DNA from: a virus | IMG/VR virus record: IMGVR_UViG_3300045965_000122 | Span: 1 to 30,580 of that record | DNA length: 30,580 nt | Reading direction: 5' to 3' (one strand) | Made by a program: the position numbers and the translations under genes | Shown: positions 1-30,580 of the stretch, piece by piece | Numbering within the stretch: the stretch's first letter is position 1 | Layout of the letters: every line of letters begins with the position of its first letter | The notes under the pieces: model-generated | The model's database searches: none | What the model was told of the DNA's origin: nothing | What the model saw: the letters and a program-made list of their open reading frames with translations, nothing else

Positions 1-9
1 CAAGTGGTA

Positions 10-23
10 GACCGCTCGCGGTC
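10..23. repeat. short perfect inverted repeat upstream of terminase
   Basis: GACCGC (10-15), a two-base centre, then GCGGTC (18-23) form a perfect inverted repeat just upstream of the small terminase gene. In many cos phages the packaging and terminase-binding sites lie just before this gene, so it could be part of such a site. One short palindrome is weak evidence. Confidence 0.3.
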
Positions 24-64
24 ACGTGCGCGTGCCTGCAGGTTTTCGCAAAGGGAGCGTGATT

Positions 65-625
65 GTGGGCCGAAGAGGGCCAAAACGGACACCGACGGCG
101 CTGAACGAGCTGCGGGGGAACCCGGGACAGCGCCGCCGCGGGCACGTGGAACCGCAACCGCAGACGTCTGCAGTCGCGGTGCAGCCGCCGACCTGGCTGT
201 CGAAGGACGCCAAGGCGGAGTGGCGCGCGCGGACGCCGGAGTTGACGCGTCTGGGGCTGCTGACGGATCTGGACGTGCTGCAGTTCGCGGCGTACTGCAC
301 GGCGGCCGCGCGGTGGATGCGGTACGAGCGCCGGCTCGAGCTGCTCGCGCGGAAGGTCGATGGCGAGCTCGTCGAGACGCCGAACGGGTTTCAGCAGCCG
401 CACGCGATCGTGAAGATGGCGCGGGATGCCGCCGAGCAGATGCGGAAGTTTGCGGCACTGTTCGGGCTGTCGCCGGCGGACCGCGCCTCGCTGTCGATGC
501 CGTTGGACCCGACGGCGCCGAAACTGAAGACCAGCGACAAGCCGGCGGCGGTGGCGCCGAGGGCGGATGAGTTCACGGCGTTTTTGAACCGAGAGCGGAC
601 GACCCGTGTCGGCACTGACGAGTAG
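65..625 (+). CDS. terS: terminase small subunit (P27 family-like)
   Basis: The small terminase subunit recognises the phage packaging site and hands DNA to the large subunit. The 186-residue protein begins MGRRGPKRTPTAL and continues with LRGNPGQR, the typical opening of P27-family small terminases. A helical middle (WLSKDAKAEW, and the stretch around AAYCTAAARW) and a charged C-terminus follow, and the length is normal. I chose GTG at 65 because AAAGGGAG at 50-57 gives a well-spaced ribosome site and because family members start there. In-frame GTGs at 26 and 59 would add up to 13 residues. The gene overlaps the large terminase start by 20 bases, suggesting coupled translation. Family assignment is by recognised motif, not by search. 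Confidence 0.88.
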   Translation: MGRRGPKRTPTALNELRGNPGQRRRGHVEPQPQTSAVAVQPPTWLSKDAKAEWRARTPELTRLGLLTDLDVLQFAAYCTAAARWMRYERRLELLARKVDGELVETPNGFQQPHAIVKMARDAAEQMRKFAALFGLSPADRASLSMPLDPTAPKLKTSDKPAAVAPRADEFTAFLNRERTTRVGTDE

Positions 626-2297
626 CGATTGGACGAAGGCGCGGCGCCGGGCGAAGGCCAAGGGCTGGGATCCGTCCTGGATTGCGGACGCGCAAGACGT
701 GCGCGCCGTGCTCGAGGGCGGATGCCGGTTCGATGCGGACGCCGGGCAGCACGTCGTCGACTTCTTCACGCGGTTTCTGCGCCATTCGAAGGGCCGACGC
801 TGGGCCGGTCAGCCGTTCACGCTGCTCGAGTGGCAAGACCGGCTCTTACGGCGGCTGTTCGGCTGGAAGCGCGCCGATGGCACGCGGCGATTTCGCCGCG
901 GTGGGATCTGGATCCCGAAGAAGAACGGCAAGAGCACGTTGGCCGCCGGCATCGAGCTGTACCTCCTGGCGGCGGACGGTGAGCCGGGCGCCGAGGTCTA
1001 CACCGGCGCCGTCGACCGCGGCCAGGCCGGCATTATCTACGGCGAGGCGGCGAACATGGTCCGTCAGTCGCCAGACCTTCGGAAGCGCCTGCAACTCGTC
1101 GACTCGAGGAAGACGATCGCCTTTCCTGGCATGGCGGCCAAGCTCCAGGCGCTTTCGGCGGATGCCGAACAGAGCGAAGGCCTCAACGCGCATGGGGTTG
1201 TGCTCGACGAGCTCCACGCGTGGAAGCGCAGCAACCTCTGGGACGTCATGCAGTACGCCGGGGCCGCGCGCGATCAGCCGCTCTACCTGGTGGTCTCGAC
1301 CGCCGGCGTCTACGACGAGACATCCATCGGCTGGGAGCAGTATTCCTATGCGAAAGGCGTAGCGGACGACCGGATCCACGATTGGGCGTTCCTCGCCGTC
1401 GTGTATGAGCCGGGCCCGCACGACGACTGGAAGGATCCGGCGACCTGGCGCAAGACCAATCCGAGCCTCGGTGTGACGATCGACGAAGCGATCTTCGCCG
1501 AGGAATGTCTCGCCGCGCAGCAGTCGCCCGCCGCCGCGGCGAAGTTCCAACGGTATCGGCTGAACATCTGGAACCGGCCGATCTCGCGCTCGATCGACCT
1601 CGAGGTCTGGGACGCGCAGGCCGGGCATGACGAACCGTTCCGACCGGAGGATTTCGCCGGAGGCGTCGTCTTCGGTGGGCTGGATCTATCGTCTCGCAGT
1701 GACATCTCGGCGGTCGTGTATGGGCGCACGTGTCCTGACGATGTGACGAACGTCGATGTCGCGGCGCGCTGCTGGGTACCGGCGGAGCGCCTTCTCGACA
1801 AGACCAACCCCAACGCGGCGTTGTATCGGCAATGGGTCGAGGAGGGCTGGCTCGAGGTCACGCCAGGGTCAGCGATCGATTACGACCTCATTGAGGCGGC
1901 GATTCTGGCTGACGCCGAGCGCTTCGACCTGCGCGAGCTGAACATCGACCATCTCTTCCAGGGGCAACAGGTCGCGAACCATCTCACGGCTGAAGGCCTG
2001 ACCGTGTTTCCGATGCGGCAGACGTTCACGGGGCAGGGGCCCGCGATGGCCGAATTCCGCCGGCTCGAGCTCCTCGGCGGGCTGCATCATGGGGGCCATC
2101 CGATTCTTCGGTGGGCGGCTGACAACTGCGAGTCCGTCTTCGACGGCGCGCAGAATGAAAAGCTCGTGAAGCCGGCGACCAACTCGGCGAAGAAGATCGA
2201 CCCGATGGTCGCGCTCGTGATGATGCTCGACCGGGTGTCGCGCTGCGAGGTCGACCCCCCGTCCGTCTACGCGACGCGGGGTCTCGTGGAGGTCTAG
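606..2297 (+). CDS. terL: terminase large subunit (ATPase/nuclease)
   Basis: This is the packaging motor: an N-terminal ATPase drives DNA into the prohead and a C-terminal RNase H-like nuclease cuts concatemers. The 563-residue protein has a Walker A-type motif PKKNGKST at about 104-111 and a Walker B-type motif VVLDELHAW at about 198-206. A nuclease-type acidic strand GGLDLSSRSD lies near residue 360, further acidic residues near NIDHL at about 446-450, and the family-typical KKIDPMVALVMML stretch is close to the C-terminus. Length is normal for HK97-like TerL. The start is GTG at 606, inside the small subunit gene. The portal gene follows three bases after the stop. The family identity is very secure. 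Confidence 0.97.
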   Translation: MSALTSSDWTKARRRAKAKGWDPSWIADAQDVRAVLEGGCRFDADAGQHVVDFFTRFLRHSKGRRWAGQPFTLLEWQDRLLRRLFGWKRADGTRRFRRGGIWIPKKNGKSTLAAGIELYLLAADGEPGAEVYTGAVDRGQAGIIYGEAANMVRQSPDLRKRLQLVDSRKTIAFPGMAAKLQALSADAEQSEGLNAHGVVLDELHAWKRSNLWDVMQYAGAARDQPLYLVVSTAGVYDETSIGWEQYSYAKGVADDRIHDWAFLAVVYEPGPHDDWKDPATWRKTNPSLGVTIDEAIFAEECLAAQQSPAAAAKFQRYRLNIWNRPISRSIDLEVWDAQAGHDEPFRPEDFAGGVVFGGLDLSSRSDISAVVYGRTCPDDVTNVDVAARCWVPAERLLDKTNPNAALYRQWVEEGWLEVTPGSAIDYDLIEAAILADAERFDLRELNIDHLFQGQQVANHLTAEGLTVFPMRQTFTGQGPAMAEFRRLELLGGLHHGGHPILRWAADNCESVFDGAQNEKLVKPATNSAKKIDPMVALVMMLDRVSRCEVDPPSVYATRGLVEV

Positions 2298-2300
2298 CTG

Positions 2301-4676
2301 ATGGGCCTGATGGCGACGTGGATGCGGCGGGTGATCGCGGAAGTCCGCGGGACGTGGGTCGGGCCGATCACGGCCAACTCGCCGGAGATCGCGCGGCTGT
2401 TCGGTGCGCCACCCACTACGACCGGCGTGGCCGTGTCTGAGCACACTGCGCTGACGTACTCGGCCATCTGGGCCGCCGTCTCCGTGATTGCCTCTCAAGT
2501 GGCCTCATTGCCGCTGATTCTCTACAAACGGCTCCCAACCGGCGGCAAAGAGCGCTTACTGCGCCATCCGTTGTACCGACTCCTGCACGATGAGCCCAAT
2601 TCCGAGATGACGGCGCTCGTCTTCCGGGAAACGCTCCAGGCGCACGTGCTCCTGTGGGGCAACGCTTACGCCGAGATTGAGCGGGATGGATCTGGACGGC
2701 CGGTGGCGCTCTGGCCGCTTCCACCGGACCGCGTCACGCCGTATCGCGAGTCGGCCGGCCTGCGCTTGCGGTACCGCGTGCGGAGTGCCGACGTCACCGG
2801 CCGCGATGTGCTCTTCGATCCTATCGACATGCTGCATATCCCCGGACTGGGGTACGACGGCACATGCGGCTATTCGGTGATCGGGAAAGCGCGCGAGTCC
2901 ATCGGGTTGGGCCTCGCGGCGGAACGGTTCGGCGGCACGTTTTTCGGGAATGGCTCGACCTTCGGCGGCGTGCTCGAGCATCCCAAGCAGCTCGGCGAGA
3001 TTGCCCAGAAGAACCTGCGTCAGGCCATTGAAGCGCGGCATCAGGGCGTCGATCGCGCCCATCGGTTCCTGATCCTTGAAGAGGGGATGCAGTACAAGCG
3101 GACGGGCATCCCGCCCAACGATGCGCAGTTCATCGAGACGCGGAAGTTCCAGATCGCGGACGTGTGCCGGTGGTTCAACATCCCGCCGCACAAGCTGCGG
3201 GACCTCGAGCGGGCCACCTTCAGCAACATCGAACAGCAGTCGATCGAGTTCGTGACCGACACGTTGCGCCCGTGGTTAGTCCGGTGGGAACAGGAGCTAA
3301 ACCGGAAACTGGTGGCGCCGACGGAGCGCAATATCCAGTTCGCCGAGCACCTGGTCGACGGGTTACTGCGCGGGGACATCGCGAGCCGCTACGCCGCGTA
3401 TGCGGTCGGGCGCCAGTGGGGGTGGTTGTCGGCCGACGACGTGCGCGAAAAGGAAAACATGAACCCGCTGCCGGATGGCTCAGGGCAGCAATACCTCGTC
3501 CCGTTGAACATGGTGCCGGCGGGTCGCATGGATGAAGTCATCGACAAGCAGGTCGCCCCGGCCCCGCCGCCTCCGGCCCCCGCGCCACCGCCGGTACCGG
3601 AGGAGGACGATGAGGAGGACGACGACGACCGGTCCGCCATCCTCGCCGACCTCAACGAGCGCCTGATGGAAGCCCACCGGCACCAGGACGAGGCACGAGC
3701 CGAAGCGGCGGCCGAGCGCGAGGCCCGCGCGCTGGTCGAACAGCACGCCGTCCTGACGGCCACGGAACGCGCCGTGCTGGCCGAACGGGAGCAGGCGGCG
3801 CAGGCCCGGGTGGAAGAGACAACCGCGCGCCTCGCGGCCCTGGAGGCACAGGTCGACGCCCTTGAAGCGGCCCGCGCGGCGACGACGGCCCAGCACGAGG
3901 CGGCGCTCGCGCAGGCGACACGGGAGGCCGAGTCGGCCGCGCACCGGGAGGCCGAGGCCGACGCGCGCGCGAGGGCGGCCCTCCTGGCGGCGGACACCGC
4001 CCAGCAGGAGCTCGTCGCGCTGCGTGAACGGCTCGACGAGGACATCCGATCGAATCGGGCGCTGGCCTTGGAGGAACAAGCCGCCCTCGTGGCGCGTCTG
4101 GCGGAGGCCGAAGCGCAGAGTGCCGCCACGGCGGCGGCGGCCGAACGCGCCCAGACGGTGGCCGACGAGGCCCTCCGGGCGCGCGAGGCGGCCACAGAGG
4201 CCAGGGTGCAGATTCTCACCGAGCTCGAGTCGCACCGCGCGTCGGAGGCGGCCCGCGTCTCCTCGGTCGTCGCGGCGCATCGGGCTTTGTTCGTGGATGC
4301 TGCGGGCCGACTCCTCAGGATCGAAGCCGACCGAGCCAGACGCGCCCAGGCCACGCCCGAGAAGCTGCGGCGCTGGATCGAGACGTTCTATCCCATCCAT
4401 GAGGACGTCTGCCGGATGGCGTTTCTGGCCCCGCTGCGCGCCCATCTCGCCTGGATGCAGTCGGAGGCCGACCCGGGCGAGGTGGCCGCGGCGATGGCGG
4501 CGCAGCATGTCGCGGAGTCGCGGCGACAGTTGCGCCTCGTGCTGGAGACCGAGGCTGGCGACGTCAATGAATCACTCGAGACGGTGTTGCGGCGCTGGGA
4601 GACTGACCGCGCCGACCATATCGCCGATCAGGTGTTACAGGAGGCGGTGACGTATGTCCGGACGACCACCAGGTGA
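2301..4676 (+). CDS. HK97-type portal protein with long coiled-coil C-terminal extension
   Basis: The portal forms the dodecameric ring at one capsid vertex through which DNA enters. Residues about 1-410 are a complete HK97-like portal: LTYSAIWAAVSVIASQVASLP near the start, RKFQIADVCRWFNIPPHKLR near 281-300, then DLERATFSNIEQQSIEF, and a closing REKENMNPLPDGSG. After this comes a proline-rich and acidic linker (about 418-443) and roughly 215 residues of Ala/Glu/Arg-rich helix of coiled-coil character. A C-terminal domain (about 665-791) includes DAAGRLLRIEADRARRAQ and RRWIETFYPIHEDV. A similar C-terminal domain occurs in other long HK97-type portals. At 791 residues it is nearly twice the basic length. 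The start is ATG 2301, three bases after terL. The end overlaps the protease gene by 23 bases. Confidence 0.95.
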   Translation: MGLMATWMRRVIAEVRGTWVGPITANSPEIARLFGAPPTTTGVAVSEHTALTYSAIWAAVSVIASQVASLPLILYKRLPTGGKERLLRHPLYRLLHDEPNSEMTALVFRETLQAHVLLWGNAYAEIERDGSGRPVALWPLPPDRVTPYRESAGLRLRYRVRSADVTGRDVLFDPIDMLHIPGLGYDGTCGYSVIGKARESIGLGLAAERFGGTFFGNGSTFGGVLEHPKQLGEIAQKNLRQAIEARHQGVDRAHRFLILEEGMQYKRTGIPPNDAQFIETRKFQIADVCRWFNIPPHKLRDLERATFSNIEQQSIEFVTDTLRPWLVRWEQELNRKLVAPTERNIQFAEHLVDGLLRGDIASRYAAYAVGRQWGWLSADDVREKENMNPLPDGSGQQYLVPLNMVPAGRMDEVIDKQVAPAPPPPAPAPPPVPEEDDEEDDDDRSAILADLNERLMEAHRHQDEARAEAAAEREARALVEQHAVLTATERAVLAEREQAAQARVEETTARLAALEAQVDALEAARAATTAQHEAALAQATREAESAAHREAEADARARAALLAADTAQQELVALRERLDEDIRSNRALALEEQAALVARLAEAEAQSAATAAAAERAQTVADEALRAREAATEARVQILTELESHRASEAARVSSVVAAHRALFVDAAGRLLRIEADRARRAQATPEKLRRWIETFYPIHEDVCRMAFLAPLRAHLAWMQSEADPGEVAAAMAAQHVAESRRQLRLVLETEAGDVNESLETVLRRWETDRADHIADQVLQEAVTYVRTTTR

Positions 4677-5244
4677 GGGGCTCGAGCGGCGCGTCTCGCT
4701 CGGCGAATTACGGGCGGACGCCGATGATCGCAAGCTCCGCGGGTATGCGATTGTCTTCAATCAACTCTCCCTCGATCTCGGGGGGTTCCGGGAGCGCATT
4801 CTCCCGTCCGCGGTGACCCGCACGCTGAAGGACGCTCTGGACGTGCGGGCGCTCATCGACCATGACCCGTCCAAGATCATCGGGCGCACGCGCGCCGGCA
4901 CGTTAGAGCTCCGCAAAGATGGGCGGGGTCTGAAGGCCACGATCGACCCGCCGAATACGACCGTCGCGCGCGACCTCATGGAATCGGTCGGACGCGGCGA
5001 CATTTCCGGGATGTCGTTCGCCTTCCGCACGCTTGAGGATGACTGGCACATGGAGGACGGTGAGCCCGTGCGCGAGGTCATGGACATGGAAATTCGCGAG
5101 GTCTCCATCGTGAGTTTCCCGGCCTATCCGCAGACCGACGTCGCGGTGGCCGTGCGGTCGTTGACGGCCTTTCAGGCCACGCAGAAACCGAGACATTCCC
5201 TGGACTGGTGGCGCCGATGGCACAAGACCCAACTCGCGCGATAG
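4654..5244 (+). CDS. HK97-family prohead protease (peptidase U35)
   Basis: This serine protease is packaged in the prohead and trims the delta domain from capsid subunits during maturation. The 196-residue protein has the family pattern: KLRGYAIVFN near 27-36, a catalytic-type His70 in ALIDHDPSKIIGR, and a catalytic-type Ser121 in DISGMSFAF. The conserved IREVSIVSFPAYPQTDVAV segment follows. The start ATG 4654 lies inside the end of the portal gene behind a strong AGGAGG at about 4639-4644. The gene sits between portal and capsid, as expected. Its substrate is presumably the N-terminal domain of the capsid protein at 5656-7011. Confidence 0.95.
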   Translation: MSGRPPGEGLERRVSLGELRADADDRKLRGYAIVFNQLSLDLGGFRERILPSAVTRTLKDALDVRALIDHDPSKIIGRTRAGTLELRKDGRGLKATIDPPNTTVARDLMESVGRGDISGMSFAFRTLEDDWHMEDGEPVREVMDMEIREVSIVSFPAYPQTDVAVAVRSLTAFQATQKPRHSLDWWRRWHKTQLAR

Positions 5245-5253
5245 AGGCGTCCA

Positions 5254-5451
5254 GTGGCACGCCCTCCACTCTTCGGTGAACCGGCGACCGACGCGATTCG
5301 GATTCGGGTGACGCCGCAACAGCGGCGCGATCTCGAGCACGTCGCCCGTGACAATCGAACGGACGTCGCGGACGTGATTCGCGAGGCGGTCAACGAATAT
5401 GTCTCGGATTATCGTGACCGTCCGGTATTTCGTGGTCCAAAACCCTCATGA
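5254..5451 (+). CDS. small ribbon-helix-helix-like protein
   Basis: The 65-residue protein has a short N-terminal tail (MARPPLFGEPAT), then a strand-like AIRIRVTPQQ and two helices (QRRDLEHVARD and TDVADVIREAVNEYVSDY). This pattern resembles ribbon-helix-helix (CopG/Arc-type) DNA-binding proteins: alternating residues in the strand, a basic first helix, and a second helix after a TDVAD turn. The start is GTG 5254, nine bases after the protease stop. Such a protein is not a standard part of the protease-capsid interval. It lies directly upstream of the structured leader of the capsid gene, so a role in late expression or packaging control is conceivable but only inferred. Confidence 0.7.
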   Translation: MARPPLFGEPATDAIRIRVTPQQRRDLEHVARDNRTDVADVIREAVNEYVSDYRDRPVFRGPKPS

Positions 5452-5550
5452 GGTCTCTACCCTAATCGTCGAGACATGAGCCGATGCGGCGGGAGGCTGG
5501 GTCCTCTGCGCCACACCGGCGACAAGAGAGTGCGCGGCGGCCTCTGGGAA

Positions 5551-5599
5551 GGGCGCGGCTCACTGGCGAACCAGATTCGCCTGTGGGCTGCGCCCTTTT
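5551..5599 (+). terminator. strong hairpin with T tract in the capsid leader
   Basis: Bases 5551-5570 pair with 5576-5595 around a five-base loop (CCAGA). The stem has 17 Watson-Crick pairs, two G-U pairs and one T-T mismatch. It is followed by TTTTCCTTT. This has the form of an intrinsic terminator or an attenuator, or a stable RNA end, between the 5254-5451 gene and the major capsid gene. Confidence 0.75.
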
Positions 5600-5620
5600 C
5601 CTTTGTGAATCGGTCGGGCC

Positions 5621-5649
5621 GTTCCCACGGCGAGAGCGCGAAAGGGAAC
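5621..5649 (+). promoter_or_regulatory. possible hairpin covering the capsid ribosome-binding site
   Basis: GTTCCC (5621-5626) is complementary to GGGAAC (5644-5649). The AAAGGGA segment (5641-5647) is the only plausible ribosome site for the capsid start at 5656, and most of it lies in the 3' arm. Folding would mask it. The stem is only six pairs with a 17-base loop, so this is a modest prediction. Confidence 0.4.
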
Positions 5650-5655
5650 AAGCTC

Positions 5656-7011
5656 ATGACGATTCAGGAACTTCGCACCGAGCGCAAGCGGTTGGCGGAC
5701 CAGGCCGAAGAGATCCTCGCCAAAGCGCGGACCGAAAACCGCGACGTGAATGCTGAGGAAGAGAAGCAGTTCGAGGCCATTCACGTCGACATCGAGAAGC
5801 TCCGCAAACAGATCGAGCGAGAGGAACGGCAAGCCGATGTGCTGTCCAGCCTCGAGCAGTCGGCGGGGCGCCGCTCGGAGCCGTCCCAGCCCGAGCAGCG
5901 CGGGCACGAGCATCGGGGCGGGGTCGGGCGCATCACGTCCGACGATAGACTCCATGCGATGCGGTCGTGGCTCCTGGCCGGCAGCGACATCGAGCGGACC
6001 CAGGAGATGCGCGAGGCGGGCGCCCGGTGCGGGCTCAATCTCGACCAGCGAGCGCTCACCTTCAAACTGCCACGGGTGGCCCCGCGGTCGCTCCGCGCCG
6101 AGGACCTGAAGGCGTGGGAAGAGCGCGCCGCGCTCGGCACGACGTCCGGGTCGGTCGGCGGCTACACGGTGCCCGATGAAGCGATGCGGGCCCTCGAAGT
6201 CTCCATGCTGGCCTTCGGCGGCATGCGTCAGGTCGCGACCATCATCCGCACCGATTCCGGCGCGGATCTGCCCATCCCTACCTCCGACGACACCTCCAAC
6301 AAGGGCGCGATCCTCTCGGAGAATTCGCCGGCGTCCGAACAGGGCATCACGTTCGGGCAGCTGGTGCTCAACGCGTTCAAGTACACGAGCAAGTACGTGC
6401 TCGTGTCGGTGGAGTTCCTGCAGGACAGCTCGCTCAACGTGGCCGAGTTCATCGGGCGCGCCCTCGGCGAGCGCATCGGCCGGATCACCAACGACCACTT
6501 CACCACGGGCGACAACTCGAGCAAGCCGAACGGGATCGTCACGGCGTCCTCGTTGGGCGTGACGGCCACCTCCCTCACGGCGACGACCACGTTCAGCTTC
6601 ATGATGGACCTGGTCCACTCGATCGATCCGGCGTATCGCACGAACGCCCGATTCATGATGTCGGATGCCGCGCTGAAGATGGTTCGGAAGATCCTCATTC
6701 CGCAGTACTCCGGCGACACGGCGGGCGCGCCGCTCTGGCAGCCGGGCATGGTGGCCGGGGCCCCGGATACCATCTTCGGGTACCCCTACACGATCAATCA
6801 GTCGATGACGGCGCCGTCGACCGGCGTCAAGTCGATCATCTTCGGTGACCTGAGCAAGTACCTGATCCGCGACGTGCGCGACATCACCCTGCTCCGGCTC
6901 GATGAGCGGTTCGCCGAATATCACCAGGTCGCGTTCCTGGCCTTCAGCCGGCACGATGGCGATCTGCTCGACGCTGGCACGGACCCGGTCAAGCATCACC
7001 TTCAGGGCTAA
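5656..7011 (+). CDS. major capsid protein, HK97 fold
   Basis: This is the main shell subunit. The 451-residue protein has an N-terminal helical scaffold-like (delta) region: MTIQELRTERKRLADQAEEI through a charged coiled coil to about residue 75, then a flexible segment to about 155. The HK97 core begins near GTTSGSVGGYTVPDE (161-175). Further family features are LPIPTSDD, LVSVEFLQDSS, and the C-terminal YHQVAFLAFSRHDGDLLD. The likely protease cut lies near 155-162, by analogy with HK97. ATG 5656 is chosen because the protein then begins with the family-typical helix. The in-frame upstream stretch from 5476 looks non-protein-like and overlaps a large hairpin. Terminator-like hairpins stand on both sides, so this gene may be expressed as its own transcript. 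Confidence 0.96.
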   Translation: MTIQELRTERKRLADQAEEILAKARTENRDVNAEEEKQFEAIHVDIEKLRKQIEREERQADVLSSLEQSAGRRSEPSQPEQRGHEHRGGVGRITSDDRLHAMRSWLLAGSDIERTQEMREAGARCGLNLDQRALTFKLPRVAPRSLRAEDLKAWEERAALGTTSGSVGGYTVPDEAMRALEVSMLAFGGMRQVATIIRTDSGADLPIPTSDDTSNKGAILSENSPASEQGITFGQLVLNAFKYTSKYVLVSVEFLQDSSLNVAEFIGRALGERIGRITNDHFTTGDNSSKPNGIVTASSLGVTATSLTATTTFSFMMDLVHSIDPAYRTNARFMMSDAALKMVRKILIPQYSGDTAGAPLWQPGMVAGAPDTIFGYPYTINQSMTAPSTGVKSIIFGDLSKYLIRDVRDITLLRLDERFAEYHQVAFLAFSRHDGDLLDAGTDPVKHHLQG

Positions 7012-7035
7012 CGCCGCCGGCGTACAGACGAGACC

Positions 7036-7066
7036 GGGCGCATCTCATCGGGGGATGCGCCCTTTT
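7036..7066 (+). terminator. intrinsic terminator after the capsid gene
   Basis: GGGCGCATC (7036-7044) pairs perfectly with GATGCGCCC (7054-7062) around a nine-base loop and is followed at once by TTTT. This is a standard intrinsic terminator form, 25 bases after the capsid stop. Its stem base and T tract (GCGCCCTTTTC) match those of the hairpin upstream of the capsid gene. Confidence 0.8.
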
Positions 7067-7087
7067 CGAAGGACCAGTGGAGGCACC

Positions 7088-7507
7088 ATGCAAGGCGTAC
7101 TCAGCGAGATCGGGCACATCACGGCGGAAGCGCCGACGGCCACCGGGACCAGCACGATCGATTCGGCGGCGGTCGACATGGCCGGCTGGGATGGTGCGAT
7201 CTGCATCTGCAAGATCGGGTCGATCGCCACCAACAACAACCTGCGCGCGCGCCAGGATGACGCCTCGGGTGGCTCCTACGCGGATCTCGCCGGCTCAAAG
7301 GTCGGCGACAGCGCGTCGGCGACCCCGTTCGTTCTGGACATTCGTCGGCCGATCAAGCGGTACCTCAAGTTTCGCGTGACCCGCGGCACGACGACCACGA
7401 TCGACACCCTGGTCGTCATCAAGTACCGCGGCCGGACCTCGAACTTCTCGCAGCCGACCAACACGAGCGTCGTGCGGTTGTTTGCGCCGGCGGAAGGGAC
7501 GGCGTAG
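7088..7507 (+). CDS. probable capsid decoration or minor head protein
   Basis: The 139-residue, Thr/Ser-rich protein is predicted to be mostly beta strand. Features are DSAAVDMAGWDGAICICKIGSI, an Asn-rich turn, SYADLAGSKVGDS, and a conserved-looking RRPIKRYLKFRVTRG. Similar proteins commonly lie just after the major capsid gene in siphovirus genomes and are taken as virion or decoration proteins. I recognise the pattern but cannot name a family. ATG 7088 follows GGAGG at about 7079-7083. It lies directly downstream of the capsid terminator, so it needs readthrough or its own promoter. Confidence 0.65.
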   Translation: MQGVLSEIGHITAEAPTATGTSTIDSAAVDMAGWDGAICICKIGSIATNNNLRARQDDASGGSYADLAGSKVGDSASATPFVLDIRRPIKRYLKFRVTRGTTTTIDTLVVIKYRGRTSNFSQPTNTSVVRLFAPAEGTA

Positions 7508-7510
7508 GTC

Positions 7511-7762
7511 ATGGCGCAGTTCAAGGCGGATCTCCGCGTAGTCGTGGCGACGGATCATGCCACCGCCGTGGCGCTGAAGGCGCAGGTGCAGGCGTTTCTG
7601 GATGCCTGCACCGCCGCTGGCGGCGACGTGCGCGGGAACGGCATCGACATCCGTCGAGACGAGGGACCGAGCAGTTCGGCGCCGGTCGGCCCATCGGCCG
7701 AAGGGGAACCGGCGGAGGCGAAAGCGGACAAGGCCAAAGCACCCAAGGCGGCGAAAGCGTAA
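7511..7762 (+). CDS. small hypothetical phage protein
   Basis: The 83-residue protein has a folded-looking first half (FKADLRVVVATDHATAVALKAQVQAFLDAC), then a Gly/Asp-rich turn and a low-complexity Ala/Lys/Pro/Glu tail ending AKAPKAAKA. No family is recognised. It begins three bases after the previous stop and ends three bases before the next gene, so it is clearly part of the head operon. It may be an accessory head or connector protein, by position only. Confidence 0.6.
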   Translation: MAQFKADLRVVVATDHATAVALKAQVQAFLDACTAAGGDVRGNGIDIRRDEGPSSSAPVGPSAEGEPAEAKADKAKAPKAAKA

Positions 7763-7764
7763 CG

Positions 7765-7992
7765 ATGCGGATTCGGTTTCTCGAGGTGACGGAATCGGCG
7801 CAGCCGGGGTACCCCTTTCTCAAGGGCCAGGTGGTCGAGGTCACCAAACTCACCGCCGAGATGCGGGCCTGGTTGAAGCGGCGACCGGATGGCACGGCCC
7901 GCGCGGAAGTGGTCAAAGACGTGGCGCCGGACGCGGCGGTGACCGAGAGCCCCGAAGCGGCCGTGCTGCCGCCCGCGCGCCGATCCGCCTGA
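7765..7992 (+). CDS. small hypothetical phage protein
   Basis: This 75-residue protein begins MRIRFLEVTESAQPGYPFLKGQVVEV, which looks like a small beta-barrel opening. LTAEMRAWLKRRPDGTARAEVV follows, then a disordered Ala/Pro-rich tail. Short proteins of this form (beta strands with a KGQVVEV motif, then a Leu/Trp-Leu helix) are common just before head-tail connector genes in siphophages, but their function is not settled. It is tightly packed between neighbours and has a coherent fold-like sequence. Confidence 0.6.
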   Translation: MRIRFLEVTESAQPGYPFLKGQVVEVTKLTAEMRAWLKRRPDGTARAEVVKDVAPDAAVTESPEAAVLPPARRSA

Positions 7993-7998
7993 TGCCCC

Positions 7999-8595
7999 AT
8001 GTCGACGCACGTCCACACGATCTGGTCGTTGCCGGTGGTCAAGGCGGCGCTCGGCGTGCCGGACGCGGAAACGGGGCGCGACACGAGGATCGAAGAAATC
8101 GCGGACGCGGTCAGCGCGTTCATTGACAAATACACGGGGCGCCAGTTCGTGACCCGCGGGGTGAGCGAGGTGCTCGACGGCGATGGCTGCGCCGAGTTGC
8201 AACTCCTGCACGCGCCGGTCGTCGGCGGGCTCACGTCCCTGACGATTACGCGCGCGGAGGGCCAGGCCGCCGAGACCATCCTCTCCACGGCCTACACCCT
8301 GGTCGCGGATCGCGGTCGGTTGCGTCTCCTCTACGGGGATGTGTTCACCAAGGGATTCGGGAATGTCGCGGTGGCGTATGCGGCCGGCTATGGCGCCCAA
8401 GACGCCGTGACGATTCCGCGGGACATCTCCCGAGTGGGTCTCCAGATGACACGATTCGAATTTCAGGTGGACGATGTCGGCGCCGGCGCCTCGAGCACGA
8501 TGACGGTGCAGGGGCACCACTACACCCCGCGATCGGTCTGGCCGGCGTTCGTGTGGGACGTCCTCAACCAATGGCGGCGCCGAGGATTAGGGTAA
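7999..8595 (+). CDS. head-tail connector / adaptor (gp6-like)
   Basis: This protein probably forms the ring beneath the portal that closes the head and joins the tail. The 198-residue protein has the usual adaptor opening helices: SLPVVKAALGVPDAETGRDTRIEEIADAVSAFIDKYTGRQF. A beta core follows (EVLDGDGCAELQLLHAPVVGGLTSLTI), then GNVAVAYAAGYG and a C-terminal helical part with IPRDISRVGLQMTRFEF. The phrase IxxYTGRxF and the VxYxAGY pattern are characteristic of gp6-like/Phage_connect adaptors. The position between capsid and tail genes agrees. Confidence 0.8.
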   Translation: MSTHVHTIWSLPVVKAALGVPDAETGRDTRIEEIADAVSAFIDKYTGRQFVTRGVSEVLDGDGCAELQLLHAPVVGGLTSLTITRAEGQAAETILSTAYTLVADRGRLRLLYGDVFTKGFGNVAVAYAAGYGAQDAVTIPRDISRVGLQMTRFEFQVDDVGAGASSTMTVQGHHYTPRSVWPAFVWDVLNQWRRRGLG

Positions 8596-8599
8596 TTCC

Positions 8600-9217
8600 G
8601 TGATCTCTCTTGAAGTCACGACGAACGCCGGCGAGGTCGCAAGGACGATGGAGGACGTCTCGCGATCATTCCCGTCGGCGCTCGTGTCGGCCTTGCGCGC
8701 CATGCAGCCCGCCGCCGAGCGCGCGATGCGGGCGGAGCTGATGGGCGGGACGCTGCAGATGCGATCGGGTCGTCTCGCGCGATCGGTGCGGTCACGCCTG
8801 GTGCCACGCGGCGACGGCGCAGACTTACAGGTCTCGGCGACGCAGGGGTATGCGGGTGTCCTCCGCCGCGGCGGCACGGTCTCGCCGGCACGCGCGCAAC
8901 TCCTGGCGATTCCCGTCGGCGCGGCGCTCACGGCGACAGGGAATGCGCGCATCAGTGCACGGGCGTTTATCCAAAACCCGGCGGCGTTGGGGTTCAGCCG
9001 ATCGTTTTCGACGGCGCGCGCGATCCTGGGCATCCGGGACGACCGGAGTTACGAGGCGGTGTTCATGCGGCGAGCGAGTGTGCGCATTCCGTCGCGCGAC
9101 TTTGCGGCGGCCGCGGCGCGTCAACTCTCCGCCCAGGCGGAAGAGAAGACGCGCGCCGCGATTGAGACCGCGCTCGCGCCGCTGACGGGAGGCACCTCGA
9201 GTGCCGCCGGCCAGTAG
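8600..9217 (+). CDS. tail completion / neck protein (HK97 gp10-like)
   Basis: The 205-residue protein opens with MISLEVTTNAGEVARTMEDVSRSF and contains AERAMRAELMGGTLQMRSGRLARSVRSRLVP. It continues with a beta segment around DLQVSATQGYAGVLRRGG and a long C-terminal helix. An amphipathic helix, then S/SGxLxxSVR, then YAxxxxxGG, is the pattern of HK97 gp10-like minor tail and neck proteins. The start is GTG 8600. The end overlaps the tail terminator gene by 17 bases, which suggests coupled expression. Confidence 0.7.
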   Translation: MISLEVTTNAGEVARTMEDVSRSFPSALVSALRAMQPAAERAMRAELMGGTLQMRSGRLARSVRSRLVPRGDGADLQVSATQGYAGVLRRGGTVSPARAQLLAIPVGAALTATGNARISARAFIQNPAALGFSRSFSTARAILGIRDDRSYEAVFMRRASVRIPSRDFAAAAARQLSAQAEEKTRAAIETALAPLTGGTSSAAGQ

Positions 9218-9704
9218 TCCGAAGCGGCTGCAAATCCTGCAGGCCGCCGCGACGCGGTTACGAGCGATCAATGGGGGGGCGTCGTTTTGGTACAGCGTCA
9301 GACCCACCTCGGTGCAAATCGACGTGTCCGTCACGCTGTTGAATCTGCCCTCGACGAATCTGCCCGCGTTCATGCTCGAAGCGGCCGACCCGAGCGGCGA
9401 GCGCATCCCCGAGGGCGCCGGCATCGTCAAGGAAACCTTCGACTTCATGGTGATCGGTCGGGTCGATGTGGACGGCAGCGCGGATACCGACCGCAAAGTC
9501 ACGGCGGGCGAGAAGCTCGCGGCGGACATCGAGACGGCCTTCGCGACGGACTTCACCGGCGACGGACGCCTCGGGATGCCGAACCTCGTCAACGGCGTCT
9601 GGCTGTTTCCGCCCGAGGTGATCTATGACGCCGGGCCGGTGTTGGCCGTGTTTGTCGGGCAGCGGATCCGCGTGAGTTACAAACGGCGCGGCGGCGAGCC
9701 GTAA
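9201..9704 (+). CDS. tail terminator-like protein
   Basis: Tail terminators cap the tail tube when it reaches full length and bind the neck. The 167-residue protein starts with a helix (SPKRLQILQAAATRLRAI), then strands and a loop around the Pro-rich middle. ETFDFMVIGRVDV, the helix TAGEKLAADIETAFATDF, and a final strand FVGQRIRVSYKRRG follow. This order (helix, beta, helix LxxDIExAL, final strand) fits the lambda gpU-like terminator fold. The start is GTG 9201 within the previous gene, behind GGGAGG. Confidence 0.65.
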   Translation: MPPASSPKRLQILQAAATRLRAINGGASFWYSVRPTSVQIDVSVTLLNLPSTNLPAFMLEAADPSGERIPEGAGIVKETFDFMVIGRVDVDGSADTDRKVTAGEKLAADIETAFATDFTGDGRLGMPNLVNGVWLFPPEVIYDAGPVLAVFVGQRIRVSYKRRGGEP

Positions 9705-9720
9705 ACAGGAGAGACAGCCG

Positions 9721-10023
9721 ATGCGCATGATGGTTTATCGCGGTACGGGTGGGTTCAGCGTCCGCGGCGACGGGTTCGGGCGGGAGTTCGAAGACGGCGC
9801 GTACGTGGATTTCGACGAACTCGCCGGTCATGTCGTGCGTGACGCCGGCGGCACCAACGAGGACGGGACGCCGAAGCAGAAGCGGCTCAAGGTGACGTGG
9901 GCGGACGCGATCGGCGAGAAGTACGCGCATCTGTTCGAGCCGGTCAGCAAGAAGAAGGCCGCCGCGTCCGCCGCGGCAGGTACAGGAGACGTGCCAGACG
10001 CCGGCGGCGCATCGGGCACGTAG
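9721..10023 (+). CDS. small hypothetical tail-region protein
   Basis: A 100-residue protein with a short beta-rich start (MRMMVYRGTGGFSVRGDGFGREFEDGAYVDFDEL), a basic middle (KQKRLKVTWADAIGEKY), and a disordered Lys/Ala/Gly tail. No family is recognised. AGGAGAG upstream gives a good ribosome site for ATG 9721. It sits between tail terminator and tail tube genes, which suggests a virion or assembly accessory. Confidence 0.6.
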   Translation: MRMMVYRGTGGFSVRGDGFGREFEDGAYVDFDELAGHVVRDAGGTNEDGTPKQKRLKVTWADAIGEKYAHLFEPVSKKKAAASAAAGTGDVPDAGGASGT

Positions 10024-10063
10024 GAGAGACCCCGTTGACCGTCTTCTGAAGGAGTAACCTCAC

Positions 10064-11224
10064 ATGCCAACCTGGGAGCTTGGACGCAACTTCCGCGTCT
10101 ATGACGCCGCCGAGAGCACCTACGGCACGGCGCCGACCCTCGCCTCGGCCGACGCGATCCGACATATCGGCGGGTCCCTGGCGCACAATCCGAACAACTT
10201 CCAGAACGCGCCGACGCGGTTAAGGGCGGCGACGCTCACCGAGCGCCGCGTCCGTCGGGAGACGGCCGAGGCGACGCTCCGCGGGGAGTTCTGGCCGAGC
10301 GGCACGATCAACACGGTCCCGGATCACGATGCCATCCTGACCGATGCGATGGGCAGTAAGACGAATGTCGTCCTCTCGACGACCGTCTCCGCCGCGCCGG
10401 CGCCGACGTCGACCGTCTTCACGGTGGCCTCATCGGTCGGCCTGGTCGTCGGCGGCGCGGTCCTCGTCAACGCGACGAGCGGTGGCCGCCAGGTCCGCGT
10501 CATCACGGTGAAGTCAGGCGACGAGATCACCGTCGCGCCGCCACTGAGCGCCGCGCCCACATCTGGCGACAGCGTCAAGAGCTGCATCGTCTACTCGCTG
10601 GCGAACCTCGACACGCCCGTGTCTCACACGATGGCGGCGTATGGCATCAATCGAAAGTTCGAGGTCAACGGCTGGATCCTCGACAAGTTGATGCTCGAGT
10701 TCGACAGCAATGGCGAGATCGTCTGGGAGGTGAGCGGACCCGCGAAGACGCGTCTGAAGGGGGCCTCCGTGCAGGCTGAGCCCGTGGCCTTCACGACGGC
10801 CGGCACGGCGATCCCGTCCGGCCTCACGGGGTATCTGCGCCTCGGATCAGCGGCGGAAGAGTTCGTCAAGGCCAAGTTCGAGCTCATGAATGGACACGCG
10901 TTGCAAAACAACGCCTATGGGACATCGACGCCGCAAGGGGCGTTCAGGAAGGCGCAGTTTCGACAGGTGCGGTTCTCGGTGACGATGCAGGCCTCCGACG
11001 ACTCGACGATTCTGGATGCCGCGACGGCGCGCACGCAGCAGGCCGGCATCCTGCAGACGGGGCTCACCGAGGGGCAGATCATCGGCGTCTACTTCCCGAA
11101 ATGGGAGATCGACACGCCGCCCGGGCATGACCTGGGCAGCGTCGAGGACTACCAGGAGGAGTACAGCGGGACGCTGCTCGGCACATCGACCGGCAACGAC
11201 GAAGTCAAGATCCTGATCGCGTAG
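10064..11224 (+). CDS. major tail tube protein
   Basis: This is the likely tail tube subunit, stacked as rings around the tape measure. The 386-residue protein begins GRNFRVYDAAESTYGTAPT, a usual tail tube start. It continues with RRETAEATLRGEFWPSGTIN. An extra beta domain (about 100-185, rich in Val, Thr and Ala, with VGLVVGGAVLVNATSGG and VRVITVKSGDEITVAPPL) appears inserted, so the protein is longer than minimal tube proteins. The C-terminal part (FRQVRFSVTMQASDDSTI, then YFPKWEIDTPPGHDLGSVEDYQEEYSGTL) resembles the closing strands of this group. ATG 10064 follows AAGGAG at about 10049-10054. Its place before the chaperone-slot genes and tape measure is standard. Confidence 0.8.
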   Translation: MPTWELGRNFRVYDAAESTYGTAPTLASADAIRHIGGSLAHNPNNFQNAPTRLRAATLTERRVRRETAEATLRGEFWPSGTINTVPDHDAILTDAMGSKTNVVLSTTVSAAPAPTSTVFTVASSVGLVVGGAVLVNATSGGRQVRVITVKSGDEITVAPPLSAAPTSGDSVKSCIVYSLANLDTPVSHTMAAYGINRKFEVNGWILDKLMLEFDSNGEIVWEVSGPAKTRLKGASVQAEPVAFTTAGTAIPSGLTGYLRLGSAAEEFVKAKFELMNGHALQNNAYGTSTPQGAFRKAQFRQVRFSVTMQASDDSTILDAATARTQQAGILQTGLTEGQIIGVYFPKWEIDTPPGHDLGSVEDYQEEYSGTLLGTSTGNDEVKILIA

Positions 11225-11257
11225 CTCGGGGCAGTCTCCCATCAGGCGTTCGCGCGT

Positions 11258-11294
11258 CGCTCGCTCCTGTTGGCAGTCCGGCCAGGAGCGAGCG
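11258..11294 (+). terminator. strong hairpin after the tail tube gene, no T tract
   Basis: CGCTCGCTCCTG (11258-11269) pairs perfectly with CAGGAGCGAGCG (11283-11294) around 13 bases. Alternating CG runs at about 11251-11256 and 11303-11310 may extend it. It starts 34 bases after the tail tube stop. With no T run it is not a classic terminator. It could stabilise the upstream mRNA or reduce expression of the genes after it. Confidence 0.5.
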
Positions 11295-11372
11295 GCCCTC
11301 GCCGCGCGCGCATTCGGCAGAACCTATCGTGCACCGTCTACCGCGCCGACCTCTCGGCGCCGAGGTTCTCTG

Positions 11373-12275
11373 ATGCTCAAACTCACCAGCACATTCCCCG
11401 TTCCGATGACGATTGACGGCGAGACCGTCACGATCCAGATCAAGCGCTTCGCGACGCCGGAGGAGGCGACAGAGTTTCTCTTCGCGTGCGATCGGATGTT
11501 CAAGGAGGCGCAAGCGCCAGACGGCACGATTGACGAACAGCACGACATGGAGCGCCGGCATCGGGCCTTCGTGCGGGAGTCCATCGAGAAGTACGTCACG
11601 CTCGAACCGGGCCAGATCGAGGACGACGGGAAGATGGTCACCGACGGCGCCGCCTTCGTGCGCGCGTTCGCCAGTCGGCAAAGCATCCTCTCCCAGGTGC
11701 TCGCCCGCATCCGCCTCGAGAACACCTACTCGAAGCAGGATCGCGAGTACGCCAGGGCCCGCCTGGCGCCCTTCGTGCCGACGCCGCCGGAAGTCGTCGA
11801 GGCCATGCTTGACGCCGCCTGTATCGGCGAAGGGGACACCGTGATCGACGTTGGCTGCGGCACGGGCGGGCTCCTGGTGGCAGCCGCCAAGCGGGGCGCT
11901 ACGGCGGTCGGCTACGAGCTCAATCACGGCCGCGCGCAGCAAGCAATGGCGGCGGCCGTCGAGGCCGGCGTCGCCAATCGCGTGCACGTCCATCGGCAGG
12001 ACGCGATGACGGTGCCAGCGGAGGCCTGGCGCGCCGCGAAGGCCGTCCTGATGTATCTCCTCCCTGAGCCTCACCAGAAGCTCGGAACGACGCTCAAGAC
12101 GGCGCTTCTTCCTGGTGCGCGCGTCGTCTGTCACGGATACCCGCTCGGCGACGACTGGCCGCCGGCGCTCACGACGCGCTACATCCCTCCGATCGAGGTC
12201 GACAACATGACGCCGCCGCCGCCGCCGCGGATCGACGCCGCGGTCGGCTGGGTCTACGCGTACGAGGTCCGATGA
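11373..12275 (+). CDS. tail-assembly-chaperone-like domain fused to a class I SAM-dependent methyltransferase
   Basis: The 300-residue protein lies where siphophages carry the tail assembly chaperone, between tube and tape measure. Residues 1 to about 128 are an N-terminal domain with IDGETVTIQIKRFATPEEAT, YVTLEPGQ (74-81) and FVRAFASRQ (95-103), matching the N-terminus of the next gene. Residues about 132-300 are a complete methyltransferase. They have the pre-motif FVPTPPEVVEAML, motif I VIDVGCGTGG (157-166), acidic E182 in GYELN, D210 before the motif IV-like LMYLLPEPHQKL (226-237), and HGYPLGDDWPP near 254-264. The PTPxxVVxxML and YLLPE motifs resemble bacterial DOT1-like/FAM173-type protein lysine methyltransferases. 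Substrate is unknown; a virion or host protein is possible. GAGG at 11362-11365 precedes ATG 11373. Confidence 0.85.
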   Translation: MLKLTSTFPVPMTIDGETVTIQIKRFATPEEATEFLFACDRMFKEAQAPDGTIDEQHDMERRHRAFVRESIEKYVTLEPGQIEDDGKMVTDGAAFVRAFASRQSILSQVLARIRLENTYSKQDREYARARLAPFVPTPPEVVEAMLDAACIGEGDTVIDVGCGTGGLLVAAAKRGATAVGYELNHGRAQQAMAAAVEAGVANRVHVHRQDAMTVPAEAWRAAKAVLMYLLPEPHQKLGTTLKTALLPGARVVCHGYPLGDDWPPALTTRYIPPIEVDNMTPPPPPRIDAAVGWVYAYEVR

Positions 12276-12282
12276 GCGCGAT

Positions 12283-13047
12283 ATGCGGGCCTCGCGGCCG
12301 ATCGTCGTCTCGATTGATGGACAGGAGGTCCGGTTGCTCGTCCGCCCGTTGACCGTCGCGGCGACGACCGCCCTGGTCGCCTTGGGCGCCTCGAGGGGCC
12401 CGTCGGCGACGATCACGCATGCGCCAGGCGGCCTCTCCCTCATCGCGTCCTATGTCGACCTCCCGGCCGGTCAGGTCACCGTCGACGACCGACCCGTCGA
12501 GTCCGCCGAGGAGCTCGTCAGGCTCTTCTCAGGGCGCCAGGAGGTCCTCTACCGGATGCACCAGGCCGTCATCGCGACGACGCGTCTGAGCGACGCCGAG
12601 CGCCGAGAGCTCACGGTCGCCGTCCGGTTCCTGTGGTGGCTCCCGTCGGCCGTCGGTCAATGGAAGGAGACCGGCGCCTCGTGCCGGAAGTGCATCGACG
12701 CGGGCCTCTGTGGGTCTCGAGGCTGTGACGGGACGACGCAAGTCGGACTCTCCGGCAAGCCGCGGGCCGTCTGGCATGACGCGAAGCTCGTCGTCAACGT
12801 CTGCCCGGTCCGAAGCCTCACGCCGGCCGTGGAGGCGGTCCTCGTCTGGTTCTCGGCCTGTTACGGCGCCCAGGAGGGCCGGTATCGACGGATCGCCCTC
12901 CCGGATGTCGGCGGCGTCGGGCATCAGGACGCCTGGCTCCTGGATGCTATGGCGCACGTCGCCCACGTCCGGAACGAGCTCCTGCACGAACACGAGCGCG
13001 CCGGGTCCGCCCGATCGACGCCGGCTGATGACGGGGACGGTGACTGA
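12283..13047 (+). CDS. second tail-assembly-slot protein with a cysteine cluster
   Basis: The 254-residue protein begins with a domain homologous in pattern to that of the previous gene. It has SIDGQEVRLLVRPLTVAAT, YVDLPAGQ (57-64), LVRLFSGRQ (78-86) and SDAERREL (103-110). It then carries a compact cysteine group, C134-x2-C137-x5-C143-x4-C148, with further Cys at 174 and 193. This could bind zinc or another metal. A C-terminal helix with NELLHEHERA and an acidic tail follow. The gene is seven bases after the previous stop and overlaps the tape measure start (TGATG), so the pair belongs to one translation unit. Its position implies tail assembly; the Cys domain is not recognised. Confidence 0.8.
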   Translation: MRASRPIVVSIDGQEVRLLVRPLTVAATTALVALGASRGPSATITHAPGGLSLIASYVDLPAGQVTVDDRPVESAEELVRLFSGRQEVLYRMHQAVIATTRLSDAERRELTVAVRFLWWLPSAVGQWKETGASCRKCIDAGLCGSRGCDGTTQVGLSGKPRAVWHDAKLVVNVCPVRSLTPAVEAVLVWFSACYGAQEGRYRRIALPDVGGVGHQDAWLLDAMAHVAHVRNELLHEHERAGSARSTPADDGDGD

Positions 13048-16000
13048 TGGCTGAAGTCCCCGTCGACATTCTCATCAAGGCCCGAGAGATCGTCAAAGGG
13101 GCCTTCGACATCACACAGCAAGAGCTGCGAGAACTGGACGGAGAGGTCGAGAAGGTCGGGAAGTCCAGCCTGGGGATGCGGGACGGGATCGGCGCGGCGA
13201 GTGGCGCGCTGTCGGTCATCGCCCCGGTGATCGCCGCCCTTGGCGTCGGCAAGCTCGCGATGGACTTCATCAACCTGGGCGGGGCGGTCTCCGATGGCGC
13301 CGCGAAGCTCGGCGTGAGCACGACGGAATACCAGCGGTTCAAGTACGCCGTCGAGCAGACCGGCGGGAGTGCCGGCAACCTCGGCACGGCGATTACTACG
13401 CTCAACAAGAAGCTCGCCGGAGGCGACGACAGTACCGTCGATGCCCTCGCGCGTGCCGGCCTGTCCTTCGCGCAGATCCGCGCGATGGAGCCTGGGCTGG
13501 CCTTCGAAGCGGTCGCGGACGCCGTAGGAACCATCCCTGACCCGATGACGCGCTCTCGCGTCGCGATGGATCTCCTCGGAAAGGGCGGCGCGGACCTCCT
13601 GCCCGCCATGATCGCCGGCTTCAAGGAGCTCGGCGACAAGGCGGAGCGGACCGGGCAAGTCCTGAGCGAGAACGCTGTCGAACAGATGGACGCGCTAGGC
13701 GACAGTATCGACACGGCGATCGGAGCCGGGAAGAACCTGATTGGGCTCGTGCTCGTCCCTCTCGCGCCGCTCCTCAAAGAGGTCGCCGACATGGCGTCAG
13801 ACCTCGGCGGCGGCCTCCAGCGCCTCTTCGACGGCGACTTCAAGGGTGTCTACAACGACCTCGTCCTCTGGAAGTCTGGAATGTCGGACGTAGTCCGAGA
13901 GGCGAAGGAATTCGAAGACAGCCTCGAGGACATCGACAAAAAGCTGACCACCGTTACGGCGACCATGAGGAAAGGCCTCATCGGGGAGGCCGGTCAGGCG
14001 CCCGACTTCAATTTCAAGGAGCTCGAAGCGGCGGCGGACAAGCTGACCGGCACGATCAAGAAGGGGTGGGAGGACTCCGAACGCGCCGCGACGGCCGCGG
14101 CCGCGAAGATCAAGGCCGCGCAACAGGAGCTCACCGGCGCGTCGGCGCTCAAGGCCGCCACTGACTACGCCGCGCGCGTGAAGGAGATCGGCGGCGTCAG
14201 TGAGTTGTCGGTGACCGGCATCAAGAAGGTAGCCGCCGCGATCAAGGAAGTCGAAGACGCCGGGAAACCCCTGCCGCCCCTCCTCGAGGATCTGAAAGGC
14301 GAAATCGAAGGCGTCACCTTCAAGACGCGCGAGGCGCTCAAGCCATCGTCGGAGTTCGTCGGCATCATCCAGCAGTGGGGCGTCAAACTCCCGCCGGCGA
14401 CCGATAAGACGAAGGAATTCCGCAACGAGCTCGAGGGCCTCACGGCGAAGGGGCTCATCCCTGTCACGCGATCATTCGGCGACCTCTTCGACCAAATGGG
14501 GAAGGCGCCCTCGAGGACCGAGGGCGTGACGTTCGGCGCAAAGGCGATCCGGGATTCGCTCGTGCCGGCCGCGAAGGCCACCGTGGACTGGACGGGGGTC
14601 CTCGGCGAGCTCACCGGCGCGCTCGATAACCTGGCGAGCAGCGGCGGTCCGTTGGCGGGCGCCGCCGGCCTGGTCGCCGACTTTACGAGCGCGCTCGGAA
14701 TCGGGATCGGCCAATGGAAGACGCTGGGCGAGACGGCGCGGACGGCCTTCAGCGGCACGCTCCTGGACGCTGAAGGCAATTCGATCGAGGCGACCTCTCA
14801 AGAGCGGATCGCGGCCATCGTGTCGATCGGCGCGGCGGTCCTGCAGACGATGGCGCAGATCGACGCCGCCGTCGCGAAGAATCGAGACGCCGGCCGCGGG
14901 CAGGGTATCTCAGTCCTCCAAGGCGCCCTCTCCGGCGCGATGACGGGCGGCGCCCTCGCCGGCCTCCCAGGTCTCCTCGTGGGAGGCGCCGCCGGCGCGG
15001 TCTACGCCGCCTGGCAGTCGTCGCGGTCGAGCGTCAGTACCGCCGTCAAGCAAATCGGCGTGGACATCGAGAGCATGCTCGGCTTATCTGTGAGCTCCGG
15101 CCTGGCGGAAAAGATAGACGCCGACGTCGGGCGCTTCTCGGCGGCCGCCGAGAAGGCCTTCGAAGGCGCCGGGAAGCGCATCGCCGGACGCGTCGAGACC
15201 ATCTCGCGCCGCGCCGCGGAAGTCTGGAACCTCGACGCGCTCATCGAAGAAGCCGGCGGCCTCAACGAGCTGAACTTCGACGGGTTCATCGCCCAATTCA
15301 ACGAGGCGATCTCGTTGATGCAGGACGGCGTCTTCACGGCCGGCGAGATGGAGGACGTCTTCCGGCGCGCCTTCCCGGAGATGGCCGCCTTTGTCGCAGG
15401 GTCCGGCGAGCTCGCGACGCGGGAGTGGACCAGGTTCATCGAGCGGGCCGGTCAGCTCCAGGACAAGATCGAAGAAGTCACGACGTTCGTGCTCGATCGC
15501 GCGGGGTCACTCGCCGCCTCGGTCGCGGGCATGATCAGTCCGCTCTCGAAGGAATACGGCGGCCTGGCTGAGGAAATCGCGGCCGCGCGCGAGAAGGTCA
15601 ACGCGGCGACGGACGACGAAGCCGCGGCGTCCGCTGCAGTCGCCGAGCTCAACGCGCTCCTCGAGCGCCAGGCGACCGGCGTCGCCGAGGTCGGCGACGA
15701 CTTGCAACGGATGGGCGTGCTCGCCCTAGCCGCGTTCAACCAGGCGCGGCAACAGGGCGGCACGTTCCTGGAATCGATGCGGGCGATCGGGCCGGCGCTG
15801 ACGGAGATCCGCGAGCTGCAGGAGAACCTCCCAGGGCTCGAATCCCAGAACAACGCGGCCCTGACCTATCTCCTCTACTACAACCAGCTGATCGAGACAG
15901 CGCCGGAGCTCGTCAACGCCGCCGAGAGCATCAACGCGGCGACGGTGGCGCTCTCACAGATGGGCGCCCTCGGCGCCGAGGAGCTCTCCGCGCTCGGCGG

Positions 16001-16748
16001 ACAGGCGGTCGACACCTACAACCAAATGATCGAGAAGGGCTTCCAGCAGAACGAGTCCCTCTCGATGATGCAGGACTTCCTCCGGAATGCGCGCCAGCGC
16101 TACGAGGAGCTCGGCGTCCCGATCGACGAGAACACGCAGCGCCTGCTCGAGATGGCGGAGGCTGCCGGCATCGACACGGAACCCGTCGAGACGATGACGA
16201 GCCAGATGACGGCGCTCAAGGATGGCCTGGGCGAAGTCGTCGGGACCCTCAAGGAAGGGCTCGGCACGCTGATCGAGCTCCTCGGCGGGGATCTGCCGGA
16301 CAAGTGGAAGGAGTCCGTAGACGCCGCGCGCGAGGCGCGCGCGCGGACGACGCCGGAGCTCCAGAAGATCGAGGAGGCCGCCGGCGAGGTGGGCGACGGG
16401 ATCGGCGATGTGACGACGAAGGCCGAGGACCTTGGCGCGACGTTCGCGGAGGCCGACTACAGCAGCGCCCTCGACGACGGGCGCGACGCCGCCGACCGAT
16501 TCCGCGAGGCGCTCGAGGACGTCAACCGGACGATCTCCGGGATGTCCTCGCCGGACTTCTCTCTGCCGACGTCCTCGTCTGACGTGGGCGCAGCGGGGTC
16601 GCCGTTTGCGCAGGCGCGAGACCGCGTGATCGCCGCGCGCATCCCGAGCGCGGTGAGAATCCCCGTCTTCATCGGTCGGCGCCAGATCGCCGAGGCGGTC
16701 TACGAAGACCTCCCCGCCCTCCTGCAGGGCCGCGGTGCGCTGGTGTAG
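13047..16748 (+). CDS. tail tape measure protein
   Basis: The tape measure sets tail length and later helps DNA ejection. This 1233-residue protein is mostly helical with coiled-coil stretches. It has two hydrophobic regions: ASGALSVIAPVIAALGVG near 52-69 and ALSGAMTGGALAGLPGLLVG near 630-650. The N-terminal region (LGVSTTEYQRFKYAVEQTGG, DLLGKGGADLLPAMIAGFKELG) is typical of TP901/lambda-type tape measure cores. At roughly 0.15 nm per residue, a tail of about 180 nm is expected (general rule, not measured). The start overlaps the previous stop. A strong AGGAGG leads into the next gene. Confidence 0.93.
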   Translation: MAEVPVDILIKAREIVKGAFDITQQELRELDGEVEKVGKSSLGMRDGIGAASGALSVIAPVIAALGVGKLAMDFINLGGAVSDGAAKLGVSTTEYQRFKYAVEQTGGSAGNLGTAITTLNKKLAGGDDSTVDALARAGLSFAQIRAMEPGLAFEAVADAVGTIPDPMTRSRVAMDLLGKGGADLLPAMIAGFKELGDKAERTGQVLSENAVEQMDALGDSIDTAIGAGKNLIGLVLVPLAPLLKEVADMASDLGGGLQRLFDGDFKGVYNDLVLWKSGMSDVVREAKEFEDSLEDIDKKLTTVTATMRKGLIGEAGQAPDFNFKELEAAADKLTGTIKKGWEDSERAATAAAAKIKAAQQELTGASALKAATDYAARVKEIGGVSELSVTGIKKVAAAIKEVEDAGKPLPPLLEDLKGEIEGVTFKTREALKPSSEFVGIIQQWGVKLPPATDKTKEFRNELEGLTAKGLIPVTRSFGDLFDQMGKAPSRTEGVTFGAKAIRDSLVPAAKATVDWTGVLGELTGALDNLASSGGPLAGAAGLVADFTSALGIGIGQWKTLGETARTAFSGTLLDAEGNSIEATSQERIAAIVSIGAAVLQTMAQIDAAVAKNRDAGRGQGISVLQGALSGAMTGGALAGLPGLLVGGAAGAVYAAWQSSRSSVSTAVKQIGVDIESMLGLSVSSGLAEKIDADVGRFSAAAEKAFEGAGKRIAGRVETISRRAAEVWNLDALIEEAGGLNELNFDGFIAQFNEAISLMQDGVFTAGEMEDVFRRAFPEMAAFVAGSGELATREWTRFIERAGQLQDKIEEVTTFVLDRAGSLAASVAGMISPLSKEYGGLAEEIAAAREKVNAATDDEAAASAAVAELNALLERQATGVAEVGDDLQRMGVLALAAFNQARQQGGTFLESMRAIGPALTEIRELQENLPGLESQNNAALTYLLYYNQLIETAPELVNAAESINAATVALSQMGALGAEELSALGGQAVDTYNQMIEKGFQQNESLSMMQDFLRNARQRYEELGVPIDENTQRLLEMAEAAGIDTEPVETMTSQMTALKDGLGEVVGTLKEGLGTLIELLGGDLPDKWKESVDAAREARARTTPELQKIEEAAGEVGDGIGDVTTKAEDLGATFAEADYSSALDDGRDAADRFREALEDVNRTISGMSSPDFSLPTSSSDVGAAGSPFAQARDRVIAARIPSAVRIPVFIGRRQIAEAVYEDLPALLQGRGALV

Positions 16749-16756
16749 GAGGCGAG

Positions 16757-17857
16757 ATGTCCACCTTTGTTGACGTCGAATTGATGTTTCCGCGGATGCC
16801 CCCGTTCGACGGTCCGAACGAGCCGGCGTTTGGGGCGGTGGGCACCGCATTAACGAGCACGACCGAGCGCGCCGCGTGGGTCTTTCAAGTCACGAAGTCC
16901 GGGACACTGAAACGATTCCATTTTCGGGTGCAGACTGCGGCCTCTCCCGTGGATGTGCGCGCGAGTTTCCAGACCGTCGGGACGGATGGCTTTCCCAACA
17001 CGACCGAAAGCCAGTATCGGGACGTGTCATCCGGGTCGATTTCCGCAGGGGCCTGGGTCACGCCGGGGATCATGACCGACGATGGCACCGACACCGGGGT
17101 CAAGCGTACCGTTACGGCGGGCGACTGGCTCGGGTGCGTGGTGCGCTGTCTGTCGGCCGGCAGTGTCGCGTTCTCGCGTCCATCGTTAGCGCAGAGCGAG
17201 AGCGGGACGCTCAGCGCTCCCTATTGGGCCTATCACACCGGCGGGTCATGGGCTTCTAAGGAATCACGGTGTGGGGCCATTCTCCTGGAATACGACGATG
17301 GCACCTACGCCGAGCTGGACGCCATTGAGCTCTTCCCGTTCCATGCGTTCACCGGGACGTCATTTGCCAGCAATTCAACGCCGGACGAGCGAGGGATTCT
17401 GTGGACGCCGACGTTTACGTGCAAGGTCAGGGGCGGCTGGTATTACGGGTCAGCGAACAACGTTGTCGACGCGGTGCTCTATGACGGTACGTCGCCGCTC
17501 TGCACCATCAGTATCGACCCTGACACCAATACCAAGGGATCCTCATCCTTCAGACGGTCCGTCATCTTTGATGCCCAGTACACGCTCACGGCAGGCAATC
17601 CCTATCGGCTGATCTTAAAACCGACCAGCACCAGCGCGATCAGTCTAGTCAGCTTCGACGTCGCATCCGCCGGCTATCTCGCCGCGTTCGCCGGCGGGAC
17701 GGCGATCCAGCATACCGAGCGCACCGACGGCGGGTCGTTTTCGCAGACGTCGACCCGCCGTTCATTCATGGGCTTCCACATCAGCGCGATTCAGACCGAT
17801 CCAGGCGGCGGGGCACTGCTCGTCCATCCCGGGATGGCTGGCGGCATGAGGGGCTGA
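16757..17857 (+). CDS. distal tail protein, beta-rich, family unknown
   Basis: The 366-residue protein is predicted to be almost entirely beta strand. It appears to contain two related halves: each has a strand-rich block with aromatic and Gly/Ser-rich turns, for example ERAAWVFQVTKSGTLKRFHFRVQ and DERGILWTPTFTCKVRGGWYYGS. No catalytic motif is visible. The position right after the tape measure is where distal tail and hub proteins lie, so a structural role at the tail tip is likely. ATG 16757 follows AGGAGG with a short four-base spacer. Confidence 0.65.
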   Translation: MSTFVDVELMFPRMPPFDGPNEPAFGAVGTALTSTTERAAWVFQVTKSGTLKRFHFRVQTAASPVDVRASFQTVGTDGFPNTTESQYRDVSSGSISAGAWVTPGIMTDDGTDTGVKRTVTAGDWLGCVVRCLSAGSVAFSRPSLAQSESGTLSAPYWAYHTGGSWASKESRCGAILLEYDDGTYAELDAIELFPFHAFTGTSFASNSTPDERGILWTPTFTCKVRGGWYYGSANNVVDAVLYDGTSPLCTISIDPDTNTKGSSSFRRSVIFDAQYTLTAGNPYRLILKPTSTSAISLVSFDVASAGYLAAFAGGTAIQHTERTDGGSFSQTSTRRSFMGFHISAIQTDPGGGALLVHPGMAGGMRG

Positions 17858-17860
17858 GGC

Positions 17861-18223
17861 ATGAAACGCACGATTCCTCCTGGCACGACGTCGGTCATTC
17901 TCGACGTCTTCATCCAGGACAGCTCGCAGACAGACGGACGAGGGTTGACCGGGCTCGTCCACAACAGCGGGAGCCTGACCGCGTACTACCACCGCGATTC
18001 CGCCTCCGCCGCTGTGGCGATCAGTCTCGTCACGATGACCGTCGGGACCTTCACCTCTGGAGGCTTCAAGGAGATCAGTTCGACGAACCTGCCCGGCTTC
18101 TATCAGATCTGCGTCCCGGACGCGGCGTTCGCCTCCGGCGCGAAGAGCGTCTCGGTGATGTTGAAAGGCGCGACGAACATGGCGCCGTGCGTCTTCGAAG
18201 TGCAGCTCACGACGGCGGTGTAG
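17861..18223 (+). CDS. stand-alone copy of a tail-tip beta domain
   Basis: This 120-residue protein matches the N-terminal domain of the next gene along nearly its whole length. Shared segments are VFIQDSSQTDGRGLTGL, LVTMTVGTFTSGGFKE, YQIC and LKGATNMAP. It is predicted as a beta sandwich. Domains like this are common among phage tail-tip proteins, and I suspect it docks onto the hub or onto a fibre. The start follows the previous stop by three bases, and six bases separate its stop from the next start. Confidence 0.75.
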   Translation: MKRTIPPGTTSVILDVFIQDSSQTDGRGLTGLVHNSGSLTAYYHRDSASAAVAISLVTMTVGTFTSGGFKEISSTNLPGFYQICVPDAAFASGAKSVSVMLKGATNMAPCVFEVQLTTAV

Positions 18224-18228
18224 ACGAC

Positions 18229-19899
18229 ATGGCGAAGTGCGTTGTCCCTCCCGGCGAATCGTCCCGCATCCTCGAGGTGTTCATCCAGGACACGTCGCAG
18301 GCGGACGGGCGCGGGTTGACCGGCCTGGCGCACAACACGTCCGGACTCAGCTGCTACTACCACCGGAACACCGCGGCGGCCGCCGTGGCGGTCACCCTGG
18401 TCACGATGACGGTCGGCACGTTCACAGCGGGCGGCTTCAAGGAAGTCGACGCGACGAACATGCCCGGCGTCTATCAGATCTGCCTGCCGGATGCGGCCTA
18501 CCTCGACGGCGCCCAGGGCGTCGTGTGCCTGCTCAAGGGCGCCGCCAACATGGCGCAGACGCCCTTCGAGATTCAGGTCACGTCCACACAGGACGAGTCG
18601 CCGTTCGACTTCATCATCTGGATCGACGACGTCAACCGGACGTCGTACTGCCACAGCCTGATCTATCGCCGGGTCATCAACGGGATCGGGACGGCCGATT
18701 TCGTCTTCGAGGACATTACAGGCGCAGTCATTCCAGAGGCCGATCAGCTCGTGGAGGTCGAGGTCGGCGGCGTCATCCGATGGTCCGGCACGATCGCCCG
18801 GGTCTCCGGCCTGACCTTCATGGGCCGGGTCGAGGGCATCGTCTGCCAGGTGACGGCGCAGGACTTCAATCAAATCGGCCTCCGGACGCTCGTCAACGGC
18901 ATCCACCCGGCTGGCACACTGAAGGCGCTCCTCGAGGATCTCGTCGGCCCGGGCGGGTGGTTTGCGGAATACGGGATCTCCCTCGATAGCGACCAGGTCG
19001 AGGGGCCAGATCTTCCTGTCCTCACGCTCCCGTGGATGACCGGCGAAGAGGTGCTGGCCTACCTGAGCGAGCTCACAAACTTCGTCCGGCACATCGACGC
19101 CAATCGCGTCCTGGCGATGTGGGAAGTCGGCAGCCGCTCGAGCGGCGTCACGCTCTCGATCGACAACGCGACCTTCAACGACGCCGAGTACGAAGTCACC
19201 CGCTTCGACTACCGCAACACCCAGTACGTGGTGTACGGACCGTCGGAAGTCCTGACCGTCACGGACACCTGGATTGCGGACGGCGCCACGCAGGAATTCC
19301 AGCAGCGCTACAACGTCCAGGCGACGCGACCAGAGACAGTCAACGTCGACGGCGTGGACTTCCCGGTCGGCGTCTTCGGGGTCGACATCATGGAGTGGAC
19401 CTGGCGAGAGAGCGATCACACGCTCGTCCAGGATGGCACGCCGATCGCCAACGGCCTCGTCATCATCGCCGTCTACACGTCCCTGTTCCCGAATTCGGTG
19501 GTGTATCAGGACGCCGGCGAAGTCATCGCTCACGGTCCATGGCTCAAGGTCGATTTCGTGCCGGACATCCTGACCTATGACGAGGCCCTGGCCTACGCGC
19601 AACGGCTGGTGGTCGTGAACCTGCCGCGCCCGCCGATGCCGATGATCAGCACGCTGGTGACCACGATCAGGCCCGGCGACACCGTCGTCGTCGACCTCCC
19701 AGAGATCGGTCTCGACGAAGTCGACTGCTTCGTGCGTGGCACCGAGACACGCGTGATTGAGCAAGGTGGGCAGGTGTATCTCGAGACGACGCTCGACCTG
19801 ATTGGCTCGGACGAGCTGCCCGCCAACAGCGTGCTCGATATGTGGCGGCGGATCATCCTCGGCCGGACGGGAGGGGCGACCGGTGCGACGACGGCATGA
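18229..19899 (+). CDS. tail hub/baseplate-like protein with N-terminal duplicated beta domain
   Basis: Residues 1 to about 118 repeat the domain of the previous gene. The remaining ~435 residues resemble siphophage tail hub (gp27/Tal-like) proteins. They start with DFIIWIDDVNRTSY, then VEVGGVIRWSGTIARVSG, VTAQDFNQIGLRTLVNG, and a hydrophilic middle. Near the C-terminus the conserved-looking IRPGDTVVVDLPEIGLDEVDCFV is followed by TTLDLIGSDELP. Hub proteins form the tail-tip ring that joins tube to fibres. ATG 18229 is chosen because it aligns with the start of the preceding paralogue. This gene ends the tail block and a terminator-like structure follows. No peptidase domain is seen. Confidence 0.75.
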   Translation: MAKCVVPPGESSRILEVFIQDTSQADGRGLTGLAHNTSGLSCYYHRNTAAAAVAVTLVTMTVGTFTAGGFKEVDATNMPGVYQICLPDAAYLDGAQGVVCLLKGAANMAQTPFEIQVTSTQDESPFDFIIWIDDVNRTSYCHSLIYRRVINGIGTADFVFEDITGAVIPEADQLVEVEVGGVIRWSGTIARVSGLTFMGRVEGIVCQVTAQDFNQIGLRTLVNGIHPAGTLKALLEDLVGPGGWFAEYGISLDSDQVEGPDLPVLTLPWMTGEEVLAYLSELTNFVRHIDANRVLAMWEVGSRSSGVTLSIDNATFNDAEYEVTRFDYRNTQYVVYGPSEVLTVTDTWIADGATQEFQQRYNVQATRPETVNVDGVDFPVGVFGVDIMEWTWRESDHTLVQDGTPIANGLVIIAVYTSLFPNSVVYQDAGEVIAHGPWLKVDFVPDILTYDEALAYAQRLVVVNLPRPPMPMISTLVTTIRPGDTVVVDLPEIGLDEVDCFVRGTETRVIEQGGQVYLETTLDLIGSDELPANSVLDMWRRIILGRTGGATGATTA

Positions 19900-20025
19900 C
19901 GAATGACGTCGCCGGTAAAGGAGAGCAGCGAGACACGGTGAACCAACGACGTCGCCCCTGGGCCTGATCAGCCGATCCCGGACGTGGCCCGTCCGGTGGG
20001 GAGACGACAGAGGCCGCACGCGAAC

Positions 20026-20077
20026 AGGCCGCGCGTTGATTCGTCGCTACACCGCGACGTGTCAGCCGCGGCTTTTT
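20026..20077 (+). terminator. two-tier terminator-like structure after the hub gene
   Basis: The outer stem GCCGCG (20028-20033) pairs with CGCGGC (20067-20072). Within it CGTCGC (20042-20047) pairs with GCGACG (20054-20059). TTTTT follows at 20073-20077. This would end transcription of the tail block before the lysis genes. The long loops make the prediction moderate. Confidence 0.6.
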
Positions 20078-20128
20078 CGTTGTGCGGTCCAGTGACCGAA
20101 CCCGTGGTTGGGACCAATGGACAACAGC

Positions 20129-20446
20129 ATGACAGGTCAATCGAACGGAGGAACGACGTTACTCAAAGCGTGGGCCTCCGCGATCGGCATCGTTGGCATT
20201 CCCGGCGCGATTGCCATCTTCCTCGTGTACGTCGGCGCGTCCGAGATCCCTAAACTGACGCGAGGCGTCGAGCAGGCGATCAACGAATCACGGCAGACGC
20301 GCGCGATCCTGGAGCATCAGATCCAGCAGACCCAGCGCCTGATCGAGATTGCGCAGCGCACGTGCGCATCGGTGTCGGTGCTCGCGAAGACCGAAGAGGC
20401 CCGTGAACTGGCCCGAGAGAATTGTTATGGACTCCGAAATCGGTAA
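20129..20446 (+). CDS. small membrane protein, spanin- or holin-like
   Basis: The 105-residue protein has a polar N-terminus, one hydrophobic segment (AIGIVGIPGAIAIFLVYVG, about residues 17-35), and a long Gln/Arg/Glu helix likely to form a coiled coil (QAINESRQTRAILEHQIQQTQRL). One membrane anchor with a coiled-coil tail fits inner-membrane spanin subunits or lysis accessory proteins. Start choice is uncertain: ATG 20129 or ATG 20117, and no clear ribosome site is visible. The gene follows a terminator-like structure and overlaps the next gene, which has the same plan. Confidence 0.6.
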   Translation: MTGQSNGGTTLLKAWASAIGIVGIPGAIAIFLVYVGASEIPKLTRGVEQAINESRQTRAILEHQIQQTQRLIEIAQRTCASVSVLAKTEEARELARENCYGLRNR

Positions 20447-20798
20447 GCCGAAGCGGCGGGTCATCTGGTGGTACGGGCTCTGTTATGGGCTGCTGATCAT
20501 CGGCGCCGTGGCGGTCGTGTTCCACATCCGCGCCGCCCGCGATCTGGGCCTTGAGCTGACGCGCCTGCAGGTGCAGGTCACGGGGCTGGCCGATCGGAAT
20601 GACTTACTGCAGCGTGAGGCTCAGGAACGCCTGACTGTGATCGAGCGGACGCTGTTCGGCGACGTGGTCGCGAAACTCGACAAGCCTGGCGGCGCCGCGC
20701 CCCAGGCTCGGGTTGAGCTGTGGCAACTGAACCGGGACCGCGATCTGCGGGACCGCCTCGCGCGGCTCGAGCAGTGGCGGCTGAGGACGGAGCGATGA
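20427..20798 (+). CDS. single-span membrane protein with coiled coil (inner-membrane spanin-like)
   Basis: The 123-residue protein starts with a short basic segment (KPKRR), then one membrane span (VIWWYGLCYGLLIIGAVAVVF). It continues as a charged coiled coil with heptad-like LxxLxxxVxxL spacing. Rz-type inner-membrane spanins have this topology (N-in anchor, periplasmic coiled coil). It overlaps the previous gene by 20 bases and the next by four (ATGA). A partner lipoprotein exists at 24749, though far downstream. Function is inferred from topology and from the endolysin nearby. Confidence 0.6.
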   Translation: MDSEIGKPKRRVIWWYGLCYGLLIIGAVAVVFHIRAARDLGLELTRLQVQVTGLADRNDLLQREAQERLTVIERTLFGDVVAKLDKPGGAAPQARVELWQLNRDRDLRDRLARLEQWRLRTER

Positions 20799-21010
20799 CG
20801 CGGCATCATCTCGCGCCACTCCATGAACGCATCCTGGCCGTGCTGCACGCCGGCGAGTGCGACACGACGGCGTTGCGTCACAGGCTGCAATCCACCCAGG
20901 TGGCGCGTGCTCTGAAGCAGCTGGAGGCTGCTGGGATGGTGCGCCGCGTCCAGCGCCATGCCTTTGCCACGCCGAGCGTCTGGGCACTGGTGCCTCGGAG
21001 TGACGCCTGA
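20795..21010 (+). CDS. small winged-helix DNA-binding-like protein
   Basis: The 71-residue protein has the winged-helix order: a first helix (LHERILAVLHAG), ECDTTALRHRL, a recognition-type helix STQVARALKQLEAAGMV, then a wing (RRVQRHAFATPSVWALV). The phrase ALKQLEAAGMVRRV is characteristic of MarR/ArsR-like winged helices. It joins its neighbours by four-base and one-base overlaps, so it is translated with the lysis genes. It may sense and regulate late or lysis expression, but no operator is identified. Confidence 0.7.
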   Translation: MTRHHLAPLHERILAVLHAGECDTTALRHRLQSTQVARALKQLEAAGMVRRVQRHAFATPSVWALVPRSDA

Positions 21011-21504
21011 TGCTGCGCGACGCCTGCATCCGCTACGGCCCGTCGATTGTCGGCCTGACCCATGAGGGGCTGGCGGTGGACGGCGCGCGGCTGCTCTGGG
21101 CGATCAGCGGCTGCGAGTCGGCGTTCGGGAAACAGCGCGAGTTCGTGCGGGCCGAGCCGGCGTACCAGCCCGGGGGGCGCTACTTCGCTGCGCCGCACCT
21201 GACGACGCTGTATCGGCGCTGGGGCGTGTTGGCCTCGAGCTCGTTCGGCAGCTTCCAGCTGCTCTATGTGACGGCGACCGAGCTCGGGTTCACGAGCCAT
21301 CCGATCGCGCTGCAGGACGACATGATCTGCGCGCAGTGGGCGACGGATTTGATCCGGCGTCGGTTCGTGCAGACGCAAGGCGCGAAGACGCTGCGCGATG
21401 TGCTCGATGCCTACAACTCTGGCGCGGCGAAGGATGGCATCGTGCCGGCCGCCTACATCGCGAAGGGGATCGGGTTCTACGACGCGGGGTTGCCTGATGC
21501 CTGA
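21010..21504 (+). CDS. endolysin, lytic transglycosylase/lysozyme-like
   Basis: This 164-residue protein has the lysozyme-like transglycosylase pattern: a catalytic-type Glu36 in AISGCESAFG, the SFGSFQLL segment at about 78-85, and YNSG at 135-138. SLT-type enzymes cleave the glycan backbone of peptidoglycan at the MurNAc-GlcNAc bond. No signal peptide is seen, so release to the cell wall probably requires a holin. Its start shares one base with the previous stop. Neighbouring membrane proteins form a plausible lysis cassette. Confidence 0.85.
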   Translation: MLRDACIRYGPSIVGLTHEGLAVDGARLLWAISGCESAFGKQREFVRAEPAYQPGGRYFAAPHLTTLYRRWGVLASSSFGSFQLLYVTATELGFTSHPIALQDDMICAQWATDLIRRRFVQTQGAKTLRDVLDAYNSGAAKDGIVPAAYIAKGIGFYDAGLPDA

Positions 21505-21607
21505 GCCGCGTTGCCAGCACTGCGGAGAGACTCGGCTCATTGAGGCGACGACCACGCCAGGCATCTGGTTCTGCTCGTGCTGCGGGAAGACGTTCCGTCA
21601 TGGCTGA
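21497..21607 (+). CDS. 36-residue zinc-ribbon mini-protein
   Basis: This small protein is almost only a zinc ribbon: CQHC (residues 6-9), about 16 residues, then CSCC near 27-30, followed by GKTFRHG. Four cysteines in two CxxC pairs are consistent with one zinc ion. It overlaps the endolysin end and the following gene's start by eight bases each, so its coding status is supported by tight packing as well as by the motif. Its role is unknown. Confidence 0.65.
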   Translation: MPEPRCQHCGETRLIEATTTPGIWFCSCCGKTFRHG

Positions 21608-23342
21608 GTCCACCATTCCCGGCAGCGGCGAATACGCGGACCTCGCGCGACTTCCGGATGGCCGGATCGTGCTCTGCACGGAGAACGCCTCGCGGGATGC
21701 CATCGACGTCTACGCCGACGCCTACGGCCAGACGCTCATCGCGCTGCTCCCGGGCGCGTTCGCGGGCGACCGCATCTACGCGCTGTACCCGCGCCTAGCG
21801 TGTAACCACATCGGCCAGATTGCGGTGGCCTACCAGAAAGGTCCGTCGATTGCGCTGGCGTTGCTCGGCGTCAGGGACATCGTGCTCGATCCCTTCCATG
21901 AGCCCTTCGGCTCGGAGATGTGCTGCGTCGCTTGGATCGGCACGCGCTGGCGGCTCGCCTACGTGGCGCGAATGACCGGTCAGATTCGGCTGATCACGCG
22001 GGATTACGACAACCTGAGCGGCGAAGAGATCGGCGTGTCGAGCACACCGACCGACACGACGCAGGGGATTAGCCGCATCGATCCTGACGGCACCGTCATC
22101 ACGATCGACCAGGACTTCCTGTGGCCGCAGTTCCCGAACCTGTCGCGGCCCTACGCCTCGGGCCGGCTCACCGTCGGGCAGGGCAACGACGAGCCGGCCA
22201 GGTGTCTCGGCTACCTAGACGCCGACACCGTGCAGCCGTACCGCGTCTTTGACGGCCTGGCGTTCCGCCCACGGTGCGCCCCGATTGCGAGTGGGTGGAC
22301 GGTCATCGCCGCCGGGGACCGCGTCGGCATCCGCGTCGTGGACGTGCCGCCGTTGGTGGCCGACGTCGTCATCCCGCCTCCCGCGCCCGAGTCGCTGCCC
22401 GTCGGCACCGTCATCGAGGACACGCTGCCATACATCGTCAGCACGCGCTGGCCGCGCACAGCCGACGACGGCGGCACGATGGACTGCGTGCCCGTGGACG
22501 GCCAGGACGCCGTCACCTGGGTCAAGTTCGCCAGTCCGTCGTTCTGTGAGTGGTGGCGGTGGGACGAGGAGTTCATCTATCACCACGAGGACCGCAGTGA
22601 CGGCCTCGACCAGCCGTATCACTTCGAGAAAGACCAGTGGATGCGGCGGCGCTGGGCGGTCGGCGAGGCCATCGACAGCCGCGTCGACAACTGGCTCTGG
22701 CGCACCTCTGACGAGGGCGATAACTGGTTCTCGCGGCCATGGGCCATGGTCATGCGCCTGGTCGGCGCGTTCGACGCCTACCCGTGCGGCGGCGACATCG
22801 GTGACGCGCCCTGCATCGTCGTCGAGTACGACCCCACCTACACCCTGGAACCGCGCCGCGGCGGTGTAGAGCGGTTCTGGTTCGCTGAAGGTTGGGGCTG
22901 GTGGCGCTGGCAGTCGGCGCCATTCGGCACCGTGTTCGACTTCTCGACTGACCCGACGACGGCCACCCTGACCGATGCCAAGTTTCACAGGCTCGGCGGC
23001 CAGCGCGTCACGCCCATCAATCCCGTGCGCCAGTGGCCATCAGACGTGCCACCCGTTGACCCTCCGGAGGAAGAACCCGTGAAACCTCAAGACCAATTTG
23101 CGCGAGAGTTCCGCGACACCAACGACTTTTACAAGGCGCCTGACGGCCTGCAGCGGCCAGGCGGCATGGTGTTGAACGGCGAGTGTGACGTCGAGGCCAT
23201 GCAGCAATGGGGCTATCAGTTGCTCGGCAACAACCACTCGGTCAACTGGGTGAAGAACCAGATCGTCCGGTCGGATGAGTGGGCGCAGAAACATCCAGGC
23301 GAGGCACCACCGACTTTCCCGGAGGGGGCGGGGGACCAGTAG
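21600..23342 (+). CDS. large fibre-like protein with a beta-rich body
   Basis: The 580-residue protein is rich in Trp, Asp, Gly and Tyr and appears to consist mainly of beta blades or strands. Examples are IALALLGVRDIVLDPFHEPFG and WRLAYVARMTGQIRLITRDY in the first half, and a Trp-rich second half (EWWRWDEEFIYHHED, GWGWWRWQS). It could be a propeller followed by a carbohydrate-binding-type module, as in receptor-binding proteins. A Pro/Glu-rich linker (about 484-492) leads to a separate C-terminal ~87-residue helical segment. It ends within a G5-C-G5 run, and the next gene continues in the -1 frame. Function is inferred only. Confidence 0.65.
   Translation: MAESTIPGSGEYADLARLPDGRIVLCTENASRDAIDVYADAYGQTLIALLPGAFAGDRIYALYPRLACNHIGQIAVAYQKGPSIALALLGVRDIVLDPFHEPFGSEMCCVAWIGTRWRLAYVARMTGQIRLITRDYDNLSGEEIGVSSTPTDTTQGISRIDPDGTVITIDQDFLWPQFPNLSRPYASGRLTVGQGNDEPARCLGYLDADTVQPYRVFDGLAFRPRCAPIASGWTVIAAGDRVGIRVVDVPPLVADVVIPPPAPESLPVGTVIEDTLPYIVSTRWPRTADDGGTMDCVPVDGQDAVTWVKFASPSFCEWWRWDEEFIYHHEDRSDGLDQPYHFEKDQWMRRRWAVGEAIDSRVDNWLWRTSDEGDNWFSRPWAMVMRLVGAFDAYPCGGDIGDAPCIVVEYDPTYTLEPRRGGVERFWFAEGWGWWRWQSAPFGTVFDFSTDPTTATLTDAKFHRLGGQRVTPINPVRQWPSDVPPVDPPEEEPVKPQDQFAREFRDTNDFYKAPDGLQRPGGMVLNGECDVEAMQQWGYQLLGNNHSVNWVKNQIVRSDEWAQKHPGEAPPTFPEGAGDQ
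23066..23081 (+). promoter_or_regulatory. possible internal ribosome site and in-frame GTG start
   Basis: GGAGG (23066-23070) stands eight bases before GTG 23079, in frame with the 21600 gene. Translation here would make the separate 87-residue C-terminal segment (starting KPQDQFAREFR) alone. The strong spacing and the domain boundary make this possible, but it is not proven. Confidence 0.35.
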
Positions 23343-24349
23343 GTCCGCTCCCCGTCCCCGGTCAGGACCAACTGTTCGGCTGCTGGGTGGCCAGCATGGG
23401 CTGCTCGAAGATTGAGCGGCCTCACGCGGAGGAGTTCCTCTCGCGCATGCGCGATCTCGGCGTCAACGCAACCGAGCTGTGGATGATGCCGTGGATTGAC
23501 GACGAAGGCCTGTTCGGCACGGTCTCGCCGTGGTTGCCGCGCAGCGACGGCAAGTACGATCTCAGTGTCGTCAACAACGAGTACTGGGACCTGAACTGCG
23601 GCTTCATCGACCTGGCGCACCAGCGCGGTCAGGTCGTGCAGCTGTGCTTCTTCGACCTCTACTGCTGCTCCAGCGAGAAGCAGGGGATGCTCTGGGTGCC
23701 TGACCGCAACCGGCATCCCGTCCGCAACAACGTCAACGGCGTGCGGTGGGGCGACCCGAACGACGACGAGGGGATCTACTTCTACCTGCCGGATGACGTG
23801 CTGTCAGAGTTCATCCGCGAGACGTTCCGCCGTCTGCCGCAGACCGGCGTCTACGCGCGCACGGCGAACGAGTCGCCCGAGAGGCCGATGCACCAGCGTC
23901 TCCGCGATGTGATCAAGAGCGCCCGGCCTGGCTGCTTCGTCATCTGCAACCGGCAGAACAACAACAGCGGCCAGTACCGAAACATGGTGATCAACGGCGG
24001 CCTCGACGGGATCGAGTTCCACAACTTCGATCACGTCAGCTACATCGACACGCCACAGCCGCCGGGCGAAGTACCGAACACCTACGAAAAGGCCTGGGCC
24101 GAGGCCGATCCGCGCCGGATCTTCATGTCGACCGACGGCTGCCGGAACGGCAACACGACGGATGTCGGCCAGTCCTACAACTACAACGACATCCGCGATG
24201 TGCTCATCGACCACTGGCAGCGCGGATTCAACATCTCTCACCAGAGCGACCGCAAGATGGTCAAGTTCATCGAGGGCCGCTTCCACTTCGAGCAGTGGGA
24301 GAACGAGCTGCGGATGCTGGACGAAGTGCGACGGGAGATCGGGAGGTAA
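23279..24349 (+). CDS. TIM-barrel glycosidase-like protein (possibly fused to the preceding gene by frameshift)
   Basis: The conserved part begins near residue 33 (FGCWVASMGCSKIERPHAEEFL). It looks like a TIM-barrel hydrolase: RDLGVNATELWMMPW, a VVQLCFFDLY strand, and ARTANE with Asn197-Glu198 (Glu codon 23870-23872), as in clan A glycosidases. The C-terminus includes RRIFMSTDGC and SYNYNDIRDVLIDHW. No second catalytic Glu could be assigned. The listed start, GTG 23279, has no good ribosome site and lies within the previous gene. The first ~30 residues are a Gly/Pro linker (GGGGGPVGPLPVPGQD), as if joining two domains. A tail-borne polysaccharide depolymerase is a reasonable guess. Confidence 0.6.
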   Translation: MGAETSRRGTTDFPGGGGGPVGPLPVPGQDQLFGCWVASMGCSKIERPHAEEFLSRMRDLGVNATELWMMPWIDDEGLFGTVSPWLPRSDGKYDLSVVNNEYWDLNCGFIDLAHQRGQVVQLCFFDLYCCSSEKQGMLWVPDRNRHPVRNNVNGVRWGDPNDDEGIYFYLPDDVLSEFIRETFRRLPQTGVYARTANESPERPMHQRLRDVIKSARPGCFVICNRQNNNSGQYRNMVINGGLDGIEFHNFDHVSYIDTPQPPGEVPNTYEKAWAEADPRRIFMSTDGCRNGNTTDVGQSYNYNDIRDVLIDHWQRGFNISHQSDRKMVKFIEGRFHFEQWENELRMLDEVRREIGR

Positions 24350-24352
24350 TCC

Positions 24353-24481
24353 ATGACGCTGACATTCGTGCTCTACCTGCTCGCGTTTCTGTGCTTCGTG
24401 GCGTCTGCGTGCGGCGTGCAGACCAAGGTCAATCTCGAGTCGCTCGGTCTCGCGCTGCTCACGCTGACGCTGCTCATCTGA
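24353..24481 (+). CDS. 42-residue two-span membrane protein, holin-like
   Basis: ATG 24353 follows GGGAGG by about seven bases. The product is almost wholly hydrophobic: LTFVLYLLAFLCFVASACGV (one span), a short polar turn QTKVNLES, and LGLALLTLTLLI (a second, shorter span). Tiny membrane proteins with this VNLxxLGLAL pattern occur in other phage genomes beside lysis genes. A holin or holin accessory role is likely but unproven. Confidence 0.65.
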   Translation: MTLTFVLYLLAFLCFVASACGVQTKVNLESLGLALLTLTLLI

Positions 24482-24494
24482 AAGGACGAGGAGA

Positions 24495-24746
24495 ATGCCC
24501 ACTCAGGCGGATCTGGAAGAAGTCAAGGCGGAAGCGAAGCAGGCGCACGCCGTCATCGGATGGGTGACGGCGGTGGCCGCGCTCGGGATGCTCTTCACAT
24601 CAGTCGGCCAGGAGATTTCCGGTCTGCCGAGTTGGGCTCAGGCGCTGCTGCCAGCATTCGTCGGCAAGGTGTTCATGCATGTCGGCGCGGTCGTGGCGGC
24701 GTTCGTCGCGGGGCAGTACATCCCGTCGCCACGAGAGCGAGTGTAA
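24495..24746 (+). CDS. holin-like two-span membrane protein
   Basis: The 83-residue protein has a charged N-terminal helix (ADLEEVKAEAKQAHA), a hydrophobic segment (VIGWVTAVAALGMLFTSVG), a short amphipathic link (SGLPSWAQALLPAF), and a second span (HVGAVVAAFVAGQYI). It ends in a charged SPRERV tail. Size and topology suit a class II holin, which would form the pore releasing the endolysin. AGGAG precedes ATG 24495. Together with the 42-residue gene it may form a holin pair. Confidence 0.65.
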   Translation: MPTQADLEEVKAEAKQAHAVIGWVTAVAALGMLFTSVGQEISGLPSWAQALLPAFVGKVFMHVGAVVAAFVAGQYIPSPRERV

Positions 24747-24748
24747 CC

Positions 24749-25216
24749 ATGCCGGCGTCCCTCGATCGCCGGCTCGTGTTCGCCCTCGTGGCCCTTCTGC
24801 TGACCTCCGGCTGCAGCCTGGCCCTTCGGTCGCGGCCGGCGCACGTCATCGCGCCGCTAGGCGTTCAGATCCTAGCCACCGTCGAGCAGACGCAGGAGAC
24901 GATCATCCGCCTGACCGATGCCGGCACGATCCCGGTGGAGGAGGGTCGGAAAGCCGTCCGCGGCACTGTGGCGATCCTGCACGCTGGCAAGCGGCTCGCG
25001 GCGGCACTGCGCGTGCTCGACTCGGCGCAGTCGGCGCTCGAGAAGGCGCGGGCCAGTGGGGAAGTGACGGCCGTGCTGGACGTCATCAACGGGCTGATCT
25101 TCGACGTCCTCGGCTCGTTCTCAGGCGGGAGTGTCCAGGCGCAGATCGGCGCGCTGTTGAAAGAGATCAACGCGCTGGTGATTCAGATTGCCGCCGTTGC
25201 CGTGAGGCCCACATGA
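24749..25216 (+). CDS. phage lipoprotein, outer-membrane spanin candidate
   Basis: The 155-residue protein begins with a lipoprotein signal: basic DRR, a hydrophobic run LVFALVALLL, then TSGC with lipidated-type Cys22. The mature part is helical with a coiled-coil look (ETIIRLTDAGTIPVEEGRKA, VLDSAQSALEKARASGE), followed by a hydrophobic C-terminal helix. Lipoproteins in lysis regions may be outer-membrane spanin subunits, or may block superinfection. This one is long for Rz1. It starts three bases after the previous stop and overlaps the next gene by four bases. Confidence 0.75.
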   Translation: MPASLDRRLVFALVALLLTSGCSLALRSRPAHVIAPLGVQILATVEQTQETIIRLTDAGTIPVEEGRKAVRGTVAILHAGKRLAAALRVLDSAQSALEKARASGEVTAVLDVINGLIFDVLGSFSGGSVQAQIGALLKEINALVIQIAAVAVRPT

Positions 25217-25467
25217 GCGGACTTCAGAACGCGACCGCCACCCTCCAGCAGCTCACGACGCTGCTGGCCGCCGTCAACCCGCTCGTGGCGACCGGCCTGA
25301 CGCTCGGCAAGGCGCTGTTCACCGCGTTCAAGGATGCGGGCGCGTCCGATGCCGAGGCGGCGGAGCGGGCGGCGCAGTTCGAGCGGGCGCTGGTGCAGAT
25401 GGAGCAGATTGCCAATCGGGGGATTGCCAGGGGCGAGGCCTGGCTGAAACAGACAGAGGACGGCTAA
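25213..25467 (+). CDS. small helical phage protein of unknown function
   Basis: The 84-residue protein is predicted fully helical: TATLQQLTTLLAAVNPLVATGLTLG, then an amphipathic helix ASDAEAAERAAQFERALVQMEQ, and a charged end. No family is recognised. It overlaps the lipoprotein gene by ATGA, so the two are probably translated together and may interact. It could be a lysis accessory or a virion protein. Confidence 0.6.
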   Translation: MSGLQNATATLQQLTTLLAAVNPLVATGLTLGKALFTAFKDAGASDAEAAERAAQFERALVQMEQIANRGIARGEAWLKQTEDG

Positions 25468-25507
25468 CGGATCGTCGGTACCCATTTCACGAGCAGAGGA
25501 GCAGACC

Positions 25508-25942
25508 ATGTCCGACATGAGCGATTACCTGGAGAACAAACTGATCGATCTGATTTTCCGCAACCGATCATTCTCGCCGCCGAGCACGATCTACGTCGGG
25601 CTGTACACGGCGGCGCCAAGTGACTCCGGCGGCGGCACGGAAGTCAGCGGCGGCTCGTATGCCCGCGTGCAGGTCGGGCCGAGCGACGGCACGTGGGACG
25701 CGACTCAGGGCGGCAACTCTGGCGCGAGCAGCGGCACGGGCGGCGCGACAGCGAACAGTGGCGCCATCACGTTCCCGACTCCGAGCGCGAACTGGGGCAG
25801 CATCACGCACGTCGGCATCTTCGACGCGTCGTCTGCCGGCAATCTGCTGTTCTGGAAGGCGCTCACGCAGGCGAAGACGGTGAACAACGGTGACCCGGCG
25901 CCATCGTTCGCGACGGGCGCCCTGGACGTCGTGCTGGCGTAG
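25508..25942 (+). CDS. conserved phage tail-fibre-associated protein
   Basis: The 144-residue protein opens with YLENKLIDLIFRN, then STIYVGLYTAAPSDSGGGTEVSGGSYARV. It continues through Gly/Ser-rich turns to WGSITHVGIFDASSAGNLLFWKALTQAKTV. This pattern (YLEN, VxLxTAxP, GTEVSGGxYAR, WGxxTHVGIFDA) is common to a group of small beta-rich proteins annotated as tail fibre proteins in many phages. It is probably a tail-tip structural component. GAGGAG precedes ATG 25508. It opens the fibre block. Confidence 0.75.
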   Translation: MSDMSDYLENKLIDLIFRNRSFSPPSTIYVGLYTAAPSDSGGGTEVSGGSYARVQVGPSDGTWDATQGGNSGASSGTGGATANSGAITFPTPSANWGSITHVGIFDASSAGNLLFWKALTQAKTVNNGDPAPSFATGALDVVLA

Positions 25943-26012
25943 GGAGATTGCGCGGGCGTGCCGGTGGGCACGCTCGCTGTGCGGTCAAATCATCATGAAA
26001 GGACAGCGACGT

Positions 26013-26411
26013 ATGCCTCCGACTCCAACCGGCACGATCTCCCTCGTCACCGCCGCGCCGCAGTGCGGTCAGCTCATTCAATTCGCCTGCGTCGTCGACG
26101 GGCTGAAGGGCAAGCAGCACGCGCGCATCTACCTGAAGGCGACCCAGCAGGACGAGGTAGAAGGCGAAGTCGTCGTCTACGGCGAGGCCTTCCCGGCGCG
26201 CATCGTCGACGACGAGTTCGCCGGCAGTCCCGCCGAGCACAACGGCGAGAGCGGGATTGTCATCGCGGCCGGGTTCGACGGCTGGCCGAACGTGCCGCCT
26301 GGGGATCCTCACGCCCCGGCGACCTGCACGGCGAAGCTGTTCTACTTTGATCAGCACGATACCGAGATCGTCCTCGCGGTGACGCCGGCGTTCGAGGCGG
26401 CGGGGATCTAG
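26013..26411 (+). CDS. small beta-rich virion-type protein of unknown function
   Basis: The 132-residue protein has a beta-sandwich-like pattern: GTISLVTAAPQCGQLIQFACVV, HARIYLKATQQ, EVVVYGEAFPARIV, then TCTAKLFYFDQHDTEIVLAVTPAF. This suggests an Ig-like fold, as often found on phage surface proteins. AAAGGA precedes ATG 26013. In-frame ATG 25995 is possible but would start before that site. No family is named. Confidence 0.6.
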   Translation: MPPTPTGTISLVTAAPQCGQLIQFACVVDGLKGKQHARIYLKATQQDEVEGEVVVYGEAFPARIVDDEFAGSPAEHNGESGIVIAAGFDGWPNVPPGDPHAPATCTAKLFYFDQHDTEIVLAVTPAFEAAGI

Positions 26412-26420
26412 TAGACCGCG

Positions 26421-27173
26421 ATGGCTGACTTGCCGATTTGGCAGCTCTCAGAGCTGACGTCGCCGGCCCTGGTGGACCTGCTGTTGGCGGTCGACAGCCC
26501 CGGCGGATCGCCGGCCACGAAGAAGCTGGCGCTGTCGGATTTCCTGTCGGCGCTCGCGCTGAGCAACGTCGTCGTGCAAGTAAAGGCCCTGGGTTCCAGT
26601 GGCACCTATACGCCTACGTCTGGCATGAAGAAGGTGTTGGGGATCGCCGTGGGGGGCGGCGCGGCCGGCGGCAACGCCAGCGCGACGGACTCGGCCAGCG
26701 GCGGGGGCGGAGGAGGCGGCACGGTCATCCGGCTGATGACTGCGGCGCAGATCGGATCGAGCAAGTCGTATGCGGTCGCCAACGATTCGATCACAGGCGG
26801 TAACTCGACGACATTGGACACGGCCGGGGCATTGATGAACGCCGGCGGCGGCTCGGCGGGCACGCAGGGCGCGGGCTTCTCCGTCGTCGGGGTCAGCGTC
26901 GCGGGCGGCGCCGGCGGGTCCGCGTCGAATGGCGACATCAACATCCCCGGCCAGGATGGGCAGCGCGGCATCATCTACTCGGGGACGAACGGGTGGGGCG
27001 GGTGCGGGGGTAGCTCCGCCTTCGGGTTCGGCGGGGAGGGCGCGAACGGCGCGGCTGGTGGGAACGGCAAAGTCTACGGCGGGGGCGGGGCCGGGGGCCA
27101 CGCGGCGACGACGAGCGATCGCAATGGCGGATTCGGCGCGGGAGGAATCCTTTACCTCATCGAGTTCATCTGA
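26421..27173 (+). CDS. glycine-rich tail fibre/adhesin, copy 1
   Basis: The 250-residue protein begins with the common fibre N-terminus LSELTSPALVDLLLAVDSPGGSPATKKLALSDFL. It then has GTYTPTSGMKKVLGIAVGGGAAGG and a long Gly-rich body with runs of Gly, closing with GGILYLIEFI. Glycine-rich phage adhesins (such as those of some T4-like phages) fold into packed polyglycine helices with variable receptor loops. The same arrangement is likely but not shown here. It is a paralogue of the next gene, overlapping it by one base (TGATG). Confidence 0.75.
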   Translation: MADLPIWQLSELTSPALVDLLLAVDSPGGSPATKKLALSDFLSALALSNVVVQVKALGSSGTYTPTSGMKKVLGIAVGGGAAGGNASATDSASGGGGGGGTVIRLMTAAQIGSSKSYAVANDSITGGNSTTLDTAGALMNAGGGSAGTQGAGFSVVGVSVAGGAGGSASNGDINIPGQDGQRGIIYSGTNGWGGCGGSSAFGFGGEGANGAAGGNGKVYGGGGAGGHAATTSDRNGGFGAGGILYLIEFI

Positions 27174-27931
27174 TGCCTGACGCAAAGATCACCGAGCTGA
27201 CCGCGCTGACGACGCCGACGACCGACGACCTGCTGGCGATCGTGGACGACCCGTCCGGCACGCCGGTCACGAAGAAGATCACGCTGGCGAACCTGCTCAC
27301 GCTGTTCCTGTCGAACGTCTCGGTGCAGGTGCTCACGAGCAGCAGCGGCACGTACACACCGACGTCGCTGATGAAGAAGGCGCTCGTTATCGCGGTCGGC
27401 GGCGGCGGCGGCGGAGGGTCCGTGACCGGCACGGACCAGAACGGCGGGGGCGGGGGCGGGGGCGGAACGGTCATCCGCCTCTTCACGGCGGCCGAGATAT
27501 CGGGGCACGACGGGTACGCGGTCGGCGCCGCGTCGTCCGCCGGCGGCGCGGGCAACAACACCACGTTCAGCTCCTCTCCAACCCTGCTCACCGCGGGCGG
27601 CGGCGGCGCGGGAACGGCGTCAGCAGACTCGACGACGCTGGGCACCCAGGGGTCCGGCGGGGCCGGCGGCACGGCGACGGGCGGCGACCTGAACATCCCA
27701 GGCGAACCAGGGGGGCGAGGGGTCACCTACTCCACGGCCGACGGATGCGGCGGCGCTGGCGGCCGGTCGGTCTTCGGCGCCGGCGGAAACCAGACCGGCA
27801 CCGAGGCGGCGGGCGCGAACGGGTCGGCGTACGGCGGTGGCGGGTCTGGCGCGCATTGCGCTGGCGGCACCGACCGCAACGGCGGCACCGGCGCCGCCGG
27901 CGTGATCTACGTCATCGAGTTCCTTGACTGA
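27173..27931 (+). CDS. glycine-rich tail fibre/adhesin, copy 2
   Basis: This 252-residue protein has the same plan as the previous one. The N-terminal ITELTALTTPTTDDLLAIVDDPSGTPVTKKITLANLL, GTYTPTSLMKKALVIAVGGGGGGG, a GTVIRLFTAAEI block, a Gly-rich body and the closing GVIYVIEFLD all align with it. The inner Gly-rich loops differ most, as expected for receptor-facing parts. It overlaps both neighbours by one base (TGATG at each junction), so the three fibre genes are likely co-translated. Confidence 0.75.
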   Translation: MPDAKITELTALTTPTTDDLLAIVDDPSGTPVTKKITLANLLTLFLSNVSVQVLTSSSGTYTPTSLMKKALVIAVGGGGGGGSVTGTDQNGGGGGGGGTVIRLFTAAEISGHDGYAVGAASSAGGAGNNTTFSSSPTLLTAGGGGAGTASADSTTLGTQGSGGAGGTATGGDLNIPGEPGGRGVTYSTADGCGGAGGRSVFGAGGNQTGTEAAGANGSAYGGGGSGAHCAGGTDRNGGTGAAGVIYVIEFLD

Positions 27932-29235
27932 TGGGCAAGCTGCTACAGGAAACCGGCTCCGGCATCTTCCAGGAAGACGGAGCTTCGTATGTGCTCTCGG
28001 ACACCAGTGCCGGTGCCGTACTTGAAGCATCGGTATCAGGCGCTGGAACGGTCTCGGCCGATCTATCTACACAAATCACAGCCGCGGCGGCGATCTCCGG
28101 TTCTGCGACTCTCGCGGCCGTCCTCACCACCGCGATCACGCTAGCCGCGGCGGCCAGCGCAAGCGCGACGGTCACCGCCGATCTGACGACCGCGATCACC
28201 CCGGCCGCGGCGCTCTCCGGCGTGGGCACCGTCACCGCCGATCTTACGACGGCGATCCCGCTGGCATCGGCCGCCACGGGCACGGCCACCCTGACGGCCC
28301 TCCTGACCAACGAGGCCGCGGAGTTCGTCGCCGCCGCCAGTGGCACCGGCACGGTCGCCGCCGACCTCACTACGGCGATCAAGTTCAGCGCAGCGGTTGC
28401 CGGTACCGGGACAGTGGCCGCCGACCTGACGACGGCCATCACGCCCGAGGCGGCCCTGGCGAGCACCGGCACCCTGACGGCAGATCTCACGACCAGTATC
28501 GCGCTGGCTGCAGCCAGCGCGGGCACCGGCACGGTCACGGCGGACCTCACCACCGCCATCACGCCCGTGGCGGCCCTCTCAGGGACGGGCACGGTCACCG
28601 CCGCGCTGACGACCCAAATCACGCTGGCGTCGGCGCTGTCAGGCACGGCCACGCTGACGGCGGAGCTCCAGGGCGCCGGCGCGGCACTCGTCGCGTCGGC
28701 GGCCGGATCAGCGACGGTGACGGCCGACCTAACCACGGCAATCCCGCTCGCCGCGGCTCTCGCCAGTGCTGGCACGCTGACAGCGGAGCTGACGACGGCG
28801 ATTCGGCCCGAGGCGGCCGTCAGCGGATCCGGCACCATCACGGGCGACCTCACGACCGAGATCCCGCTCGCGTCGGCGGTGTCTGGAACCGGCACGGTGG
28901 CCGCCGACCTCACGACCGCGATCCCGCTCGCCGCGGCCACCGCGGGCACGGCGACCGTCACGGCGGACCTCACCACGGCGATTCGGCTCGCGGCTGTCGC
29001 GCAGGGCACGGCGACGGTCGAGGCGGATCTGGACACGGGCGCGGACAATTTCGTCGCCTCGGCCACCGGCACGGCCACCGTGACGGCCACGCTGGCCACG
29101 CCGGTCGTGTTCTATCAACAACCCGTGCTGCGGACCTCGGCGCTGGGGACGGTGTCCTTGTCCGTCACGGCACCACTGAGCGACCTTGATCTCGTGACGT
29201 CGTCGATCGCCGATCTGGCGTTTACTGGAGACTGA
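27931..29235 (+). CDS. repeat protein of 18 ~20-residue units in three super-units (fibre-like)
   Basis: After a 30-residue N-terminus (MGKLLQETGSGIFQEDG) the protein is built from 18 consecutive units of pattern AALSGTGTVTADLTTAIT, rich in Ala, Thr and Gly. Unit lengths are 20,20,20,20,22,19, then the same series twice more, giving three 121-residue blocks (31-151, 152-272, 273-393). A 41-residue non-repeat C-terminus follows (VFYQQPVLRTSALGTVSLS). Regular beta repeats like these can form a solenoid or a trimeric fibre shaft. The position after two adhesin genes supports a fibre or fibre spacer. No family is recognised. Confidence 0.75.
   Translation: MGKLLQETGSGIFQEDGASYVLSDTSAGAVLEASVSGAGTVSADLSTQITAAAAISGSATLAAVLTTAITLAAAASASATVTADLTTAITPAAALSGVGTVTADLTTAIPLASAATGTATLTALLTNEAAEFVAAASGTGTVAADLTTAIKFSAAVAGTGTVAADLTTAITPEAALASTGTLTADLTTSIALAAASAGTGTVTADLTTAITPVAALSGTGTVTAALTTQITLASALSGTATLTAELQGAGAALVASAAGSATVTADLTTAIPLAAALASAGTLTAELTTAIRPEAAVSGSGTITGDLTTEIPLASAVSGTGTVAADLTTAIPLAAATAGTATVTADLTTAIRLAAVAQGTATVEADLDTGADNFVASATGTATVTATLATPVVFYQQPVLRTSALGTVSLSVTAPLSDLDLVTSSIADLAFTGD
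28021..29109 (+). repeat. three tandem 363-base super-repeats made of ~60-base units
   Basis: Blocks 28021-28383, 28384-28746 and 28747-29109 each code for 121 residues, in unit lengths 20,20,20,20,22,19. The fifth unit of each ends in a related break in the pattern (EAAEFVAAA, AGAALVASA, GADNFVASA). DNA identity between blocks is clearly lower than protein pattern identity, so the duplications are not recent. Confidence 0.85.
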
Positions 29236-29237
29236 CC

Positions 29238-29600
29238 ATGCTTGTCATCAAGGAACGCACGACCGGGACGGTATCGTTCACGCTGAAGAACGAAGCCGAC
29301 GTGGCGATCTCGTTGAGCGCGATTCTCACCGCGGCCGTGACGATGAAGGACGTGGCGAGCGACACGGTCGTCAACGGGTGGGACGAGCGGGATATCCTGA
29401 ACGCCAACGGCGTCACGATCGACGCCAATGGCACGGTGACCTGGCCGCTCGAGCAACTGGATACGGCGCTCGTCGTGCCGACCTCGACCAACGAGATCCG
29501 GCGCGTGCTGGTCGACTTCACCTACACCGCGGGGGCGCTCACCAAACGCCACTACGACGACTTCGAGATCCTGATTGAGGCGGAGCCCTGGGTCCCCTGA
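29238..29600 (+). CDS. small beta-sandwich virion-type protein
   Basis: The 120-residue protein begins LVIKERTTGTVSFTLKNEADVAISLSAI, continues VTMKDVASDTVVNGWDERDILNANGVTID, and ends RRVLVDFTYTAGALTKRHYDDFEILIE. It looks like an Ig-like or fibronectin-like beta sandwich of the kind found widely in phage virions. It starts three bases after the fibre gene and is the last + strand gene before the attachment region. Function is not recognised. Confidence 0.65.
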   Translation: MLVIKERTTGTVSFTLKNEADVAISLSAILTAAVTMKDVASDTVVNGWDERDILNANGVTIDANGTVTWPLEQLDTALVVPTSTNEIRRVLVDFTYTAGALTKRHYDDFEILIEAEPWVP

Positions 29601-29603
29601 CGC

Positions 29604-29625
29604 GTGCCCTCCTCGCGTGCCCTCC
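29604..29625 (+). repeat. pair of direct repeats left of attP core (candidate arm sites)
   Basis: GTGCCCTCC occurs at 29604-29612 and 29617-29625, 13 bases apart, within identical GCGTGCCCTCCT copies (29602-29613 and 29615-29626). A matching pair with the same 13-base period lies on the other side of the tRNA-like core at 29815 and 29828. This arrangement fits arm-type binding sites for the integrase. Confidence 0.6.
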
Positions 29626-29647
29626 TTCGCGGTGACGGTCAGGGCAA

Positions 29648-29663
29648 CCCAGATCATTCTGGG
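29648..29663. repeat. perfect inverted repeat in the attachment region
   Basis: CCCAGA (29648-29653), TCAT, TCTGGG (29658-29663). It may be a binding site for an accessory recombination protein, or a hairpin ending late transcription. It has no T tract on the + strand. Confidence 0.4.
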
Positions 29664-29739
29664 CGCGGTGAACACGGTGGACAGCCAGAAAACTGGCCGG
29701 ATTCCGAGCAGCGAGAGATAGCGCCGATCCCGTCGCGCC

Positions 29740-29762
29740 TTCGAATCCCGCCATCCCGACCA
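29740..29762 (+). other. attP core: copy of a tRNA gene 3' end (tRNA-Pro-like)
   Basis: These 23 bases read as a tRNA T loop (TTCGAAT), 3' T stem (CCCGC), 3' acceptor strand (CATCCCG), discriminator A, and CCA. The 5' part of the T stem and all earlier tRNA parts are missing, so it is not a working tRNA. A 3' acceptor ending in G72 with A73 implies C1-G72, a tRNA-Pro feature. It lies 22 bases from the end of the integrase gene. Phage integrases commonly use tRNA 3' ends, so this is the likely crossover site. Confidence 0.75.
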
Positions 29763-29783
29763 TTTCCTTCCCCTAACCAGTTG

Positions 29784-30580
29784 TCACGCCGTGGCTTGTT
29801 GCTGAAAGTCCGGCGTGCCCTCCTTGGGTGCCCTCCGAAGGAGTTCGAATTGCGCCATTTGGATAGCGGTGACAGGCGGCGCGTAGATTGCCGTGGTCGT
29901 CGCGCTCGTGTGGCCGAGCGTGTCGCGCACGTCCTCGACCGCAACGCCGGCCGAGCGCAGCGCCGTCGCGACGGAGTGCCGCAATTGGTAGACCGTGATG
30001 ATCGGAATCTCCAGACTGCGACACGCTCGCGCGATCATCCGATTCGCGAGCGCCGTGTTGAAACTGCCGGCGGCGCGCGCCTCGAGGAACGCGGTGGCCG
30101 CGTCGACACCTTCCGGCATCACGAGCGGCACGCGCGCCGCCTTTCCGCCCTTCGCGCGCGGGATGAGCACCGACGGGAGCGTCGGATGTTCGAGGTCGAA
30201 CGACGTATTCGGATCGAGCCGCGCGATCTGCGCCGGGCGCGCGCCGGTCCATCGCATCAGTCGCACGCGCGCGACCGTGGCCCCGCGGCGCGCGCGATTA
30301 CGCGAATGATGCATCGCCTCGATGATGCGGTCGATCGTCTCGAGCGGCACGCCCCGCGCGACGGGATCGGGTTTGCGAAAGCGAATGCATCCTCGGGCCG
30401 GGTTCGCCGCGGCGGGCCCGTCGAGCACGGCGAAGAGTTGCGTGATCGCGTCGAGGCGATGTGAGCACGTCGACGCCGACAAGCCGGAGGCGCGCCATGC
30501 CTGCAGCTGAGCGTTGATCTCGTGGCTGCGGATCGTCGCGCGGCGTCGGACGCGGAAGATCGGCACCCAGACATCGAGGC
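29784..30580 (-). CDS. int: tyrosine integrase, 5' end beyond the window
   Basis: This is a phage tyrosine recombinase. Counting from GTG at 30566, the catalytic pattern is Arg110 (TGARPAQIARL), Lys139 (RAKGGKAARVPL), Arg196 and His197 in YQLRHSVATALRSAG, His219 (LGHTSATTT) and nucleophile Tyr228 (AIYAP). The first position of the HxxR box is Tyr193 rather than His, a change seen in some active relatives. The N-terminal core-binding part (SHEINAQLQAWRASGLSASTCSHRL) is present. The frame stays open from 30566 to the window edge (LDVW before the GTG), so the true start probably lies outside. The 3' end faces the attP-like core, as in lambda. The right-hand arm repeats lie within its last codons. 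Confidence 0.92.
   Translation of the reverse strand, partial: LDVWVPIFRVRRRATIRSHEINAQLQAWRASGLSASTCSHRLDAITQLFAVLDGPAAANPARGCIRFRKPDPVARGVPLETIDRIIEAMHHSRNRARRGATVARVRLMRWTGARPAQIARLDPNTSFDLEHPTLPSVLIPRAKGGKAARVPLVMPEGVDAATAFLEARAAGSFNTALANRMIARACRSLEIPIITVYQLRHSVATALRSAGVAVEDVRDTLGHTSATTTAIYAPPVTAIQMAQFELLRRAPKEGTPDFQQQATA
29815..29836 (+). repeat. pair of direct repeats right of attP core (candidate arm sites)
   Basis: GTGCCCTCC occurs at 29815-29823 (within GCGTGCCCTCCT, 29813-29824) and 29828-29836, 13 bases apart, in the same orientation and spacing as the left pair at 29604 and 29617. The repeats overlap the 3' coding end of the integrase gene. Confidence 0.6.

Follow-up and report, generated by a model that had tools for sequence, protein, structure and literature searches.

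The DNA analyzed here, which we call the window, belongs to an uncultured phage and comprises the 30,580 bases of virus record IMGVR_UViG_3300045965_000122. It carries genes for the large terminase, portal, prohead protease, and capsid. A tyrosine recombinase/integrase is encoded on the minus strand at the right end (29784-30566; Phage_integrase, 1.5e-11), and the window phage is therefore probably temperate. In the tail region, where all of the features described below lie on the plus strand, a tail tube (major tail protein) candidate (10064-11224; phrog_290 tail) is followed by a 300-aa ORF (11373-12275), a 254-aa gene (12283-13047), and the gene for a 1233-aa tape measure protein (13047-16748; phrog_8462, 1.3e-17). 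The 300-aa ORF is a single continuous frame that joins a tail assembly chaperone (TAC)-type domain (residues 1-128; 11373-11756) to a class I SAM methyltransferase domain resembling aKMT and FAM173 (residues 131-300; 11763-12272; detected by phmmer, Foldseek, and Pfam). An earlier note on this DNA had placed the fusion between tube and tape measure; the tube candidate does lie upstream, but the tape measure gene does not adjoin, as the 254-aa gene intervenes. Elsewhere in the window, the Pfam portal domain of the portal protein (2301-4676, 791 aa) extends to residue 386, after which come about 400 charged, coiled-coil-like residues. A 434-aa protein (27931-29235) contains tandem repeats of 20 residues (60 bases) in which Ala, Thr, and Gly are abundant, and it is adjoined by two similar glycine-rich genes (26421-27173 and 27173-27931).

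The same note had claimed a methyltransferase fused to a tail-chaperone-slot protein, and we found the full methyltransferase domain within the one ORF, with every named motif where it was said to be: VIDVGCGTGG at residues 157-166, E182, D210, LMYLLPE at 226-232, and HGYPLGDDWPP at 254-264. Third-position GC was 0.88 and 0.85 in the two halves, like that of neighboring genes, and thus both halves look coding. The note had also allowed that the halves might prove to be separate genes with a misread junction. Related phages do carry the N-terminal half alone, but without a neighboring methyltransferase gene, and a misread pair of genes therefore does not account for the junction. The window copy rests on a single contig: L005, which is nearly identical to the window, reaches only to about position 9009, short of the fusion, scans of viral contigs returned no second contig with the window's own fusion, and a whole-protein scan of viral contigs returned no relative of the entire protein. 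An assembly chimera or sequencing error in this one metagenomic contig would fit that pattern, yet it is very improbable given the single open frame through the junction, the similar codon composition on its two sides, the gene end CGATGA common to the fusion and its relatives, and the analogous fusions on other contigs described below. We regard the two-domain architecture as secure and the mechanism proposed below as tentative.

The N-terminal domain (residues 1 to approximately 128) is 36-38% identical to standalone ORFs of 146-147 aa on three viral contigs, which represent two distinct phages (L002 and L003, which are near-identical, and L004). The tube proteins of these phages are 83-85% identical to that of the window, and their gene order runs from tube to standalone gene to a Cys-rich paralogue to tape measure. 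None of the three has a methyltransferase in the tail slot, and elsewhere in the L002 and L004 records the only methyltransferase match was a weak one of 56 residues, in the L002 record. The N-terminal part of the window's 254-aa gene is itself a paralogue of the fusion's N-terminal domain (hhalign 96.7%, E 4.6e-10; BLASTP E 3e-07), and this gene is also kept in L002-L004, at about 39% identity. Its conserved Cys-containing domain (GASCxxC...CDG...CPVRSL) matched no Pfam or PHROG family. Alignment scans with the N-terminal domain and with the 254-aa gene returned the same three contigs and no others, and the N-terminal domain alone was not found in annotated phages. Three Nitrospirota genomes with a tube relative of about 31% identity have a large tube-like ORF upstream of the tape measure and, where resolved, a small ORF between the two.

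Taken together, slot position, homology to the standalone slot gene, and size lead us to read the N-terminal domain as most likely a tail assembly chaperone, a label with no family match behind it: no curated TAC family in Pfam or PHROG matched the domain or its standalone relatives. The fusion gene lies between tube and tape measure, with one further gene before the latter, and its homologues in the same slot are standalone proteins of TAC size, in keeping with the chaperone slot proposed in the earlier note. The AlphaFold model of the domain (pLDDT 84.5) gave weak Foldseek matches (best E 6e-3), although most of those with informative names were tail assembly chaperones; no TAC fold was matched in the PDB.

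A programmed frameshift that yields a longer product is common, although not universal, among TACs. In phage lambda, the tape measure protein is bound by gpG and the tube protein by the T part of gpGT; neither gpG nor gpGT stays in the completed tail (PMC5009743). The window resembles lambda and other TAC systems in having its gene between tube and tape measure, and its group can further be likened to them in having two chaperone-type genes in a row. Unlike that of gpGT, however, the C-terminal extension in the window is an in-frame enzyme rather than a T domain reached by frameshifting. Neither the fusion gene nor its relatives contain a canonical slippery heptamer (XXXYYYZ), and thus the enzyme would accompany every chaperone molecule made. 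A direct gpG-T fusion in phage TP901-1 gave particles that looked complete but were noninfectious (PMC4493119).

Among solved proteins, the methyltransferase domain is closest by both sequence and fold to the archaeal lysine methyltransferase aKMT and to a protein from Salinibacter. Its matches are far above chance: it matched 5bxy at 1.9e-19 and aKMT (5fa8) at 1.6e-17 in phmmer and matched Pfam Methyltransf_25 at 3.2e-08, above the cut-off; 5fad, 5bxy, 5fa8, and 5jwj filled PDB fold ranks 1-5, with Foldseek target-normalized TM scores of 0.80-0.88. The best NCBIfam model was NF041081, the archaeal protein-lysine methyltransferase equivalog, at 57.1 bits against a cut-off of 200, so that the domain is related to aKMT while not having the same function by NCBI's standard. 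The fusion shares the seven-beta-strand, "archaeal KMT-like" fold of the aKMT/FAM173 group (ATPSc-KMT, ANT-KMT), along with the PTPxxVV start (PTPxxVVxxML), the motif I Asp, the acidic end of beta2, and YLLP after beta4. It differs from that group in having GTGG for GDGR, His for the Asn that follows YLLP, and an attached phage chaperone domain. The aKMT/FAM173 group is related to DOT1, and the earlier note had described a DOT1-like/FAM173 resemblance; the FAM173 side of this comparison holds, but DOT1 proper was matched in Pfam at an E value of only 0.1, which makes DOT1-like a distant label.

We also compared the fusion with 29 relatives in alignment. D159, G161, G163, and G165 were invariant in all 30 rows, and G180, invariant across the relatives, is kept in the fusion. 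E182 (11916-11918), at the end of beta2 and by homology part of the SAM ribose site, is Glu or Asp in 29/29 relatives, and D210 (12000-12002), the putative adenine-side acidic residue, is Asp in 22/29. Within LMYLLPE (12048-12068), which follows beta4 at the Post II motif position, Y228 is Tyr or Phe in every relative and L229 is conserved in 27/29. Motif I itself (VIDVGCGTGG, 11841-11870) departs from the family norm, DLGxGDGR, and thus lacks the DxGxGDGR signature of aKMT/FAM173: T164 stands where all 29 relatives have Asp, and G166 where 28 of them have Arg. In addition, C253 replaces a Ser found in 27/29 relatives. The related FAM173B is inactivated by loss of Asp94, its motif I Asp (PMC5828452). 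The earlier note's concern that SAM-binding residues might have been lost therefore divides, since D159, the glycines, E182, D210, and YLLP are retained but D164T and R166G are real changes. On these sequence features, SAM binding is likely and lysine specificity is plausible.

These departures could mean that the domain is noncatalytic and has become a binding module that replaces the T-type domain in bridging chaperone and tube. D164T, R166G, S253C, the Asn-to-His change after YLLPE, and the long branch on which the window methyltransferase falls in our tree are all consistent with this alternative, as is a placement after the G-like domain that matches that of the T domain. We nonetheless consider it rather unlikely, because GxGxG, D159, E182, D210, and YLL are kept, because GCGTGG occurs normally in class I methyltransferases of other kinds, and because the 254-aa gene is already next in the slot, as it is in the enzyme-less relatives. 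It is also conceivable, although decidedly unlikely, that the domain acts on RNA or a small molecule instead of a protein: enzymes of class I are versatile, the top PDB match (5bxy) was deposited as an RNA methyltransferase, and MitM and RebM were among the more distant matches, but lysine methyltransferases (5fa8, 5jwj; NF041081) are the best functionally tested relatives in both sequence and fold, no RNA-binding domain was found in the fusion, and the partner domain is a structural-protein chaperone.

A viral scan with the methyltransferase alignment returned 30 loci, whose ORFs we then read; among them were several kinds of phage-type N-terminal fusion as well as secreted, bacterial-like forms. 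In two records (L076, IMGVR_UViG_3300017766_003652; L077, 3300043219_000162), a phrog_2115 tail domain (2.5e-09 and 1.7e-12, respectively) is fused to the same type of methyltransferase. The N-terminal domain of L077 has a match (E 2e-4) to a protein annotated as a tail assembly chaperone in Paenibacillus phages, where its gene sits between those for the major tail protein and the tape measure. Identity between the L076 and L077 fusions is 36% across the full length, which implies that the fusion has been kept through long divergence. Like the window protein, they place a TAC-type domain ahead of an aKMT-like methyltransferase, and the LAP[FY]VP joint between the two is similar; unlike it, they retain GDGR and are extra copies outside the tail slot. 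Each record holds a second, standalone phrog_2115 gene, which in L076 immediately precedes the tape measure, whereas the L076 fusion immediately precedes the genes for terminase and portal. When compared with Nitrospirota genomes, the L076/L077 fusion gave matches to its methyltransferase part only. Since the window's N-terminal domain has no detectable kinship with phrog_2115 (hhalign 0.1%), TAC-type domains and methyltransferases have been joined in at least two N-domain contexts. Neither a common origin of the window and L076/L077 methyltransferases (AU p 0.34) nor a grouping of the window's with two bacterial rows (p 0.41) was rejected.

At two further loci (L067:4601-5449 and L085:4698-5180), phrog_7759 is fused to the same methyltransferase type. 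These resemble the window in having a phage domain, here of unassigned function, ahead of the enzyme, but the N-terminal domain is a different one and the L067 copy sits among tail-fibre-like genes. A supposed fusion of phrog_7759 to a 2OG-Fe(II) oxygenase was rejected, as the two are adjacent genes in phage DSL-LC04.

Our preferred reading, which we hold tentatively and with somewhat less than even confidence, is that the window fusion is a chaperone-targeted, probably lysine-directed methyltransferase that modifies the tape measure or tube as the tail is assembled. Like lambda gpG, the N-terminal domain would bind the tape measure protein while the tail is being built; the enzyme, in the place taken in lambda by the frameshifted T domain, would be held at the tape measure through its fusion to this G-like domain and would methylate tape measure lysines or those on tube subunits brought there. 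The candidate substrates contain 58 (tape measure) and 12 (tube) lysines. We infer chaperone binding from this analogy, and we likewise infer enzymatic activity, lysine specificity, and tail proteins as the substrate. The slot, the N-domain homology, the paralogue next door, the aKMT-like fold, the conservation of the SAM site, and the recurrence of such fusions argue for assembly-linked methylation. Against it stand D164T and R166G in a near-invariant motif, the long-branch methyltransferase, close window relatives that do without the enzyme, weak TAC fold support, and the lack of a canonical slippery heptamer.

Alternatively, the methyltransferase may target a host protein or another phage protein (for example, in translation, the envelope, or defence), with the chaperone domain giving only late expression, dosage, or oligomer state. 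The broad specificity of aKMT as a protein lysine methyltransferase (PMC8927968) is compatible with this, as are aKMT-like enzymes on other viral contigs that lie beside a portal gene or carry signal peptides. Moreover, because the L076/L077 fused copy lies outside the tail slot, apart from a standalone TAC-type gene, it need not serve tail assembly in those phages. We regard a target of this kind as doubtful for the window, given that its fused copy occupies the tail slot itself and that at least two pairings with TAC-type domains are hard to account for unless targeting matters. As for methylation during assembly more generally, it is possible, although we propose this even more guardedly than the function of the window fusion, that in some phages the tape measure or tube is marked by a lysine methyltransferase tethered to a chaperone, and that chaperone domains of unrelated origin gave rise to these fusions on more than one occasion.

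A literature search that left subscription journals mostly outside its reach returned no account of a TAC fused to a methyltransferase and none of a phage enzyme that methylates virion lysines. The earlier note's statement that no such system has been described thus holds for published counterparts, but the window is not alone, as two further viral contigs carry an analogous fusion. Tail assembly chaperones are not known to act other than by binding. If our preferred reading is true, covalent modification can be part of siphophage tail assembly, a step absent from the papers found. The claim is bounded and testable, predicting methyl-lysine on tape measure and tube, and it gives a reason to seek methylated virion proteins; a natural chaperone-enzyme fusion could also reveal how TACs hold the tape measure.

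Matches to Enterococcus "phage" records (L056, OR846589.1; PQ520405.1) were set aside. The inspected record, Enterococcus phage Efs 1-1-1, looks like host DNA: genes for EF-Tu and ribosomal proteins and one resembling cyclopropane synthase surround the match or form it. IME_EF3 gave the same match. Among the remaining loci, six (L070, L072, L073, L079, L081, and L082) have a phage aKMT-like methyltransferase behind a short uncharacterized N-terminal domain, and in L070 the gene is directly upstream of a Mu-type portal gene. Three others (L052, L054, and L055) encode bacterial aKMT-like proteins with N-terminal signal-like segments, and their genes adjoin amino-acid transporter or permease genes on plasmids of Leptolyngbya, Chelatococcus, and Agrobacterium.
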